Both the position numbers and the translations under genes were made by a program. Below are positions 1 through 64,000 of a DNA stretch of 64,000 bases, piece by piece. The stretch spans positions 1 to 64,000 of the forward strand of contig JAFYRS010000051.1 of NCBI GenBank assembly GCA_017546845.1, given 5' to 3'. This DNA is from Akkermansia sp. (lineage in GTDB: Bacteria; Verrucomicrobiota; Verrucomicrobiia; Verrucomicrobiales; Akkermansiaceae). The notes under the pieces were generated by a model, which saw nothing but the letters and a program-made list of their open reading frames with translations, had not been told where the DNA came from and searched no databases. How positions within the stretch are numbered: the first letter of the stretch is position 1; the number at the start of each line of letters is the position of its first letter.

Positions 1-452
1 AACTGGTCACGCCACTCCTTCATGCGCCAGGGGGCAATCACCTTGAGCTGGGGAGCCAGGGCGTTGATGGAAAGCTCGAAGCGCACCTGGTCATTGCCCT
101 TGCCGGTGGCGCCGTGGGCAATGGCATCTGCGCCTTCAGCAATGGCGACATCAACCATGGCCTTGGAAATGCAGGGGCGGGCAATGGAGGTGCCCAGCAG
201 GTAACGGCCTTCATATACGGCGTTAGCCTGGAACATGGGGAAAATATAGTTGGCGGCAAAGTCGGCCTTAAGGTCGCCGATAATGCACTTGGAAGCACCC
301 GTGGCGAGGGCTTTTTCGATAACGCCGTCGAGCTCTTCGGCCTGACCTACGTCTGCGCAGTAGGCAATGATTTCAGCATTGTACTTCTCCTTGAGCCACA
401 CCAGGAGCACGGATGTGTCAAGACCACCAGAGTATGCAAGAACGATTTTCAT
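1..452 (-). CDS. argG: Argininosuccinate synthase, N-terminal part (partial)
   Basis: Joins citrulline and aspartate with ATP to make argininosuccinate, the penultimate step of arginine synthesis. The 150 visible residues begin [15 protein letters not shown], which holds the N-type ATP pyrophosphatase loop SGGLDTS. Further on are [19 protein letters not shown] and [14 protein letters not shown], all hallmarks of ArgG. The gene leaves the window at its 3' side, so the C-terminal two thirds are not seen. The ATG at 452 starts exactly at the family motif. A 10-bp inverted repeat surrounds the likely -10 box about 45 bp upstream. argB lies at the other end of this window, so arginine genes are scattered here. 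Confidence 0.95.
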
Positions 453-484
453 TTTCTCTTCTCTGCGCGCAGTGGTTACATCTA

Positions 485-513
485 CGCACGCGGGCATTAT
501 ATACCCGCGTGCG
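485..513 (-). promoter_or_regulatory. argG promoter -10 box inside a 10-bp inverted repeat
   Basis: Two perfect 10-bp arms (485-494 and 504-513, CGCACGCGGG / CCCGCGTGCG) flank a 9-nt centre. On the reverse strand that centre carries a perfect TATAAT (501 to 496). The -35 is poorly defined (TTTTAT-like). The geometry suggests an operator over the core promoter of argG. It could instead be a hairpin at the end of the upstream ABC operon, although no T-run follows it. The arms are GC-rich, unlike classical AT-rich ArgR boxes. Confidence 0.5.
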
Positions 514-556
514 CCGTGATAAAAGCAAAATATGTTGCAACGGGGCAGTATGTCAG

Positions 557-3500
557 TTATTTACCCCGGGAAATGCGGTTTAATCCCCATCCTGCCAGCA
601 GGACCGGTACTAATCCCATGATGAAAAGGTAGATGGCATTGCGGGCAACGGTGGAAATGGAGTTCTCATCCGTCTCATGGTCGAGCGTGGCGAATGGTCT
701 TGCTTGTCTCGGCGAGAGGAAGAACCCGCGATATTCGTTCGCTCGGGCATCCTTTCGTGCTGTTTTCACGCCTTCAGTCATGGCTGTCAGCTTGCGGTTG
801 GAGAAGTAGAACTCTGCCGGCATGTCAAGAGCAGAAGGTTCTCGCTCTTCCTGCTCAATGATGACCCTCTCCAGGAAGTCTTCATCGTGGTTCTCTGCCG
901 CTTTGCTGACTCGGCGTAATATTTCTTTTGCCTCGTACACATTTTTTGCCATGCCGTTGAATACGAGCGCGGCCCGTTGAATGAAACGCAATTCCTCAAG
1001 AGAATTGTTTTCTTTATACTTCTCTCTCAATTTGTTCACCCGGCTGATCTGGTGCTCCCAGAGATTGTCCGTGGTCTGCACCACGAACAGCATCTCAAAA
1101 GCATATCGCAGGGGACAGAACTCAGCAATCAGGGGCACAGGCTTGCTGCTGATATCGTGCGTAATTTCATCCTGGTAGGCCACGCGGTGGCGCAGGTTGG
1201 AAAGGCGTTTGTCGATGGCGGCCGGGATAACGCCCTCCGGTACGCGGGGGCTGAACTCGTTCATCTCCTCAAAACGCACAAGTGCTCCGGCCAGTAGAAT
1301 CTGGGGTACAAGCAGTAGCGGCACGATGTTGAGAGCCGAACGTTCAGAACGAACAAAGGCGGATACCATGAGCGAGAGCGCTATACCCACAAAGGCCGTA
1401 AGCAGCATGACACTGAAATGCTCCCAGAACATGTAGTGAATGCCCAGTATGGCATTGCCCACCAGGAGGTAAAGGGCACATTGCAAGCCGGCAATACTGG
1501 TCAGCACCAGAACTTTGGCTGCCAGATACCCCCCGGTGAAAAGTTTATAGTTGCTCTCGCGGCGCAGTAGCGGGCGGTCCCGCAGGATTTCACATGCCGA
1601 ATCCGTAAGCCCGAAGAACATGGCCAGCACCAGTGAGAGGAATAAATATTCCGTGACGTGCAGAGATTTGTAGAACGTGTATGGCGTATCGCTGGCCGCG
1701 CGCAGCGTCCCGGCTATGAGGGCGGCCAGCACGGGGCCTTCCAGCAGCATGGCATACAAGCCCATGCGGCTGCGCACGCGTGCCAGAAGGGTGCGTGTGA
1801 CCCAGAGCTTGAATAATCGGATGAGCTCCTGCGGCGTGCGCGGCCTGGCGCTGGGAATGCGGCGCAACGGCGCCTCCAGCGTGTCAGCGAAATCCTGAGT
1901 TTTAGAGGCGTAGGAATATTTTTCGAAGCGTTCCTGCCAGATGTTGGGATTATCGTGCTGCCTGTTCCCCATGCGGCGGAATGGCGCATCCAACACTTCA
2001 AACACGTAGTCGGCACCGCCTGCCGCAATAGCTTCGCGGGGAATGCGCAGGCGCATTTCCTGAGCCGCGTTGCGGAAATAACTGACCATCTCCTGTGGGC
2101 TGCCCCAGAAAGCCATCTGACCGTGCGTATCCAGCACCATCACCTTCTTGAAACGGTTGAGAAGCACCTGAGCAGGGCGGTGCAGGGTGCAAATCAGAAT
2201 GCGCCCGTGCGACATATTCTCCAGCGTTTCAATAACGCGCTCCGCATCGCCGGAGGAAAGCCCGCTGATAGGTTCGTCAATCAGGAAGACTTCGGATGTG
2301 CCGGTGAGGTCCAGTCCCAGATTCAGGCGGGTACGTTCACCATCGGAGATGGTGCGTTCACCAGCGCGTCCCACGTTGCGATCTGCCAGGTGTCCAATGC
2401 CTACAAAGTTGAGCACCGTTGAAACACGTCGCATGCGGTCAATGTGTCCCAGGCGCGGTCGCCGGGCCACAGATGCCTGGTACACATGCTCACCAACGGT
2501 CATCGCTTCATCCAGTATATCCTCTCGCGGAATGAAGGCGATATGGCGGCGCAGGTTAGAGGAAGAGGTTGTCAGTCTCTCCCGATTATAGAAAATACTG
2601 CCGAAAGAAGGCTCCAGATGCCCCGCCAGCATGGATAACAGTGTACTTTTGCCAGAGCCGCTGGGTCCGAGGATACAGGCCATCTCGCCGCGCCGCAAGG
2701 TGAAGTCGATATTGTCCACCACGCGGCCTGCGCGCACGAAGTCCCGTGTAAGGCCTCGAACGGTGAGGGTGTTAATCAGATTAGTTTCTTCCTCCAGTAC
2801 GCCGGCGGAGAATCTGCAACGCAGGAACTGCACAGCGCTAAGCGCAATCAAATCGCCATCTTTCAGCGGAGTATCTCCTTTAACAGGAACATCATCCACC
2901 GTTACGGAATGAGAATTAGCCTCCAGAACACGCACCGTGCCAGTGTTAGTGGCGCGGGAATAGCTTACTTCCAGCACCACGCCGGGTGCCATCCCGGGCG
3001 TGAGTTTCAGCACATCCGGTCGGGTCAGATAGGGAAGGTTCGTGACCAGCACCGTGCGGTCGGCGGGGTCCAGCTGGAAGCTGTTGCCAACCGTATCAGT
3101 ATCTGCCAGGTCTACGAAAGTGAAGGGGCCTTGTCCTTGCACATGGAAAGGAGTAAAGTATGATGCCGAAACAGGCTGTCCCACCGCCAACGGAACTTCG
3201 TTAAGGAGGAAATCCATATCGGCTCGCAGGGCCTCAATTTCCACCTGCAGGCCCAGACTCACTTTTGCCACGGCATTACGCGGCTTCTGACGGGACATGG
3301 AAAGTCTGTCGCCTTCCAGCGTGAGATAATTGACTAATTTTACCCCCGTGTAGCGGGACTGCAGCAGTGTTACAATCGTTTTGTAGCTGAAATAGCACGA
3401 GGAAAGCTCAACAGTCTGGCGTTGACTCAGCGGCAGCACTCCTCCCTTGCCCAGAGTCTGGCCGCGCACGGAGATAGGCGTGTCAGAATCGTTGACAATC

Positions 3501-4132
3501 AGCAGGAAATTAACACAGCGAATGGCGCGGAAAGCGGCTTCGGCATCTTCTTCCGGAAGCAATACCGTGTTTTCACCAGGCACGGCCGAGAATGTGATGC
3601 TCTCCATGGGGCGGGGGGCGGTAGCTCCCGGTGTGCGCATCAATTCATCGAGCATAGAGGCGGCACCCGGTAGATTGAGCCCTAGCGTAACTTCTTCAAA
3701 AAGAGTAGGAGATGTCAAATCACCGCCGATGCGTAACAACAGGGCGTATACCTCCAGAGCGAGAGAAATGCGTTCTTCCTCTGTGCGGCCGGCTGCCGCC
3801 AACGCCAGGGTGGCGGGCAGGGGGTAGGCGGCTTCATAGGCGGTCTGGAATCGCTCCGCCAGCCAGATATGCTCCACATTGGGGAAATCATGGCGAAGCA
3901 GCTCCATGGCGGTATCGAGCTTATCTACACCGATATCCACCACCTGGCACATGATGGATGCGAACAAGTCTGCAATCGTGCCTGCGTGAGCACGGCGGTT
4001 CTCATCCTTGGCGGTAAGGCGGTGTGGCGCCTTGTTCAGCCATGAGGCGACTGCACTCCGGCTGCGCAGAATGCGTCGCCGACCGGAGCGGATAAGATAA
4101 CTGAAGTGTTTTCGGATGCGCGAAATCGTCAT
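557..4132 (-). CDS. FHA-domain ABC exporter (ATPase-permease fusion with TerB-like N-terminus)
   Basis: A 1191-residue half-transporter of the ABCG/Rv1747 type. The first ~180 residues contain a helical TerB-like region. An FHA-like beta region lies near 370-455. An ABC ATPase follows, with Walker [10 protein letters not shown] near 485, signature region [12 protein letters not shown] and Walker B VFLIDEP near 615. At least five membrane segments lie between ~795 and ~950, and a last one near 1170-1186. A long soluble loop (~960-1165) separates the final helix. The substrate is unknown; FHA domains usually bind phosphothreonine peptides. The ATG at 4132 shares an ATGA with the stop of the upstream gene and is preferred to an in-frame ATG 63 nt upstream. 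It is the last gene of an operon that starts at 11533. Confidence 0.85.
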
Positions 4133-4485
4133 GATTCGCAGCCCCCTTTCTTGCCGAAGCCAGGGCAGCGTTGCTCCCAGCCGGGGAAGTTCCATTTATG
4201 GGGAAAATCCTTGCACTGCTGGGGTTTTACGGGTTGGATGCGGCAGGTGTTGTCCGGTTGCAGCATGATGCAGGCGCCATCCGGGGCATCAATGAGAGAG
4301 AGCCCGCGGCGATTGCGCTGCAAGTGGCAGAGCTCGTTGATGAAAGTCACCTCATCCATGCCCAGAAAGGCTGCAATGGCAGAAATGTCCTCATCTGTCA
4401 GGCAAACATTGCCCTCCCACCGGCAGCAGGCACCGCAGCGCTGGCAGGTGTGAACAATACCGGATTCGTGTAGTTCTTCGCTCAT
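4129..4485 (-). CDS. YkgJ-family cysteine-cluster protein
   Basis: A 118-residue protein with the family pattern of clustered cysteines: CQRCGACCRW near the N-terminus, then CLTDED, CIMLQPDNTCRIQPVKPQQCKDFP, and a C-terminal CPGF and CES. The YkgJ family (formerly UPF0153) is predicted to bind zinc or an Fe-S cluster; its reaction is not established. The ATG at 4485 overlaps the tsaB stop as ATGA and its own stop overlaps the ABC exporter start the same way, so it is likely translated by coupling. An ATG three codons upstream (4494) is possible. Confidence 0.85.
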   Translation of the reverse strand: MSEELHESGIVHTCQRCGACCRWEGNVCLTDEDISAIAAFLGMDEVTFINELCHLQRNRRGLSLIDAPDGACIMLQPDNTCRIQPVKPQQCKDFPHKWNFPGWEQRCPGFGKKGGCES

Positions 4486-5090
4486 ATCTCCCACGGTTTG
4501 CGCGTTGCTTTAGTGATATGTGGCGGGCGCACATAAATGGGTTCCGCCGGTTTTGCAGCTGCGGCTGCCTGTTGCTCTGGCGACATCTTCAACCATGTGC
4601 GAACCAGCCCTTCAGCATGGGGGGTCAAGCCTTCTTTCTGCGCAGATGCAACCACCCCTGGCGCTTCCACGCTGTATAACGGAGCGTTCAGCTCCGCGAG
4701 TTGCTCAGGGGTAAGCACCTCAATCGAGCCATCAGGGTGGCGTACCGTCCACCCGCCGCGGCGTGCATCTGCCACCACGCAGGCATCGCCCTCTGCCAGC
4801 TGTGCCCAGGATTCCACCGCCACAAGCTTCGCTCCTGTAACAGCAGCTATGCCGACTCCCGCGGCCAGCGCAACACGCACCCCACCATAGCTGCCGGGCC
4901 CCGAACCTACGAGTACATAATCGAGGTGGGAACCAACCGGCAGGGAATCCATGGCTTTCTGTAATGCCGGAAAAAGGTGCGCATCATGGTTCCGCTCTGC
5001 CTGCCAGGTGGTGGAAAACAAGATGTCGACCGCATCGGCCAGGCACAGAGATGCAGCTGCTACAGAGGTTTCTATGGCCAGCAGAATCAT
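4482..5090 (-). CDS. tsaB: tRNA threonylcarbamoyladenosine biosynthesis protein TsaB
   Basis: Partner of TsaD in making the t6A modification of tRNAs that read ANN codons. The 202 residues start MILLAIETS and carry GPGSYGGVRV, the TsaB version of the ASKHA-fold nucleotide loop, followed by VVADARRG, typical of the family. Length is normal (200-230). The ATG at 5090 overlaps the prmA stop as ATGA; the longer reading with nine extra N-terminal residues does not fit the family start. It sits between prmA and a YkgJ-like gene in a translationally coupled chain. Confidence 0.93.
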   Translation of the reverse strand: MILLAIETSVAAASLCLADAVDILFSTTWQAERNHDAHLFPALQKAMDSLPVGSHLDYVLVGSGPGSYGGVRVALAAGVGIAAVTGAKLVAVESWAQLAEGDACVVADARRGGWTVRHPDGSIEVLTPEQLAELNAPLYSVEAPGVVASAQKEGLTPHAEGLVRTWLKMSPEQQAAAAAKPAEPIYVRPPHITKATRKPWEI

Positions 5091-5938
5091 GCTTTTGTGA
5101 GTTGTGCGGTGGTCCACTTGCCGCGGGAAATGGATTTCTGCACTTTCAGACCGGCAGCTTCTGCTGCGGCCAGAGTCTCTGCCGCCTGGGTGTTCAGGAT
5201 GCCGGAAATAATGAGAATGCCTTTATCCTTCATGGCAGCAATCAGGCGGGGGAATGCCTTCTGCAACACGGTGGAGAACAAGTTTGCCAGCACCACGTCC
5301 GCCTGTTGTCCGGGAGCGGGAGCCCACTCAAACACATCAGCCTGGAACAGCTCCAGATTATCTGCGCCACCGTTGCGTTTGATGTTCCGCTCGGCTACTT
5401 CTACTGCTACCGGGTCGAAATCAAAGCTGATGGCATGCGCTGCCCCCAGACGAAGCCCGGCCAGAGCCAGAACCCCTGTGCCGCAGCCTATATCTGCCAG
5501 CGTCCAGCTGCCGGGTTGCAAATGGCGCACATGGTCACACATCATTCGCAGGCAGGTGGAGGTAGTAGCGTGATTCCCCGTGCCGAATGCCCGTTCTGCT
5601 GGGAACGTAAGGATGATGCGGCGCGGGTACTTGGCATGAAGCTCAGCCAGCACAGCCTCATCTGCCGAGGCGGAAATGACAATCTTATCGCGTATGATGA
5701 GAGGGGGCGTATTTTCCGGCGCGGTTGCAGCCACCCAGTCAACCGTGGTCAGTTCCTCTACCGTGCCGCCGTAGCATGCCTGGAGCACCAGGGCTTCTTC
5801 CGCATTCTCCGTGTATACATCAACCGAAAGCCTACTTGCCTGAAAACCGGCAGAGATGACAGCTCCTGCAACATTTTCGAGCCGCTGCTGCCACAATGCC
5901 TCCTGTTCTGCAGGAGCTGTTTTATGCCATTGCCACAT
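5087..5938 (-). CDS. prmA: Ribosomal protein L11 methyltransferase
   Basis: An S-adenosylmethionine-dependent enzyme that trimethylates ribosomal protein L11. The 283-residue product has the AFGTGNHATT motif (117-126) and the SAM-binding motif LADIGCGTGVL (near 147-157). VLANLF occupies the position of the PrmA catalytic NIL-type motif. The N-terminal ~80 residues are the weakly conserved L11-recognition part. It lies 18 nt after the DUF4340 reading frame and is coupled by ATGA to tsaB. Confidence 0.9.
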   Translation of the reverse strand: MWQWHKTAPAEQEALWQQRLENVAGAVISAGFQASRLSVDVYTENAEEALVLQACYGGTVEELTTVDWVAATAPENTPPLIIRDKIVISASADEAVLAELHAKYPRRIILTFPAERAFGTGNHATTSTCLRMMCDHVRHLQPGSWTLADIGCGTGVLALAGLRLGAAHAISFDFDPVAVEVAERNIKRNGGADNLELFQADVFEWAPAPGQQADVVLANLFSTVLQKAFPRLIAAMKDKGILIISGILNTQAAETLAAAEAAGLKVQKSISRGKWTTAQLTKA

Positions 5939-5956
5939 ATTTGTATCCAGTGTGTT

Positions 5957-6532
5957 TTACATATCCAGGAAATCACCAGCCAGAGACTGGGCATCCTCAA
6001 AGGGTATAATGAAAAGTTGACCTGTTTCCACCAGGCGTCCGTAGAAGAACGGACGATCTGAATCATAAGAGCCTGGTGCAATTTCGAGAGTGCGGGTTTC
6101 GCTGTGCGTCTTGCGCTCCATGGTAGCCAGACTACGCAGAATATCGGCATCATCGCCGTGTTCCTGCAACATGCCTTCCGGGGTGTCATTGATGATGCCG
6201 GCATCGTTCGCCTGCTCAATGACGGTACTTTCCGCATCAGAGTAATCCGTAATTTCCAAGTCCAGCTTTACTCGGAAAGCCAGGTTGTTCAGTGCCCGCA
6301 GCGCGTCCTCATCTTCCGGATCAAGCCATTGGGAAACCTTCAGATTCTGCAGGCGGCGCAGATAATAAGTAGCGCGGTAGGGGTTAATGCGCGGGGTTAC
6401 ATCCTCACCCGCCAGCGTGCCGCTCCAGGTTTCGCCCATGTATTCGTAGTTAAGCACAAGCGGGGCTTTCTGGAAATCAAGTGTCAGTGAGCGCACGGCA
6501 GACAACGGGAACGCGAGTAAATGGCGGTCCTT
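5957..6532 (-). pseudogene. C-terminal part of the DUF4340 protein, cut off by an in-frame TGA
   Basis: This frame is continuous with the DUF4340 gene upstream and is separated from it only by the TGA at 6535-6533. Reading on gives KDRHLLAFPLSAVRSLTLDF and then about 175 residues of DUF4340-like sequence. There is no ATG near its start; the only initiation candidates are a TTG at 6505 and a later GTG. Either the strain carries a nonsense mutation, or the stop is read through, or a downstream start lets the second half be made separately. The sequence after the stop shows no frameshift or decay, so the mutation is recent or tolerated. Confidence 0.7.
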
Positions 6533-8185
6533 TCACTTCTCGGCTCTGAGCGACAGCATGCGCGTGAACTTGGTGCTGAGTCTGGAAATGGAATTGGAGC
6601 CCATTTCTGTTCCGAACCAGGCTCGTTTGCCGCTGGCCGGATCTGCATATCGGCGCAGGAGGAAGGTACGCGGCGCACGGTCTTTCACCATTGGTAAATC
6701 ATGGCCGAAAAGCGTGGCTCGCAGCATGCACGGGCGTGGCTGGATGGAAAGAACGTAGTCGGGCGCATTCAGCCCATATTCAGCCAGCAGCCGGGTCATA
6801 TCCTGGCCCGGAGCCGCGTCTGCCACAATAGCCTCCACCGGAATCTGGGAGAGACCTTTCAAGAATCGGGAAACGCCTGCCGCATCAGCCTTGCTGTATC
6901 GGGTATTGGCAGTAGCAAACATCCAGGTGTCCTCTACCTTGCTTTCTTCATCACCGGGAACGAGCAGAGCCCGAATGCCGGCTTGTCCCTTGGTCGTCCT
7001 CAGCGAGAAACGGGAAATGTCCTTTTCGTCAATATCTGCAAACTTCATTGAGCGCAGCGCTGCCAGTGTCTGCGGAAGCTCGGAAACATAAACCCGCTGC
7101 TGGCTCATACGCACCTGAGCCATGGCTTTGCGCGGCAGCACGGGGAGTTCGCATATCGCTTTGACCAAGCGTCCATAGCTTCCCTTATGTCGCACCGCAG
7201 GCTCTGATTCCAGAGTAAAGACAACCGGGCGGTCATTCACCACAGCATAGCAGTATTTCTGGTCATTGCCCTCCTGGTTAAAGGGGCTGTAAATGCAAAT
7301 TACCCGGTTTGTTTCTCCCCATGTTCCTTCCAGCGAGATGGTGCACATCGGCTTTTCCGGAAGAGTCACCTCAATCGCATCTTCAACGCGCACGGCTTTG
7401 AGATTCAGAAGATTGAGTAACAGCTTCTGCACGGTATCATCATCTGCGCCAGTGATAATCGGAGAAGTAATGTTCCAGGCGGTTTCTGCGCTGATGCGAT
7501 GCACCTTCAGCTGCTGTCCCTCATTGGTGATAGTAATGCCACGAACCTGCTCGATATCAAACTGCAAGGGGGAGGAATCGCGCAATGCCTCCAGACCATC
7601 CTTGAAAATATTCAGGATGTTACCGCTGACCACATGGATGCGCTTATCCCGACCGTAAAAACTCGTACGCAAATACGTGGTCGGGAGCAGGGACTCGCCG
7701 TCTCCTGCATCTGCCAGCCAGGGAGAAGTGCTGCCGAGGGTGTAGCGAGCCACCGTGGTCAGGCTATCCGGTCCATCCGGCTTTTTGAGCACAATGGTGT
7801 GCGGCGCTGTTTCAACCCCGAACTCCCGCATATTGGAGCGTGTGATATTGTTGAGCGGGAGGGTATCAACCAAACGGGCGTTTGCCGTGAACGCGAAAAT
7901 GGCCTGCACAGCAGCGGGCGAGAGCTTGTCCTTGAATGGGCGGATAATCCACCATACACCGTTTTCATCTTTCGCACATACGATTTCGTCATGCAGGTCT
8001 TTGATGCGCATCCAGCACACCTCATTTAATTCGCCTGTTTTTTCCAGCGCAAACAGAGGCATACCGGGTTCAAAACGATACCAGCCTGTTATGCGGGCCA
8101 GATTACCGTCTATCGCAAGAAAGGTAGACAGGGTAACTGCGCCTGCGGCAAGCAGAGAAAGGAGAATGGTGGGTAAAATTCTCAT
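6533..8185 (-). CDS. DUF4340 membrane-anchored protein (gld-type ABC accessory), ends at premature TGA
   Basis: A 550-residue product with one N-terminal membrane anchor (ILPTILLSLLAAGAVTLSTFLAI) and a large extracytoplasmic beta-rich region containing repeated DUF4340-like units, e.g. WWIIRPFKDKLSPAAVQAIF. Proteins of this family usually accompany GldG-like ABC subunits, as here: its start lies 2 nt after the GldG-like stop. It stops at TGA 6535-6533, after LSLRAEK, while the same frame stays open and homologous-looking for another ~190 codons (see the next feature). An intact protein would be about 740 residues. Its function is unknown. Confidence 0.75.
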   Translation of the reverse strand: MRILPTILLSLLAAGAVTLSTFLAIDGNLARITGWYRFEPGMPLFALEKTGELNEVCWMRIKDLHDEIVCAKDENGVWWIIRPFKDKLSPAAVQAIFAFTANARLVDTLPLNNITRSNMREFGVETAPHTIVLKKPDGPDSLTTVARYTLGSTSPWLADAGDGESLLPTTYLRTSFYGRDKRIHVVSGNILNIFKDGLEALRDSSPLQFDIEQVRGITITNEGQQLKVHRISAETAWNITSPIITGADDDTVQKLLLNLLNLKAVRVEDAIEVTLPEKPMCTISLEGTWGETNRVICIYSPFNQEGNDQKYCYAVVNDRPVVFTLESEPAVRHKGSYGRLVKAICELPVLPRKAMAQVRMSQQRVYVSELPQTLAALRSMKFADIDEKDISRFSLRTTKGQAGIRALLVPGDEESKVEDTWMFATANTRYSKADAAGVSRFLKGLSQIPVEAIVADAAPGQDMTRLLAEYGLNAPDYVLSIQPRPCMLRATLFGHDLPMVKDRAPRTFLLRRYADPASGKRAWFGTEMGSNSISRLSTKFTRMLSLRAEK

Positions 8186-8187
8186 TG

Positions 8188-9714
8188 TTAGTGGCGGCGC
8201 GTGTTCCAGATGAAGATGGCAATGAGGAATGCGCAGAACGGCATAATCAGCAGTGTAATGTTCTCCAGCGCACTGCGCGTATGCCTATCCAGGTCAATCT
8301 TCATGGTGAGGTCCTGGTTGGCGCTCTTGCCGCCATATTCCGGGCGGCTGCTCATCCAGGCCCACAGGGTGTGCAAGTAGTCTCTTTGTTCGGTTTTGGC
8401 GTTTTCCTGAGACAGCATGGCAACATTACCCAGCACCAGCATGGTAGCGAGGTTGTTCGGGTCACGCGGGTTGCCACGTGTCACCGCTGCGCCGAGACAC
8501 AGAGGGCCGGATCTGTCTTCTGCCGGGGTGTAGACCGGCTCCAGGTCACGTCGGGTTTCGCCGTAATAAGCATCAGTCGACATGAGCAGGGGGAACGTAG
8601 TCAGCTTGCGCAGGGCGGCGGCGTTTTCGTCCCCGTGCTCCAGGGTAAGCGACATGCATTGGCCTTCGACTAGCGTTGTACCATTCCAGAAAGGTTTGGT
8701 GCAATTCAAGCCCTTGGGGAATACAGCGCTGATATCGTAGTAGGCACGCTTACGGTCGCGCAGCAGGACACGGTCACTGTTGGGACGAATCCCTTGCTCG
8801 CGAAGGAAACGGTACAAACGCGGCAGCTTGTTTTCTGCGGTGGGGTCAAGCGCAACAAAGAAGGCATTACGGCCGGGGCGTTCCCAGAACTCACGCAGCG
8901 CCTCCATTTCCTTATCGGTAAAGTCACTCTGCGGGGAGACAATGATAAGCCCCTCTGCATTCTCCGGCAATTTATCCGTATTGGCGATATCCAGCCAGGA
9001 AAGCTGGATGTTGAGGGCGTTTGTCATTGTGCCGATGGATTCCAGCAGAGTCTGATCATCGCGGGAAACGCCACCTTTGCCTTCCACCACATACATGTGG
9101 CGCATCTCGCCTTCCACAGCTTCCGTAACAGCGCCGCAGACCACTTCATCCATCATGAGAGCAACAGCACGGCGGCTTTCATCGGGCAGGGTCTCGTATT
9201 TTATGAATGAGGTGCCGGGACGAATACGTACATGCTGGCGGTCACTGTGGCGCTCCTCGAACGTCTTAATCGGGGCATTCGGGTCTTTTCGAGCATCGAC
9301 AATGCACAAGTCCTGCTTGAACTCCACACCGTAAATCTGGGAAATCTCGCGGGCGCGGTTCGGCTGGCGAACAGGGTCAAAGCGTTCTACCTCAATCTTT
9401 CCCTTACCAACGCGCTCGTATTCTTCCAGCAGGGAATACATACGGTTGTAATTCGGAGTGGAGCGCTTGAATGCAAAGATGATGCGAACCGGCGTGTCGC
9501 GTTTCTGAATCCGGTCGCTGGTCAGCACGTTGACGGTGCGTTCCGAGATAGTATAGCGCTGGTCCTGTGAAAGGTCGCGGCGTGCATATTCGTTGCAACC
9601 AATATAATTGCAGGCAATGACAATGACAGCAAGCAGGAAGAGGTTAATCCATGCCAGCGGGTTGTACTTTGTTTTGCGAGCATCCGGATGCCCGGTGTAA
9701 GTTTTCTTGCTCAT
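8188..9714 (-). CDS. GldG-family ABC transporter auxiliary subunit
   Basis: A 508-residue protein with an N-terminal membrane helix (PLAWINLFLLAVIVIACNYIG, ~24-44), a long periplasmic region and a C-terminal membrane helix (ITLLIMPFCAFLIAIFIWNTR). Between them is the GldG-type substrate-binding-like region: DTPVRIIFAFKRSTPNYNRM near 80-100 and a DUF4350/Rossmann-like stretch ending GLIIVSPQSDFTDKEME. In Bacteroidetes GldG works with GldA and GldF in gliding motility; in non-gliding phyla the same set has an unknown export role. It follows the permease and precedes DUF4340. Confidence 0.8.
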   Translation of the reverse strand: MSKKTYTGHPDARKTKYNPLAWINLFLLAVIVIACNYIGCNEYARRDLSQDQRYTISERTVNVLTSDRIQKRDTPVRIIFAFKRSTPNYNRMYSLLEEYERVGKGKIEVERFDPVRQPNRAREISQIYGVEFKQDLCIVDARKDPNAPIKTFEERHSDRQHVRIRPGTSFIKYETLPDESRRAVALMMDEVVCGAVTEAVEGEMRHMYVVEGKGGVSRDDQTLLESIGTMTNALNIQLSWLDIANTDKLPENAEGLIIVSPQSDFTDKEMEALREFWERPGRNAFFVALDPTAENKLPRLYRFLREQGIRPNSDRVLLRDRKRAYYDISAVFPKGLNCTKPFWNGTTLVEGQCMSLTLEHGDENAAALRKLTTFPLLMSTDAYYGETRRDLEPVYTPAEDRSGPLCLGAAVTRGNPRDPNNLATMLVLGNVAMLSQENAKTEQRDYLHTLWAWMSSRPEYGGKSANQDLTMKIDLDRHTRSALENITLLIMPFCAFLIAIFIWNTRRH

Positions 9715-9752
9715 ATGGAGGAAATGAGATTCGTGTGGGTGTTTGGTTCTAA

Positions 9753-10577
9753 TCAGCGGTGCCAGCGGCGGTAATCCACAATGCGTTTGGTAAGCCCCAG
9801 CATCAGCATGGACAATGTCAGATATAATACCACCGGGCGCGTATCAATCAGGCCACGGCTGAATGCTCTTATCTGCTCGGAAATGGACATGTAGTGGAAA
9901 GCCGGTGCCGCGGGGAATTCGCCCCAGAGTTCAGGAACGCGCCCCATGAAGTAGTAGATGATAATCGCACACGTGCAGACAATACCAGCGATAATCTGGC
10001 TGCGGGTCAGCGATGAACAGAAAATACCCAGCGAAATAAAGAAAGTGCCGGAAATAAAGAGAATGCTGATGGACCCGAACCAATCTGCCGGTGTGTAGTT
10101 GATGCGGCCTTCCGGCATGACACCGTACCGGATATTGGTGTAGAGGTTGGCGAGGTCGCTCATTGCCGGATATAACAGCATGGGTAACCAGAGGATAACA
10201 TAAAACAGAAGCGCTGCAAGGTATTTACCAAGAACAATCTGTGTAGTTGTTACCGGGGCAGTGAGCAGTCCTTCCAGCGTGCCATGGCTTTCTTCCTCTG
10301 CAAGCGAGCGCATGGTGATAAGCGGGAAAATGAAGATAAAGAAGAACCAGAAGTTCACATTATCAAGCATGTAGAACATCACGCTTTCACCAGTGGCTTT
10401 GCTCATGGTCTGCAGGGCTGCCTGCAGCCAGAATCCTTGCATGGCAATGGCGCAGGCAAGAATAACCCAGCCGAAGGGTGTGCACAGGAAGCTTTTGAAC
10501 TCTCTTGCAAAGATGGTTCGCAAGGTGTACAGCCAGCTGCGTGTGCGGGTGATGGTGTTTTTTGTTTCGTCGGCCAT
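9753..10577 (-). CDS. ABC-2 type transporter permease (GldF-like)
   Basis: A 274-residue integral membrane protein with about six hydrophobic spans: WVILACAIAMQGFWL, NFWFFFIFIFPLITM, YLAALLFYVILWLPMLLYP, SILFISGTFFISLGIF, IIAGIVCTCAIIIYYF, and a C-terminal VVLYLTLSMLMLGLT. The N-terminal TIFAREFKSFLCTPFGWVI and the cytoplasmic RSLAEEESHGTLEGLLTAPV are characteristic of GldF/NosY-type ABC-2 permeases. It sits between the ATPase and the GldG-like subunit with short gaps. Confidence 0.88.
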   Translation of the reverse strand: MADETKNTITRTRSWLYTLRTIFAREFKSFLCTPFGWVILACAIAMQGFWLQAALQTMSKATGESVMFYMLDNVNFWFFFIFIFPLITMRSLAEEESHGTLEGLLTAPVTTTQIVLGKYLAALLFYVILWLPMLLYPAMSDLANLYTNIRYGVMPEGRINYTPADWFGSISILFISGTFFISLGIFCSSLTRSQIIAGIVCTCAIIIYYFMGRVPELWGEFPAAPAFHYMSISEQIRAFSRGLIDTRPVVLYLTLSMLMLGLTKRIVDYRRWHR

Positions 10578-10591
10578 TGTAAATTAAAGGG

Positions 10592-11533
10592 TTAGTCTTT
10601 TCGAGTCATTTCAACAAACACATCTTCCAGACTGGGGATGTGGCGATAGATGTGACGCATCGGGAATTGGTGTGAGGCAATGATGGCTGCGGCTTTCTCG
10701 CGGGTATCGGTGCCGGGTTCTGCGCGCACGATGACATGATGCCAGCCGCCGGGCAGGGGGGCTTCCACTATCACTTTCTTCACGGGTTCAAATGCCTCCA
10801 GTTCACGCACAACGGTATCCAGATCTCCCTTGAATTCAATGGATACGCGGCCAGCGGCACGCAGATTGCGCGTCAGGTTTCCCGGGGTGTCATTGGCTTT
10901 AATCTGGCCCTGGTCAATGATAATCACCTTGTTGCATATCATTTCCACTTCGCTGAGAATGTGGGTGGAAAGAATCACTGTATGTTCCTCAGCCAGAGAG
11001 CGTACCAGTTCGCGTATCTGGCGAATCTGGTTCGGGTCCAGCCCATTTGTCGGTTCGTCCAGTATCAGCAGGTCCGGGTCGCCCAGCAAGGCATCTGCCA
11101 GTCCGACACGCTGACGATAGCCCTTTGAGAGCGTGCTGATGAGGTTCTTTCGCTTAGGCTCCAGACCGCAGCGGTCGATGACCCAGCCGACTTGCTGGCG
11201 CACAGCCTTGCCACAGATACCTTTGAGCATGGCCCGGTACTCCAGGTACTGCATCACCCGCATATCATCGTACAACGGTACATTCTCCGGCATGTAGCCC
11301 AGGTGTCTGCGGGCTTCCAGCGGCTGGTCAATGATGTCGTATCCGGCGATGCTGGCTGTACCGGCCGTGGGCGGCAGGTAGCCCGTCAGCATTTTCATTG
11401 TCGTGGTTTTGCCAGCGCCGTTCGGCCCGAGAAATCCTACGATTTCTCCTTTCTCAATCGAAAATGTTGCATCCTTGACCGCCGTGAAGCGCCCAAAGAC
11501 TTTATGCAGATGCTCAACTGTCACCATACTCAT
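10592..11533 (-). CDS. ABC transporter ATP-binding protein (GldA-like)
   Basis: A 313-residue ATPase with Walker A GPNGAGKTTT, Q-loop in HLGYMPENVPLYDD, signature LSKGYRQRVGLADALL, Walker B LLILDEPTNGLD and switch STHILSEVE. The C-terminal ~90 residues (RVSIEFKGDLDTVV onward) are the extra domain of GldA/NatA-type ATPases. The ATG at 11533 is chosen because a TTGAAA-16-TAAAAT promoter on this strand puts the transcription start about 5 nt before it. The longer open frame would begin upstream of that promoter. It is the first gene of the operon running to 557. Confidence 0.9.
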   Translation of the reverse strand: MSMVTVEHLHKVFGRFTAVKDATFSIEKGEIVGFLGPNGAGKTTTMKMLTGYLPPTAGTASIAGYDIIDQPLEARRHLGYMPENVPLYDDMRVMQYLEYRAMLKGICGKAVRQQVGWVIDRCGLEPKRKNLISTLSKGYRQRVGLADALLGDPDLLILDEPTNGLDPNQIRQIRELVRSLAEEHTVILSTHILSEVEMICNKVIIIDQGQIKANDTPGNLTRNLRAAGRVSIEFKGDLDTVVRELEAFEPVKKVIVEAPLPGGWHHVIVRAEPGTDTREKAAAIIASHQFPMRHIYRHIPSLEDVFVEMTRKD

Positions 11534-11544
11534 AAGCGCGAGAC

Positions 11545-11572
11545 ATTTTAACAGCTTTTCCGGCCATTTCAA
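11545..11572 (-). promoter_or_regulatory. Promoter of the gld-type ABC/prmA/tsaB operon
   Basis: On the reverse strand, -35 TTGAAA (11572-11567), 16-bp spacer, -10 TAAAAT (11550-11545). The predicted start near 11538 leaves a leader of about 5 nt before the ATG at 11533. No Shine-Dalgarno sequence fits in that leader. Confidence 0.6.
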
Positions 11573-11676
11573 GCGGATTCTTGTCTGCTGGCAAACACTA
11601 GCTGAAAATTCCGCATTACGCATATTATGCGAAGTAAGAAATTTTACATTTACCCAGCTGTTGGCGGGATTCTATC

Positions 11677-11706
11677 TTGACTCCTCCCTGCGCATTGCAG
11701 TAATAT
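11677..11706 (+). promoter_or_regulatory. Promoter of the OsmC-like gene
   Basis: -35 TTGACT (11677-11682), 18-bp spacer, -10 TAATAT (11701-11706). The -10 overlaps the ATG at 11705, so that ATG cannot be the start. Transcription should begin near 11713, about 4 nt before the ATG at 11717. Confidence 0.6.
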
Positions 11707-11716
11707 GCACACAAAT

Positions 11717-12124
11717 ATGGTTAAATGCACAATCAACTATGAAGGCGGATTGCGCTGCGCTCTGCAGCACGGGCCCTCCGGCGCAACTGCAGCAACCGAC
11801 GCACCGGTGGATAACCGTGGCAAAGGCGAATCCTTTTCACCCACGGATATGATGTGCTGCGCTATGGCGGCATGCATGGAAACAATCATGGGCATTTACG
11901 CTGAGGATAATGGTCTGAACCTGGCCGGTACTACGATTACCGTTGGCAAGGTCATGAGCGCCAATCCGCGGCGCATCGCGCGCATCGAAACAGAAATCAG
12001 CGTTCCCCTGCCTGCAGATAATCCGCACAAACAGGCATTGCTGGATTGTGTGCTTGGCAGCCCAGCCATGCGCAGTCTGCACCCCGATATCGAAGTGCCC
12101 ATCACATGGAACTGGATTGGCTGA
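11717..12124 (+). CDS. OsmC-family peroxide-detoxification-like protein
   Basis: A 135-residue single-domain protein of the OsmC/Ohr superfamily, which reduces organic peroxides through a pair of cysteines or acts on thiol substrates. It starts MVKCTINYEGGLRC, and FSPTDMMCCAMAACMETIMG carries the central-helix cysteines near 47-55. The usual motif has one reactive Cys here plus a second earlier; this protein has CC and a further C in the same helix, plus Cys near the N-terminus. The start was chosen because the upstream ATG at 11705 overlaps the promoter -10. A small membrane-protein gene follows after 7 nt. Confidence 0.85.
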   Translation: MVKCTINYEGGLRCALQHGPSGATAATDAPVDNRGKGESFSPTDMMCCAMAACMETIMGIYAEDNGLNLAGTTITVGKVMSANPRRIARIETEISVPLPADNPHKQALLDCVLGSPAMRSLHPDIEVPITWNWIG

Positions 12125-12131
12125 TAAGCGC

Positions 12132-12593
12132 ATGAAGCGGCTTCATTTCATCTACGCAGTTGCCCCCCTTACCGTGGCGTTAAACACGCTGCCGGCCATG
12201 CTGCCCGGTTCATGGCGTGTCGGCGTTGCTGCATTGCTGGGGCTTGCTGTGTGGGCCGTTACATGGCTGCGCTTGTACACAAATAAGAAACTCCGCCCCG
12301 AATTTGCCATTCTGACCATGCTTCCTGCGCTGCTATTCAACACATTATCCGGCGCAGGAGTAGAATATCTCGCAACATTCAGCACTCCGGCATGGCAGAA
12401 TCTCAACTTCTTTCTGTGGGTGGGTGCTATTTTTGTGAGCATCCGCGCCTTATTGCCCGCCCCTACGGAACACAAGGGGCGCCTTCGTACCGACTCCGTC
12501 TTCATTCTCATGACCATCGTCACCAGTGTGTATGGTCTGAGCTGCTGGATGAATACTCACTCAACCTTATTAAACATTAACACATTACAATAA
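12132..12593 (+). CDS. Hypothetical four-helix membrane protein
   Basis: I do not recognise a family. The 153-residue product has four hydrophobic stretches (FIYAVAPLTVALNTLPAML, VGVAALLGLAVWAVTWL, NLNFFLWVGAIFVSIRALL, SVFILMTIVTSVYGLSCW) separated by short charged loops, so it is very probably an inner-membrane protein. It lies 7 nt after the OsmC-like gene and 1 nt before the lipoprotein gene, so the three are probably co-transcribed with tlyA. Confidence 0.7.
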   Translation: MKRLHFIYAVAPLTVALNTLPAMLPGSWRVGVAALLGLAVWAVTWLRLYTNKKLRPEFAILTMLPALLFNTLSGAGVEYLATFSTPAWQNLNFFLWVGAIFVSIRALLPAPTEHKGRLRTDSVFILMTIVTSVYGLSCWMNTHSTLLNINTLQ

Positions 12594-12594
12594 T

Positions 12595-13332
12595 ATGAAA
12601 CGTAATCTCTACTTGCTCTCCATGGGGCTTATCCTCTGCTCCTGCACAGAACCCGGCGATGTTGTGACCGGTCACGCCCGAATCGTCACCAGAACCCAGC
12701 CGGTCATTTCCGTTCCCGAGGTAACACCTGCTCCTGTTGTAACTCCCGCACCCGAGCCGGCAATTGTTGCTCAGAATCAGCCTGTTACAACCGAACCTGC
12801 TCCTGCTCCCAGTCTTGAAGAAGAAAAGATTGCCGAGCCTGCACCCGAGCCTGTGGTAACATTGACCCCCGTTGTTGATACACCCCCGCAGGAAGCTATC
12901 GCCCCTGTTCCGACCCCTGCCCCCAAGCCTGTTATCTCACAAAATCAGCCTGTTGTAACTGAGCCTGCTCCCGCGCTTGAAGCCTCGGCCGCTGCCGTAG
13001 TCGAACAGAAACAGCCGGAAGTTGCAAAAGTAGAGCCCAAGGAAGAAAAGACGGAACCTGTTATCCCCGCACCTGCCCCTGCTCCCAAGCCCGTTGTAGC
13101 CCAGCCTCAGCCCGTAGTGACCGCACCGGCCGTAGTGATTCCTGCCGCCACAGTAACACCTGCTCCTGCCCCGAAACCCAGCCCCGTAGCCCAGCCTCAG
13201 CCTGCCACGACTACGCCCCAGGGTGTCAATTGGAATACACCGCAGCAGACTCCCAGAGCCAAACGCGCCTTCCCCATCATGCCCGGTCAGAACCGCGGCC
13301 TGCGCAGCAGAAACACTAATAATCGTTGGTAA
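12595..13332 (+). CDS. Proline/alanine-rich putative lipoprotein
   Basis: A 245-residue protein with a short signal sequence (KRNLYLLSMGLILCSC) whose LCSC could act as a lipobox. The rest is low-complexity Pro/Ala/Val sequence with loosely repeated units such as VTPAPEP, PAPKPVI and QNQPVVTEPA, interrupted by an acidic/basic patch (KVEPKEEKTEPV). The tail is basic and polar (RGLRSRNTNNRW). Such sequences form extended spacers in the cell envelope, as in TonB or OmpA-linker regions; no catalytic domain is visible. The stop overlaps the tlyA start (TAATG). Confidence 0.75.
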   Translation: MKRNLYLLSMGLILCSCTEPGDVVTGHARIVTRTQPVISVPEVTPAPVVTPAPEPAIVAQNQPVTTEPAPAPSLEEEKIAEPAPEPVVTLTPVVDTPPQEAIAPVPTPAPKPVISQNQPVVTEPAPALEASAAAVVEQKQPEVAKVEPKEEKTEPVIPAPAPAPKPVVAQPQPVVTAPAVVIPAATVTPAPAPKPSPVAQPQPATTTPQGVNWNTPQQTPRAKRAFPIMPGQNRGLRSRNTNNRW

Positions 13333-14060
13333 TGGCTAAACAGCGGCTCGATGTACTGGTAGCACAGCAGGGGCTGTGCGATTCCCGTGAACAAGCGCAG
13401 CGCCTCATCCTTGCGGGTGAGGTCAGCGTCAAGGGACAGGTTGTCACAAAGCCTGGTACGAAGGTGGATGACACCCTGCCCATCACGGTGAAGAACAAAC
13501 CCCGGTACGTCAGCCGCGGAGGCCTTAAGCTTGAAGGAGCGCTCAATACCTTCCCGGTCAAGGCAGAAGGAAAAATCTGCCTTGACATCGGCTCCTCCAC
13601 AGGCGGTTTTACGGACTGCCTGTTGCAGAATGGTGCAACCCGTGTGCACGCGGTGGATGTAGGCACCAACCAGTTGGTGTGGAAGCTGCGCAATGACCCC
13701 CGGGTGGTGGTCAAGGAACAATTCAATGCCCGGTACATGACCCCGGCAGACCTGGGCGAAAAGGTGCAGCTCATTGTGAGCGATGTCTCCTTCATCTCCC
13801 TTACCAAGATACTGCCTGCAGCTTATGATTGCCTGGAAGAGGGCGGCGATCTGCTCGTGCTCATCAAGCCTCAGTTTGAGCTGCAGCCGGAAGATATCGG
13901 CCCGGGCGGTATTGTGCGGGACCCCGCCCTGCACCAGCGTGCCGTGGATAAGATTCATGACTTTGTGGTGAATGAACTGCACCGAGAATGGTGCGGTGTG
14001 GCGGATTCGCCCATCACGGGCATGGAGGGCAACAAGGAATTCCTTGCCTGGCTGCGTTAA
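13332..14060 (+). CDS. tlyA: TlyA-family rRNA (cytidine-2'-O)-methyltransferase
   Basis: A 242-residue protein with an N-terminal S4 RNA-binding domain (RLDVLVAQQGLCDSREQAQRL to about 60) and a FtsJ/RrmJ-like methyltransferase domain. Markers are YVSRGGLKLEGAL, the SAM motif CLDIGSSTGGFTDCLL and the catalytic K in KPQFE. TlyA methylates cytidines in 16S and 23S rRNA in mycobacteria and is often annotated as hemolysin A. The ATG at 13332 overlaps the stop of the lipoprotein gene. It converges with recG, the two stops sharing the palindrome TTAA. Confidence 0.9.
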   Translation: MAKQRLDVLVAQQGLCDSREQAQRLILAGEVSVKGQVVTKPGTKVDDTLPITVKNKPRYVSRGGLKLEGALNTFPVKAEGKICLDIGSSTGGFTDCLLQNGATRVHAVDVGTNQLVWKLRNDPRVVVKEQFNARYMTPADLGEKVQLIVSDVSFISLTKILPAAYDCLEEGGDLLVLIKPQFELQPEDIGPGGIVRDPALHQRAVDKIHDFVVNELHREWCGVADSPITGMEGNKEFLAWLR

Positions 14061-16183
14061 TTGGAGAGCGCAGCAGAATCAAAGTCCACAAGGGTACGCA
14101 GCGGTGCGTGAATGGGAGCGCGCAGCTGCGGGTCAGCCTGGAGAATAGCCTCTGCTTCGCGGTTAGCCCGGTGAATCAACCGCATATCTGCCAGCCATTC
14201 CGGGAACTCCACGGCTCCCATGCCGCTCTGCGCCGTGCCCAGCATATCCCCCGGCCCGCGCAATCGGAAATCTTCTTCGGCAATTTCAAAACCATTGAGC
14301 GTGCGGCACAGGATTTCCAGTTTCTCCCGGCCGGAATCCCCTGCTTTTGCTGATGATAAGAGAATGCAGTAACTCTTGTGCTCGCCGCGGCCGATACGGC
14401 CGCGCAGCTGGTGAAGCTGGGAGAGCCCGAAGTTATCCGCATCATTGATTATCATAATGTTGGCGTTGGGGACATCCACGCCGACCTCTACCACGGTGGT
14501 CGCTACCAGAATATCCATCTGCCCAGCGCTGAACAGGCTCATGGCCTGGTCTTTTTCCTCGGCGCTCATGCGGCCATGCAGCAGACCGATGCGGCGCTGC
14601 GGAAAGATTTCCGTCCATCGTGCCAGCTCAGCCGTGGCACTGCTTTGCTTGCGTGTTTCACTCTCTTCAACCAGCGGTGAAACGATATAGATCTGCCGTC
14701 CTGCATCCATCTCTTTATCCATAAAGGAGATGATGCGTTTCATGTTCGCAGGATTGCGCAGGACGGTTACAATCTCTCCACGGTTTGCCGGCAATTCATC
14801 AATGATGGAAACGTCCAGTTCTCCATAGAGAGTGAGCGTCAAGGTGCGCGGGATGGGGGTAGCCGTCATGACCAGTACATCCGGATTCTGCCCGCTGGCA
14901 ATAAAGGATTCGCGCTGTTCCACGCCGAACTTGTGCTGTTCATCGATTACCGCCAGCCCCAGGTTCTGCGGCCTGTTCTTCTTATAAAGCAAGGCATGTG
15001 TACCCACAATGATGCGGGGTGTCGTGTCCTGCTGCCCGGCATCCAGCACCAGGCCGGTATCATACCTCCGGTCAGCCGTGCGCAGGGATACCTTAACATC
15101 TGTATCCGCCAGCAATCGGCAGAAATTACGGTAGTGCTGCTCTGCGAGAATCTGCGTAGGCGCAATCATTGCGGCCGTTTTGCCGCTGCCCACGGCCAGG
15201 AGCATGGCACAGAGCGCCACCAGGGTCTTACCACTGCCTACATCTCCCTGCAACAGGCGGTTCATCTGCCGAGGTGACGCCATATCGCGGTAAATTTCAT
15301 CAACACAGCGGTTTTGTGCCTGGGTGAGCTGGAATGGCAGGCTCGCCAGTAACTCATCCACATACGCCCGGCATGTGGCCGTCACCTGCCCCGGCGTATC
15401 GTGCGCCTGGCGGCGCAGCCATGCCACGCGGAACTGTTGCTTGAAACACTCGTCCAGAGCAAAGCGTAAGCGCGCTTTACGGTGCATTTCCTCACTGGCG
15501 GGGAAATGAATATCATGCATGGCCTGCCAATAGGGATAAGTCGGGGCTGCATCGTACCCGGGTGCCGGCGTGTGTGGCGGAATCTGCTGCAACACCCGCC
15601 ATACCAAGGCCCGGTATGTGCGCGCCGCCATGCCGGGAAGACCCTTGTACATGGGCACAATACGGCCTGTGTGAATCGAGATAAAATCTTCCTGCGTTCT
15701 TGGAGGAGGCATCGGATGGCCGCCCATGGCTGCTTCCACAAGCCGGTGTCCGGCATCCTCATCATCCATGACTTCAAAATCCGGGTTTGCCATGGTGAGC
15801 TTACCACCATATACCTTGACCTTTCCATACACGGAAAGGTTCATGCCCGTGGCCAGTAGTTTAGCCACATAGGGCATATTGAACCACCGCAGATACAAGC
15901 GCGCGCCATGTGGGTCGCCATCTGTTCCGGTGGACGCCTCAAAATAGCGCTTATAGGAGAACCTCCATGCTGCGCCGTATACATGCACCCGGACGCATAC
16001 CGTCTCACCGTCCTGCAGCTGGTGCACGGCAAGGGAGAGACGGCGGTCTTCGTAACGGCGCGGAATGCGGCGCAGCAGCTGGTGCACCGTGTTGATTCCG
16101 GCAGCCTGCAACGCCTGCGCCTCGCGGGACGAAATGCCAGCCAGGAGCGTCAGCGGGGACTCAGGCTGCAGTCCGTTGTTCAT
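14057..16183 (-). CDS. recG: ATP-dependent DNA helicase RecG
   Basis: Rescues stalled replication forks by branch migration. The 708-residue product has the N-terminal wedge/OB part (RIPRRYEDRR near 40-50, then VYGKVKVYGGKLTMANPDFE). The helicase motifs are QGDVGSGKTLVA (Walker A), IAPTQILAEQHY, VIDEQHKFGVEQR (DEQH box), MTATPIPRTL, and the C-terminal TTVVEVGVDVPNA with QLHQLRGRIGRG. Length is normal for RecG. Its start overlaps the amidase stop by one nucleotide. Confidence 0.97.
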   Translation of the reverse strand: MNNGLQPESPLTLLAGISSREAQALQAAGINTVHQLLRRIPRRYEDRRLSLAVHQLQDGETVCVRVHVYGAAWRFSYKRYFEASTGTDGDPHGARLYLRWFNMPYVAKLLATGMNLSVYGKVKVYGGKLTMANPDFEVMDDEDAGHRLVEAAMGGHPMPPPRTQEDFISIHTGRIVPMYKGLPGMAARTYRALVWRVLQQIPPHTPAPGYDAAPTYPYWQAMHDIHFPASEEMHRKARLRFALDECFKQQFRVAWLRRQAHDTPGQVTATCRAYVDELLASLPFQLTQAQNRCVDEIYRDMASPRQMNRLLQGDVGSGKTLVALCAMLLAVGSGKTAAMIAPTQILAEQHYRNFCRLLADTDVKVSLRTADRRYDTGLVLDAGQQDTTPRIIVGTHALLYKKNRPQNLGLAVIDEQHKFGVEQRESFIASGQNPDVLVMTATPIPRTLTLTLYGELDVSIIDELPANRGEIVTVLRNPANMKRIISFMDKEMDAGRQIYIVSPLVEESETRKQSSATAELARWTEIFPQRRIGLLHGRMSAEEKDQAMSLFSAGQMDILVATTVVEVGVDVPNANIMIINDADNFGLSQLHQLRGRIGRGEHKSYCILLSSAKAGDSGREKLEILCRTLNGFEIAEEDFRLRGPGDMLGTAQSGMGAVEFPEWLADMRLIHRANREAEAILQADPQLRAPIHAPLRTLVDFDSAALSN

Positions 16184-16881
16184 CAGCGGTTGGATTTCCC
16201 TTCGTTAATGCAGCGGTAGTAATAGTCAACGCGGCTGTGGAACCAGGCCCACTTGGGGCCGGGCTTGCCGTTGGTCAGCAAGGGAGCGGGGCAATTCTTG
16301 CGGGTCCAGTGGTAGTGCGGCACCACGCGGCGCAGGTTAATACCGTAGCGTTTCATGAGCACAGCGGTGAGCTTTGCCGCCCGGTCCCAGGTGCGGAAGT
16401 GATTATGCCCCCTGTTTTCGCATTCGCACATTTCAATGCCGATGGAATTGTGATTACCAGCAGGCGTGCCGGCGTGCCAGCCGGTTTCACGCAGCGGCAG
16501 GTTCTGCACGCACATGAACTGGTCTACGGTGAAATGCCAGCTGCGGTTCGTAAATGCGCCGCGGCAAAGCGCGCGCGAGTGCTGCATGGCGGTGGAAGAT
16601 GGTGAGTGGTTGGCCGTGCTGTGAATCGTGATGAAACGCGGATTAAGACGGCGGGAACCGCGGCGCTGGCGGGCATTGGAGGGCATGATGCGCACCTTGA
16701 TGTTTACTTCCCTGGCCAGGCGAGACAAGCTGCGTTTCACCAGCGGAGTGCTCACCGGCTGGAATCGCACTGCCCTGGGTGTACGCAGATAAGAATTACC
16801 CCCCTGCTGTTGGCAGGCGGTAAAGACAGCGGCAATAGCAAGCAGCACTGTCGTTGCCAGAATTTTACCGTAGCGAGCCAT
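16183..16881 (-). CDS. Lipoprotein N-acetylmuramoyl-L-alanine amidase (amidase_2)
   Basis: A predicted envelope zinc amidase that cuts the MurNAc-L-Ala bond of peptidoglycan. The 232 residues begin with a lipoprotein-type signal (ILATTVLLAIAAVFTAC). The catalytic domain resembles B. subtilis CwlA: ITIHSTANHS (first zinc His), SWHFTVD, GWHAG, SIGIEMCE and VVPHYHWTRKNCP (second His and the Cys/Lys region). ATGs further upstream (16908, 16938) would add a polar stretch before the signal, so the ATG at 16881 is preferred. Confidence 0.87.
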   Translation of the reverse strand: MARYGKILATTVLLAIAAVFTACQQQGGNSYLRTPRAVRFQPVSTPLVKRSLSRLAREVNIKVRIMPSNARQRRGSRRLNPRFITIHSTANHSPSSTAMQHSRALCRGAFTNRSWHFTVDQFMCVQNLPLRETGWHAGTPAGNHNSIGIEMCECENRGHNHFRTWDRAAKLTAVLMKRYGINLRRVVPHYHWTRKNCPAPLLTNGKPGPKWAWFHSRVDYYYRCINEGKSNR

Positions 16882-16944
16882 GCGGTTATTCTGCCATTTG
16901 CGGCTCATCTTGGCAAGAGTAAATCCTGTCCGCCCCACAAGTTT

Positions 16945-16980
16945 TCCGAAAAAGAAAAGAGCCCCGGCGAGGGGGCTCTT
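16945..16980 (-). terminator. Intrinsic terminator after rpiB-glyA
   Basis: A 9-bp perfect stem (AAGAGCCCC / GGGGCTCTT, arms 16957-16965 and 16972-16980, 6-nt loop) is followed on the reverse strand by TTCTTTTTC. It separates the RpiB-GlyA gene from the amidase. Confidence 0.85.
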
Positions 16981-17007
16981 TCCGTAAGCTTATTTGCTAT
17001 TGCCTTA

Positions 17008-18693
17008 TCAGGGCATGGGGAAGCTCTTGTTGAAAGCGGAAACCTCAGCGCGGAGCTCATCGTATGCTCCGGGAGTTTCGCACACCTTCTGAGAAGCGAG
17101 GATGCCCAGGCAGCGGCCGATGTATTCGGCCACCTTGCACACATCGTCCTCCTTCATGCCACGGGTGGTCACAGCCGGGGTGCCGATGCGGATACCGCTA
17201 GGCTTGAAGGTTGTGCCCTTGTCGTAAGGAATGGCGTTCTTGTTTACGGTGATGCCCACCTTGTCCAGAGCCACCTGAGCCTCGGCGCCGTTAAGACCCT
17301 TGGAGCTGAGGTCCACCAGGAAGCAGTGGTTGTCCGTGCCGCCAGCCACGATGCGGAAGCCCAGCTGGCTGAGCTTATCAGCCATAGCCTTGGCATTCTT
17401 CACAATCTGCTGGGCGTATTCGCGGAACTCAGGCTTGAGCGCTTCACCAAGGCAGGCAGCCTTAGCGGCAATCACGTGCATGAGAGGACCGCCCTGCAGG
17501 CCGGGGAAAGTGGCGCTGTCAAGCTTCTTGGCCCACTGTTCCTTGCACATCACCAGGCCGCCACGCGGGCCACGCAGGCTCTTGTGGGTGGTGGTGGAAA
17601 CAAAGTCAGCGTAAGGAACGGGGGACGGATGCACACCTGCTGCCACAAGGCCGGCAATGTGAGCCATATCAACAAACATGATGGCTCCCACCTTGTCGCA
17701 AATCTCACGGATGCGCGCAAAATCAATCGTGCGGGAATAGGCCGATGCACCAGCCAGAATAAGGGCGGGCTTCACCTCCAGAGCCTTGGCTTCGAGCGCA
17801 TCGTAGTCAATCATCTCCGTTTCAGGGCTCACACCGTAGTGCTCCACCTTGTAGGTCTTGCCGGAGAAGTTGGCAAAGAAACCGTGGGAAAGGTGACCAC
17901 CGCAGGCAAGGTCCATGGTGAGGATGGTATCGCCAGGGTTGATGCAGGCGTGGTACACGGTCTGGTTGGCGGAAGAACCGGAGTGCGCCTGGACATTCAC
18001 GGCATCGCAGCCGAAGAGGGCCTTGGCGCGGTCAATGGCAAGCTGCTCCACCTTATCCACCACTTCGCAGCCACCGTACCAGCGCTTGGAGGGATAGCCC
18101 TCAGCGTACTTGTTGGTGAGACAGGAACCCTGGGCTTCCATCACCGAAGGTGAGGTGAAGTTCTCGGAGGCGATCAGCTCAATGTTGTTGTTCTGGCGCT
18201 GGCGCTCTTCCTCGATATAGCCGGCCAGCTCAGGATCGCTGACAGCCAGCGGAGAACCGGAGCCCACCAGCAGACGGTTGATGTGACGGCCACCCTCGAA
18301 CTCTGCATCAAACCAGATGCGCAGCACTTCCTCCAGCGCTTCCGGAGAAAGGAACGCGGAGGCAATGCAAAGCACGTTGGAATTGTTGTGCTGACGAGAG
18401 AAGGCAGCTTCCTGCGGAGTGCGGGCAAGAGTGGCGCGGATACCGTTCCAGCGGTTAGCTGCAATGCTCATACCCAGGCCGGTAAAGCAGATGAGAATAC
18501 CACGGTCTGCGCGGCCATCCACCACGCGCTTGCACACTTTGTTGGCATATTCTGCGTAGTTGCTGGATTCCTTGGTAGAAGGACCGACATCTTCCACCTG
18601 GCAACCCCAGGAGGTCAGGATTTCTATGGCGGCTTCTTTCAAATCCACGCCTTTGTGGTCTGAACCGATGACGATGCGAAGTTCCGTATTCAT
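17008..18693 (-). CDS. glyA: Fusion of ribose-5-phosphate isomerase B and serine hydroxymethyltransferase
   Basis: One uninterrupted 561-codon frame joins two enzymes. Residues 1 to ~145 are Rpi[11 protein letters not shown], the catalytic Cys in [15 protein letters not shown] (usual CGTG is CFTG here) and the active His in SRQHNNSNV. From ~150 a full-length SHMT follows: [50 protein letters not shown] and the PLP lysine in [13 protein letters not shown]. The linker is only a few residues. The products are ribulose-5-phosphate/ribose-5-phosphate interconversion and the serine-glycine one-carbon transfer. rpiB and glyA are neighbours in many bacteria, so fusion of adjacent genes is the simplest origin. 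A promoter lies at 18753-18725. Confidence 0.95.
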
Positions 18694-18724
18694 GAAAAAA
18701 ATATGGGGAAAACGTACGCGGGCG

Positions 18725-18753
18725 ATTCTATCACAATCAATGGGCTATGGCAA
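18725..18753 (-). promoter_or_regulatory. Promoter of the rpiB-glyA fusion gene
   Basis: Reverse strand: -35 TTGCCA (18753-18748), 17-bp spacer, -10 TAGAAT (18730-18725). Predicted transcription start near 18718, 25 nt before the ATG at 18693. No room for a glycine riboswitch. Confidence 0.65.
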
Positions 18754-18822
18754 GCGTTATTTAAGCCGCGGCTCTCGCAGCGCGTGCGACCAGGGTTTCA
18801 TCATCTGCTAAAATTACCGGGT

Positions 18823-19845
18823 ATGAAAAAGAATACCCTGTATGGAACCAGCCTTTCGTCCGGGCTGATTTCGCCCGGCGACACGGCGAAACTAATTCTC
18901 CAACTGGCAACCCGGTGTCATATTGACACCAGCTGCAGTAATCAGGATTTTTTCCTCCGTCTGAGACAAGTCGCAGAGGCATTCGCCCGGGCGCTGGAGG
19001 AATCTGAAGAGAGCGTGACATTCCGCCAGGCTGCCGAGTTCAGTTTATTATCGCGCGCACACCGCCGCCCCAGCACCCGCGCTGACTTGCGCTCGTATGT
19101 CACCCGCATGTGCCACTATGAAAACATTGCAGACTTTCCGTTGCGACACATCAAGATACCGATGTGCCGTGATATGCTGCACGCTTGTTTTGGTCATAGT
19201 GCCCATTCATTCCGGAAAGCGCAATCAATTCTGCACAGCATTTTCAATATGGGAATACGCCAGGGATGGTGCTCCCAGAACCCCGCCAAGGCAATTCTGA
19301 GGCCCCCTGTTTATGAAACGCGGATAGAGATATTAACGCTCAAACAGATAAGAGCCCTGCTCTCCACCATGCAACAAACGCCCAGGTTGAAGACTCTGGA
19401 ACCGGCATTCCGGCTTATGCTATGGTGTGGCATACGCCCTGCCGAAGTGCGGCGTCTCTGCTGGGCGGATATCGACCCGGAGGAAGGCATGGTTTATGTA
19501 GAGGGCGAAAACAGCAAAACAGGTGGAGCCAGAGCAGTGCCGCTACGTGGCGGCGCTGAATGCCTCTGCCGGATACAGGATGGCTTATCTGCCCCTATTG
19601 CGCCCGCTAACTGGGACCGCTTGTGGCGACAGCTGCGGCAACTGGCGGGGTTTGAATCCTGGCAGAATGATGCCCTGCGCCACACCTTTGCCAGTATGCA
19701 TCTGAAGAGGTTTCATAACCTTATCCAGCTGCAGGAGGAAATGGGGCACCGCAACACGGTGCTGCTGCAGACCCGCTATCTGAATCTGCGGTATCTGCGG
19801 CATGCATCTGCTGTGCGTTTTTTTGTAGCCCAATACTGGAATTGA
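18823..19845 (+). CDS. Tyrosine-type site-specific recombinase
   Basis: A 340-residue integrase-like protein. The N-terminal half has a SAM-like core-binding region (~65-160). The catalytic half carries Arg205 in WCGIRPAEVRRL, LRHTFAS (Arg286, His287), His309 in EEMGHRN and the Tyr nucleophile 319 in QTRYLN. In the usual HxxR box the first His is replaced by Asp (DALR). A -10-like TAAAAT at 18809 places transcription start about 2 nt before the ATG at 18823, so the longer upstream reading is unlikely. No att-like repeats or phage genes flank it, so its target is unclear. Confidence 0.85.
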   Translation: MKKNTLYGTSLSSGLISPGDTAKLILQLATRCHIDTSCSNQDFFLRLRQVAEAFARALEESEESVTFRQAAEFSLLSRAHRRPSTRADLRSYVTRMCHYENIADFPLRHIKIPMCRDMLHACFGHSAHSFRKAQSILHSIFNMGIRQGWCSQNPAKAILRPPVYETRIEILTLKQIRALLSTMQQTPRLKTLEPAFRLMLWCGIRPAEVRRLCWADIDPEEGMVYVEGENSKTGGARAVPLRGGAECLCRIQDGLSAPIAPANWDRLWRQLRQLAGFESWQNDALRHTFASMHLKRFHNLIQLQEEMGHRNTVLLQTRYLNLRYLRHASAVRFFVAQYWN

Positions 19846-19945
19846 TAGAGCATACTCTAAATTCTTGCCATAATGGTATGTTTTTGCTCGCGTCAGTGCA
19901 TACCGTGTGCTAGAATAAAGCATCTACACCAGAGATAGAGTTCTT

Positions 19946-20962
19946 ATGAATGACCTGACAAAGCCTTTCAAACGTCTGCCTGTTGCCCTCATCGGCACGG
20001 GGTCTTATGTTCCGGAACGCCGTCTTACCAACGAAGATCTGGAAAAGATGGTCGATACATCCAATGAATGGATTGTGACCCGCACCGGCATCGAAGAACG
20101 CCGCATCGCTGCGCCGGACGAAAAGACAAGCGACATGGCAACCCAGGCCGCCAAGCGGGCCATGGAATCGGCTGGTGTTTCCCCGGAAGAGATTGACCTC
20201 ATCATTGTGGCCACCGTAACGCCGGATACCTTCACTCCTTCCACAGCCTGCTATGTGCAGGCCAACATCGGCGCGGTAAATGCTGCTGCTTTCGATATCT
20301 CCGCCGCTTGTTCCGGCTTCCTGTTCGCTCTGAAAACGGCTGTGCAGTACATCGGCTGCGGCCAGGCAGGAACAGCCCTCATCATCGCTTCTGAAAAGCT
20401 CAGCCACATCGTGAACTGGGAAGACCGTTCAACCTGCGTGCTCTTTGGTGACGGAGCGGGCGCAGCCATTCTGCGCACTGGCACGGGCATCGAGGGCGAC
20501 AGCGCCGTTCTGGCTTCCGATATCGGCTCTGACGGCACACTGACAGACCTGCTCATGGTACCGGGTGGCGGCTCTGCCATTCCCACCACAGAGGAAAACA
20601 TCCAGGAAAAGCTGTACACGCTTGCCATGCGTGGTAATGAGGTGTTCCGCTACGCAGTGGCGCACATGAAGGATAGCGCCCTTTCCCTTATCGAACGTAC
20701 AGGCATTAAGCCCGAGGATGTAGACATGGTGATTCCCCACCAGGCCAATCTGCGCATCATCAATGCCGTGGCGCAGCGTCTGGGTATCCCGACGGAACGC
20801 GTCTTTGTCAACGTGCATAAGTACGGCAATACCTCCGGCGCAGCTGTTGCCATTGCGCTGGATGAAGCGGTGAAATCCGGGCGCGCCAAGAAGGGAGATA
20901 TTGTTCTTCTTGTCACCTTTGGTGCAGGCCTCACCTGGAGCTCTGCCGCTGTGCGCCTGTAA
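19946..20962 (+). CDS. fabH: 3-oxoacyl-ACP synthase III
   Basis: Starts fatty-acid chains by condensing acetyl-CoA with malonyl-ACP. The 338-residue product has the whole catalytic triad in context: Cys122 in ISAACSGFLFAL, His in VIPHQANLRI and Asn in KYGNTSGAA. TRTGIEERRIA and FGDGAGAAIL are further family signatures. A TAGAAT hexamer at 19911-19916 is a likely -10. A strong terminator follows at 20987, so the gene is probably monocistronic, unlike fab clusters in many bacteria. Confidence 0.96.
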   Translation: MNDLTKPFKRLPVALIGTGSYVPERRLTNEDLEKMVDTSNEWIVTRTGIEERRIAAPDEKTSDMATQAAKRAMESAGVSPEEIDLIIVATVTPDTFTPSTACYVQANIGAVNAAAFDISAACSGFLFALKTAVQYIGCGQAGTALIIASEKLSHIVNWEDRSTCVLFGDGAGAAILRTGTGIEGDSAVLASDIGSDGTLTDLLMVPGGGSAIPTTEENIQEKLYTLAMRGNEVFRYAVAHMKDSALSLIERTGIKPEDVDMVIPHQANLRIINAVAQRLGIPTERVFVNVHKYGNTSGAAVAIALDEAVKSGRAKKGDIVLLVTFGAGLTWSSAAVRL

Positions 20963-20986
20963 GCCGCTGCCTGTTTTCTGTTTACT

Positions 20987-21023
20987 GCCGCTCTGGTTAC
21001 AAAAACCAGAGCGGCTTCTTTTT
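20987..21023 (+). terminator. Intrinsic terminator after fabH
   Basis: A 12-bp perfect stem (GCCGCTCTGGTT / AACCAGAGCGGC, arms 20987-20998 and 21004-21015, 5-nt loop) followed by TTCTTTTTC. Confidence 0.9.
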
Positions 21024-21039
21024 CGCCACGGGGTTTATT

Positions 21040-21114
21040 TTGCCGTTATCTTGCCATTATTTTGCCATTATAGTCGATTAGATATTGACTTTTCAGGCAA
21101 TTATGTTTTTTAAT
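21040..21114 (+). promoter_or_regulatory. Three 11-bp-spaced direct repeats upstream of a TTGACT promoter
   Basis: TTGCC(G/A)TTAT occurs at 21040, 21051 and 21062, exactly one helical turn apart. A -35 TTGACT (21085-21090) and an 18-bp-spaced -10 TTTAAT (21109-21114) follow. The predicted start is at about 21121, the ATG of the Fic-like gene. The repeats lie where an activator would bind, on one face of the helix. Confidence 0.55.
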
Positions 21115-21120
21115 AACTGC

Positions 21121-21801
21121 ATGTACGCACCGTGTTTTATTGCCACGCCCCAGATATTCGCAGCCCTGAGCACAATTCTCAGCTCTCTGGGAAATGCAGG
21201 CGTGGCGACAAAATACGCAGAACCACTCAATCTCGAATCGCTACAGCGTGCTCACGCTGAAATGGGCGGCAGCGGCGCATTCCGCAGCGCACCGCCCTGC
21301 CCGCACTGGGTTCCGGTGCTGATTGAGGCCTTGCTGGAATGGCTGCACGAAAGCCCCACGCATCCTATCATACGTGCAGCCCTGTTTCACTTTGAACTGG
21401 TGCAAATCCGCCCCTTTGATGCCGGCAATGAGGAGCTGGCGGCGGCATTGCACCGCAAATTGCTGGTGCAGTACCACGATACGCTTAACGCGGTGGAAAT
21501 CCCTGCCATATTGCCCGGACACGATGCTTCAGCGTATGTTGAATATACGTTGCAGCAAATGCAGAAACAACTGAAATCTGCCACCGTGCGGGCAGAAGGC
21601 AGCATGGCACTGAGCCAGGCAGAGAGCCAGATTGTGGACTATTTACAGCAGAACCCGGGAAGCAAACGCCAGGATTTGCTCCATGCCATGCCTCGATTAT
21701 CGGCCCGTGTGCTGGACCGGCATCTGCAGCACCTCCGCGAGGCTGGATGCATCGAATACCGGGGCTCGCGCAAAACCGGCGCGTATTATCCCTGCTCCTG
21801 A
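21121..21801 (+). CDS. Degenerate Fic-fold protein with C-terminal winged helix
   Basis: A 226-residue protein. HPIIRAALFHFELVQIRPFDAGNEELA (split here over ~80-106) aligns with the Fic core, whose active motif is HPFxDGNGRxxR. Here the catalytic His is Arg (IRPF) and DGNGR is AGNEEL, so AMPylation activity is not expected. The last ~75 residues (SQAESQIVDYLQQNPG, then LSARVLDRHLQHLREAGCI) form a winged-helix DNA-binding domain. The combination suggests a transcription factor that kept a Fic scaffold. The ATG at 21121 coincides with the predicted transcription start; ATG 21103 is the alternative. Confidence 0.65.
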   Translation: MYAPCFIATPQIFAALSTILSSLGNAGVATKYAEPLNLESLQRAHAEMGGSGAFRSAPPCPHWVPVLIEALLEWLHESPTHPIIRAALFHFELVQIRPFDAGNEELAAALHRKLLVQYHDTLNAVEIPAILPGHDASAYVEYTLQQMQKQLKSATVRAEGSMALSQAESQIVDYLQQNPGSKRQDLLHAMPRLSARVLDRHLQHLREAGCIEYRGSRKTGAYYPCS

Positions 21802-21880
21802 ACCGCTTTTTCCTTGACAGTGTGCCGCCCATCAGGCAGACTATATACCAGCAAAAGCCATTTTATTTTAATATACCACA

Positions 21881-22888
21881 ATGGAACCGTACAGCATGAA
21901 AAATCCGTTCCCGGCCACTGTGCTGGGAGTCCGTTCTGTCACCAAACCCGGCAGCGCCAAGGAAACCATCCACGTGGACTACTCTCTGGAGGGTTCCGGG
22001 TTGACCTATACCACGGGTGACGCCCTGGGTGTCATTCCCTGCAACGACCCTGCCCTGGTTGATGCGCTCATCGCTGCTCTCGGCCTTGATCCCGCTGCAG
22101 AAGTTCCTACTCCCAGTGGTGAGACTGCTCCGCTGCGCGAGGCGCTCATCTCCTCCTACGATATCACGAATCTCAAGAAAGGCGTGCTGACCAAGTGGAA
22201 CGCCGTGGCCAACAGCGAGAAGCTGGCCGGCATTCTGGCAGATAAGGACGCTCTCAAGGATTTCTGCTGGGGGCGCGATATGCTTGACCTCGCCACCTGT
22301 GACTGCTGCAAGGCCACCTTCCCAGACGCTGCCTCCTTCGTGGCCATTCTGGGCAAGATTTCCCCGCGTCTGTACTCCATTGCCTCCAGCCCGGATGCTG
22401 TGCCCGGCCAGGTTTCCCTGTGCGTAGGCGCTGTGCGCTATACCACCAACGACCGCAAGCGCGGCGGCGTGTGCTCCACCTTCATGGCAGACCGCATTGC
22501 CGCTGGTGATAAGGTGAAGGTGTTTGTGCACTGCAACAAGAACTTCCGCCTGCCCGAGGATGGCAACACCCCCATCATCATGGTAGGCCCCGGCACAGGT
22601 ATTGCTCCGTTCCGCGCCTTCTGGCAGCAGCGCGTGGCCGATAATGCAGCCGGCCCCATGTGGCTCTTCTTCGGCAACCCCTACCAGGCTACCGATAACT
22701 GCTACGAGGATGAAACAGCCCCGCTGGTGGAAAGCGGCAAACTCAAGCTCTCCGTTGCCTGGAGCCGTGACCAGGAATACAAGATTTACGTGCAGAACCT
22801 CATGGAACAGGCTGGTGAGGAAGTCTGGCAGTGGCTCGAAAAGGGCGCTGCGTTCTACATGTGCGGCGATGCCAACCGCATGGCCTAG
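21881..22888 (+). CDS. CysJ-like sulfite reductase flavoprotein, truncated by in-frame TAG
   Basis: This is the FAD/NADPH half of the sulfite-reductase alpha subunit, without the N-terminal FMN flavodoxin domain. It would pass electrons from NADPH to a partner. Markers: SPRLYSIASSP (FAD), GGVCSTFMAD, VGPGTGIAPFRAFWQQR (NADPH), FFGNPYQATDNCYEDE and AWSRDQEYKIYVQ. Translation stops at TAG 22886-22888 directly after YMCGDANRMA. E. coli CysJ continues with KDVE there, and the frame here continues DVEKALL and ends canonically (next feature). The stop removes 39 residues that include part of the NADPH site and the C-terminal Tyr that stacks on FAD, so the product is probably inactive unless the stop is suppressed. 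A second ATG lies at 21896. Confidence 0.75.
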   Translation: MEPYSMKNPFPATVLGVRSVTKPGSAKETIHVDYSLEGSGLTYTTGDALGVIPCNDPALVDALIAALGLDPAAEVPTPSGETAPLREALISSYDITNLKKGVLTKWNAVANSEKLAGILADKDALKDFCWGRDMLDLATCDCCKATFPDAASFVAILGKISPRLYSIASSPDAVPGQVSLCVGAVRYTTNDRKRGGVCSTFMADRIAAGDKVKVFVHCNKNFRLPEDGNTPIIMVGPGTGIAPFRAFWQQRVADNAAGPMWLFFGNPYQATDNCYEDETAPLVESGKLKLSVAWSRDQEYKIYVQNLMEQAGEEVWQWLEKGAAFYMCGDANRMA

Positions 22889-23008
22889 GACGTGGAAAAG
22901 GCTCTGCTCGCCATCATTTCCAAGTACGGCAACCGCACTGAGGAAGAAGCCCTTGCCTACCTGGCCGACATGAAGGCAGCCAAGCGCTACCAGAAAGACG
23001 TATACTGA
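22889..23008 (+). pseudogene. Remainder of the CysJ-like gene beyond the TAG
   Basis: The same frame stays open for 39 codons after the TAG, reading DVEKALLAIISKYGNRTEEE and ending KRYQKDVY followed by TGA at 23006-23008. KRYQ(K/R)DVY is the standard C-terminus of this family, so this is the natural end of the gene. A single change (AAG to TAG) explains the break. Confidence 0.85.
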
Positions 23009-23032
23009 TTTATCCTGAACCATTCAGAACAC

Positions 23033-23068
23033 AAAAAAAAGCTCTGAGATTTCTCTCAGAGCTTTTTT
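23033..23068. terminator. Bidirectional terminator between cysJ-like gene and peroxiredoxin
   Basis: A 9-bp stem (GCTCTGAGA 23041-23049 / TCTCAGAGC 23054-23062, loop TTTC) is flanked by eight A on the left and six T on the right. It can end transcription from both convergent genes. Confidence 0.9.
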
Positions 23069-23084
23069 GCATACGGCGCGTTCC

Positions 23085-23708
23085 TTACTTCTTAGCAAGA
23101 TAACCAGCCACCCCTTCGTGCGTAGGCTGCATGGCTTCCTCGCCCGGATGCCAACCCAGCGGGCAGACCTCGCCATACTGTTCGAAATGCTGTAAGGCAT
23201 CGACAATGCGGATGGCTTCGTCAATCGAGCGTCCCAGGGGCATATCGTTCACCAGCTGGTGGCGCACGATGCCCTGCTTATCGATAAGGAAGAGTCCACG
23301 ATAGGCTACGAGCTCGCCATTCACCTGCAGGCGGCCTTGGTCATCCAGATACCGCTCTCCGGCCAGCACTCCGTACGATTCGGCAATGGTCTTGTTTGTA
23401 TCGGCCACCAGCGGATAGGTCACCCCCTGGATGCCGCCTTCCACCTGCGGTTTCTGGCACCATGCCCAGTGACTGTACTCCGTATCGGTCGAGCATGCCA
23501 CCACCACTGTGTTGCGACGGGCAAACTCCGGCAGCGCGGCCTGGAAGCCCAGAAGCTCTGTGGGACACACAAAGGTGAAGTCCTTCGGATAAAAGAAGAA
23601 CAGAACGTATTTCTGCCCCACATAGTCCAGAAGACTGAAATTATTGACAATCTCTCCATCGATAACCGCGGTTGCCTTGAATACAGGTGCTTGTTTTCCT
23701 ACTAGCAT
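23085..23708 (-). CDS. 2-Cys peroxiredoxin (AhpC/Prx1 type)
   Basis: Reduces hydrogen peroxide and alkyl peroxides. The 207-residue protein has the peroxidatic Cys in KDFTFVCPTEL (~49) and the resolving Cys in GEVCPLGWHPG near the C-terminus. The YF/C-terminal tail LAKK is short. FFFYPKDF and the Arg in VAYRGLFLID are typical of the active site. No ahpF or thioredoxin reductase is adjacent. Its promoter carries a perfect 11-bp inverted repeat next to the -35 box. Confidence 0.93.
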   Translation of the reverse strand: MLVGKQAPVFKATAVIDGEIVNNFSLLDYVGQKYVLFFFYPKDFTFVCPTELLGFQAALPEFARRNTVVVACSTDTEYSHWAWCQKPQVEGGIQGVTYPLVADTNKTIAESYGVLAGERYLDDQGRLQVNGELVAYRGLFLIDKQGIVRHQLVNDMPLGRSIDEAIRIVDALQHFEQYGEVCPLGWHPGEEAMQPTHEGVAGYLAKK

Positions 23709-23735
23709 GATATGTAATTATTGGTTGTTGGAGTT

Positions 23736-23791
23736 ATGATACACTAACTTTCGTTTCTGTTCAAGCTTTATTTAGAATTTTTCTAAATAAA
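23736..23791 (-). promoter_or_regulatory. Peroxiredoxin promoter with adjacent 11-bp inverted repeat
   Basis: Reverse strand: -35 TTGAAC (23764-23759), 17-bp spacer, -10 TATCAT (23741-23736). A perfect palindrome with arms TTTATTTAGAA (23767-23777) and TTCTAAATAAA (23781-23791) lies 2 bp upstream of the -35. That position suits an activator of the OxyR/LysR type. The AT-rich core also partly resembles a PerR/Fur box. Confidence 0.6.
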
Positions 23792-23883
23792 TATTACTAC
23801 CCTGCATCATAGTGGTATACCTGCTGGAATGCACGCATGAATACACCGAACGCCTGCCAGGCGTACATTTATCATGCTATAAC

Positions 23884-23923
23884 AAAAAGGACCCCGCCGG
23901 ATATGTTCCGGCAGGGTCCTTTT
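23884..23923 (-). terminator. Terminator after the tyrosine phenol-lyase-like gene
   Basis: The arms AAAAGGACCC-CGCCGGA and TCCGGC-A-GGGTCCTTTT form a long hairpin with one mismatch. On the reverse strand it ends in a T-run, 30 nt after the lyase stop. Confidence 0.85.
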
Positions 23924-23953
23924 AAAACTTGCGGGCTGAGCCCACAGAGCGGT

Positions 23954-25405
23954 TTACAGGCTTTCACCGAAGTCCTCGCGGAACTTGGCGGCCAGTTTCT
24001 CCTGCCAGTCGCTCAGCGGCTGCAGGCGACCGAAGAAGAAGCGGAGAACCTCGGGTTCTTCCACCCACTTGAGACCACCGATGAGGTGGCGGTTGTCGTA
24101 CAACCACTTCACGCGGTCGGCGCAGTACTTCACCTGGGAAAGGGTGAACACGCGGCGCGGGCAGGCAAGGCGCACCAGCTCCAGCTCGGCGTAGTTTTCA
24201 GAGCCATCGGGATTACGCTGCTCGGAGAGCGAACCTCGCTCCATACCACGGATACCACCGGCAATGTAGAGAGCGGTGGCGAGAGCACCGGCGGGGTACT
24301 CCTCGTGCGGAATGTTGGGCAGGAACTCAGAAGCGTTGATGTGAGCACCCAGACCACCGGCGGGCTTCACCATGGGCACGCCGTATTCGGAAAGCTCCTT
24401 CACCAGGTATTCAATGAAGATGGGACCCTGGTTGATGATTTCTTCATCGAGTGTTTCCAGCAGACCGATGGCCATGGCCTCCATGGCGCGCACTTCCATA
24501 CCGCCGTAGGTCAGGAAACCTTCGTAGAGCGGGATGAAAGCCTTCATCTTGAGGATAAGCTTCTCGTTGTTGGAGATGATGGCGCCACCGCGGGCAAAGC
24601 CGAGCTTGCGGCTGGAGAAGTAGATGAGGTCCATCTCATCCGCAATCTTGCGGATGATTTCAGCGATGGTCATGTTCTTGGCGGCCTCCTCACGGGTCTT
24701 GATGAAGTACAGGTTGTCCTGCAGCAGAGAGGCGTCGAGCACGCACATCACGCCGAACTCCTTACAAACAGCAGCAACCTCCAGCATGTTCTGCATGGAA
24801 AGCGGCTGACCGCCAATCAGGTTCGTGCCGGCTTCGATACGCACGAAGGGAACATGCTCCGGGCCCACTTCCTGAATCAGCTGGCGCAGGCGGGGAATAT
24901 CGAAGTTGCCCTTGAACGGCAGGTCGAGATTCGGGTCGAGGCCTTCTGCGGTGATTAGTTCCTCCACGCGGCCGCCCTTGCGGGTGATGTGGGCCTTCGT
25001 GGTGGTGAAGTGGAAGTTCATGGGAACCACGTCACCTTCCTTCACAAATGTCTCTGCCAGAATATTCTCACAGGCGCGGCCCTGGTGAGCCGGCAGGAAG
25101 TGCTTGGTGCCGAACACCTGCTCAATCACCTTGGATAGGCGGTTGAAGGTTTCGGAACCAGCGTAGGAGTCGTCAGCCTGCATGGAGGCGGCCACCTGAT
25201 TATCACTCATGGCGTTCACGCCGGAGTCAGTCAGCATGTCCATGAACACATCCTTATTCTGCAGCAGGAATGTGTTGTTACCAGCTTCGCGGAGCTTCTG
25301 CACGCGCTCCTCCACCGTGGGCAGGAACAGCTTCTGCACCACACGCACCTTGTGCATTTCCAACGGCACCTGATGCTCTTCCTTATAGAACTTGACAATA
25401 GACAT
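23954..25405 (-). CDS. Beta-eliminating lyase, tyrosine phenol-lyase-like
   Basis: A 483-residue PLP enzyme of the tryptophanase/tyrosine phenol-lyase family, which splits aromatic amino acids to phenol or indole, pyruvate and ammonia. PLP lysine is K267 in FSSRKLGFARGG and the PLP-pyridine Asp is D224. Several specificity positions match tyrosine phenol-lyase rather than tryptophanase: FTTT (133-136), MERG (388-391) and LRFF (454-457; tryptophanase has LRHF). Unusually, the Arg two residues after DA(S/T) that contacts PLP is Leu227, and the lysine context differs from both families. The substrate is therefore uncertain. The ATG at 25405 is preferred because MSIVKFYKEE fits the family start. 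Confidence 0.82.
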   Translation of the reverse strand: MSIVKFYKEEHQVPLEMHKVRVVQKLFLPTVEERVQKLREAGNNTFLLQNKDVFMDMLTDSGVNAMSDNQVAASMQADDSYAGSETFNRLSKVIEQVFGTKHFLPAHQGRACENILAETFVKEGDVVPMNFHFTTTKAHITRKGGRVEELITAEGLDPNLDLPFKGNFDIPRLRQLIQEVGPEHVPFVRIEAGTNLIGGQPLSMQNMLEVAAVCKEFGVMCVLDASLLQDNLYFIKTREEAAKNMTIAEIIRKIADEMDLIYFSSRKLGFARGGAIISNNEKLILKMKAFIPLYEGFLTYGGMEVRAMEAMAIGLLETLDEEIINQGPIFIEYLVKELSEYGVPMVKPAGGLGAHINASEFLPNIPHEEYPAGALATALYIAGGIRGMERGSLSEQRNPDGSENYAELELVRLACPRRVFTLSQVKYCADRVKWLYDNRHLIGGLKWVEEPEVLRFFFGRLQPLSDWQEKLAAKFREDFGESL

Positions 25406-25441
25406 GACGATAATTGATATGTTATAAAACTGGCGCAAAAA

Positions 25442-25484
25442 AACGCGTGGCCAGATACTAACACGCGTTCTTCCTCATTGTCAA
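25442..25484 (-). promoter_or_regulatory. Promoter and 8-bp inverted repeat upstream of the lyase gene
   Basis: Reverse strand: -35 TTGACA (25484-25479), 18-bp spacer, -10 TAGTAT (25460-25455). Perfect arms AACGCGTG (25442-25449) and CACGCGTT (25462-25469) bracket the -10, followed by a T-run on this strand. It may be an operator over the -10, or a terminator/attenuator hairpin. Confidence 0.5.
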
Positions 25485-25547
25485 CGCTTTTGTCTGACCT
25501 ATTTGTGGCATGCAGCCCCAGCGGCGCGGTGGGCAGCGCTTTTTTGC

Positions 25548-25576
25548 TTGCTTCGCAAATGGCCGCATGGTAGACT
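25548..25576 (+). promoter_or_regulatory. Promoter of the purE-like gene
   Basis: -35 TTGCTT (25548-25553), 17-bp spacer, -10 TAGACT (25571-25576). The predicted start near 25583 lies about 4 nt before the ATG at 25587. Confidence 0.4.
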
Positions 25577-25586
25577 ACGCGGTAGC

Positions 25587-25994
25587 ATGAAAGTTATCAC
25601 AATTTACGGTAGCAAGAGCGACCTCCCTTTCATGGAGCCGGCTCGCGTCTATTTTCAGGAAAATAATGTTGAACATGAGGAGGTTATCTATTCTGCTCAT
25701 CGTGATTTACCCGCACTGATTGATTACCTCAAGGAGCTGGAAGCCAGCAAGACCAAGGCAGTTCTGCTGTGTGTGGCCGGGCTTTCCGCCGCACTGCCCG
25801 GTGTTGTCGTCATGAATACCGAGCTGCCTGTCATCGGCGTGCCGGTGCCCTGCGGTCCGCTCAATGGCGTAGATGCCCTGCTGGCTATTTCCCAGCTGCC
25901 GGGTGGCGTGCCCGCAACAACCGTTGGTCTGCACAAGAAGACCCCGGTCAATGCAGCCATGGCAGCGCACCGCATCATCAAACTGGCAGAATAA
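25587..25994 (+). CDS. purE: PurE-family 5-(carboxyamino)imidazole ribonucleotide mutase
   Basis: Likely converts N5-CAIR to CAIR in purine synthesis. The 135 residues keep the phosphate-binding GSKSDLPFM, the catalytic His in SAHRDLP, and GVPVPCGPLNGVDALLAISQLPGGVP, which matches the GVP...GVDSLxSIVQMPxGVP signature. The usual class I motif GGAAHLPG is GLSAALPG here, without the His; class II enzymes have yet another sequence. It could be a divergent mutase or a PurE-like carboxylase. No purK is adjacent; pyrB follows after 42 nt. Confidence 0.75.
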   Translation: MKVITIYGSKSDLPFMEPARVYFQENNVEHEEVIYSAHRDLPALIDYLKELEASKTKAVLLCVAGLSAALPGVVVMNTELPVIGVPVPCGPLNGVDALLAISQLPGGVPATTVGLHKKTPVNAAMAAHRIIKLAE

Positions 25995-26036
25995 TCACCT
26001 CGTGGGTCATCCCCGGGGCTCACGCTCCTGTTCCCG

Positions 26037-26963
26037 ATGAATACACCCAAAGACCTCTTAACCATCGACGCCCTCAGCGATGCCGACATCCACGGCATCC
26101 TGAAAGGCGCAGCTGAAATGAAGCAGGTGTTCTGCAGCGGCAAGACTCACCCTGCCCTGGCCGGCAAATCCGTGCTCACGCTCTTTTACGAGCCCAGCAC
26201 GCGCACCCGCTCCTCGTTCGAACTGGCAGCCCGCCGCCTGCAGGCCGATGTCACCACCTTCACGGTGGCCACATCTTCCGTAGTCAAGGGCGAAAGCGTG
26301 CACGACACCATCGACACGCTCATGAGCATGCACATGGACTACATCATCGTGCGCCACAAGAGCAGCGGCATTCCTGCCGTTATCGGACGTCATGCAAAGG
26401 CTTCCGTCATCAACGCAGGCGATGGAGCCCATGCCCACCCCAGCCAGGCTTTCCTGGATGCCTTCACCCTGCAGGAGAAATACGGAGACCTCACGGCCAA
26501 GCGTGTCGTCATCATCGGCGATATACTGCACAGCCGCGTTGCCCGCTCCACCAGCACCATTCTGAAGCGCCTTGGTGCACAGGTAGCATACATGGGTCCC
26601 GGCCCGCTGGTGCCGCACGAAAAGCACACCGGTATACCCCGTTTCACGAATTGGGATGCGGTGTTTGAATGGAAGCCGGATGTGATATACCTGCTGCGTG
26701 TGCAGAATGAGCGCATGGATACGCCGTACTTCCCCTCGGCGGATTACCACCAGGCTTTCGGAGTCACAGAGGAACGGCTCAAACGCATTGACGCGCTGGA
26801 TTTGAGCATCATGCACCCGGGGCCGGTGAATCGCGGCGTTGAACTTTGCGACAATGCCATGGTATACCGCAACAGCCTCATCTGCGACCAGGTTGAGAAC
26901 GGCGTTGCCGCCCGCATGAGCATTCTTTCCTATCTTTCACCCCGAACCCGGAACAATGACTAG
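26037..26963 (+). CDS. pyrB: Aspartate carbamoyltransferase catalytic chain
   Basis: Condenses carbamoyl phosphate and aspartate, the committed step of pyrimidine synthesis. The 308 residues hold the carbamoyl-phosphate loop FYEPSTRTRSSFELAARRL, the SSVVKGES loop (Ser/Lys contributed to the neighbouring active site), GDGAHAHPSQAFLDAFT and HPGPVNRGVEL. No pyrI regulatory gene is seen. It overlaps the dihydroorotase-like gene by 8 nt, the arrangement of pyrB-pyrC' complexes. Confidence 0.97.
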   Translation: MNTPKDLLTIDALSDADIHGILKGAAEMKQVFCSGKTHPALAGKSVLTLFYEPSTRTRSSFELAARRLQADVTTFTVATSSVVKGESVHDTIDTLMSMHMDYIIVRHKSSGIPAVIGRHAKASVINAGDGAHAHPSQAFLDAFTLQEKYGDLTAKRVVIIGDILHSRVARSTSTILKRLGAQVAYMGPGPLVPHEKHTGIPRFTNWDAVFEWKPDVIYLLRVQNERMDTPYFPSADYHQAFGVTEERLKRIDALDLSIMHPGPVNRGVELCDNAMVYRNSLICDQVENGVAARMSILSYLSPRTRNND

Positions 26964-28245
26964 TACGTACATCAAAAATGCCACCTGGGCTCCCACGGGA
27001 GAACATTTTGACATTCGCCTGGCACCCGGACACAGCCAGGTTGTACCTGAACTGGGCAACCTCACCATCAGTGATGCGGAGGTCCACCCCGCAGGGCAGC
27101 TGGAGATTCCGGAAAAAGCGCGCGTTATCGATGCAGAAGGCAAGCTGATACTGCCTGCGTTGTTCGATATGCATGCCAAGGTAGAAATTGAAGGCCGCAG
27201 CAAGCGAGAATCGGTCACCCGCACCGGGCAGGCCGCCGTGCAGGGCGGCGTATGGGGCATACTGGTGCAACCGACCGCCGGTTTCATGTTCGATAACAGC
27301 TCCGCTCTGGATAGCTTCCGCGAGGCTGTGGGACAACGCTCCGCCGCCGAAATGATACCTGCCGGCTGCATCTCCCAAGGCATGAAAGGAGACCAGCAGG
27401 CGCCATATAATACACTTGCAGCACGCGGCATCCGCATCCTGAGCGATGCCGGGGAACGCCCCGGAAACCTGCTCATGCTTCACCGCGCCATGAAATATGT
27501 GGCAGAGCTGGATATGATTCTCGCCATTCGTGGTGATGTTCCCTCCATCACTGCGGGCACCTGCATGCACCCCGGTACCACCTCTTACAACCTGGGGCTG
27601 CATGGGACACCGGCGTGCGCAGAGGAAATCGGGCTCGAAATCATCGTACGCCTGGCACAGGACGCTGGCTGCCGCCTGCATGTGCAGACTGTCAGCACGG
27701 CAGAAGGTGTTGAAATCATCCGCCGCGCCAAGGCAGCAGGTGTCAAGGTGACCGCAGAGGTTGCCCTGCACCACCTGCTCTACACACATGAAGATGTGGG
27801 TGACTATGATACCAACTTCAAGACGCTTCCCCCCTTGCGCGATAAGGCTGATACAGAAGCCTTGCTGGCAGGCATCAAGGATGGCACGATTGACTGCATT
27901 GTATCCGACCACACCCCCTGCACTCCCTTTGCAAAGCTGCAGGACTTCCCCTCGGCACCGCAGGGTATGTGCGTACTGGACCACTACCTGCCCACGCTCT
28001 ACACCCAGCTGGTCAAGCCGGGCAAGCTGACATGGGAAGAGTTGGTGCGGGTCTGCTGCATAGCCCCCTGCACTATAGCGTGCCCCGAAGTTATCGATCC
28101 GGCAGAGCCGGAGGGTATGCCGCTGCTTCTGTTTGACCCTGCCACGGAATATATGGTGACAGAGGATAACCTGCCCTGTGGCACAATTAACACACCGCTG
28201 CTGGGCAGAACGCTCTGCGGCAGTGTCACACTCCCCCTTCAATAA
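26956..28245 (+). CDS. Dihydroorotase-like protein lacking metal ligands (PyrC'-type)
   Basis: A 429-residue amidohydrolase of the type I dihydroorotase family. The fold markers are clear: ILPALFDMHAK, VKVTAEVALHHLLYT, PPLRDKADTEALLAG and IDCIVSDHTPC. Most zinc and substrate residues are replaced. HxH after FDM is HAK. The His of the VAHCED position is in AIRGD (Arg). HVCHVST is HVQTVST. DHAPH is DHTPC. Catalysis is therefore unlikely. In Pseudomonas an inactive PyrC' is needed to assemble aspartate carbamoyltransferase, and the 8-nt overlap with pyrB fits that role. An active dihydroorotase should exist elsewhere. Confidence 0.85.
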   Translation: MTSTYIKNATWAPTGEHFDIRLAPGHSQVVPELGNLTISDAEVHPAGQLEIPEKARVIDAEGKLILPALFDMHAKVEIEGRSKRESVTRTGQAAVQGGVWGILVQPTAGFMFDNSSALDSFREAVGQRSAAEMIPAGCISQGMKGDQQAPYNTLAARGIRILSDAGERPGNLLMLHRAMKYVAELDMILAIRGDVPSITAGTCMHPGTTSYNLGLHGTPACAEEIGLEIIVRLAQDAGCRLHVQTVSTAEGVEIIRRAKAAGVKVTAEVALHHLLYTHEDVGDYDTNFKTLPPLRDKADTEALLAGIKDGTIDCIVSDHTPCTPFAKLQDFPSAPQGMCVLDHYLPTLYTQLVKPGKLTWEELVRVCCIAPCTIACPEVIDPAEPEGMPLLLFDPATEYMVTEDNLPCGTINTPLLGRTLCGSVTLPLQ

Positions 28246-28248
28246 GCC

Positions 28249-29190
28249 ATGATAATCTACATCATCAGCGATGGTAAGAAAGGCCATCTTTCCCAGACCC
28301 GCGGCCTCGCCCAGGCTCTCATTGAGCAGGCCAGCGAGCGTGCTCCGGAACGGGAACATGCATGCTACGAAGTAGACATCACCAAGCTCAGCTGGTTTGG
28401 CAAGTTGTTCTACAAGGGCAAGGACCTGACCTACCCGCGCCCGGATCTGATTCTCTGCGCTGGCCATGGTACCCACCTGGCGGCGCTGAGCCTTGCCCGC
28501 CACCTGCGCAGCCTGTGCATGGTGTGCATGCGGCCGAGCCTGCCCGGCAGCCTGTTTGATCTGTGCATCACTCCGCGTCACGATTTGCCGGATGGTTTTA
28601 CAGCCAATGGGCGTATTTTCCCGACCAACGGCGCCATCAATGCCATCCGCCCCACGCCGGATGAACCGAAGACTCAGACGCTCGTGCTCATTGGTGGCCC
28701 CAGCAAGAGCTACAACTGGGATGCCGAGCTGGTGCTCAACCAGCTTTCCTCCATTGCCCGCCTGTCTACCACACCCATCGTGCTCACCACCTCTCGCCGT
28801 ACCCCGGCTGACTTTGTGGGCGATGTATCGGCGGCCTGCCCCAATATCCGCGTTGTACCAGTGGAAGAGACTGGAGCAAACTGGGTGCAGGAGAATCTGG
28901 CAAAGGCCAGGGAAGTGTGGGTAACGCAGGACAGCGTGAGCATGGTGTACGAGTCGCTTTCCAGCGGTGCTCCCGTTGGTATTATCGAAATGCCGGCCAA
29001 GGAAGGTCCGCACAAGCCGGATGCCTCCCGCATTGCCCGTGGTCTCAACATGTTAATAGCGGATGGCAGCGTGTGCCGTTTTACCGAATGGGCCAAAACC
29101 CATACCATTCCCCAGACCGGCAAAGTGCTCAATGAAGCCGCCCGGACCGCCACTTATATTCTGGATAACTTCCCGAAACTCCTTCCATGA
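28249..29190 (+). CDS. ELM1/GtrOC1-family putative glycosyltransferase
   Basis: A 313-residue protein of the DUF1022/ELM1 family. It begins IIYIISDGKKGHLSQTRGLA, the SDGxxGHxxQ motif of the family. LVLIGGPSKSYNWD and the donor-site-like VTQDSVSMVYESLSSGAPVGIIEM follow, typical of GT-B glycosyltransferases. It lies 3 nt after the dihydroorotase-like gene and overlaps the next glycosyltransferase by 4 nt. That suggests one unit for surface-glycan or lipid-core assembly. The acceptor is unknown. Confidence 0.82.
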   Translation: MIIYIISDGKKGHLSQTRGLAQALIEQASERAPEREHACYEVDITKLSWFGKLFYKGKDLTYPRPDLILCAGHGTHLAALSLARHLRSLCMVCMRPSLPGSLFDLCITPRHDLPDGFTANGRIFPTNGAINAIRPTPDEPKTQTLVLIGGPSKSYNWDAELVLNQLSSIARLSTTPIVLTTSRRTPADFVGDVSAACPNIRVVPVEETGANWVQENLAKAREVWVTQDSVSMVYESLSSGAPVGIIEMPAKEGPHKPDASRIARGLNMLIADGSVCRFTEWAKTHTIPQTGKVLNEAARTATYILDNFPKLLP

Positions 29191-30296
29191 AAGTAATGCA
29201 CCTGCTGCCCTCCCTGAGCTCCGGAGGGGTTGAACAAGTTGTTCTGGAACTCTGCGAAGGCTTATGCAACGCAGGGGTTGAAAACCTTGTTGTCTCAGCC
29301 GGGGGGAGCATGGTGCCGGCCATTGAAGGCACTGGTGCAAGACACATCACCAGGCCTATCGGCAAGAAGAGTCTTCTGACGCTGCTGCAGATTGGCAGGA
29401 CAGCAAAGCTTATCCGCAAGGAAAAACCGGATATCCTGCACCTGCACTCCCGCGTGCCGGCATGGGTTGGTCAGTTAGCCTGCCGCCGTATACCGGCAGC
29501 TGAGCGTCCGTTCATTGTCTCCACATTCCATGGATTCCACTCGGTGAACCGCTATTCAGCGGTCATGGCCAAGGGGCATCGCGTCATTGCTGTTTCGCGC
29601 TGCATGCGGGAGCACATTCTGGAGAACTACCCCCAATGCCCGGCTGACGATATCGTGGTGATTCCCAATTCGGTAGATGCCACTCGCTTTACGCCGGAAT
29701 ACAAGCCCGGTGAAGAGTGGCTGAACAAATGGTATGCGGATTACCCCGAACTGAAGGGTAAGTATACCCTGTGCCTTCCCGGGCGCATTACGCGGCTGAA
29801 AGGAGCCCCGCACCTGGGCCCGATTCTCCGCTACCTGAAGGAGCGGGGCATTCCGGCGCATGCGGTGATTGTGGGCGAGACGAAAAAAGGAAAAGAAGCC
29901 TACCGCGATGAAGTACAGGCGGGCTTCAAGGCCGAGGGTGTAGCAGATTGCGTGACATGGACAGGACACCGCCGGGACCTTCGGGAGGTACTCTGCGCGT
30001 GTGATGTGACCCTTTCCCTGACCCTCCAGCCGGAATCATTTGGCAAGACGACACTGGAGGCGCTTTCGCTGGGACGCCCCGTAGCCGGGTATGAACACGG
30101 CGGCGTTGGCGAACAACTCGAACAATTCCTTCCCGAAGGGATGGTCGCAACATGCCAGCCGGAGAAAATGGCCGCAGTGCTTGAAAAATGGTACACAGAG
30201 CGCCCAAAGCCCAGGACCCCGGTGCCTCCCCCATACCGCCGGGAGGATATGATACAGGCTCATATTGACCTGTACGAAAGCCTTTGCCGTCCCTGA
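29187..30296 (+). CDS. Glycosyltransferase family 4
   Basis: A 369-residue GT-B enzyme. The N-terminal acceptor domain starts MKVMHLLPSLSSGGVEQVV, a GT4 loop. HLHSRVPAWVGQLACRR, FHGFHSVNRYSAVM and VIPNSVDATRF lead to the donor domain with LPGRITRLKGAPHL and SFGKTTLEALSLGRPVAGYEHGGVGE, containing the nucleotide-sugar E-x7-E motif. Similar proteins add sugars to lipopolysaccharide or capsule. The start codon overlaps the preceding stop (ATGA). Confidence 0.9.
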   Translation: MKVMHLLPSLSSGGVEQVVLELCEGLCNAGVENLVVSAGGSMVPAIEGTGARHITRPIGKKSLLTLLQIGRTAKLIRKEKPDILHLHSRVPAWVGQLACRRIPAAERPFIVSTFHGFHSVNRYSAVMAKGHRVIAVSRCMREHILENYPQCPADDIVVIPNSVDATRFTPEYKPGEEWLNKWYADYPELKGKYTLCLPGRITRLKGAPHLGPILRYLKERGIPAHAVIVGETKKGKEAYRDEVQAGFKAEGVADCVTWTGHRRDLREVLCACDVTLSLTLQPESFGKTTLEALSLGRPVAGYEHGGVGEQLEQFLPEGMVATCQPEKMAAVLEKWYTERPKPRTPVPPPYRREDMIQAHIDLYESLCRP

Positions 30297-30306
30297 TAAC
30301 AACGCC

Positions 30307-31440
30307 ATGAACGTGCTCCATGTCAGTCCCCGGCTAAGCCCCGGCGGCATCAAGCAACTGGCTGCTGACCTGGCAGTCGGCCTGCAGCAGGCGGGGTTCA
30401 GGAACACCGTCATTGCGCCTCCTAATGAACTGGTGGGGCGTCTTGCCGCTGCGTCTGTGCAGCATCACAGCATGCGCACGCTCTCCATCTTCAACTACAG
30501 GAGCGAAGTAAAGAGAATCCGCCACATTGCGGGCAGTTGCAAGGCCGATATCATTCTTACATACACCACGCAAGCCACCTATCTGACCTGGATTGCCTGC
30601 AAGAACATGCCGGAGGAATCTCGTCCCCGCATCATCGGCATTCATGCCACCTATCCGCGCTACCGGGGATGGACGCTGAGTCTCGAGTGTTGCGATGCAC
30701 TTGTAGCCACATCCCGTCATCTGCGGGACGAATTGACACGCCGAGCCAGTCTTGATGCCGAACGCCACATCTGGGTCATTCCCTATGGGGTAAACGAAGA
30801 ACTGTGCCACCCTGCTTACGCCCCGGCGAATGCCTGGCTGGAGCAATGGAACAGGAATCACCCCACATCGGAAGATACGCTCAGGATTTGCATGGCCGGA
30901 AGCATTACCCCACTGCACGGGCATGATGATATACCAGCCATTCTCACAAAACTGGAGAACGCTGGAGTCAACGCACACTTGTACATTGCGGGAGACACAG
31001 CCCGCGCCAGTCAGAAGCACTACGCATCCGTTCAGAAGAAGCTCAGGCAGAATAAGGTGGAGTACATGGTCACCTGGCTTGGCGTACGTACGGATTTACG
31101 GGACATCATCAGCGCTTGCGATGTGTTGATATCCCTTACCAAGCAGCCGCCCTGCCACGACCGCGCCGTGCTGGAGGCCCTGTCTCTGGGAAAACCCGTT
31201 GCCGGATATGACCACGGCATCATCGGGGAACTTCTGGACAGATACCTCCCGGAGGGGCGGGTTGCCCCCGGAGATATTGCCGGCATTGCCGACAGACTGG
31301 AGCAGTGGCATGCATACCGCCCGGTATTTGAAGGAAATCTGCTCCCCCCATTCCGTCTGGCAGACACCATCCGCGGCGTGGCGGAACTCTGCACTGCTGT
31401 CTGCCAGGGAGGCATGGCGGACCAACTTCCAAAACATTGA
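30307..31440 (+). CDS. Glycosyltransferase family 4 (second)
   Basis: A 377-residue paralogue of the upstream enzyme. It starts MNVLHVSPRLSPGGIKQLA, with IPYGVNEELCHPAYAP mid-protein and a donor site around PPCHDRAVLEALSLGKPVAGYDHGIIGE. The Gly-Lys-Thr seen in the neighbour (SFGKTTLEAL) is HDRAVLEAL here, so substrate use may differ. The ATG at 30307 is chosen because the family start motif follows at once. The stop TGA is part of the -35 box of the next gene. Confidence 0.88.
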   Translation: MNVLHVSPRLSPGGIKQLAADLAVGLQQAGFRNTVIAPPNELVGRLAAASVQHHSMRTLSIFNYRSEVKRIRHIAGSCKADIILTYTTQATYLTWIACKNMPEESRPRIIGIHATYPRYRGWTLSLECCDALVATSRHLRDELTRRASLDAERHIWVIPYGVNEELCHPAYAPANAWLEQWNRNHPTSEDTLRICMAGSITPLHGHDDIPAILTKLENAGVNAHLYIAGDTARASQKHYASVQKKLRQNKVEYMVTWLGVRTDLRDIISACDVLISLTKQPPCHDRAVLEALSLGKPVAGYDHGIIGELLDRYLPEGRVAPGDIAGIADRLEQWHAYRPVFEGNLLPPFRLADTIRGVAELCTAVCQGGMADQLPKH

Positions 31441-31465
31441 CAAACACAGCAAAATAGTGTACCCT
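31437..31465 (+). promoter_or_regulatory. Promoter of the beta-CASP nuclease gene
   Basis: -35 TTGACA (31437-31442), 17-bp spacer, -10 TACCCT (31460-31465). The -35 includes the TGA stop of the glycosyltransferase, so the nuclease can be transcribed separately from the glycan genes. Confidence 0.5.
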
Positions 31466-31489
31466 CTGCGGTCGAACTGAATATTTCAG

Positions 31490-32857
31490 ATGATTAATTT
31501 CACCAATCTTTCACGCCACACCGACATCGGCTCCAACTGCTACATGCTCGATATTGACGGCGTGCGCATAGTGCTGGATTCCGGCATGCATCCTAAAAAA
31601 GACGGCGCGGAAGCCACGCCTGAGTTCAGCCTGATAGGAGCAGCCGACCCCGATACCATCTTCGTCACCCACTCCCACCTGGATCACATCGGCACCCTGC
31701 CCGTCCTGCAGGATAAATACCCGGCAGCAGAAGTCAACATGACCGCCGCTACCTGTGAAGTCGGTCTGGCCATGCTGCATAATTCCGTGAACGTGATGAC
31801 CGCAAAGCGCACGCAGGAAGGCATTATTGAATATCCCTTCTACACGCACCAGGAGCTTGACCACGTAGCCCGTTGCTGGATGCCGCGCCCATACGGTACG
31901 CCGTTCCGCATCGGCCGCCAAGGGCGGGTGCTGGCCACCCTGCACGATGCCGGGCATATTCTGGGCAGCTGCGGTGTGGAGCTGGAAAGTGAAAGCGGCA
32001 CAACCATCCTGTACACGGGCGATGTGCAGTTTGATAACCAGACCCTCATAGCCGGTGCAGATTTCCCGGAAAGTGGCATTGATATCCTCATCATGGAAAG
32101 CACGCATGGCTGCACAGAACGGGATGCGAACTACACCCGGGCCAGGGAACTGCGCCGATTTGCGGATACCATACGCGACGTTCTGGAAAATGGCGGTGCT
32201 GTACTCATTCCCGTGTTTGCACTGGGCAAGAGCCAATGTCTGCTGACCGAAATAGGCCGTTTCAAGGAACAGGGACTCATTCCTGATGTGCCCGTGTATT
32301 TCGGCGGTCTGAGTTCCAAGATTACAGCCGTGTACGACAAGCTGGCAGACAGCACACCGCGCCTGCAGCCCGGGTTCCGCATCAAGGAACACGTGGAAAC
32401 CCACGGCCTGCCCCGCCAGGGAAAAGCTCCGCTGGTGGCCTCCCCCGGCAATATCTACCTTGTTTCCAGCGGCATGATGAGCGAACACACCGTTTCCCAC
32501 ATTCTCGCCGAACAGATTATCACGCATCCGAATGATGCCATCCTCTTTGTCGGCTACAGTGACCCGGAAACCCCGGCTGGCAAGATTAAGGCTACTAACC
32601 ATGGTGACCTGGTCAACCTGCGTGCAAAAGGCGGTCAGGCCTACCCGCTGAAATGCCGCGTGGAGTGTTTCGACTTCTCGGGCCACGCCTCGCGCAGCGC
32701 GCTGATTGATTATGCCTGCAAGCTGAACCCGAAAAAGATTCTGCTGGTTCATGGCGACCCGCCTGCGGTGGAGTCCCTGAGCGCAGAAATCAAGGCCAAA
32801 CTGCCGGGCACGGATATCATCATACCCGCACCCGGTCAATCCCTGCGGCTGGACTAA
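31490..32857 (+). CDS. Metallo-beta-lactamase/beta-CASP RNA nuclease
   Basis: A 455-residue CPSF73/YSH1-like nuclease. The metal motifs are THSHLDHIG (HxHxDH), HDAGHILGS and YTGDVQF. The beta-CASP part shows LIMESTHG, AVLIPVFALGKSQ and SSGMMSE. The C-terminal motifs DFSGHASRSALIDY and LVHGDPPAVE complete the set. Bacterial members process or degrade RNA. It converges on the phage-tail-like gene with a 7-nt gap and no terminator between them. Confidence 0.93.
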   Translation: MINFTNLSRHTDIGSNCYMLDIDGVRIVLDSGMHPKKDGAEATPEFSLIGAADPDTIFVTHSHLDHIGTLPVLQDKYPAAEVNMTAATCEVGLAMLHNSVNVMTAKRTQEGIIEYPFYTHQELDHVARCWMPRPYGTPFRIGRQGRVLATLHDAGHILGSCGVELESESGTTILYTGDVQFDNQTLIAGADFPESGIDILIMESTHGCTERDANYTRARELRRFADTIRDVLENGGAVLIPVFALGKSQCLLTEIGRFKEQGLIPDVPVYFGGLSSKITAVYDKLADSTPRLQPGFRIKEHVETHGLPRQGKAPLVASPGNIYLVSSGMMSEHTVSHILAEQIITHPNDAILFVGYSDPETPAGKIKATNHGDLVNLRAKGGQAYPLKCRVECFDFSGHASRSALIDYACKLNPKKILLVHGDPPAVESLSAEIKAKLPGTDIIIPAPGQSLRLD

Positions 32858-32864
32858 TCAATAG

Positions 32865-35330
32865 TTATTTTCCATGGTGATCGACCTCCTGAGTTATGGC
32901 CAGGAGTCTGAAGTCATGCAGCCCGCAATAGCGGATGCATAATGATTGCCCGACCCCGGCATCCGGCATGAGAGGCAGACGCAACGCACCCGTATACTCA
33001 GAGCCGGTGCCGTTGTAGTGTTCCCATCGGTCGTTGGCCGTGCTGCAATAGTCAAAGCTCGTATCGCTATGCAGAAGGCGCACTTTAAACCGGCTCAGCT
33101 GGCGCACGGAGTTGAAACTCATATTTCCTTCCAGCGGCATCGTATGTAATTCAGCTTCAATCGGAATACCTGCCAGATATTCCCGCCCGGTCCTGATGAT
33201 GGGAGAGACGCAACTTCCAGCGGTGCTGGTGAACACCCCGCTCCCCTGGACCTCCTGAACCAGAATGCGGGTATCGGGCGGCAAGTGGGGAACCTGTAGT
33301 ATGCCATCCACTTCCGCCACGACGCGCTGGTAACAATCCAGGTGCCGTTCATCGGTCTGCATGCGTTCGAGAATGGGATTTGCGCCCTGCTCCGGCTGTG
33401 TCACAAACCAGACCTCATCGTCCTTGCCGGACTTGCTCTGTAATGCCGTGATGTGAAGCACCCTGCGGTTACTCATTTCAACGCGTTGCCAGGCAGTGAC
33501 CTGCTGCTCCATGTTGATGGTAAGCACCGCCAGGGAATCATCATTCATCAACACCCAGATATTGATATTGGAACCACGCTGTACACACCACTCCCTCACC
33601 CCCTGGGACAACAAGTGCTCAGCCAGCATGCTGATGTCAGTAGCGGAAAATCCATCCGATTCCAGGCGGTAGGCAATTTCACGCAACCGGCGGCCTCCCC
33701 GCTGCACAAAGAGCACCGTATTCTCCACAGCGCGCGCGGGCATTGCTGCACTGCCAACGGATGATTGCCGCCGGAAAGAGACAGAGGTCGGGATGAGAGC
33801 CCCGCCAGTGCCGGAAGCCACAATCCATTCGCTATCGGCAGTGCCCACCAGGAGCTGGCGCGTAGCGCACAGCCAGCAGATACGGCTCTGGTCACTCCCC
33901 GTGATGTTCAGATGCATGGCGGCATCGTCATTTGAGCCGACTCGGAAATTGTGGTAATCATCCGTAGCGCTCGCGAGCAAAGTAGTGGGCAGCCCCGGCA
34001 TGCCGCCCAACCACAAACGCCCCTGGAACATGCAGGAAAAAGCCGGGTAACCGTTACGCACCCCAATGGCGCTGAAGCTCCAGCTGCGTGTTGAAAAGCT
34101 GACGGGATTCCCAAGATACGAACGCACCAGTTCTCCCCTGGCGTGAGTATCATCGATAACTTCTGTAATCCTGAACTTATACTCACGCGTTCCCCCCTTG
34201 ATGCAGAACTGCAGGTGCGCGCTTACCCCTGCGGAATCCTTGCAGCAGCGGCACACCAGCACCATGCGGCATGGCCTCTCCTCAGAGCCGGATAAGGCCC
34301 AGTTCTGGCGCGTTGCAAAATCTGACTGGGCAAAGGTCTTGATGCATGTCCAGTTCCAGAGTCGGAAATCCGGTTCTGTTTCCAGCGTATCATAACTGCG
34401 CCACAGTTCCCATTGCGCACTCCAGGTGTTATTCGTGTTTATTTCCCAATCACCGGCGACTTCATAGGGTATCCCCGAGGCATCCAGACGCATGAATCCG
34501 GGCTGGAAGTAATATGGATAATCAGACAATGCATTACTACCATTATAAGCATCAGGTGTATAATCACGTATGCAATGGTAAAAGTAGTAATAACCAGTAC
34601 CTGCGTGTTTCTGGTGCAGCATGGTTCCTTTCTTCACCTCATTCGTGCGGATATCCGGGGCTGCGCTCGCGGAAAACTGCTGCGCTTCGTTGCTGAATAA
34701 TTCCCGTCCGGGGATATACGCATCGGCCAGTAGGCATTCCCTACCCACCATGTCTGCAGTAAAATGTTTATCTCCACCGCTTAGCGTCAAATCAGCAGTT
34801 TTGCCCTCGGGCTGGAACATGACGGCAAGAGTCCCGGCCTGCAAGGCGTATGTTTCCCGCGGCATTGATTCAAACTGAGGTTCATCGCACCGCCAGTCAG
34901 TGTCTGCATATCGGTAGAGAACCACAGGCGGATGCGTGGGACAACACACGTACAAGGCATCATTCACCTGAGAAAAATGCAATGATGCCAGCTGCTCTTC
35001 ACCAGTCCAGGGGGTAGGCAGCACATAGACTTCGCCGGATGCATCGTGCAGCAGCTTTGCATCGCGGTATACCCGCATACCTCCGGGGAAAAACTCCAGC
35101 AAGAGCGTGTCATTCTCCGCAAAACAGAAGGGAAACAAGCGCACCGCAGCCCCGGCAGCTTCACCCACATACGCTGTGCCTGCCCGCAATTGAATACCCC
35201 CGTATGGCTGAATCTGAAAATTGCGTATCAACGCGGCACCGCGTTGATACGCCTGTAAATCACAACGGGTTGAGAGCCACGGGGATAACTCACCAGCCGT
35301 AAATCCGAGAACGATAGGTACTTCCTGCAT
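32865..35330 (-). CDS. Orphan phage tail/virion-like protein
   Basis: An 821-residue protein whose start reads FTAGELSPWLSTRCDLQAYQ, then GAALIRNFQIQPYGGIQLR and AGTAYVG. This matches the pattern F-GGELSP-L-GR-D-KY-G---NF-P-GG--RPGT-FV, which I know from large virion proteins of podophages. The rest is predicted beta-rich with many Trp, Tyr and Cys. No capsid, terminase, portal or lysis gene is nearby; the neighbours are nadE and a small cysteine protein. It may be a domesticated tail protein or an isolated remnant. It is full length without stops, which argues for selection. The ATG at 35330 is preferred to a TTG three codons upstream. Confidence 0.65.
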   Translation of the reverse strand: MQEVPIVLGFTAGELSPWLSTRCDLQAYQRGAALIRNFQIQPYGGIQLRAGTAYVGEAAGAAVRLFPFCFAENDTLLLEFFPGGMRVYRDAKLLHDASGEVYVLPTPWTGEEQLASLHFSQVNDALYVCCPTHPPVVLYRYADTDWRCDEPQFESMPRETYALQAGTLAVMFQPEGKTADLTLSGGDKHFTADMVGRECLLADAYIPGRELFSNEAQQFSASAAPDIRTNEVKKGTMLHQKHAGTGYYYFYHCIRDYTPDAYNGSNALSDYPYYFQPGFMRLDASGIPYEVAGDWEINTNNTWSAQWELWRSYDTLETEPDFRLWNWTCIKTFAQSDFATRQNWALSGSEERPCRMVLVCRCCKDSAGVSAHLQFCIKGGTREYKFRITEVIDDTHARGELVRSYLGNPVSFSTRSWSFSAIGVRNGYPAFSCMFQGRLWLGGMPGLPTTLLASATDDYHNFRVGSNDDAAMHLNITGSDQSRICWLCATRQLLVGTADSEWIVASGTGGALIPTSVSFRRQSSVGSAAMPARAVENTVLFVQRGGRRLREIAYRLESDGFSATDISMLAEHLLSQGVREWCVQRGSNINIWVLMNDDSLAVLTINMEQQVTAWQRVEMSNRRVLHITALQSKSGKDDEVWFVTQPEQGANPILERMQTDERHLDCYQRVVAEVDGILQVPHLPPDTRILVQEVQGSGVFTSTAGSCVSPIIRTGREYLAGIPIEAELHTMPLEGNMSFNSVRQLSRFKVRLLHSDTSFDYCSTANDRWEHYNGTGSEYTGALRLPLMPDAGVGQSLCIRYCGLHDFRLLAITQEVDHHGK

Positions 35331-35405
35331 ATATGGCAAGATGTACCACAGCAGGTAAATACGGGCAACCAGAAACGAATATACGGCAGCGCGTTCCGCG
35401 CAGAA

Positions 35406-35729
35406 TTACAGTCCCACCTCTACCAGAATGGAAGCAGCAGAGCGCACGCATTCCTGGCAGGAAACGCGGTTACAGCCCTTCAGTTCGCGGCAGGTGGACG
35501 CACCATTGGCCGCTGTAAAGGCAGCCAGAACAGCCGCGGCCTTTTCCGGTGCCACCTGCATGGCGCCATACAAGGCACCACAGGTTCCCTCTGGCGCGCG
35601 CCCACCGCCACATGCGGCCATGGGTTCCACCAGGTCCTCACGCCCGAATGCAGCGCATACCGTCTGGGCGCAATTATACATAAACGGCTTCTGGCGGAAT
35701 GTAGCCAGTGCTTGTTCTACTCGTTTCAT
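35406..35729 (-). CDS. C_GCAxxG_C_C family protein
   Basis: A 107-residue small redox-type protein. It carries YNCAQTVCAAFG, MAACGGGRAPEGTCGALYGAM and RVSCQECV, the spaced cysteines that define the C_GCAxxG_C_C family (PF09719-like). Members may bind a metal or Fe-S cluster; no reaction is established. It lies between nadE (24 nt) and the phage-like gene in the same direction. Confidence 0.85.
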   Translation of the reverse strand: MKRVEQALATFRQKPFMYNCAQTVCAAFGREDLVEPMAACGGGRAPEGTCGALYGAMQVAPEKAAAVLAAFTAANGASTCRELKGCNRVSCQECVRSAASILVEVGL

Positions 35730-35753
35730 AGATAATGGATACTTAGAGGTGAA

Positions 35754-37673
35754 TCAGAAATTCCAGAGCTTGCCGCAGACATCCGTCGGCATACGCCAGT
35801 CTCCGCGCGGAGAAAGGGCTATGGTGCCGACCTTCGGTCCATCGGGCACACAGGTACGCTTGAACTGCTGCGTGAAGAAGCGGCGCAGGAACGTGCGCAG
35901 CGTGCTGTCAATCAAGGCTTCGTCATATTCCCCGGCAAAGGCATGAATCGCCAGGTGACGCAGTTTTTCCGGCTCCGCACCGTACTTGATGAAGTGGTAG
36001 AGGAAGAAATCGTGCAACTCATACGGCCCCAGGATTTCCTCCGTCTTCTGGTCAATCCGGCCATCATCCGAGGGTGGCAGCAGCTCCGGGCTCACCGGCG
36101 TGGCATTCACATCACGCAGCACTTCTGCCAGTTCTCCACCGACCTGCGTGGCCGCATACTCAATCAGGCAGCGGATGAGCGATTTCGGGATAGAGCAATT
36201 CACCCCGTACATGCTCATGTGGTCGCCGTTGTATGTAGCCCAGCCAAGCGCGATTTCAGACAAATCGCCCGTGCCCACCACCATGCCGCCGGTCTTGTTG
36301 GCCAGGTTCATGAGCAGCTTGGTGCGCTCACGCGCCTGCACATTCTCGTAGGTGTTGGTGCGCAGCGCGGGGTCGAAATCCAGGTCCTTGAAATGCAGCA
36401 GGCAGGCTTCCTTGATATTTACCTCCTTGAACGTGCAGCCCAGCAGCTGAATCATCTTCACCGCGTTGTTATATGTGCGCCCCGTCGTGCCGAACCCGGG
36501 CATTGTAAGCGCAAGAATACAATCATTACTGCGGCCCAGCAGCCTGCAGGCGCGGTCGCACACAAGGAGAGCCAGCGTGCTGTCCAGACCGCCGGAAACA
36601 CCGATGACGAGCGTCTTTGCATACGCGCATTCGATGCGTTTGGCAAGGGCTGCTGCCTGGATATTGAGAATCTCCTCGCAGCGGGCGGCCGCATCTGCCC
36701 CGCAGGGCACAAAGGGGCGTGCCGGCAGGTATGCATGCTTCAGGTCACAGGGCTTTTCCTCCACCCGGCAGATGACCCGGCGGGGAGCCGGCCATTCACC
36801 AAGCAGCAGATTTTCACGGAACGTGCTCTCACTCATGCGCGCCGCAGAAAGGCGCTGCAAATCCACATCCGCATAGATCATGCTGAGTTCCCTGCAGAAC
36901 GGCGTATTCTGCGCTGCCAGACAACCATTCACGGCAATGCAGGCAGAGCCTCCGCATACTCCGTCCTGCGTGCTTTCGCCCACACCGGCACCGGCATGTA
37001 CATAAGCCGCCACACAGCATCCACTGCGGGCCTGCACCATGTTGCGGGTGTAGTCCGCCCGCCCGGCCAGCGCCAGCGGCGCAGCGGGATTCAGAATCAC
37101 CCGTGCTCCCTGCAGTGCCAGACGGGTAGAGGGCGGCAGCAGGGCTGCTGCATCATCCCCTATCTCAATACCGAAGGTCAAATCATTTCCGGCGTCGAAA
37201 ACCAGGTCTGTGCCGATAGGAACATTAAAGAAATTACCAAAAAGGCTTACCTCTGTGCGGGTCAGCATGCCGGCAGGTGAAAACTGGCGGCGCTCATAGC
37301 TCTCCCGCTTATCGGGAATGATGCTTTTGGGTACAAAGCCGCGCACAAAACCGCCCTGCACTACTGCAGCTACGTTGAAAAGCATGTCATCCAGCATCAC
37401 CGGCAGGCCTACCACAGAAACCAGGGGGAGTTCCGAGGTCTCTTCTGCAAAGCGGCACAAGGCCGATTCGGCTGCTTTGAGCAGGCGCGGCTGGCTGAAC
37501 AAATCGGCACAGCTGGCAGAGGTCAGGCTCAGCTCCGGAAATACCACTACCGAAGCACCACCTCCGGCGGCCTCCTGTGCAGCAGCCACCAGCTTTTCCG
37601 TGTTAAAATCCACATCTGCCACGCGCACCTGTGGAACCGCAGCAGCCAGACGGTAATATCCGTATGTACTCAT
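35754..37673 (-). CDS. nadE: NAD+ synthetase with glutaminase domain lacking its Cys nucleophile
   Basis: The last step of NAD synthesis: amidation of nicotinic acid adenine dinucleotide. The 639 residues have an N-terminal nitrilase-like glutaminase half and a C-terminal synthetase half (VIGVSGGLDSTLALLV, then TGDLSEIALGWATYNGDHMSMYG). In the glutaminase half the Glu (VVFPELSL, ~47) and Lys (FVPKSIIPDK, ~116) are present. The motif normally read as EICEDLW is EIGDDAA (~170), so the nucleophilic Cys is Gly. The enzyme may depend on free ammonia. The start MSTYGYYRLAAAVP (37673) fits the family better than an ATG 42 nt upstream. Confidence 0.93.
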   Translation of the reverse strand: MSTYGYYRLAAAVPQVRVADVDFNTEKLVAAAQEAAGGGASVVVFPELSLTSASCADLFSQPRLLKAAESALCRFAEETSELPLVSVVGLPVMLDDMLFNVAAVVQGGFVRGFVPKSIIPDKRESYERRQFSPAGMLTRTEVSLFGNFFNVPIGTDLVFDAGNDLTFGIEIGDDAAALLPPSTRLALQGARVILNPAAPLALAGRADYTRNMVQARSGCCVAAYVHAGAGVGESTQDGVCGGSACIAVNGCLAAQNTPFCRELSMIYADVDLQRLSAARMSESTFRENLLLGEWPAPRRVICRVEEKPCDLKHAYLPARPFVPCGADAAARCEEILNIQAAALAKRIECAYAKTLVIGVSGGLDSTLALLVCDRACRLLGRSNDCILALTMPGFGTTGRTYNNAVKMIQLLGCTFKEVNIKEACLLHFKDLDFDPALRTNTYENVQARERTKLLMNLANKTGGMVVGTGDLSEIALGWATYNGDHMSMYGVNCSIPKSLIRCLIEYAATQVGGELAEVLRDVNATPVSPELLPPSDDGRIDQKTEEILGPYELHDFFLYHFIKYGAEPEKLRHLAIHAFAGEYDEALIDSTLRTFLRRFFTQQFKRTCVPDGPKVGTIALSPRGDWRMPTDVCGKLWNF

Positions 37674-37788
37674 ATCGTTCTGCTGATATTCTGCCAGATT
37701 ACACCAGAAAGTCAATCATCTAGCGCGCGTGGCATTATTTTTCTCCGCTGTTTGAACGAAATCCTGCTGAAAGCATCACACATTATGC

Positions 37789-37817
37789 TTGACCACGCTC
37801 TAGAAATATGCAAGAAT
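37789..37817 (+). promoter_or_regulatory. merR promoter
   Basis: -35 TTGACC (37789-37794), 17-bp spacer, -10 AAGAAT (37812-37817). Predicted start near 37824, 23 nt before the ATG. A TTGACT/CAGAAT pair for nadE lies on the opposite strand within the same 173-bp gap. Confidence 0.45.
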
Positions 37818-37846
37818 GCCGCGTTCGCGTCTCATCTTAAAAAGCC

Positions 37847-38386
37847 ATGAAATATAGCATTTCAGCATTATCCCGCAAAACAGGGCTTTCCATACACACA
37901 CTGCGTTACTACGAAAAAGAAGGGTTGCTGCGTTATGTGGAGCGAACCGAATCCGGACGCCGGGTGTATGGTGAGGCCAGCATTGGCTGTCTGCTGGGTG
38001 TGTTGTGCATGAAACAGGCTGGCATGACCCTGCCGCAAATCAAGGCATTCATGGATGTCACCATTGAAGGCGTTTCCACGCTTCCCAAGCGACTGGAGAT
38101 GATGGAGAATGCGCGCGAGCAGCTCAAAAAGCTCAAGGATGCTGTAGACCGCGGCCTTCAGCTGGCTGATTTCTTCATCGGCGGTTGCCGCAATGCCATG
38201 GAAGCGCTTGAAAACGGCGCCGACCCTGAAGCCGCATTCCCCTACATCACCCGCGATGGCATTATCGAGTTCCCCTTCCAGCTGACGGAGGATGGACGCC
38301 TGGAGCCCGACGCCCCGCCTGAAGATTTCGAAGGCTCGGTTTCCCGCCGCCGCAAAACGAAGACCCAACCTAAAAACAAAATATGA
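37847..38386 (+). CDS. MerR-family transcriptional regulator
   Basis: A 179-residue regulator with the N-terminal MerR winged helix (YSISALSRKTGLSIHTLRYYEKEGLL, ~1-30, and the wing near RRVYGEASI). A coiled-coil dimerisation helix follows around 75-105, and the C-terminus is acidic then basic. There is no CxxC or other metal-binding cysteine pattern; it resembles the MerR members that sense organic or redox signals. It overlaps a 46-codon membrane-peptide gene (ATGA), so the two are likely co-translated. Confidence 0.9.
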   Translation: MKYSISALSRKTGLSIHTLRYYEKEGLLRYVERTESGRRVYGEASIGCLLGVLCMKQAGMTLPQIKAFMDVTIEGVSTLPKRLEMMENAREQLKKLKDAVDRGLQLADFFIGGCRNAMEALENGADPEAAFPYITRDGIIEFPFQLTEDGRLEPDAPPEDFEGSVSRRRKTKTQPKNKI

Positions 38387-38523
38387 AAGAACTCGCAAAA
38401 TGGGCACCCTTAGGCGGTGCTGTCTGCCTCATTGTGGCTGCTTTCATCATTGGCCGTAACTCCCGCCGCGATGTGCGTGAGATTTACGGCATGATTGATC
38501 ATTATGACAAGATGGGTAACTAA
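38383..38523 (+). CDS. 46-residue single-span membrane peptide
   Basis: A short gene reading MKELAKWAPLGGAVCLIVAA then FIIGRNSRRDVREIYGMIDH and ending YDKMGN. Residues 8-24 form one membrane helix; a basic cluster follows, so the C-terminal 20 residues are probably cytoplasmic. The ATG overlaps the merR stop as ATGA, which supports real translation. I do not recognise a family. Its regulator may control it or sense through it. Confidence 0.55.
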   Translation: MKELAKWAPLGGAVCLIVAAFIIGRNSRRDVREIYGMIDHYDKMGN

Positions 38524-38548
38524 CCCCACGTTCATACCCCTTCAGCGG

Positions 38549-38583
38549 TGCGCTGCCTGCAAGCCTTGCAGACAGCGCATCTT
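38549..38583. terminator. Hairpin between convergent membrane-peptide and OYE genes
   Basis: Nested arms TGCGCTG / CAGCGCA and CTGCAA / TTGCAG form a 13-bp hairpin with one mismatch, followed by ATCTTTG. The T-run is weak. Confidence 0.45.
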
Positions 38584-38587
38584 TGCG

Positions 38588-39625
38588 TCAAAACAAATGC
38601 AGCACAGCCCCGGGGTGGAAAGGTGCAATGCTTTCCTCTCTGGACAGGCGCACCTTTCGTCCCCACTCCGCATCAGCCAGAAGAGCCCGGCCCACGGCGA
38701 CTAAATCAAATTCCCGGGCCACCAGGCTGCGCGCCAGCTGCTGCAGACTGTCAGCCCGCAACCCTACCCCGCCTTCCGCAATCACAGGGCGCTGGGAGAG
38801 CATCCTTACCCAGCAGGCCATATTCAACGGACTGCCGGCAAATGCCGGAAAATGAACCGTTGCCCCCACACAGGCAAAAATATCCACCCCGGCAGCGCAC
38901 AACGCTGAAACCAGTTGCTCCAGCTCCTGGGGTGAATCCGCGCAATGCTCCGGCAGACGGAAAAGAATGGGGAAGCGGCTACCCACTGCCTTGCGGACAG
39001 CATGCACTAGCTCGCAGGCAAAGCGTGCACGCGATACGATATCACCGCCATATTCATCATGCCTGTGATTGGTTTCCGGACGCAGGAACTGCTCCACCAG
39101 GCCTGCACCATCCACAACCACCGCATCAAAGCCCAGCAGGCGCGCAGAAGCCGCCGCCCGCGAGAAATCGAAGGCAATGTTCCTGATTCTCTCTTTATTC
39201 ATTGCCTCCCCACGCTGTTGCAGGCTTCCCGGGTCTATCCCCGAAGGACCAACAGCCTCTTCACCGGGATGCAACATTCCCGCATGAAAGAGCAGCGGTG
39301 CCATCTTGCACCCGGTCCTGTGCACTGCGCGGCAGATTCCTTTCCACGCACGCAGGGCGGCTCCGCCATAAAAATGCGCCATTCCTTCATCCAGCGAAGC
39401 GGAGGCATTCACCGCCACGGGTTCCGAGATAATCAGCCCCAGTTCCTGCGCCGCCCGCCGGCTGTAATACAGCTGCATTTCAACCGTAGGCATCCCCTCA
39501 TCTGCAAATAAACGCAGCATGGGAGCCATGACGAGCCGCGTCGGCAGCTGAATCTTCCGGTGCGTAAAGGGGCGGAACAATAAGTCAATATCACGCAGGG
39601 CCAGGGCTGTAGTCGGGAGTTTCAT
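38588..39625 (-). CDS. Old Yellow Enzyme-type NADH:flavin oxidoreductase
   Basis: A 345-residue FMN-dependent TIM-barrel enzyme. Markers are MAPMLRLFADEG near the N-terminus, SEPVAVN, LLFHAGM (usual QLxHAGR), NHRHDEYGGDIVSRARF, and the phosphate site GGVGLRADSLQ with VGRALLADAEW. It likely reduces alpha,beta-unsaturated carbonyl or enoate substrates. The altered LLFHAGM may affect flavin or substrate contact. It stands alone and reverse, between the merR unit and khpA. Confidence 0.9.
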   Translation of the reverse strand: MKLPTTALALRDIDLLFRPFTHRKIQLPTRLVMAPMLRLFADEGMPTVEMQLYYSRRAAQELGLIISEPVAVNASASLDEGMAHFYGGAALRAWKGICRAVHRTGCKMAPLLFHAGMLHPGEEAVGPSGIDPGSLQQRGEAMNKERIRNIAFDFSRAAASARLLGFDAVVVDGAGLVEQFLRPETNHRHDEYGGDIVSRARFACELVHAVRKAVGSRFPILFRLPEHCADSPQELEQLVSALCAAGVDIFACVGATVHFPAFAGSPLNMACWVRMLSQRPVIAEGGVGLRADSLQQLARSLVAREFDLVAVGRALLADAEWGRKVRLSREESIAPFHPGAVLHLF

Positions 39626-39712
39626 ATACAGGCATATTAAACCCTACCCATCTACCATACAAGGGGTTAGAATAACAATTCGGCACTGTGGCGGGGCGGA
39701 CGCGATAGACAC

Positions 39713-39741
39713 TTGACAGCAACCGGCACATTCAGTAAAGT
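39713..39741 (+). promoter_or_regulatory. khpA-priA promoter
   Basis: -35 TTGACA (39713-39718), 17-bp spacer, -10 TAAAGT (39736-39741). Predicted start near 39748, about 5 nt before the first ATG at 39753. Confidence 0.6.
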
Positions 39742-39752
39742 ATGAGCCAGAT

Positions 39753-40031
39753 ATGATGCCCCAGCTTACAGAATCCATAGGAAAATATCTGCTCGCCGCG
39801 GTTTCTCCGCTGATTCGTCATCCCGAGAATGCCGAGCTGCGGGTAGCAGCCACCCCTGCCGGGGATATGCTGCGTTTCCGCCTTGTGCTGGAGCAGGCAG
39901 ATGTGGCCAGAGTCATTGGCCGCAACGGCATGACGGCATCTGCCATTCGCTCGCTCGCCAAAGCGGCTGGCGAAAAAGCCGGTATCAAGGTGGTGGTGCA
40001 CATCCTCTCCAAAGAGGAAGCCGAAGCCTGA
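39753..40031 (+). CDS. khpA: KH-domain RNA-binding protein (KhpA-like)
   Basis: A 92-residue single KH-domain protein. The GxxG loop is in ARVIGRNGMTASAIRSL (~52-68), and it starts MMPQLTESIGKYLLAAVSPL, matching the KhpA/YlqC family, which regulates sRNA use and cell size in Firmicutes. Two adjacent ATGs (39753 and 39756) are possible starts. priA follows after 2 nt; KhpA genes more often sit near rpsP/rimM, so this context is unusual. Confidence 0.85.
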   Translation: MMPQLTESIGKYLLAAVSPLIRHPENAELRVAATPAGDMLRFRLVLEQADVARVIGRNGMTASAIRSLAKAAGEKAGIKVVVHILSKEEAEA

Positions 40032-40033
40032 AT

Positions 40034-42304
40034 ATGCCACGCGACTTTGCCATGCAGGAGCTATTTGAAGAACTGCCTGCACCCCAGCCCGCCGCCCGTG
40101 TACTGGTAGACGGGCTTAATGATATGGTGCTGGATTACGCGATTCCGGCAGGAATGCAGGGCGTGACCCGGGGCAGCCGTGTGGAAGTACCCCTGCGTGC
40201 ACGCAGCGCCACGGGCACGGTGCTGGCGCTGGTGCAGCCTGAGCCGGAATGGGCGGGACGCCTGCGCCCGCTGCGCAGACTGGTCAATGAGGAACCGGTG
40301 GTTTCCCCGGCGCTCATGGATCTGGCAGAATGGGCAGCGCGTTACTACGCCGTCCCTGTTGAGCAGATGATTCGCTGCATTGTCCCGGAACCTGTGCGCC
40401 AGGAGCGCCACGAGGAAAAGACCCGCAAAGTGGTGGTGCTGCAGGACTGGCCGGATGATGACACCCTGAACAAGATAAACCGCCGGGCCCCACGCCAGGC
40501 TGCCATTCTGCGTTATCTGCATGCCAGCGCAGACAAGCGTGAACCGTTGGTGGACTTAGGCGGATCCCCTGCTCTTGCGCCCTGCCGGGCGCTTGAAAAG
40601 GCAGGCTATGTGAGAATTGAGGAAGAAGCCGTCCACCGCGACCCGGCAGGCGCAGAAGTGTTCGCCCCCACCTCAGCCCTGCAACTCAATGAAGAACAAG
40701 CCGCGGCCCTTCAATATATCAACTCGGTGTTCGACTCCGGCGGGACTCAACCCATCCTCCTGCAAGGCGTGACCGGCAGCGGCAAGACCGAAGTGTACCT
40801 CCAGGCTGCCCAGCGCGCCATGGAGCAAGGCAAGGGCGTGCTCATCCTCGTGCCGGAAATCTCACTGACGCCGCAGACCATGGCGCGCTTCAAAGGCCGC
40901 TTTGCCAACGCCCCGGGAAGCGTGGCCATTCTGCACAGCGCCATGAGCGATGGTGAGCGCTTTGATGAATGGCACGCTATTCACCGCGGGAAAGCCCGCA
41001 TTGCCATTGGCCCGCGCTCTGCCGTATTTGCGCCGGTGCAGAACCTCGGGCTCATCATCGTTGATGAAGAACACGATTCCTCCTACAAACAGGAAAACAG
41101 CCCGCGCTATCACGGACGCGACCTCGCCGTGCTGCGAGCCAAACTGGAGGGTGCATCCATCGTGCTCGGCTCTGCCACGCCCTCTCTCGAATCGTTATAT
41201 AATGTACAGCAAGGTAAATATACCATGCTGCGCATGGACAAACGCGCAGACGGCCAGCGCCTGCCCCTCACCCGCGTGCTCGACATGCGCAGCGAGCCCA
41301 AGGATAAGCGCAATCTCGGCATTCTTTCAGAGCGTCTCCGCATGGCGATAGATGAACGCCTGACCAAGGGAGAGCAAGTCATCCTTCTCCTCAACCGGCG
41401 AGGCTTTGCCAGGGCGCTCCAATGCCCCGAATGCGGCTACACCGCCAACTGTGAACACTGCGCCCTGCCCATGACCTACCACGCCACAGAAAACAGGCTG
41501 GTATGCCATATCTGCGGCTACCGCCAGATGGTGCCTAACCGTTGCCCGGAATGCCACACGGCCAACATCACCTTGGAGGGATACGGAACGCAGAAGGTAG
41601 AAGCTGTGCTGCGGCGCTGTTTCCCGCAGGCGCGCATGCAACGCGTTGATGCCGATGTAACGACACGCAAGAATGCCCTGCGTGACATTCTGGCCGATTT
41701 CCGCGCGCACCGGACCGATATTCTGCTGGGAACCCAGATGATATCCAAGGGACTGGATTTCCCGGGAGTCACGCTCGTGGGGGTGCTCAATGCAGATCTA
41801 GGGCTCAATATCCCTGACCCTCGAGCCGCCGAACGCACTTTCCAGCTGCTCACGCAGGTTGCAGGCCGCGCAGGCCGTGGCGATTTAGATGGCGAGGTCA
41901 TCATTCAGACCTACAATCCGCAAGCGGCTGCCATCCAGTTTGCCCGCCGGCATGATACTGATGGTTTTGCAGAAACAGAACTGGAACTGCGCCAGCACAT
42001 GAACTTTCCGCCATACTGCCACATGGCGGTGATAACGGCTCGTAGTGAACAGGAAGAGCTGGCTGCGCTCGCCATGGAAACCCTTCACAAGCACCTGCTG
42101 GCTGCATTACCGCCACAAGTTCAGCTCAGCACTCCGCTCCCGGCACCACTGGCCAAAGCATACGGGCAGTTCCGCTACCAATGCACCCTGAAAGCCCCCG
42201 GCGCACGAATTCTTTCCGATATCTGCAGCAGGGAGATTGCCGCCATGAACTGCGGTGAGGGTGTGGTGATTTCGCTCGATATCGATGCCTATTCGTTTAT
42301 GTAG
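40034..42304 (+). CDS. priA: Primosomal replication-restart helicase PriA
   Basis: Reloads the replisome at stalled forks. The 756-residue product has the 3'-end-binding N-terminus (RVLVDGLNDMVLDYAIPAG), Walker A GVTGSGKTEVYLQAA, the DEEH box IIVDEEHDSSYKQ and GSATPSLESLY. A paired zinc-binding insertion follows: CPECGYTANCEHC, CHICGYR and CPECH. GTQMISKGLDFPGVTLVGVLNAD and QVAGRAGRGDLDG complete the helicase. It is co-transcribed with khpA. Confidence 0.97.
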   Translation: MPRDFAMQELFEELPAPQPAARVLVDGLNDMVLDYAIPAGMQGVTRGSRVEVPLRARSATGTVLALVQPEPEWAGRLRPLRRLVNEEPVVSPALMDLAEWAARYYAVPVEQMIRCIVPEPVRQERHEEKTRKVVVLQDWPDDDTLNKINRRAPRQAAILRYLHASADKREPLVDLGGSPALAPCRALEKAGYVRIEEEAVHRDPAGAEVFAPTSALQLNEEQAAALQYINSVFDSGGTQPILLQGVTGSGKTEVYLQAAQRAMEQGKGVLILVPEISLTPQTMARFKGRFANAPGSVAILHSAMSDGERFDEWHAIHRGKARIAIGPRSAVFAPVQNLGLIIVDEEHDSSYKQENSPRYHGRDLAVLRAKLEGASIVLGSATPSLESLYNVQQGKYTMLRMDKRADGQRLPLTRVLDMRSEPKDKRNLGILSERLRMAIDERLTKGEQVILLLNRRGFARALQCPECGYTANCEHCALPMTYHATENRLVCHICGYRQMVPNRCPECHTANITLEGYGTQKVEAVLRRCFPQARMQRVDADVTTRKNALRDILADFRAHRTDILLGTQMISKGLDFPGVTLVGVLNADLGLNIPDPRAAERTFQLLTQVAGRAGRGDLDGEVIIQTYNPQAAAIQFARRHDTDGFAETELELRQHMNFPPYCHMAVITARSEQEELAALAMETLHKHLLAALPPQVQLSTPLPAPLAKAYGQFRYQCTLKAPGARILSDICSREIAAMNCGEGVVISLDIDAYSFM

Positions 42305-42311
42305 TTCTGGG

Positions 42312-42340
42312 TTGACTAGAAGTACAACTACTGCTAGAAT
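42312..42340 (+). promoter_or_regulatory. Nitroreductase promoter with spacer palindrome
   Basis: -35 TTGACT (42312-42317), 17-bp spacer, -10 TAGAAT (42335-42340). An imperfect inverted repeat CTAGAAGTA-CAAC-TACTGCTAG (42316-42337, one mismatch) fills the spacer, as expected for a MerR-type or repressor operator. Confidence 0.55.
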
Positions 42341-42392
42341 GCATGGGCAGCGTGACTCTATGCCTGAAGAATAAAACGAATACTCAGACAAC

Positions 42393-42914
42393 ATGCAAGA
42401 CACTCTCATCGATTTAAAAACCCGCCGGAGCTGCCGCAAGTATACCACGGAGCAAGTGGCAGAGGAACAGCTGAACGCTGTACTGGAAGCCGCCACCTAC
42501 GCACCCACCGGGCACGGGAAGCAGAGTCCCGTGATGGTTGTTGTGCAGGACCCCGCCCTGCTTGCCCAGCTTTCTGCGCTGAATGCACAGGTCTGGGGCA
42601 CTAACCGGGACCCCTTCTACGGCGCACCCACCGCGGTGGTTGTATTTGAAGATACCACCTGCACCACTGGGCACGAAGACGCCTGCATGATTATGGCTAA
42701 CCTTCTGAATGCAGCGCACGCAGTGGGCCTGGGCTCCTGCTGGATTAACCGTGGGCGTCAGATGTTCGAGTTGCCGGGTGGGCCGGAAATCAAGGCATCC
42801 TGGGGGCTTGGTGAACACATGGTCGGACTGGCGGTCTGCATTCTGGGCTACGAGGCAGAAGGCGGCACCGTAGCCCCTAAGCCCCGCAAGGAAAACTACA
42901 TCATTCGCGCATAA
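42393..42914 (+). CDS. Nitroreductase-family FMN oxidoreductase
   Basis: A 173-residue NADH/NADPH-dependent flavoenzyme. It starts with DLKTRRSCRKYTTEQV, the RRSxRxF/Y pattern that contacts FMN phosphate. AATYAPTGHGKQSPVMVVV and NLLNAAHAVGLGSCWINRG follow, with LAVCILGYEAEG at the FMN-binding end. These enzymes reduce nitroaromatics, quinones or small flavin-dependent substrates. It has its own promoter with a palindromic spacer. Confidence 0.9.
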   Translation: MQDTLIDLKTRRSCRKYTTEQVAEEQLNAVLEAATYAPTGHGKQSPVMVVVQDPALLAQLSALNAQVWGTNRDPFYGAPTAVVVFEDTTCTTGHEDACMIMANLLNAAHAVGLGSCWINRGRQMFELPGGPEIKASWGLGEHMVGLAVCILGYEAEGGTVAPKPRKENYIIRA

Positions 42915-42939
42915 ACACCCCCTTTCCGTGAATCATCAT

Positions 42940-43428
42940 ATGAAAGCCATCTTATTCAGTCTCGCATCCATTGGTCTGCTGAGCCATATTTCTCCTGCCC
43001 AGACAGAGGCCGCCCCTGCACTTGCAGCCGTTCCCGCCAAGCTCCAGGAACTGACCTACCTCACCGATGCCCGTCCAGCCAAGGACGCCAGCTTCTATGT
43101 GTATCTCAGCTCCGCATCCTGGTGCGGTCCCTGCCGTGCCATCATGCCCAAGGTGGTAGAGCAGTACCCAGCCATCAAAGCCGCTGGTGGTGAAATCATT
43201 CTGCTGTGCTGTGACCCCACACCCCAGCTTGGTGCAAATTACGTCAAAAAATACAATGCTGAGTTCCCCTCAGTTCTGTACAATCTCCGTTATTCCAAGC
43301 TTGAGCTGCCCGGTTTAACCCCTCCCAGAAGCATCCCCAATGTTGTTATTGTAAACGCAGAGGGTAAAGTGCTTCACAATGGGCATGGCGCTACTCTGCT
43401 GAACTGGCAGTCAATTATCGCCAAGTAA
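42940..43428 (+). CDS. Secreted thioredoxin-like protein
   Basis: A 162-residue periplasmic thioredoxin-fold protein with a cleavable signal peptide (LFSLASIGLLSHISPAQTEA). The active site SASWCGPCRAIMP (CxxC near 64-67) is intact and SIPNVVIV supplies the cis-Pro region. An extra CC (LLCCDP) lies after the second strand. It likely reduces or forms disulfides in envelope proteins. The ATG at 42940 starts the signal sequence; an upstream in-frame ATG would add four residues. A strong bidirectional terminator follows. Confidence 0.88.
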   Translation: MKAILFSLASIGLLSHISPAQTEAAPALAAVPAKLQELTYLTDARPAKDASFYVYLSSASWCGPCRAIMPKVVEQYPAIKAAGGEIILLCCDPTPQLGANYVKKYNAEFPSVLYNLRYSKLELPGLTPPRSIPNVVIVNAEGKVLHNGHGATLLNWQSIIAK

Positions 43429-43446
43429 GATACATTTACCGCATCT

Positions 43447-43484
43447 ACGAAAAGGCCGCAGTGTCAACACTGCGGCCTTTTCGT
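43447..43484. terminator. Bidirectional terminator with 17-bp stem
   Basis: Perfect 17-bp arms (43447-43463 and 43468-43484, ACGAAAAGGCCGCAGTG and its complement) with loop TCAA. The inner stem is GC-rich and ends in an A/T-rich outer part on both sides, so it works for the thioredoxin gene and for the opposing ATPase gene. Confidence 0.9.
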
Positions 43485-43511
43485 CATCTGTAAAACAACA
43501 AAAAAACGAAA

Positions 43512-44174
43512 TCAGTGCACATCGGCCACAACGCCGTCGCGGATAATCAGCGTGCGGTCGCCTCGGGCGGCAATCTCAGCATCATGAGTCACCGTCACCA
43601 GAGTCTTCCCACCCTCCTCTGCCAGTCCGAAGAGCAGCTCCAGAATCTGTCCACCATTGCGGGAATCCAGATTACCGGTAGGCTCATCCGCAAAGATGAT
43701 GGCGGGGTCATGCGCGAGCGCACGGGCAATGGCCACGCGTTGCTGCTCGCCGCCGGAAAGCTCATTGGGCAAGTGGTCCATGCGGTCTGCAAGCCCTACA
43801 CGCTCCAGCAGATTTTTGACTCGCTCTGTGGCCTCTGTGCCAGCTACGGCGGTGGCAAGCGAAGCGTTTTCCAGCGCAGTCAGCTCCGGCATGAGCATGT
43901 AGTTCTGGAAGATAAAGCCCATCATCTTGTTGCGGAACAAGGCACGGCGGCGCAGGGAAAGCGCATAGATATCTTCCCCGTCTATCACCACTTTACCCTG
44001 TTGAGGTGGCTCCAGCCCAGCCAGCGTGTACATGAGCGTGGTCTTGCCTGCACCACTGGGGCCGCACAAAAACACCTTTTCACCACGGCGAATCTGCAAA
44101 TCCAGGCCGTGCAGCACCTCAATCTGCTTCTTGGCTATGGTATAGGAACGGTGGAGATTATACGCCTGAATCAT
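43512..44174 (-). CDS. LolD/MacB-type ABC transporter ATPase
   Basis: A 220-residue ATPase of the MacB/LolD class. Walker A is [13 protein letters not shown], with [18 protein letters not shown] (Q-loop), [28 protein letters not shown] and [13 protein letters not shown]. These proteins power lipoprotein release or macrolide/peptide export with an FtsX-like permease. No such permease gene is adjacent, so its partner lies elsewhere. The start overlaps the panC stop by 4 nt. Confidence 0.9.
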
Positions 44175-45019
44175 GAGCGGGAAAGTTCGATATTATCAAT
44201 AAGTCGCACCTCGCCAAACCATGCGGCCACTGCCAGCAGAGCCAGCCTGTGCGGGTTCGTAAGTTCGTGCAGCGTCTCGGCATCAACCAGTTCGGCATAA
44301 TCACAACGCACGCCGGGAATCTGCTCCAGTTCGCGCTTGACTGCCGCGCAGATGTCACCTGCAGCCTGGCCTGCGGCATACGCTTCACGCGCGGCCAGCA
44401 GCGTGCGGCGTATGGACGGAGCCGCGGCGCGGTGCTCGGGCGTGAGACGCACATTGCGGCTCGAAAGAGCCAGACCATCGGCATCGCGTACGATTTCGGC
44501 ACCATGAATCTGGATGGGGATGTCCAGGTCTCTCACCATGCGGCGCAGAATAGCCAGCTGCTGGTAGTCTTTCTTGCCGAAAACAGCATCCGTGGGCTGC
44601 ACCAGGTTGAACAACTTGCACACCACCAGGCACACCCCGGCAAAGTGCCCCGGGCGGCTCGCACCGCAGAGCACCGTGGAGAGATGCGTTTCTTCCATGG
44701 TGATGGAACGGTCATTGCAGTACATCGTGTCCGGAGAAGGCATAAATACCACATCCACCCCGCACGCATCACAGAGCTCCAAGTCCTGAGCAGGCGTTTT
44801 CGGGTATGTGGCCAAATCGCCTGCATTATCAAACTGCACGGGGTTCAGAAAGACACTGGCCACTACTGCACCCTCCTCGCCCGCCAACTCACGAGCCTGG
44901 CGAAGCAGAGAGGCGTGGCCTTCGTGCAACGCACCCATGGTAGGGACAAGCACAAGTCGACGCCCTCGCAATGGAGCCAGTGTGGCGCTCAATTCTTCCT
45001 TGGTATATGCCGTCTGCAT
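44171..45019 (-). CDS. panC: Pantothenate synthetase
   Basis: Joins pantoate and beta-alanine with ATP to form pantothenate. The 282-residue product has VPTMGALHEGHASLL (HxGH), SVFLNPVQFDNAGDLATYP, GVCLVVCKLFNLVQPTDAVFGKKDYQQL and GLALSSRNVRLTPE (KMSKS-like SSRN). Its promoter predicts transcription starting at the A of the ATG at 45019, so the mRNA may be leaderless. It is followed by the LolD-like gene with a 4-nt overlap. Confidence 0.96.
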   Translation of the reverse strand: MQTAYTKEELSATLAPLRGRRLVLVPTMGALHEGHASLLRQARELAGEEGAVVASVFLNPVQFDNAGDLATYPKTPAQDLELCDACGVDVVFMPSPDTMYCNDRSITMEETHLSTVLCGASRPGHFAGVCLVVCKLFNLVQPTDAVFGKKDYQQLAILRRMVRDLDIPIQIHGAEIVRDADGLALSSRNVRLTPEHRAAAPSIRRTLLAAREAYAAGQAAGDICAAVKRELEQIPGVRCDYAELVDAETLHELTNPHRLALLAVAAWFGEVRLIDNIELSRS

Positions 45020-45025
45020 GCGCGT

Positions 45026-45054
45026 ATACTAACACAAAGACAGGCATGCTTCAA
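45026..45054 (-). promoter_or_regulatory. panC promoter, leaderless geometry
   Basis: Reverse strand: -35 TTGAAG (45054-45049), 17-bp spacer, -10 TAGTAT (45031-45026). Seven nucleotides downstream of the -10 is the A of the panC ATG. Confidence 0.55.
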
Positions 45055-45105
45055 CCCATCATGACAGGGATAATTCATAGCTGTTCTGTTATCGGAGCTC
45101 TTTCC

Positions 45106-45134
45106 TTGACTGCAAGTGCACCAGCGGGTATAAT
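45106..45134 (+). promoter_or_regulatory. Strong promoter of the GTPase operon
   Basis: -35 TTGACT (45106-45111), 17-bp spacer, -10 TATAAT (45129-45134). This is the closest match to the sigma-70 consensus in the window. Predicted start near 45141, 15 nt before the ATG at 45156. Confidence 0.8.
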
Positions 45135-45155
45135 GGGGCAAGAAATCACCCGGGC

Positions 45156-46898
45156 ATGAACAAGCAACTCTACATATATGATTGTCTGAGCGGAAAACTC
45201 CGTGCATCGGATGGCAATTTCATGACCATCGGCGCAGGAGAGAAAAACACGTTCCGCCTGCGCATGAAGTCAGATAACGGTGGTTCCTTTGCGCAGCGGG
45301 ACAACGTCTGCCGCTTCTTCCCTCATGGGCATGTAAGCAGTTATTCCCTCAACGGCGTTGTCATATCAACAGACGTTGTCATTCACCCGGAGCGCATGTA
45401 TCTGTTTGTCTTGTCCGGCGGTTGCTTTATCTGCTGGTATGGCACTGACTCCTCACGCCCGGATTTCAGCCAGTATGTACCCACCATCTGGTATTTGTAC
45501 AATCCCTCCGCCGCGGAATGGTACGGGCCGTATTCCCTTACAGATTTGCCCATGGTCGCCCCCGAACTACCAGGGGATGTCCTGGCCACCTTCCAGGGGC
45601 TGGAGCATTGCGCCTTCCTGTTGCGGGATATTGTAAGCGTCGCTGAATATGCGGCCAGCACGGCAGAAACTCAGATTGAGGAAAATGTCGGCATGGTCAC
45701 CTCTCCCAGTGAATTGCGCTGCCCGAACTGCTGGGAATTGTTCCGTCCGGCAGAAATTCTGAGCATAGCAAGCCACCCTGAGCTGATGGGCGATGAAAAG
45801 CTCGGCGAGCACGCCATGCGCCGCTTCCTTCCGGAGCGATGGAATCCCAGCGGGTTGCCGCTGGATTCCATGGGCGTCTCCTGCAATGAATACGCATGCC
45901 CGCATTGCCACTGCAAGCTACCGCCGTTCTTCACGGAAACGCACCAGCACATCATTTCTCTGGTAGGTGTGCCGGCAGCCGGCAAAAGTTATTTCCTGAC
46001 CTCCATGGTCAGTGAACTGGAAACCCTGTTCCCGAGGGAATTCGGCATGCCGTTCCGGGATGCAGATCCGGTCACCAATGAGCCGCTCAACGAAATGCGC
46101 ATGCGCTTATTCAGCGCCCAGACGCCACAGGAAGCCTACCTGGCCAAAACGCACATGCATGGGCGGCTGTATCAGAAAATCTGGAAACAAGGCATGCAGG
46201 TCAACATGCCGCGTCCCTTTATCTATAATCTGAACAAGGACGCCGAGACTCACTCCATTGTGCTGTATGATAACGCCGGTGAAGATTTCCAGCCAGGCAG
46301 CGATACGGCACTCACACCCGGAAGCCAGCATCTCTCGGTGGCCTCCGGCATCCTGTTCCTGTTCGACCCCACAGCCAATCCCGGATTCCGCCGCTTGCTC
46401 CAGGAAAGCACAGACCCCCAGTTACGCAACAATCTGTACCGTCCCGGCCGCCAGGCTCTGCTTCTGGCAGAATCAGAGATGCGCCTCCGCACCCGCCTGA
46501 ATCTCCCCCCGTCGGAAAAGCTGCAAGTTCCGCTTGCCATCATCATCGGGAAATGCGATACCTGGAAATACCTGCTGGGGCCGGAGGCGCTGCTCCCCGC
46601 CGTGCGCAACGGCATGTTCATGCCGGAGCACATTGACATCAACTCCACCCGCCTGCGCCAATTCATCTTCAACATTGCCCCGCATATCTGCTCCAGCGCC
46701 GAGGCCATTTCCTCCAATGTGCGCTATTTTGCAGCCAGTGCACTGGGCGAATCCCCGGTCGAATTCATGGATGAACGCAGCGGCACGGTGCTGATTGGCC
46801 CGGCCTCAGGAAGCGTGCGTCCCGTTCGGGTTGCTGAACCTCTGCTCTGGGTGCTGCACAACGCTTCTCCCTCTCTCATCCCCAGTTCGCATAGCTGA
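45156..46898 (+). CDS. FHA-like/GYF-like/zinc-ribbon TRAFAC-type GTPase
   Basis: A 580-residue cytoplasmic protein in four parts. Residues 1-97 are beta-rich and FHA-like (TIGAGEKNTFRLRM, HVSSYSLNGVVI). Residues 110-160 resemble a GYF_2 domain (IWYLYNPSAAEWYGPYSLTD). Cys pairs CPNC (189-192) and CPHCHC (248-253) form a split zinc ribbon. From 265 a GTPase domain carries the P-loop GVPAAGKS (271-278), DNAGE (372-376) and GKCD (465-468), with FAAS as a likely G5. I associate this architecture with predicted GTPase-centred systems of Planctomycetes/Verrucomicrobia; that is recall, not a search. It is the first gene of the operon; the next starts after 5 nt. Confidence 0.75.
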   Translation: MNKQLYIYDCLSGKLRASDGNFMTIGAGEKNTFRLRMKSDNGGSFAQRDNVCRFFPHGHVSSYSLNGVVISTDVVIHPERMYLFVLSGGCFICWYGTDSSRPDFSQYVPTIWYLYNPSAAEWYGPYSLTDLPMVAPELPGDVLATFQGLEHCAFLLRDIVSVAEYAASTAETQIEENVGMVTSPSELRCPNCWELFRPAEILSIASHPELMGDEKLGEHAMRRFLPERWNPSGLPLDSMGVSCNEYACPHCHCKLPPFFTETHQHIISLVGVPAAGKSYFLTSMVSELETLFPREFGMPFRDADPVTNEPLNEMRMRLFSAQTPQEAYLAKTHMHGRLYQKIWKQGMQVNMPRPFIYNLNKDAETHSIVLYDNAGEDFQPGSDTALTPGSQHLSVASGILFLFDPTANPGFRRLLQESTDPQLRNNLYRPGRQALLLAESEMRLRTRLNLPPSEKLQVPLAIIIGKCDTWKYLLGPEALLPAVRNGMFMPEHIDINSTRLRQFIFNIAPHICSSAEAISSNVRYFAASALGESPVEFMDERSGTVLIGPASGSVRPVRVAEPLLWVLHNASPSLIPSSHS

Positions 46899-46903
46899 TT
46901 CCT

Positions 46904-49666
46904 ATGTCATTCCAGCTCATCCACACCAGCTCACCCCATCTGTTGGATTCCGGAGCCTCAGGCTACGGAACCGTGGCGCGCACGGAGGATATGCCCGTTG
47001 CTTTATACAGGCAGCTGGCTGGCATCAGTGTGCTGAAAAACAGCACAGAACAACTGCAATTCAGCTACCGGATACTCTCTGCCTGCGGGCAATCCTGGCA
47101 TGTGCTCAGCTGTGTGCAGGCAGCCGGTGCAGACTATAGTGGCCGCGCGTGCCACACGGCGCATCACCTGGTGTTTTCCCAGCAGGAAGTGGCGCAACTC
47201 CTCAGCCTGCCCCAGCGCCTCACACCCGCCGGTATTTGTCTGGCTCTGCACAAGACCGGGTTCTGGGTCAGCAAGTGGGAGCAAGCCCCCAGATATCTGC
47301 ACGAAGAACCGCAGCTGCAGCCGGAGGCCCAACCCGATGCGACGGCCCAGCCCACCTGGAAACGCCATACCGGCCATAAAGCCAACGCGCGGGCATTTTA
47401 CACGGCTCCGTTTCATAAAGAGAGCCTCGTGGTGCTTCATGAGCCCATGAAGCAGGTGGAGATAATGGCGCTTCTGCACGAAAGCGACTGGTTGTCTCAC
47501 ACGCGGGGCTGGGGCTTCACCTTCACCACCGCAGCAGACGAAAGCGACTCGTTTGCCGAGACCTTACGTATCATGGTCCCCGCTGATTCCCCCTGGATAC
47601 AGCGTGCAGCTCGTACCGGGCATCCGGTATTGCATATCAGTTCGGAACTGGAACTTCCGATAACCCCACCGCCCAGCCTTGCGCTCTCACCGGACTCTGG
47701 CGCACCCGGCGGCAACTTTGTGAAAACACTGGCGCGCAGCACCTCTCACTACCACTACACAGAAGAACCGGATTGGACACTTTTTGACATCCCCATTTCT
47801 GCATCTCCGGTAAAAAAGAAACTGGTGGCAGCCTCGGTCTGCGTCACATGCTGTGCAGCACTTGCCGCCTGGCAGGGATACACCTATACTGCCGCCTCTG
47901 GACAGCAGGATTATGCGGCTCCGGTATCCAGCATGCCGCAGGAGCACAACCCCGTGCTTCTTCTCTCCACCATGCTCAGCGCAACCTATGACCACGATTC
48001 CACGGAGCGGCTCATGCAGGAGCTCTCAGAGCTCCATGGTGAAAGCGCAGAGCATGTATGGCTTACTGAATGTGCGCATCTCATCAGGCAAGCCGGCACA
48101 GCAGAAGCAAATCACGCCGCCGGGCTCAAGCGCATTTGCGAATGCGCCCGCCTGCTGGGGGTGGACGACAAGGCTCTGGCGGAGCTATATATACGCGAAG
48201 CCATCTATGGCAAGACTCCTGAGGAATGGCAGAAAAAGTTTGATTCTGAACAAGTGGAAGAATGGCTCCGGCTTCAACTTTCCGAGCCGGTAATTGCCAG
48301 GGTTTTTGAATCGCCGGCGCTTCAAGCCTTTGCGTCTCGCCGCGAACAGCAGACAGAGCCTCCCCCTCCATTGCTGGCTACGGCGGATACAACGCCGGAA
48401 TCAGAGGCAGAAGAGCCACAGCCTGTCGGACGTGTTTCGCTTATGCCGCAAACGGCGCGCTGTGGGAATCCCGTCCCCGAGCCGCTGGCGCAGGCGCTCA
48501 CTCAGCTGCCGTTAACTATTACAGCAGGTCACTTCGTTGTCTCACCCCTCCAGAAAGGAGACAGCCTGCAGCCATCCCAGCGTCTTGAATTAAGCGAAAA
48601 TGGCTACCGGCTGCATATTTCCGCCACCGGGAACAATGGAGAATACCGTTTAACGCCCAGCCATAAGGAAGGGAAAGAAACCTCTCTCCCTGAAGTCATC
48701 ATTGGCGTGCGCAACGGTAAGTTGCGGTTTATTCGCTGCGAGAAAGGATTTGCAGTACTTTCGTTCCCTGTGCCGAAATCAGAGAATTACTACACCAATA
48801 TCATCCTGGCTCCGGAATTCGGCATCCCGATTCCTGAAGGCAAAGAAATATCGCTCCCGGAGGCCCCCACGATTGACTTCAACATCGAGCCTTCAGACAT
48901 CAGGCTCGTTGGGTCAAATAAGCCCAGGCTGGAACTCATCGGGAAAAAGGCAAAGAAAGATTTTCCCTGGGTTACCAGCAGGAAACTGGTCAGCAAACAC
49001 CAGTTCAGCATCAATCTCCCGGTATTACAAGCGCACAACATCATCAGCATAACGCAGGATTCCAACAGTTCCTTTACCTGCCGGAACACCAGAGTGATTC
49101 GAGAAACGGATAACTTATCGACCCTGCGCTGCGAGATTGAACACTCCCCAGCCATACCCCAAAAACTGAAAACCTCATTTGAACGCATCGCCAATGCACC
49201 CTGCTGCGGGCTGAAAAACGCACCGTCCGGGACTCCGGCTCTGGCAGACCTCTACTATATCATCTCTTCTCTGAAGAACAAGCAGCTTGCATCTTCTGCC
49301 CGGCGCAAGCTGCACCAGGGCTATTTCAAACTTCTGAGCGTTCCTGCATTCAACGCCGAGCTTCAGAAAATTCTTCCGAATCAAAAAGCCCTCATACCAA
49401 CCCCAAAAGAAGCATCTTCAAACTCCTTACGCGGCAGACGCGTGCGTTCGACCATCAGCACAGAGCTGGATAAGGAAGGCATACAGGATTCCATTCTTGC
49501 AGGCATCTGCAGGATGTTCAGCCGTTCCCTGCTGTCTGTCTATGAACAGGAAAAACAACATTTTGAAGAGGCCGGCAAGAAGCGGCCGGCTCTCATGCTC
49601 CGCAGCATCTACCAGAACGAAGACGGCGAGCTCGTGTGGGAGTTCGACCTTCAAAACACAAAATGA
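46904..49666 (+). CDS. GTPase-associated (GAP1-like) protein with one membrane span
   Basis: A 920-residue protein. The first ~130 residues (LIHTSSPHLLDSGASGYGTV, ARTEDMPVALYRQLAGIS, then AGADYSGRACHTAHHLVFS) match my memory of the N-terminal domain of GTPase-associated protein 1 families (HTSxxxGL-xG-xGFxTVAxTxGM and DYSGRxNxxAHH). One hydrophobic helix (KKKLVAASVCVTCCAALAAW, ~303-325) is preceded by three Lys, so the N-terminus should be cytoplasmic and the ~590-residue C-terminal part periplasmic. The latter has a Pro/Glu-rich linker (~485-510) and a beta-rich region. No catalytic motif is recognised. It follows the GTPase by 5 nt and precedes the third component by 3 nt. Confidence 0.7.
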   Translation: MSFQLIHTSSPHLLDSGASGYGTVARTEDMPVALYRQLAGISVLKNSTEQLQFSYRILSACGQSWHVLSCVQAAGADYSGRACHTAHHLVFSQQEVAQLLSLPQRLTPAGICLALHKTGFWVSKWEQAPRYLHEEPQLQPEAQPDATAQPTWKRHTGHKANARAFYTAPFHKESLVVLHEPMKQVEIMALLHESDWLSHTRGWGFTFTTAADESDSFAETLRIMVPADSPWIQRAARTGHPVLHISSELELPITPPPSLALSPDSGAPGGNFVKTLARSTSHYHYTEEPDWTLFDIPISASPVKKKLVAASVCVTCCAALAAWQGYTYTAASGQQDYAAPVSSMPQEHNPVLLLSTMLSATYDHDSTERLMQELSELHGESAEHVWLTECAHLIRQAGTAEANHAAGLKRICECARLLGVDDKALAELYIREAIYGKTPEEWQKKFDSEQVEEWLRLQLSEPVIARVFESPALQAFASRREQQTEPPPPLLATADTTPESEAEEPQPVGRVSLMPQTARCGNPVPEPLAQALTQLPLTITAGHFVVSPLQKGDSLQPSQRLELSENGYRLHISATGNNGEYRLTPSHKEGKETSLPEVIIGVRNGKLRFIRCEKGFAVLSFPVPKSENYYTNIILAPEFGIPIPEGKEISLPEAPTIDFNIEPSDIRLVGSNKPRLELIGKKAKKDFPWVTSRKLVSKHQFSINLPVLQAHNIISITQDSNSSFTCRNTRVIRETDNLSTLRCEIEHSPAIPQKLKTSFERIANAPCCGLKNAPSGTPALADLYYIISSLKNKQLASSARRKLHQGYFKLLSVPAFNAELQKILPNQKALIPTPKEASSNSLRGRRVRSTISTELDKEGIQDSILAGICRMFSRSLLSVYEQEKQHFEEAGKKRPALMLRSIYQNEDGELVWEFDLQNTK

Positions 49667-49669
49667 TTC

Positions 49670-51799
49670 ATGCGACGCCGCCGCACAGACCCCTTTCTCC
49701 ATAAACTCCGGCAACTGAGCAGCAGCGGTCGGAGAACAGAGGCTCTGCAACTGCTACAGGAAACACTGCGGCAAAATCCGAATCATTCCAGAGCCCGGGA
49801 AGAACTGACCCGCCATCTTACCGGGAGGCCCTATACATTTGAAGAAAAAGCCAGCGATGAACTGCAGGAGATACTTACCGGGTATCGCTCAACGCCGGGC
49901 ATGTTGGGAGAATCTGCACCGCGGGCACTCAGGCAACTGAGTAAGCGGCTGCATTATCTCCAGCGCGAGCTGCAGCATATCCTCAGTGAGGCAGACACCA
50001 AAACACTACGGCAGCTCAACCAGGGAATCATGCGCGAGCTGAACCGCCACCGCAACAGCAGAAGCAAGCCATACGGCATCGCCGGTATCTTCCTTATATT
50101 GCTCATGGGTGCCGCCGGGTGTTATTATTATATGAAAGACAGGGCTGAATATGCTGCAACAGCCCTACACCAGGTATGCGATTGCGAGACCACCAGCATT
50201 GATTCGGCCAGGCAGTTATTAGCCGTGCACGATACCGGGCTTAACCGCACATTGTGCCGCAACGTGAGCTCTGGCGCAGAGCGCCTGCGGGCGCATATCA
50301 AGGCAGCATACAACCGGTCAAAGGAACTCGACAGCATTCTCTGCACCATCGAAAGCGGTAAGGAAAGCGTGGTGAGCCAGGGTGTACGCCGCCGTGCAGA
50401 AATTGAACGAATGTTGAAACTGCCGTGCCATCATGCAAAGGAATTACAACAGCGGTGGGCGGCGCTATGCCAGGCAGAACAGGCCGCGCTCAACCAGCAA
50501 CGCATGGAACAGGTCAAGGAACTGTTAGCCCCTGTTCCCGACCGGGAAGCACTCAGTGGGCAGGTGGAGGCGGATTTGCGCACTGTGGAAACCCGCTGCA
50601 AATTTCTGCAGCAGCGCTTGCTGCTGTTTGAAGATGCAGGCGAAACACTTGGTATAACAACTGATGATATAAAGCCGTTGCTCGACGAATATGAAGCCTT
50701 AACCAGCCTGAAACAGGAAATCAAGGCTCTGCAACGGTTGTTGTTCCTGCTTCCCGCTGCGCATGATTACGCAACCTACCGGGCATTTCTGGCAGAGATG
50801 AAGCCCCGGCATTACGCGCCAGCTATCGAATTGCTGGAGGTTCTTCAGCAAATACCAGAAGAAGACACCGTCCGCGGTATGATGCAGGAACATGGCCAGA
50901 ACCTCCGCCCCGGGCTCTTGCAAGCCTCCCGCAAAAGCCTGCTGGAGAATGGCGCGACTTTCAGTCAGGAATTTCCTGCCACGCGGGAACAATTGCTTCT
51001 GCTTGAGGAACTCACCTCAAACACAGCGCTCAGAACCCGGATGTACGAGCTGACTGACACTGCAGAAAACAAGCAGGCCTATGCTGAAAAACTACCAGAA
51101 CTGCGCGCCGGCCGGGCCTGTATTGTGCGTTCACCGCTGGACCCGATGCGCACCATGCAGGAGAATCAGACAGAGGAATGGCATAATCCGCATGCTATCG
51201 TCAGCCGGGAAATAGATCCGCGGCCGTTGTGCTTTGAGCTGGGGCTTGATAAGCGCAGCCTTTTTCTCACCACGGCGAACCTTCCCAGCCTGCTTACCAA
51301 GGTTTTCCACATAGAAGGAGCGCACATTCCAGCACTGGCAAGAGCATACGTATTCCACCATCTGGTGCAGGCTAATGCAGGCGCAGCCGAACCTATCCTC
51401 AGCGGGCTGCGCTTTGCCCCGGCCATGCGCCAGATTATAGAGGAATTCGATGCTCTCCGGGCAGAGGTCGGCATAGAATTGAACGGCAACTGCTGGTTGT
51501 ACTCAAGCCCCCTGCATACCTCAGCCGAACGTAAATTTGCCCATTGGTTCCACAAACACCGCAAATGCAACTTTACGGCGGAACTGCAACGGAACCTCGG
51601 GACCCTCCTCCGCGTTGCGCCCCGTTTCTGCGGGTACATCAACGAACAGGGGCAGCCGGTTTTGTTTGAAGAAACGAAACCCGGCAAGCTCATCTGGTAC
51701 ATGGGGGCCGATGCTGCAATGACCACCAGCCCATGGGGTGAAACGCTGCATCATCCTGTCCGGCTCTCACCTGTTTTTACTGTAGAAAGGCAATTTTAA
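49670..51799 (+). CDS. TPR-like/coiled-coil membrane protein of the GTPase operon
   Basis: A 709-residue protein I cannot assign to a named family. The basic start MRRRRTDPFLHKLRQLSSS leads into a TPR-like repeat (GRRTEALQLLQETLRQNPNH, ~20-40) and helices to ~130. One membrane helix (YGIAGIFLILLMGAAGCYYY, ~134-154) follows basic residues, so the N-terminus is predicted inside and ~555 residues outside. The region ~190-430 is heptad-rich and probably coiled coil. The C-terminal ~200 residues are globular, ending LSPVFTVERQF. Together with the two genes before it, it forms the core of the system. The next gene starts after 5 nt. Confidence 0.6.
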   Translation: MRRRRTDPFLHKLRQLSSSGRRTEALQLLQETLRQNPNHSRAREELTRHLTGRPYTFEEKASDELQEILTGYRSTPGMLGESAPRALRQLSKRLHYLQRELQHILSEADTKTLRQLNQGIMRELNRHRNSRSKPYGIAGIFLILLMGAAGCYYYMKDRAEYAATALHQVCDCETTSIDSARQLLAVHDTGLNRTLCRNVSSGAERLRAHIKAAYNRSKELDSILCTIESGKESVVSQGVRRRAEIERMLKLPCHHAKELQQRWAALCQAEQAALNQQRMEQVKELLAPVPDREALSGQVEADLRTVETRCKFLQQRLLLFEDAGETLGITTDDIKPLLDEYEALTSLKQEIKALQRLLFLLPAAHDYATYRAFLAEMKPRHYAPAIELLEVLQQIPEEDTVRGMMQEHGQNLRPGLLQASRKSLLENGATFSQEFPATREQLLLLEELTSNTALRTRMYELTDTAENKQAYAEKLPELRAGRACIVRSPLDPMRTMQENQTEEWHNPHAIVSREIDPRPLCFELGLDKRSLFLTTANLPSLLTKVFHIEGAHIPALARAYVFHHLVQANAGAAEPILSGLRFAPAMRQIIEEFDALRAEVGIELNGNCWLYSSPLHTSAERKFAHWFHKHRKCNFTAELQRNLGTLLRVAPRFCGYINEQGQPVLFEETKPGKLIWYMGADAAMTTSPWGETLHHPVRLSPVFTVERQF

Positions 51800-51804
51800 C
51801 CACC

Positions 51805-52296
51805 ATGCTTGTTGCCCTGCTATCAGATATTCACGACCACACCACCAACCTGCTGCTTGCCTTGCACGCAGCGCAGGAGCAGGGGTGCAGGCATCTGCTT
51901 TTCATGGGTGATATGGCTGAAGCATCGACCTTTACCACCTTGCGGGAAGAATGGCCACACCCCATTGACCTCGTTTTCGGTAACAATGAATACGAGATAA
52001 AGAGCTTTGCCCGCATGGCGGAACAATGGCCGCAGACCACCCTGCACGGCTCTCATGCCGATATGGTGCTGGATTCCCGCCGCATCTACTTCTGCCACCT
52101 GCCCTGGCAAGCTGCGCAGACCGCCTCGTCCGGGCAATACGATGCCGTTTTTTACGGACACACGCACACACCGGAAGTCCTGTATGCAGGCAACACACTA
52201 CTCGCCAATCCCGGCGAGGTATACGGGCGCCAGAATCCGCCCACAATCGGAGTGTACGATACGACCACCAACTCCATCCGCATCATCCCCATCTGA
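51805..52296 (+). CDS. YfcE/MJ0936-family metallophosphoesterase
   Basis: A 163-residue phosphodiesterase with calcineurin-like metal motifs LLSDIHDHTTN (DxH), FMGDMAEA (GD), FGNNEYE (GNxE; usual GNCD), YFCHLPW (usual GH) and FYGHTHTPEV (GHTH). Family members hydrolyse phosphodiesters such as bis-pNPP in vitro; some act on cyclic nucleotides. GNNE and CHLP are deviations from the standard GNCD and GH motifs. The gene follows the GTPase-operon core by 5 nt and touches the next gene with no gap. Confidence 0.85.
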   Translation: MLVALLSDIHDHTTNLLLALHAAQEQGCRHLLFMGDMAEASTFTTLREEWPHPIDLVFGNNEYEIKSFARMAEQWPQTTLHGSHADMVLDSRRIYFCHLPWQAAQTASSGQYDAVFYGHTHTPEVLYAGNTLLANPGEVYGRQNPPTIGVYDTTTNSIRIIPI

Positions 52297-52875
52297 ATGG
52301 ATTACCTTGTGTACAACATGGCCGCGTTGCCTGAATCGCTGGTCGACACCAGCCTGTTCCCGCCCGAGGAACAGGAGCAGGCAGTCTTGCGCGGCAAACG
52401 CTATGCGCTCATCCGCACTCTGCTGCGGCAGGAGCTCTCGCGCCGTTGTCCCTCTCCTCCGCAGGAAATCCGTTTCTCATACGGACCACAGGGGAAACCC
52501 GAATATGCCGCCCAGCCGTTCAACATCAGCCATTCGGGAGATTGCCTCTGCCTGGCTTTTCACCATCTGCCCATCGGGGTGGATGTGGAGCGGCTGAGGC
52601 CCAGGGCCTTTTCCAGACTGGCGGCGCGTTTCATGAGCCCGGAGCAGCTGCGCGGATTCATGGAGCGCGGCTGTCCGCAAGATGAGTTTTACGCTTGCTG
52701 GTGCGCCGCTGAAGCGCTGGTAAAACACGCCGGAGATACCATGTGGAACGCGTTGAATTATCCTTTCATCTACAGCCACGGGCGCATCATCTGCCAGTTT
52801 TCACCAGCCCCCGCCATACATCTCTTCACCCCCATGCCCGGCTATTGCGGGGCTGTTGCCTACACATCTGAATAA
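52297..52875 (+). CDS. 4'-phosphopantetheinyl transferase (Sfp-type)
   Basis: Transfers phosphopantetheine from CoA to a carrier protein. The 192-residue product has FNISHSGDCLCLAF, IGVDVERLRP (metal-binding D and E) and FYACWCAAEALVKHAG. That last motif corresponds to W-xx-KEA-xxK, with the first Lys replaced by Ala but Glu and the second Lys kept. RPFS/ARFMSPEQ precedes it as usual. No carrier protein or synthase is in the window, so its target is elsewhere. Its ATG directly follows the phosphodiesterase stop. Confidence 0.87.
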   Translation: MDYLVYNMAALPESLVDTSLFPPEEQEQAVLRGKRYALIRTLLRQELSRRCPSPPQEIRFSYGPQGKPEYAAQPFNISHSGDCLCLAFHHLPIGVDVERLRPRAFSRLAARFMSPEQLRGFMERGCPQDEFYACWCAAEALVKHAGDTMWNALNYPFIYSHGRIICQFSPAPAIHLFTPMPGYCGAVAYTSE

Positions 52876-52885
52876 ATCAAACACC

Positions 52886-53701
52886 ATGCCATTCCACACA
52901 CAACTCATCATTACCATTCTGGCCGGGTCTCTCACGTTCTGCCTGGCTCTTGGTGCTGCTGGCGCGCTCATCCAACGCAGCAAACACTCATTACCGCCCG
53001 TACCCGTCTTTCCTGGGTCAGGTTTCCCCGGGGTATTTACCAAGTTCTACACAGCATTCTTCCTGATTACCTTCGGGATGTCTGCCATCGCGGAATGCAT
53101 GATGCCCGGTGAGCAGCAACTCAATGACGTGGCGCTGCCAGGCCTGCTTCTCAGCAGTGCATTGCAGGTTCTGCTTTACCTGCCACTCATCATCGTTTAT
53201 TTTGCACAGCCCTCGCAGCGGGGAGAGAAAACCACCCTGGCACGCAAAGCCCTGTGGTGCATTGCGGGGTTGGTGCTGCTGTTCATCCCTGCTGCTGTGC
53301 TGCAGGTTTCCGGGTTCAATGACTGGCTCATCCAGACCACGGGCTGCCCGGCTCAGCAGAATGTAGTGGAATACATGCAGCACAGCTCGCTGAGTGTTAA
53401 AATCACGCTCGCGTTCATGGCGGTCATCGTTGCCCCCATCACCGAGGAATGCTGCTTCCGCGGCTGCCTGTACAACATCCTGCGCCAGTATTCATCTCCG
53501 TTCCTGGCAGCACTGGCCTCAGGCATCCTCTTCGGGGCTATCCATACCTCACTTGCCCAGGTGGTGCAACTCACCATTTTTGGCATCATGCAGTGCTACG
53601 CATACGAAAAGGCACGTTCTCTCTGGCTGCCCATAGCGCTTCACATGCTGTTCAACGCCACCAGTGTCACCCTTCTCTTCTTATGCCCGATACCATATTA
53701 G
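52886..53701 (+). CDS. CPBP-family intramembrane metalloprotease
   Basis: A 271-residue membrane protein with about seven hydrophobic spans. The Abi/CPBP motifs are complete: APITEECCFRGCLYN (EExxxR), FGAIHTSLAQ (FxxxH) and HMLFNATS (HxxxN). Eukaryotic relatives (Rce1) cleave prenylated proteins; bacterial ones are linked to bacteriocin self-immunity or envelope proteolysis. The ATG at 52886 starts a signal-like first helix. It overlaps the thiL start by 19 nt and belongs to the tail of the GTPase operon. Confidence 0.88.
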   Translation: MPFHTQLIITILAGSLTFCLALGAAGALIQRSKHSLPPVPVFPGSGFPGVFTKFYTAFFLITFGMSAIAECMMPGEQQLNDVALPGLLLSSALQVLLYLPLIIVYFAQPSQRGEKTTLARKALWCIAGLVLLFIPAAVLQVSGFNDWLIQTTGCPAQQNVVEYMQHSSLSVKITLAFMAVIVAPITEECCFRGCLYNILRQYSSPFLAALASGILFGAIHTSLAQVVQLTIFGIMQCYAYEKARSLWLPIALHMLFNATSVTLLFLCPIPY

Positions 53702-54570
53702 CCGAACTTGGCGAAAACGCCATCCTCAAGCGTCTGCTGCGGCATCTTCCTGTCAATGATTCTCTCCTTACCGGACCGGGCGATGATTGTGCCGTCGTGG
53801 CGCGCGATGACCAATGGGATACCTTACTGAAAACGGATGTGGTGGTCGAAGGACTGCACTTCACTCCTGATACAGAGCCGGAACGCATCGGTCGCAAGGC
53901 TCTGGCCAGAGCCGTCTCTGACATTGCCGCCATGGGGGGGCTGCCGGAGCATGCGCTCATCACGGTGCTTTGCCACCGTTCCCGCCCGGTCCGCCTGCTC
54001 GAGGGCATTTACCGGGGAATGGGGGCTCTCGCCCGCCAATTCGGCATTTCCCTCGCTGGTGGAGAAACCTCTGGCCTGCCGTATGACGGGCTGGTCATCA
54101 ATGTTGCCCTCACCGGGCGCGTGGAGCGAGGACAGGCGGTTCTGCGCTCCGGTGGTAAACCTGGCGACCAGATTTTCGTTTCAGGCCTCCTGGGCGGCTC
54201 TTTCCCCACAGGGTGGCATCTGGACTTCGAACCGCGTGTGGAGCTCGCCAGAGGTCTCCTGAAGGCCGGAATCCGCCCTTCTGCGATGATGGACCTCTCC
54301 GATGGCCTCGGTTCGGACCTGCCACGCCTTGCGGCTGCGAGTAACTGCGGTTTTGAAATAGACGAATCCGCCCTTCCTTGCCGCCCCGGGTTCTCCGTGG
54401 AAGACGCTGTTTCACACGGAGAGGACTATGAACTGCTCCTCACCTTCCCTCCCGAACAGGCGCAAAAGCTTGCAAGTTCACCATTTGCAAATGACTTGCG
54501 ACACATCGGGAAATTGCTCCCCTTTCAAAGCTCAAACATCGTCTCCGGCTGGCAGCATTTTAGCGCATAA
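53683..54570 (+). CDS. thiL: Thiamine-monophosphate kinase
   Basis: Phosphorylates thiamine monophosphate to the active cofactor. The 295-residue protein has TGPGDDCAVV, LLKTDVVVEGLHF, GRKALARAVSDIAAMGG (metal-binding Asp), SLAGGETSG, MDLSDGLGSDL and HGEDYELLLTF, the AIR-synthase-like ThiL set. The ATG at 53683 starts MPDTILAELGENAIL, which fits the family; upstream reading frame overlaps the CPBP gene and is rejected. No other thiamin gene is near. An intrinsic terminator follows. Confidence 0.95.
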   Translation: MPDTILAELGENAILKRLLRHLPVNDSLLTGPGDDCAVVARDDQWDTLLKTDVVVEGLHFTPDTEPERIGRKALARAVSDIAAMGGLPEHALITVLCHRSRPVRLLEGIYRGMGALARQFGISLAGGETSGLPYDGLVINVALTGRVERGQAVLRSGGKPGDQIFVSGLLGGSFPTGWHLDFEPRVELARGLLKAGIRPSAMMDLSDGLGSDLPRLAAASNCGFEIDESALPCRPGFSVEDAVSHGEDYELLLTFPPEQAQKLASSPFANDLRHIGKLLPFQSSNIVSGWQHFSA

Positions 54571-54590
54571 CAGCCTTGTTTCTAACCCTT

Positions 54591-54618
54591 AAAGAGAGCC
54601 TTCAAAGCTCTCTTTTTT
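54591..54618 (+). terminator. Terminator ending the GTPase-thiL operon
   Basis: Arms AAAGAGAGC (54591-54599) and GCTCTCTTT (54607-54615) with a 7-nt loop, followed by TTT. Confidence 0.85.
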
Positions 54619-54947
54619 ATCGTTCCTAAAAGCAAATTAAATACTTCACTGTACTAAGTATTAGTTCATTGCACAATTTAGACACCTACGTTCTACGCGC
54701 ACCTTCATCCCCGCGTCACAGCTTTGCAAAAATATCAAGAAAACTTAACAAAGAGAATCCCCAGCTGTCAAAAAAATAAATTGCTGTGGAACGCTCATGG
54801 AACACCGCTTTCGGGACGGAATGATGAACCGGGGCGCAAAAAAATCTTTTTCTGAAGGGCGAGTAGTGGCATATTGCACCCCGCACCTCCCGAGCGAGAG
54901 GAACGCAGCAAGAATCAGACCTACGAAACAAGACGGAACGTAAAACG
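54619..54947. other. Non-coding region upstream of dnaA
   Basis: About 330 bp with no convincing gene. The left half is AT-rich, with a 7-bp inverted repeat AATACTT / AAGTATT (54640-54646 and 54656-54662). The right half contains runs of A and G-rich purine stretches. I see no TTATCCACA-type DnaA boxes and no clear sigma-70 promoter, so there is no evidence for an origin here. The dnaA promoter must lie within it. Confidence 0.5.
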
Positions 54948-56357
54948 ATGGAAAAGGGAAAAAAGGAGAGTGAAGCCCTCTGGGAGCAGATTATGGAGAA
55001 TCTGCGCACCCATGGGCAGGCGGACGGGTATGCCATCGATTTCATCTCCGGGCTTCGCCTGGTGGAAGACACCGGCACCAGACTTATTATCGAGTATCCC
55101 GAGGGGCTCATGCTTGCATGGCTTGAGCTCAATTACAGCGAATATATAGAAACAGCTGCCTGCAACGTGCTGCAGGCAACGCGCGAGTTGGAATTTGTAG
55201 AGGCCGGCAGCCAGAAGATTCAGACAGAGGAAATTACGCTCCCCTGCCCTGCCCCGTCAGCCAAGGTTGCAAGTGCCGCAGCAGCACCGCGCCGCGCCAC
55301 CCGCAGCCCCCGCGTCACCAAGCTGCAGAGCAATCTGAATGAGGATTATACTTTTGAGAACTACGTGGTCGGCTCCAGCAACCACTTTGCCTTTGCCGCG
55401 GCTCAGGCACTGGTGAACTCCGACGAACGCGTCTTCAACCCGCTGTTTATCTACGGCAACTCGGGCATGGGCAAGACCCACCTGCTGCATGCCATTGGCA
55501 ATGCGCTGCGCGCCCGCCGTGAGAATGTGCAGGTGCTCTATGTCACCAGCGAGCAGTTCACCAATGCGTATATCGAAGCCATCCGCAAGCGCGGCGATGC
55601 GCTTGAGGTATTCCGCAGGAAATACCGCAAGGTAGACGTTCTGCTCATCGATGATGTGCAGTTCATGGCCCGGGCAGACAGGACACAGGAGGAGTTCTTC
55701 CACACCTTCAATGCGCTTTTTGAGTCCGGCAAGCAGATCGTACTCTCCGCAGACTGCCCCGCCAGCCAGATTACCAACATGGATGACCGCCTCAAGACCC
55801 GCTTCTCCCAGGGCATGACGGTAGAGCTTACCGCTCCCTGCTATGAGATGCGCATGGCCATCCTCCGCCAGAAGATGCTCAAGTGGAAGCAGAACCTCCT
55901 CAGCGATGAAGTGGTGCAGTTCCTGGCCCGCAACATCACCCAGTCTGTGCGCGCACTCGAAGGCGCACTCATCCGCACCAGCACCATTGCTTCCTTCAGC
56001 AACGCCTGCCCCAGCATCGCGTTCCTGCGCGAGAACTTGGCAGACCTCATGAACAAGCGTTCTGCCTCCGGCGGCATCTCCATTGCAGACATCCAGCAGC
56101 GCGTGGCCAGCGAATTCGGCCTGCGAGTGGAAGACATCAATGGCCGCCGCCGTACAGCAGCCATTGCCCACCCCCGCCAGCTGGCCATGTTCCTGGCCCG
56201 CCAGCACACCGGCTGCTCACTGCAGGACATCGGCGAAGCTTTCGGCGGCCGCGACCACGGCACGGTGCTGCATGCCATGCGCACCATCGAGGAAAAGCTC
56301 CGCGTTGATTCCAGCCTGCGCGAGGTTATCACGCGTGTCACGGAAGCCCTGGCTTAA
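54948..56357 (+). CDS. dnaA: Chromosomal replication initiator protein DnaA
   Basis: Opens the replication origin. The 469-residue product has domain I (~1-85), a variable Ala/Arg linker (SAKVASAAAAPRRATRS, ~105-120), and the AAA+ domain from FENYVVGSSNHFA. That domain has Walker A GNSGMGKTHLLHAIG, Walker B LLIDDVQFMA and sensor DRLKTRFSQG. Domain IV follows, with the DNA-binding signature FGGRDHGTVLHAMRTIEEK near the C-terminus. Unlike many genomes, dnaN, recF and gyrB are not adjacent; thiL precedes and an Rrf2 gene follows. Confidence 0.97.
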   Translation: MEKGKKESEALWEQIMENLRTHGQADGYAIDFISGLRLVEDTGTRLIIEYPEGLMLAWLELNYSEYIETAACNVLQATRELEFVEAGSQKIQTEEITLPCPAPSAKVASAAAAPRRATRSPRVTKLQSNLNEDYTFENYVVGSSNHFAFAAAQALVNSDERVFNPLFIYGNSGMGKTHLLHAIGNALRARRENVQVLYVTSEQFTNAYIEAIRKRGDALEVFRRKYRKVDVLLIDDVQFMARADRTQEEFFHTFNALFESGKQIVLSADCPASQITNMDDRLKTRFSQGMTVELTAPCYEMRMAILRQKMLKWKQNLLSDEVVQFLARNITQSVRALEGALIRTSTIASFSNACPSIAFLRENLADLMNKRSASGGISIADIQQRVASEFGLRVEDINGRRRTAAIAHPRQLAMFLARQHTGCSLQDIGEAFGGRDHGTVLHAMRTIEEKLRVDSSLREVITRVTEALA

Positions 56358-56390
56358 CCGCCACCGCTTACCGTCCTGAATCAGTTTCGG

Positions 56391-56417
56391 GGCGCCCGGC
56401 TACCGGGCGCGCTTCTT
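56391..56417 (+). terminator. Terminator after dnaA
   Basis: Stem GCGCCCGG (56392-56399) / CCGGGCGC (56403-56410) with a 3-nt loop, followed by GCTTCTT. Confidence 0.75.
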
Positions 56418-56456
56418 AATGCCTGGTTTTTCCTATCGGAAAAGTATCTTTTATCC

Positions 56457-56485
56457 TTGACGCGTTATGCATGTTAATATAATAT
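56457..56485 (+). promoter_or_regulatory. rrf2-GH110 promoter
   Basis: -35 TTGACG (56457-56462). Overlapping -10 candidates are TATAAT (56478-56483, 15-bp spacer) and TAATAT (56480-56485, 17-bp spacer). Transcription would start about 6-8 nt before the ATG at 56498. Confidence 0.65.
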
Positions 56486-56497
56486 ATAGACACGCCT

Positions 56498-56920
56498 ATG
56501 ATGAGAATATCCACCAAGGGCCGCTATGCCCTGCGAATCATGTTAGACCTGGCACAGAATGACGACCTGGGCCCCGTGGCTTTGCGTGAAATTTCCGAGC
56601 GCCAGAACATCACCCCTAAGTACATGGAAAGCATCATGTCCATGCTGCTGCGTGATAAACTGGTGCAAAGCCTGCGCGGCAAAGCCGGCGGCTACCAGCT
56701 CACCCGCAAGCCGGAGGAATACCCCATTTATGAAATTCTCAGCTGTGCAGAAGGCGGTCTTGCCCCGGTGCACTGTCTGGCCATGGAGGAAAACGAATGT
56801 CCCATCCGTAGGACCTGCCTGACCATCCCGGTCTGGGAGGGTCTGCACCAGGTCATTAAGGATTATCTGAGCGGAATCACCCTCAAAGCCCTCATAGAAC
56901 AAGGAGCTAACTGTGTATAA
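56498..56920 (+). CDS. Rrf2-family regulator with three cluster-binding cysteines
   Basis: A 140-residue winged-helix regulator. It begins MMRISTKGRYALRIMLDLAQ, the Rrf2/IscR signature, with ISERQNITPKYMESIM as the recognition region and LRGKAGGYQL in the wing. Cys93, Cys101 and Cys107 (C-x7-C-x5-C; IscR has C-x5-C-x5-C) could ligate an Fe-S cluster and make it a redox, NO or iron sensor. It does not sit by isc/suf genes. It overlaps the glycosidase gene by 8 nt, and the promoter serves both, so autoregulation would set the glycosidase level. Confidence 0.9.
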   Translation: MMRISTKGRYALRIMLDLAQNDDLGPVALREISERQNITPKYMESIMSMLLRDKLVQSLRGKAGGYQLTRKPEEYPIYEILSCAEGGLAPVHCLAMEENECPIRRTCLTIPVWEGLHQVIKDYLSGITLKALIEQGANCV

Positions 56921-58649
56921 GAACCATACCTTCCATCCCCTCATGTCAGCCGCCATTATATCGACAATGGCGGTTCCTGCTGCTATGGCCATTGAACTCA
57001 ATGCGGCAGATTACGGTGTCTGCCCTGGCGGGAAAGACTGCGGCGCCGCCATGCTCAGCCTGCTTGATGCAGCCCGCGAGAAAAACGCCAGCGCCATCAA
57101 TCTGGAACCGGGGGAATACCACTTCCACCAGGCCAGTGCGCGCGACATGCAGTTATATATATCTAACCACGACCAGCAGCCGAAGCACGCCGTAGCCCTG
57201 CCACTCACCGGCATGCAATCATTGGAAATCAACGGCAACGGAGCCCGTTTCATCTTTCACGGACTCATGCTGCCCATCGTCATCCAGGACAGCTGCGATG
57301 TCACCATCAACAACCTGAGCATTGACTACGCCGAACCGTTCTCCTCAGAAGGCCGCATCGTTGATATCACCAATGGCAAGACAACACTGGAAATGAGCCC
57401 GGCCAGCCGCTACACCGTCGAGAACGGCAAATTCCTGCTCACCAACAACGGGCGCAAGGACGCACTGCATTGCGTCCTCGCCTTTGAAGCCGACGGCCGC
57501 ATGGTACCCACCGGCAAATCCGGCGACATGGCCTGGTACGCCGCCGCAGAGCAACTGCCTGGCAACCGAGTCCTCTTTGCCGAGGATGCCACCCACAAGG
57601 GGCTTTCGGTGGGGCAGACGCTCGTCATGCGCACCTACTACCGCCCGCATCCCGGCATGCTGCTCTACAGGGCGAAGCGTACCACGCTGAACAACGTTGT
57701 CTTCCATGACAGCCAGGGAATGGCCCTCATTGCCCAGCGCAGCGAGGACATCACCATCCGGGGCGGCGGCTGCATCCGCGCCCGTGGGCGCATGCACACC
57801 ACCGCGGCAGATGCCACCCACTTCTCCAACTGCCGCGGCTACATCAGCGTGCAGGGTGCCACCTACGAAGCCATGATGGACGATGCCATCAACGTACATG
57901 CCACCTGTCTCGGCATTCAGAAGGTGGAATCTCCGCGCACGTTCATCGCCCGCTACATGCACGGGCAGGCCTACGGCTTCGAAGTCATGGAACCCGGTGA
58001 GCAGCTCCAGTTCATCCACGGCCCCACGCTGGAACTCAATCCCCAGCTCCGCCAGGTGGCAAGCGTTGAAGTCATCGACCCCCGCCATGTGCGCGTGACA
58101 CTCACCGAGGATGTTCCGACCGGCATCGGCGCGGGAGATGCCATCGAGAACGCCGACTGGCATCCCAGTGTTGATTTCAGCGGAAACACCATTCGCCACA
58201 ACCGCGCCCGCGGCGCGCTCTTTACCACGCCCAGACCCGTGCGCGTCATCGGCAATCACTTCGACCACACCCACGGCTCTGCTATTCTGCTGGCAGGTGA
58301 TGCCCAGGGCTGGTATGAAAGCGGAGCCTGCCAGGATGTGCTTATCCAGGGCAACGTGTTCCGCCACGGTCTCACCGGTCTCTACCAGTTCACCGATGCT
58401 CTCATCGCCATCTGCCCCGAAGTGCGCCAGCCGGAAAAACAAGTGCAGAAATACCACCGCAACGTCCGCATCACCGGCAACCACTTCATCACCCACCGGG
58501 TTCCCCTGCTCTCCGCCATTTCGGCTGAGGATGTGGATTTCTCCGGTAACAAGATAGAGTACCACGACATCTACCCGGCTCAGTCCGGCGGACGCCCCTG
58601 GCTGCTCAAGCAGGCCTGCGGTGAAATGAAGCTGCAGACCACCGAATAA
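56913..58649 (+). CDS. Secreted alpha-1,3-galactosidase, GH110 family
   Basis: A 578-residue secreted glycosidase expected to remove alpha-1,3-linked galactose (blood-group B or linear B glycans of mucins). The signal peptide is MSAAIISTMAVPAAMA, within residues 11-26. The right-handed beta-helix body shows GH110-like motifs: MQSLEINGNGARFIFHG, INNLSIDYAEPF, MMDDAINVHATCLGI, MHGQAYGFEVMEPGEQLQFI and IRHNRARGALF. The GTG at 56913 is preferred to the ATG at 56943 because AAGGAG stands about 6 nt upstream; it is one of the few clear Shine-Dalgarno sites here. It overlaps the Rrf2 stop by 8 nt. Akkermansia muciniphila is known to encode GH110 enzymes. Confidence 0.82.
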   Translation: MYKNHTFHPLMSAAIISTMAVPAAMAIELNAADYGVCPGGKDCGAAMLSLLDAAREKNASAINLEPGEYHFHQASARDMQLYISNHDQQPKHAVALPLTGMQSLEINGNGARFIFHGLMLPIVIQDSCDVTINNLSIDYAEPFSSEGRIVDITNGKTTLEMSPASRYTVENGKFLLTNNGRKDALHCVLAFEADGRMVPTGKSGDMAWYAAAEQLPGNRVLFAEDATHKGLSVGQTLVMRTYYRPHPGMLLYRAKRTTLNNVVFHDSQGMALIAQRSEDITIRGGGCIRARGRMHTTAADATHFSNCRGYISVQGATYEAMMDDAINVHATCLGIQKVESPRTFIARYMHGQAYGFEVMEPGEQLQFIHGPTLELNPQLRQVASVEVIDPRHVRVTLTEDVPTGIGAGDAIENADWHPSVDFSGNTIRHNRARGALFTTPRPVRVIGNHFDHTHGSAILLAGDAQGWYESGACQDVLIQGNVFRHGLTGLYQFTDALIAICPEVRQPEKQVQKYHRNVRITGNHFITHRVPLLSAISAEDVDFSGNKIEYHDIYPAQSGGRPWLLKQACGEMKLQTTE

Positions 58650-58663
58650 GCCTCCAGCTACCT

Positions 58664-58706
58664 GCTGGCAGTCTGCCCCTGTACCAAATAGGGGCAAACT
58701 GTCAGC
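58664..58706 (+). terminator. Hairpin after the GH110 gene
   Basis: Inner arms TGCCCCT (58674-58680) / AGGGGCA (58690-58696) extend through CAGT/ACTG and GCTG/CAGC with two mismatches. No T-run follows, so termination is less certain. Confidence 0.5.
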
Positions 58707-58723
58707 AAGCCGTTGGTTTAGGC

Positions 58724-58752
58724 TTGAAAAAACGCCTGATTAGGTGTATAAG
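58724..58752 (+). promoter_or_regulatory. gltX promoter, leaderless geometry
   Basis: -35 TTGAAA (58724-58729), 17-bp spacer, -10 TATAAG (58747-58752). The A of the gltX ATG (58759) is 7 nt downstream of the -10. Confidence 0.6.
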
Positions 58753-58758
58753 GCGCGC

Positions 58759-60114
58759 ATGTCAACGCACGTACGCACACGCTTTGCTCCATCGCCCACC
58801 GGATACCTGCACATCGGTGGTGCCCGTACCGCTCTGTTCAACTACCTTTTCACCCGCAAGATGGGTGGCACTTTCGTGCTGCGCATTGAAGACACCGACC
58901 AGGAACGCCATGTGGAAGATGCCATGAAGGCCATCTTCACCGGCATGAGCTGGCTGGGGCTCGACTGGGATGAAGGAGAAGGCAAGGGCGGCGCATTTGC
59001 CCCCTACTTCCAGAGCCAGCGCAAGGACATCTACGACCGCTACTTCCAGAAGCTCGTGGACATGGGCCGCGTGTACGAATGCCCTGCCCCCAACAAGCGC
59101 GACAAGAACGGCGATGAAATCCCCGGCACCAGCGAGGGCACGGTGTGGCGTTTCCGCTTCAAGCGCGAGGGCGTGATGACCCTGCACGATATGGTGTGCG
59201 GCGATATCTCCGTGGACTATAACAACGTGGATATCAACCCGGACATGGTGGTCAAGCGCACCGACGGCTCCTACATCTTCCACCTGGTGAACGTGGTGGA
59301 TGATATCGAGATGAAGATTACCCATGTCATCCGCGGCGAAGACCACATCATGAATACCTTCAAGCACCTGCAGCTCTTTGACGCCTTCGGCGTAGAGCCA
59401 CCCGTGTATGCCCACATCCCGCTGATTCAGAACCCGGACGGCTCCAAGATGAGCAAGCGCGACGTAGGCGCCCAGCTGGGCAACTACCCGGAGGAAGGCT
59501 TCCTGCCGGATGCCGTGGTGAACTTCATCGCCCTGCTCGGCTGGAGTCCCAAGTGCGATACCGAGGTATTCTCCAAGGACGAGCTCATCAACCTCTTCTC
59601 CCTGGAGAACGTGAACCGCGCCGCCGCCAAGTTCGACATCACCAAGTGCAAGTGGATGAACCAGCAGCACATCATGCGCCTGGAACCGAAGAAATTCGTG
59701 GAGCTTGCCCTCCCGTTCTGCACCAAGGCGGGTCTGGAGGATACCCCCCAGCTGCGCGAGGTGCTTCCCTCTGTGCAGACCAAGGTGCAGCTGCTCAGCG
59801 AAACACCCGCCTGGGTCAAGTGGGTGCAGGTGCTCGAGTACGAGGAGGAATCCATGGCCAAGCTGCAGGAGAACGCCCGCGAGATGCTCGATCTCTTTGT
59901 GGCAGAAGCCAGCCAGCTGCCTGAGTGGAGCGGCGAGGCCGCGTTCCAGATTGTGAAGCCGCTGACCAAGGCCAACGGAGTGAAGGTGGGTGCCATGATG
60001 TTCCCGCTGCGCATGGCCCTCACCGGCTGCCACGCAGGACCCGGCATCGATGTGGTCATGCAGACCCTCGGCCGCGAAGAAGTGCTGCGCCGCATCTCCA
60101 TCTTCCCCTGCTGA
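58759..60114 (+). CDS. gltX: Glutamyl-tRNA synthetase
   Basis: Charges tRNA-Glu. The 451-residue class I enzyme has RFAPSPTGYLHIGGARTALFNYL (HIGH-type motif HIGG), LRIEDTDQERHVEDA, GEDHIMNTFKHLQLF and GSKMSKRDVGAQLGNYPE (KMSKR). The anticodon-binding helical part ends QTLGREEVLRRI. Its promoter predicts transcription from the ATG itself. The upstream in-frame reading from 58744 would start inside the -10 and is rejected. queA follows after 17 nt. Confidence 0.97.
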   Translation: MSTHVRTRFAPSPTGYLHIGGARTALFNYLFTRKMGGTFVLRIEDTDQERHVEDAMKAIFTGMSWLGLDWDEGEGKGGAFAPYFQSQRKDIYDRYFQKLVDMGRVYECPAPNKRDKNGDEIPGTSEGTVWRFRFKREGVMTLHDMVCGDISVDYNNVDINPDMVVKRTDGSYIFHLVNVVDDIEMKITHVIRGEDHIMNTFKHLQLFDAFGVEPPVYAHIPLIQNPDGSKMSKRDVGAQLGNYPEEGFLPDAVVNFIALLGWSPKCDTEVFSKDELINLFSLENVNRAAAKFDITKCKWMNQQHIMRLEPKKFVELALPFCTKAGLEDTPQLREVLPSVQTKVQLLSETPAWVKWVQVLEYEEESMAKLQENAREMLDLFVAEASQLPEWSGEAAFQIVKPLTKANGVKVGAMMFPLRMALTGCHAGPGIDVVMQTLGREEVLRRISIFPC

Positions 60115-60131
60115 TTCCTTTCAGTCCGCCC

Positions 60132-61109
60132 ATGCGCACCATCGATTTCGATTACCACCTGCCTGAAGAGCTGATTGCCGACCGCCCGCTGGCGGATCGC
60201 GCCGCCAGCCGCATGCTGGTCGTGCACCGCGACACCGGGCTTATCGAGCACCGTTCCTTCCATGATATTCTGGAATACGTGCAGCCCGGTGACCACTTTG
60301 TGCTCAACAACACGAAGGTAGTGCCCGCACGCTATTTCAGCAATGATGGTGGAATCGAACTCGTGCGCGCCGGACTGGCGCAGGAGCTGGTGTGGAAATG
60401 TCTGGTGCGCCCCGGTAAGAAGATGAAAGTGGGCCGCACTGTGCAGGTGGGCGATGCCACCGGCACGGTCGAAAGCATTGATGACGAAGGCTACCGCTAC
60501 ATCCGCTGGGATAAATTCGTGGACCCGGAGGTATATGGCCGTCTCGCTCTGCCGCACTACATGAACCGCGAAAGCGAACCGGCAGACAAGGAACGCTACC
60601 AGACCATCTACGCAGAACATGAAGGCGCCATTGCCGCCCCCACCGCCGGGCTGCACTTCACCCCGGAAATCCTCGGCGCGCTGCCGCACAGCTTTGTGAC
60701 CCTGCATGTGGGCGTGGGAACCTTCCGCCCGGTCAAAGTGGAAAACGTGGCAGACCACCACATGCACCGGGAAAGTTTCGTGATGCCGCAGGACACGGCA
60801 GATGCCATTGCCGCGGCAAAGCGCGTGGTAGCCGTGGGCACCACCAGTGTGCGCGTGCTGGAAACCCTGGCCACGCGCCACGGCTCCCCCCTGCCCGCCA
60901 CCTGCGGTGATACCGATATCTTCATCTACCCCGGCTATGAATTCAAGACCGTGGGCGCCCTGCTCACCAACTTCCACCTGCCGCAAAGCACGCTCATCAT
61001 GCTCGTATGCGCCTTTGCAGGCAAGGAGCTCATCATGGAAGCCTACCGCCAGGCGGTGGAACAGCGTTACCGATTCTTCTCCTACGGTGATTGCATGCTG
61101 ATTGTGTAA
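60132..61109 (+). CDS. queA: S-adenosylmethionine:tRNA ribosyltransferase-isomerase
   Basis: Adds the cyclopentyl ring of queuosine precursor to tRNA. The 325-residue product starts FDYHLPEELIADRPLADR and has VLNNTKVVPARYF, IAAPTAGLHFTPEIL, TLHVGVGTFRPVKVENV, HMHRESF and LLTNFHLPQSTLIMLVCAFAG, the complete QueA pattern. The ATG at 60132 fits the family start. It lies between gltX and a DUF805 gene whose ATG directly follows its stop. Confidence 0.96.
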   Translation: MRTIDFDYHLPEELIADRPLADRAASRMLVVHRDTGLIEHRSFHDILEYVQPGDHFVLNNTKVVPARYFSNDGGIELVRAGLAQELVWKCLVRPGKKMKVGRTVQVGDATGTVESIDDEGYRYIRWDKFVDPEVYGRLALPHYMNRESEPADKERYQTIYAEHEGAIAAPTAGLHFTPEILGALPHSFVTLHVGVGTFRPVKVENVADHHMHRESFVMPQDTADAIAAAKRVVAVGTTSVRVLETLATRHGSPLPATCGDTDIFIYPGYEFKTVGALLTNFHLPQSTLIMLVCAFAGKELIMEAYRQAVEQRYRFFSYGDCMLIV

Positions 61110-61475
61110 ATGAACCACCCCCTTGCCAGACTCTACAATTTCCGTGGCCGCCTTAGCCGCCGCGATTTTCTTGTTTACTGGCTCTGGGTTTACCTACTGC
61201 CCAAATTCTGGCCTTTTCTGGCCACAATTGCGAATTTGCTCTTTCTCGGCAAAGAAAGCCTGCCGGTCGAAATAGCAGGTGGCGTAGCGCTCGGCGTATC
61301 CGTCCAGTTGCTGCTTGTTTCCTTTTTCCTGGGGGCAGTCTGGCGGCGCTTGAATGACATCGGCTTTGCCCTCTGGCCGAAACTGCTCATCTGCGCGCTC
61401 ATGTTCCTGCTGCCGCCCTTCGGGTGGATGCTCCAGCTCACCCTGCTGCTGCTTCCCTCCCGCCGCCAGAATTAA
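61110..61475 (+). CDS. DUF805-family membrane protein
   Basis: A 121-residue membrane protein. YNFRGRLSRRDFLVYWL at the N-terminus and WRRLNDIGFALWPKLL later match the DUF805 pattern (FxGRxSRxxFW and RLxDxGxSGW). Four hydrophobic spans are visible. The function of DUF805 proteins is not established. It starts directly at the queA stop. A stable hairpin TCCGCTCC-TGC-GGAGCGGA (61526-61544) lies in the gap before the convergent nadK. Confidence 0.75.
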   Translation: MNHPLARLYNFRGRLSRRDFLVYWLWVYLLPKFWPFLATIANLLFLGKESLPVEIAGGVALGVSVQLLLVSFFLGAVWRRLNDIGFALWPKLLICALMFLLPPFGWMLQLTLLLLPSRRQN

Positions 61476-61565
61476 CGGTCGGCTTTCCTTATATACCACA
61501 GACGCGCGCAGGTTCCCCAATGGACTCCGCTCCTGCGGAGCGGACGGGATTAAGCGTTCCACCCA

Positions 61566-62411
61566 TTACCAGCGCAATTTGGCGCGCAGGCGGGCGGCAT
61601 AGTCACTGCCGGGCAGGTTCAGCAGACGCAGCGGCAGCGGAGCCTTGCTGACCCTCAGGGTCTCATTCAGAGAAATGGGATAGGTGTTGCGGCCATCCAG
61701 CGAGAAAATAAGCGATTCACCGGCGCGGCCTCGGCGTTCGCGCGGGCGCAGCGTGATTTCCACAGCATCCGGCAGAACAATGGGGCGGCTGGTGAGGCTA
61801 TGCGGGCAGATGGGGGTCAGGCAGGTCACCCCGGCCGTCGGCCACATGAGCGGGCCCCCGGCCGACATGGAATATGCCGTGGAGCCGGTGGGCGTAGCCA
61901 CCAGGATACCGTCTGCATGGTAGCGGTTGAGCAACTTGCCATCCAGCTCCACATCCACATCAATCATCTTGCCTGTCTGCGCACGAGTCAGCGAAAGTTC
62001 ATTGAGCGCATAAAACCGCCGCTCGGCTTCCTGCCCGGCGGCATCAAACTTGCGCACTTCGAGCATGGCGCGTTCGTCCACCTCGTAGCTGCCATCTACC
62101 AGAGCCTGTACCAGTAGCTCTATCTCCTCGCGTCCGCAGGCACTGAGGAAACCCAGGTGCCCCATATTGATACCGCCGATGATGGCTCCGCTGCTGCTGG
62201 CGCTCAATGCCGAGGAAAGAATGGTGCCATCACCCCCCAGGCAGAGGATGAGCTCCGGCCGCCCCAGCACGGGGTCATTCTCCGTATTGCGCCCCATCTC
62301 ATAGGCGTGCAGCCCGGCGGCAGCGCAGGCATCCATCAACTGCTGCAGCGCCAGCAGACAAGCTGCGCTGCGCGTTGGCGAAAAAATGCCGATGGATGCT
62401 GGAGGATTCAC
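61566..62411 (-). CDS. nadK: NAD kinase
   Basis: Phosphorylates NAD to NADP. The 281 residues have ILCLGGDGTILSSA (GGDGT), GINMGHLGFLSA, ALNELSLTRA and ADGILVATPTGSTAYSMSAGGPL, all hallmarks of NadK. The start is a GTG (62411), since no ATG precedes the family core. It follows argB by 12 nt in the reverse unit corA-argB-nadK. NAD kinase and nadE (this window) both belong to pyridine nucleotide synthesis but are 24 kb apart. Confidence 0.95.
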   Translation of the reverse strand: MNPPASIGIFSPTRSAACLLALQQLMDACAAAGLHAYEMGRNTENDPVLGRPELILCLGGDGTILSSALSASSSGAIIGGINMGHLGFLSACGREEIELLVQALVDGSYEVDERAMLEVRKFDAAGQEAERRFYALNELSLTRAQTGKMIDVDVELDGKLLNRYHADGILVATPTGSTAYSMSAGGPLMWPTAGVTCLTPICPHSLTSRPIVLPDAVEITLRPRERRGRAGESLIFSLDGRNTYPISLNETLRVSKAPLPLRLLNLPGSDYAARLRAKLRW

Positions 62412-62423
62412 GGCCGGAAAGAC

Positions 62424-63332
62424 TTAACGTTGTTCGCGCACAATCTCGGTACCAATACCCTCGGGGGTAAAGATTTCGAGCAGCAGGGTGTGGCGCAGAC
62501 GCCCATCAATGAAGTGCACCTTGCGCACACCGGCGTTGAGTGCATCCACCGCGCTCTTCACCTTGGGAATCATGCCGCCGGAGATAATCCCCTGCTCGAT
62601 GAGTTCGAACGCTTCCTTGCGGTTGATACTCTGGATGATGGTGCTCGGGTCCTTCGGGTCGTTCATGAGACCGGGCACATCCGAAATGTAAACCAGCTTC
62701 ACCGGCTTGAGCTCGCGGGCAAGAGCGGCTGCTGCAAGGTCTGCATTCACATTCAGAGAATGATTTGTGCCCAGCTCGCGGGCCAGCGGAGAAATTACCG
62801 GGGTGAGCTGCAGGGAAAGCGCTTCCTTCACGCGGGAAAGCTGGCAGCCAATCACATTGCCCACCATGCCGATATCTACGGGATTCCCATCGGCATCGCG
62901 TTCCATAATCTTCTCACCCACAAACACATTCGTGCCGGGAATACCCACAGCCTTGCCACCGTGGGCACGCATCATTTCCACCAGACCGGGGTTGATGGTG
63001 CCGCTCAGGGTGCGCTCCACGATATCGATGGCCTCCGGCGTGGTCACGCGCAGACCATTCACAAAGCGGGCCTCCAGTCCGGCATCGGCCATGGCCTTGG
63101 AAATAGCCTTGCCGCCGCCGTGCACCACCACGGGATTCAGCCCCATGGTTTCCATCACCACGATGTCGCGCATGAGCGACTTCACGAGGTCGGGGTTATC
63201 CATGGCAGAACCGCCAAACTTGATGAGGATAGTCTGGTCACGGTATGCCTGCAGATACGGCAGAGCCTCGATGAGGATATCGGCCTTGTAAATCTCCTGG
63301 TCCGGTGTAACAACCTTGCGAATGGGAATCAT
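62424..63332 (-). CDS. argB: Acetylglutamate kinase
   Basis: The second step of arginine synthesis. The 302-residue product has ILIKFGGSAMDN, VVHGGGKAISKAM (GGGK), GLRVTTPEAIDIVERTLSG, NVNADLAAAALAREL, LVYISDVPGLM and GGMIPKVKSAVDAL, the complete ArgB set. The N-terminal ~20 residues before the kinase core are like those of arginine-sensitive enzymes but too short to judge. The ATG at 63332 lies 2 nt after the corA stop, so the two are coupled. Confidence 0.96.
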   Translation of the reverse strand: MIPIRKVVTPDQEIYKADILIEALPYLQAYRDQTILIKFGGSAMDNPDLVKSLMRDIVVMETMGLNPVVVHGGGKAISKAMADAGLEARFVNGLRVTTPEAIDIVERTLSGTINPGLVEMMRAHGGKAVGIPGTNVFVGEKIMERDADGNPVDIGMVGNVIGCQLSRVKEALSLQLTPVISPLARELGTNHSLNVNADLAAAALARELKPVKLVYISDVPGLMNDPKDPSTIIQSINRKEAFELIEQGIISGGMIPKVKSAVDALNAGVRKVHFIDGRLRHTLLLEIFTPEGIGTEIVREQR

Positions 63333-63334
63333 GG

Positions 63335-64000
63335 TCAGATGTAGCGTTTGATTTTGAAGATGATGAGGGGCAACGCGCCGGAAAGCACCATGAGCACCAG
63401 CGATAACCACACGCCCCAGTCTGTGTTCAGGAAGGGCATGAACTTGAAGTTCATGCCGAACATGCTGGCTATGAGGGTGGGCGGCAGGAATACCACGCTC
63501 ATGATGGTGAACACCTTGAAAATATCGTTCTGCTCAATGTTGATGAGCCCCAGCACGGCATCGAGCATGAAATTAATCTTGTTGGAAAGGAAGGCGGCGT
63601 ATTCCGAAAGGGAGTTCACGTCTCGGGAAACAGAACGCAGGGGCATGTAGAGGTTATCCTCGCCGATGCAGCTTTCCTCGTTACCGGCGTAGGTGATGAG
63701 GCGCAGCAGGTTCACCAGGGCATCTCGCTGGCGGGTGATAAGGTCACCCACGCGGCCCAGTTCTTCCAGCGCATCGCGCAGGTCATCAGTATCCGGGTCT
63801 TCCACCTTCTGTTTGCGGCGGGTGTGGTGCGTGCCGAACACTTTCTTGGAAAGCGTATCCAGATCCGTACCGAAGCGTTCCAGCACGTCAGCCTGGCGAT
63901 CGACAAGCGATTCCAGCAGACCAATGAACACGAGGTCGCGGTTGGTCTGGCTCATGCGCAGCAACTGCTGCGAGAACATGCGGAACGAATACGAATCCGT
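63335..64000 (-). CDS. corA: CorA-type magnesium/cobalt transporter, C-terminal part (partial)
   Basis: The last 221 residues of a CorA channel; the N-terminal soluble domain lies beyond the window end, where the frame is still open (TDSYSFRMFSQQ). A long helical stalk (LLESLVDRQADVLERFGTDL onward) leads to two membrane helices, with the signature GMN in SMFGMNFKFMP between them and a basic end KIKRYI. CorA pentamers import Mg2+. It is the first visible gene of corA-argB-nadK. Confidence 0.9.
   Translation of the reverse strand, partial: TDSYSFRMFSQQLLRMSQTNRDLVFIGLLESLVDRQADVLERFGTDLDTLSKKVFGTHHTRRKQKVEDPDTDDLRDALEELGRVGDLITRQRDALVNLLRLITYAGNEESCIGEDNLYMPLRSVSRDVNSLSEYAAFLSNKINFMLDAVLGLINIEQNDIFKVFTIMSVVFLPPTLIASMFGMNFKFMPFLNTDWGVWLSLVLMVLSGALPLIIFKIKRYI

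Follow-up and report, generated by a model that had tools for sequence, protein, structure and literature searches.

Three large genes follow one another on the forward strand of the window, the 64,000-nucleotide stretch of an Akkermansia sp. contig analyzed here, with spacers of 5 and 3 nt between them (Table 1). They encode a GTPase, a GTPase-associated protein 1 (GAP1), and a third partner (P3), and are followed by genes for a YfcE-like metallophosphoesterase and a phosphopantetheinyl transferase (PPTase). An earlier reading of the letters alone (the sequence-only reading) had described three large, tightly spaced genes under a TTGACT-17-TATAAT promoter, and both the open reading frames and the promoter were located as described. 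These five genes sit between panC and thiL-dnaA.

Table 1. Features of the GTPase-GAP1-P3 operon, in window positions (res, residues; TM, transmembrane).
Feature	Position	Strand	Basis
Sigma-70-type promoter TTGACT-17-TATAAT	45106..45134	+	Motif scan; conserved before GTPase in 51/51 Akkermansia loci
Gene 1: DO-GTPase2-type GTPase, 580 aa, no TM segment	45156..46898	+	Pfam PF19993
FHA-like N-terminal domain, degenerate, res 1-100	45156..45455	+	Alignments; FHA called in relatives
GYF_2-like segment, degenerate, res ~105-165	45468..45650	+	W112, W122 invariant in closer set of relatives
Zinc-ribbon cysteines C189, C192, C248, C251	45720..45908	+	All four invariant in 38 sequences
G1/Walker A GVPAAGKS, res 271-278	45966..45989	+	G271, G276, K277 invariant
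G3 motif DNAGE, res 372-376	46269..46283	+	At least 90% conserved
G4-like motif KxD, res 466-468	46551..46559	+	K466, D468 invariant
Gene 2: GAP1 protein, 920 aa	46904..49666	+	Pfam PF20013 GAP1-N2 at res 1-101, 2.1e-10
GAP1 cytoplasmic N2 (+M-like) region, res 1-245, longin-like predicted fold	46904..47638	+	Pfam; structure model
GAP1 TM helix, res 302-329, N-in	47807..47890	+	Hydropathy, K/R balance; helix in model
GAP1 predicted periplasmic region, res 350-920: helical, beta-rich, and mixed C-terminal parts	47951..49663	+	Model
Gene 3: third partner P3, 709 aa	49670..51799	+	Homology to third proteins of ~1000 aa in other Verrucomicrobiota, Lentisphaeria, Planctomycetota
P3 cytoplasmic helical, TPR-like part, res 1-128	49670..50053	+	Structure model; sub-threshold TPR matches
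P3 TM segment, res 137-155, N-in	50078..50134	+	Hydropathy, K/R balance
P3 conserved C-terminal domain, res 524-705, common to proteins beside Ser/Thr kinases	51239..51784	+	Sequence searches
Gene 4: YfcE-like calcineurin-fold phosphoesterase	51805..52296	+	Pfam Metallophos_2 4.9e-25; 3' of trio in almost every Akkermansia locus
Gene 5: 4'-phosphopantetheinyl transferase superfamily protein	52297..52875	+	Pfam ACPS 7.6e-10; co-occurs with GTPase
CAAX-type (Rce1-like) membrane protease, probably on same transcript	52856..53701	+	Pfam PF02517 1.5e-22
thiL-like gene (AIRS family), last of predicted transcript	53689..54570	+	Pfam AIRS; start inferred from ~293-aa homologues
Terminator-like hairpin, end of operon	54591..54615	+	Hairpin scan

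Across the region, 4 promoter-like sites were observed against 5.0 expected, and one site alone is unremarkable; the exact pattern has only 4 occurrences in the 2.03-Mb genome. When the 110 nt upstream of the GTPase gene were compared across Akkermansia, the promoter match reached at least 9/12 in all 51 loci and at least 10/12 in 46 of them, whereas 10/12 was reached by 0.7% of shuffles and by 1 of 216 regions upstream of the GAP1, P3, YfcE, and PPTase genes. The promoter before the GTPase gene is a genuine conserved footprint, which the next four genes almost never have. A terminator-like hairpin was seen only after the thiL-like gene, so transcription probably extends beyond the trio.

The match of the first protein to DO-GTPase2 (PF19993) scores 27.2 bits against a cut-off of 27, and 37 of 38 relatives match the same family; a phmmer search of PDB sequences returned no matches to it. 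One CxxC...CxxC set of zinc-ribbon cysteines lies N-terminal to the GTPase domain, and the G3 motif is broken in some orthologues (loci L034, L164, and L170). Of the parts that the sequence-only reading had assigned to this protein, the GTPase and the zinc ribbon were borne out, while the FHA-like and GYF-like parts are, judged by alignment, degenerate here and clear in relatives. Pfam calls FHA (PF00498) in 11 of the 38 relatives (best E value, 1.7e-17) and GYF_2 (PF14237) in 6 (best E value, 3e-11) but neither in the window protein, whose aligned sequence has none of the usual FHA motifs IGR and SRxH. The fusion had been called distinctive; it is present in the form of these degenerate parts but is not unique to the window protein.

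An N-terminal domain like that of GTPase-associated protein 1 had been expected in the 920-residue protein, and Pfam identifies it as GAP1-N2 (41.2 bits; cut-off, 24), a domain called in 30 of 31 aligned sequences. GAP1-M was called in 24 of the 31 but not in the window protein, and residues 250 to 920 gave no Pfam match, GAP1-C included. GAP1 lengths range from 266 to 1052 aa, with many relatives stopping at about 300 aa, and recombination inside GAP1 is possible. In the structure model (pLDDT 79.5, pTM 0.42) the fold of the N domain appears most like longin/DENN GTPase regulators, a likeness that is suggestive only, as the VIA Z scores to structures of this type (5.7 to 6.9) lie below the level for a safe fold match. 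Nine of the best ten VIA rows for this domain are of longin/DENN/TagF type, among them FLCN, a Lokiarchaeal longin, TagF, DENND1A (214 residues), a GATOR1 subunit, and Lst4; the list was filled by N-domain rows and barely covers the periplasmic parts. Foldseek gave no match to the GAP1 model with an E value of <0.001. Pfam searches of the 31 GAP1 sequences gave no longin, DENN, or TagF match and PDB sequences gave none either, in searches whose HMMER filters can miss remote relatives.

The resemblance to longin/DENN-type regulators (FLCN-FNIP2, DENND1A, GATOR1, and MglB/Roadblock relatives) thus extends to predicted fold and to adjacency to a GTPase, whereas no sequence similarity was detected, the GTPase belongs to another family, and GAP1 carries a transmembrane helix and a periplasmic region. 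The TagF structure of type VI secretion aligns with GAP1 residues 1 to 267 (Z 6.6, rmsd 5.5, 215 residues). TagF acts through binding an FHA-domain protein (PMC5995506), and gene 1 has an FHA-like domain; however, no type VI secretion genes were seen beside the trio, and with a high rmsd and 6% identity the modeled likeness to TagF is a lead only.

The third gene had been described as a 709-residue TPR/coiled-coil protein. A TPR-like helical part is indeed predicted by the model, but Pfam gave TPR matches below threshold only, no fn3 match, and no family for P3. That reading also called this partner distinctive, which holds in that no Pfam family covers it; on the evidence of sequence searches, however, it is a conserved family rather than a local oddity, with distant homologues lying next to GAP1 on its 3' side in Verrucomicrobiota, in Lentisphaeria, and in some Planctomycetota (hhalign with the ~1000-aa third proteins, 98.9 to 99.3%). 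The family may already stand in the supplement of Kaur et al. 2020. Foldseek with the P3 model (pTM 0.42) found no solved structure (best E value, 0.24). VIA returned mostly helical arrangements, together with small lipoproteins (DUF903 type) at residues 456 to 523 (Z 5.3 to 6.2) that we do not rely on. By a simple hydropathy scan, most GAP1 and P3 proteins have one transmembrane segment with positive charge on its N side, and nearly all ~1000-aa P3 homologues have one segment. GAP1 and P3 are therefore each predicted to cross the inner membrane once, with their large, fast-evolving parts in the periplasm; since both models have a pTM of 0.42, the arrangement of domains within each protein is not reliable.

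With Pfam placing DO-GTPase2 in gene 1 and GAP1-N2 in gene 2, the trio is, by domain content, a GAP1-N2-type GTPase-centric system, the pair described by Kaur et al. 2020 (eLife, PMC7159879), which agrees with the GAP1/DO-GTPase family named in the sequence-only reading. The sections of that paper that bear on the present comparison report the class in Verrucomicrobia and Planctomycetes, usually with two zinc ribbons N-terminal to the GTPase domain; for the sister type, GAP1-N1, they name calcineurin-type phosphoesterases as the most frequent effector, and they offer a conflict role as a prediction. Shared with the systems described there are a DO-GTPase2 with the conserved G3 glutamate, an N-terminal zinc ribbon, an adjacent GAP1 with GAP1-N2, and TM-bearing components, and planctomycetes with GYF proteins nearby are a further likeness. 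Unlike the systems in those sections, the window trio has a family without a Pfam model in place of the FNIII protein; its GTPase carries fused FHA-like and GYF-like parts, a variable effector domain was not seen, and the chromosomal neighborhood is common to many Akkermansia. FNIII (PF00041) had no match in the window's genome, which is 82% complete, or in the third gene, and because this component was not found we file the system as a variant rather than a standard member. NCBIfam gave no match, and a literature search found no experimental paper on DO-GTPase/GAP1 systems.

P3 adjoins GAP1 in 63 of the 68 loci with at least 1 kb after GAP1 (a few of the 63 are clipped by contig ends). Among 241 genomes surveyed across the phylum, GAP1-N2 was found in 37 and P3 in 32, with both in 28 against 4.9 expected (P about 1e-24) and on one contig in 26 of those 28. 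The neighborhood survey that the sequence-only reading had proposed thus found the trio kept together well beyond the genus; the cultivable Oligosphaera ethanolica DSM 24202 (locus L242) is one of its carriers. Three Akkermansia species lack P3 and four retain it without GTPase or GAP1, so the parts do not strictly depend on one another. The dN of GAP1 and P3 is about 4 to 5 times that of the GTPase, and dN/dS is well below 1 for all, where measurable; pairs with estimable dS rule out positive selection across whole genes.

We favor, at a probability of roughly 55%, the reading that the trio works as a transmembrane GTPase signaling switch of GAP1-N2 type. Family membership, conserved GTPase motifs, gene linkage, a conserved promoter, and purifying selection with fast-evolving GAP1 and P3 are observed; single transmembrane segments and domain folds are predicted. 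The switch would comprise the cytoplasmic GTPase with its FHA-like, GYF-like, and zinc-ribbon parts; GAP1, whose cytoplasmic regulator domain of longin-like predicted fold would be tied by one helix to a large periplasmic domain; and P3, with the same topology, in which a TPR-like cytoplasmic part, one helix, a long helical stalk, and a small C-terminal domain would follow one another. Periplasmic events may alter the action of GAP1 and P3 on the GTPase, whose GTP or GDP state would set an output in or at the membrane; the direct contacts, the direction of signaling, the control of the GTPase by GAP1, the signal, and the output are what we infer. A bolder version, which we put forward tentatively, is a bacterial transmembrane G-protein relay, in which a longin/DENN-like domain joined via one helix to a fast-evolving periplasmic sensor would, with a single-pass partner of a new family (Verrucomicrobiota, Lentisphaeria, Planctomycetota), control an FHA-bearing GTPase. 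Since the C-terminal domain of the P3 family also occurs beside Ser/Thr kinases, one sensing module might under this version serve both GTPase and kinase signaling.

A different role, in anti-phage defense or biological conflict, seems rather improbable. The variable regions of GAP1 and P3 would sense an invader, with the GTPase setting a threshold; containment or suicide would then fall to the membrane or to the linked phosphoesterase. The prediction for the class and the phosphoesterases of the GAP1-N1 type, as given in the sections of PMC7159879 cited above, point this way, as do the patchy occurrence in the genus (52 of 76 Akkermansia genomes) and the fast evolution, variable length, and possible internal recombination of GAP1. 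However, PADLOC found no match, Pfam called no toxin, nuclease, or pore domain in the trio, selection is purifying, and the neighbors are priA, panC, a lolD-like gene, thiL, and dnaA. Trio distances also follow those of dnaA and panC (r 0.49 to 0.82), suggesting mainly vertical descent, and a YfcE-like gene occurs in genomes without the system as well. The sequence-only reading had spoken of conflict or signaling systems; the known class of GTPase systems stands, whereas the conflict half is unsupported, given the PADLOC result and the housekeeping neighbors.

It is likewise doubtful that the trio controls polarity or an envelope machine in the manner of MglA/MglB, placing or gating a type IV pilus or type II secretion-like machine. 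A soluble protein of small size and Roadblock type, MglB is not known to have a membrane-spanning partner of the GAP1/P3 kind. MglA/MglB does resemble the trio in pairing a bacterial GTPase with a longin-related regulator, and MglB-type regulators have been proposed as the source of longin domains (PMC3521125); some psp envelope-stress operons are also reported to contain DO-GTPase genes (PMC11237479). Many Lentisphaeria loci have a gene for a protein of ~600 aa after the trio; PilM_2 is matched by 12 of the 20 downstream proteins scanned (best E value, 1.6e-23) and PilO by two. The Akkermansia operon has no PilM-like gene, however; this linkage could be lineage-specific, and a pilus or motility role is a candidate only. 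Least probable is a five-gene unit with the metallophosphoesterase or PPTase as regulated output enzyme: both genes lie 3' of the trio in nearly all Akkermansia loci, the order GTPase-GAP1-P3-YfcE-PPTase is constant while the flanks vary, and PPTase and GTPase are both present in 49 of 76 genomes and both absent from 17 (one alone in 10), but a YfcE-like gene is found in 71 of the 76, GTPase-less ones included, one genome (G179) has the PPTase gene next to thiL-dnaA without the trio, and the scanned downstream genes outside Akkermansia belong to neither enzyme family.

To the DO-GTPase/GAP1 class the present analysis adds a third protein family together with a predicted topology, a promoter that is conserved, and a regulator fold open to testing, in a gut Akkermansia from a genus of medical interest. 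If GAP1-N2 is truly a longin-type regulator, it would be a membrane-anchored bacterial example of the GTPase-regulator fold that organizes eukaryotic membranes.

Two further observations concern GAP1 and P3. The idea that the periplasmic part of GAP1 is a copy of P3 was unsupported (hhalign probability, 2.4%), and an apparent GAP1-P3 fusion at locus L140 proved to be an overlapping open frame, in which a short GAP1 of ~294 aa is followed by P3.

Pfam searches assigned gene 1 to DO-GTPase2 and gene 2 to GAP1-N2, the families proposed by the sequence-only reading, and this pair is the one described by Kaur et al. 2020 (PMC7159879); its membership of that published family is firm. The FNIII part characteristic of the published system was not found in the window's genome (2.0 Mb, 82% complete), and we therefore file the window system as a variant. 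A 38-sequence GTPase alignment shows conservation of Walker A, the G3 motif DNAGE, KxD, and the four cysteines of a zinc ribbon. FHA-like and GYF-like parts had also been proposed; Pfam called neither FHA nor GYF_2 in the window protein but did so in 11 and 6 of the 38 sequences, respectively, so both proposals hold for degenerate forms of these domains. In the aligned window sequence, neither IGR nor SRxH, the signatures of FHA domains that bind phosphothreonine, was seen. Three loci (L034, L164, and L170) have lost the G3 motif from an otherwise retained GTPase gene, and their products are possibly switch-dead orthologues.

Features of the trio and its predicted transcript
Feature	Coordinates	Strand	Description
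Promoter	45106-45134	+	TTGACT-17-TATAAT; conserved upstream of GTPase
Gene 1	45156-46898	+	580 aa
Gene 2	46904-49666	+	920 aa
Gene 3	49670-51799	+	709 aa
Terminator-like hairpin	54591-54615	+	beyond thiL-like gene

No Pfam model fits the third protein (P3). Profile comparisons by hhalign link the 709-aa Akkermansia P3 proteins to proteins of ~1000 aa whose genes come after GAP1 elsewhere (99.3%, E 9e-21; second link, 98.9%, E 1.4e-17), and P3 adjoins GAP1 in 63 of 80 fetched loci, 68 of which have at least 1 kb of sequence beyond GAP1. Because the P3 profile was partly built from GAP1 neighbours, we ran a further, position-independent search over 241 genomes from the phylum, recovering GAP1-N2 in 37 and P3 in 32; both occurred in 28 genomes versus 4.9 expected, sharing a contig in 26. 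The P3 C-terminal domain is also found in ~880-aa proteins adjoining zinc-ribbon Ser/Thr kinases (neighbour checked in L042 and L043), with near-full-length relatives in 16 genomes of the genus. At L042 (3809-9006, minus strand) and L043 (8652-13463, plus strand), this domain is C-terminal in proteins of 877 to 879 aa beside kinases of 657 to 660 aa, a kinase-linked sister system.

In most Akkermansia members, GAP1 and P3 each carry a single hydrophobic segment preceded by basic residues, and nearly all ~1000-aa P3 homologues also have one hydrophobic segment. Many Lentisphaeria GAP1 proteins are only ~300 aa, the N2-M part alone, which marks this part as the core of GAP1. Models of P3 (pLDDT 86.6; TPR-like helices, TM helix, long helices, alpha/beta end) and GAP1 (pLDDT 79.5) both have a pTM of 0.42, so that single domains alone are usable. 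Longin/DENN/TagF-type proteins occupy 9 of the 10 best VIA rows for the modelled GAP1 N-domain, at Z 5.7 to 6.9; with Z below 8, this likeness may reflect a common arrangement. No sequence match supporting it was found, and Kaur et al. do not name longin, DENN, or Roadblock in their main text. Topology, motifs, and linkage together suggest that the trio is a transmembrane GTPase switch (probability roughly 0.55).

The three genes lie where first placed, with gaps of 5 and then 3 nt, and the consensus promoter proposed ahead of them was recovered. Such a site, taken singly, is unremarkable, and its conservation was therefore tested: within 110 nt upstream of the GTPase gene, all 51 Akkermansia loci match at 9/12 or better and 46 at 10/12 or better. 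A match of at least 10/12 occurred in 0.7% of shuffled sequences and in 1 of 216 regions upstream of the next four genes. Since the hairpin lies past the thiL-like gene, the predicted transcript spans seven genes and not just the trio.

Downstream of the trio, nearly all Akkermansia loci carry two further genes, one for a YfcE-like metallophosphoesterase and one for a phosphopantetheinyl transferase. The transferase and GTPase are both present in 49 and both missing in 17 of 76 genomes; YfcE-like genes occur in 71 of 76, and this neighbour may therefore be a bystander. Many Lentisphaeria loci have a PilM-like gene downstream of P3. A role in polarity or secretion is possible, as is one in conflict, each with a fairly low probability; the genomic context strongly favours neither and offers no direct sign of defence. 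The Lentisphaeria PilM-like gene encodes ~600 aa, sometimes with a PilO-like gene (L227, L228, L230, L233, L237, L242-L246, L251, L254, and L256). Near dnaA, window positions 56913-58649 encode a beta-helix protein of the GLAA-B type, which is probably secreted and galactosidase-like.

The window's genome has ruminant-gut Akkermansia sp. genomes as its nearest named relatives. The GTPase is present in 52 of 76 Akkermansia genomes and in 10 of 145 genomes of the sampled family (3 of the 10 outside the genus), and the trio gene order recurs in Opitutae, Lentisphaeria, Kiritimatiellota, and Planctomycetota. Pairwise distances for the trio track dnaA and panC distances (r 0.49 to 0.82), and lolD-panC upstream or thiL-dnaA downstream flanks the trio in many species. 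Against genome G173, dN is 0.06 for GTPase, 0.31 for GAP1, 0.28 for P3, and 0.05 for panC, with dN/dS of 0.05, 0.11, and 0.14 for the trio, dS being close to saturation. P3 is absent from three genomes (G149, G157, and G164), and four others (G188, G193, G195, and G199) retain it having lost GTPase and GAP1; in G193, a ~65-codon GTPase C-terminus directly before intact P3 (L179, 8442-8690) is the scar of a deletion that removed both genes and kept P3. This history looks mostly vertical, with the genes lost repeatedly, and does not resemble that of a mobile island.

More distant GTPase-GAP1-third systems lie at L032 (1934-9082), L174 (4940-11793), and L175 (4099-10979), in Akkermansia genomes G071 and G157 as second copies and in G145. 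At L184 (G154:C178), nucleotide identity to window positions 47672-49071 rises within GAP1 from ~85-95% to 98-100% and stays high up to the contig end, reflecting either recent recombination within GAP1 or a chimeric metagenome contig; P3 of this genome has 84% protein identity to that of the window.
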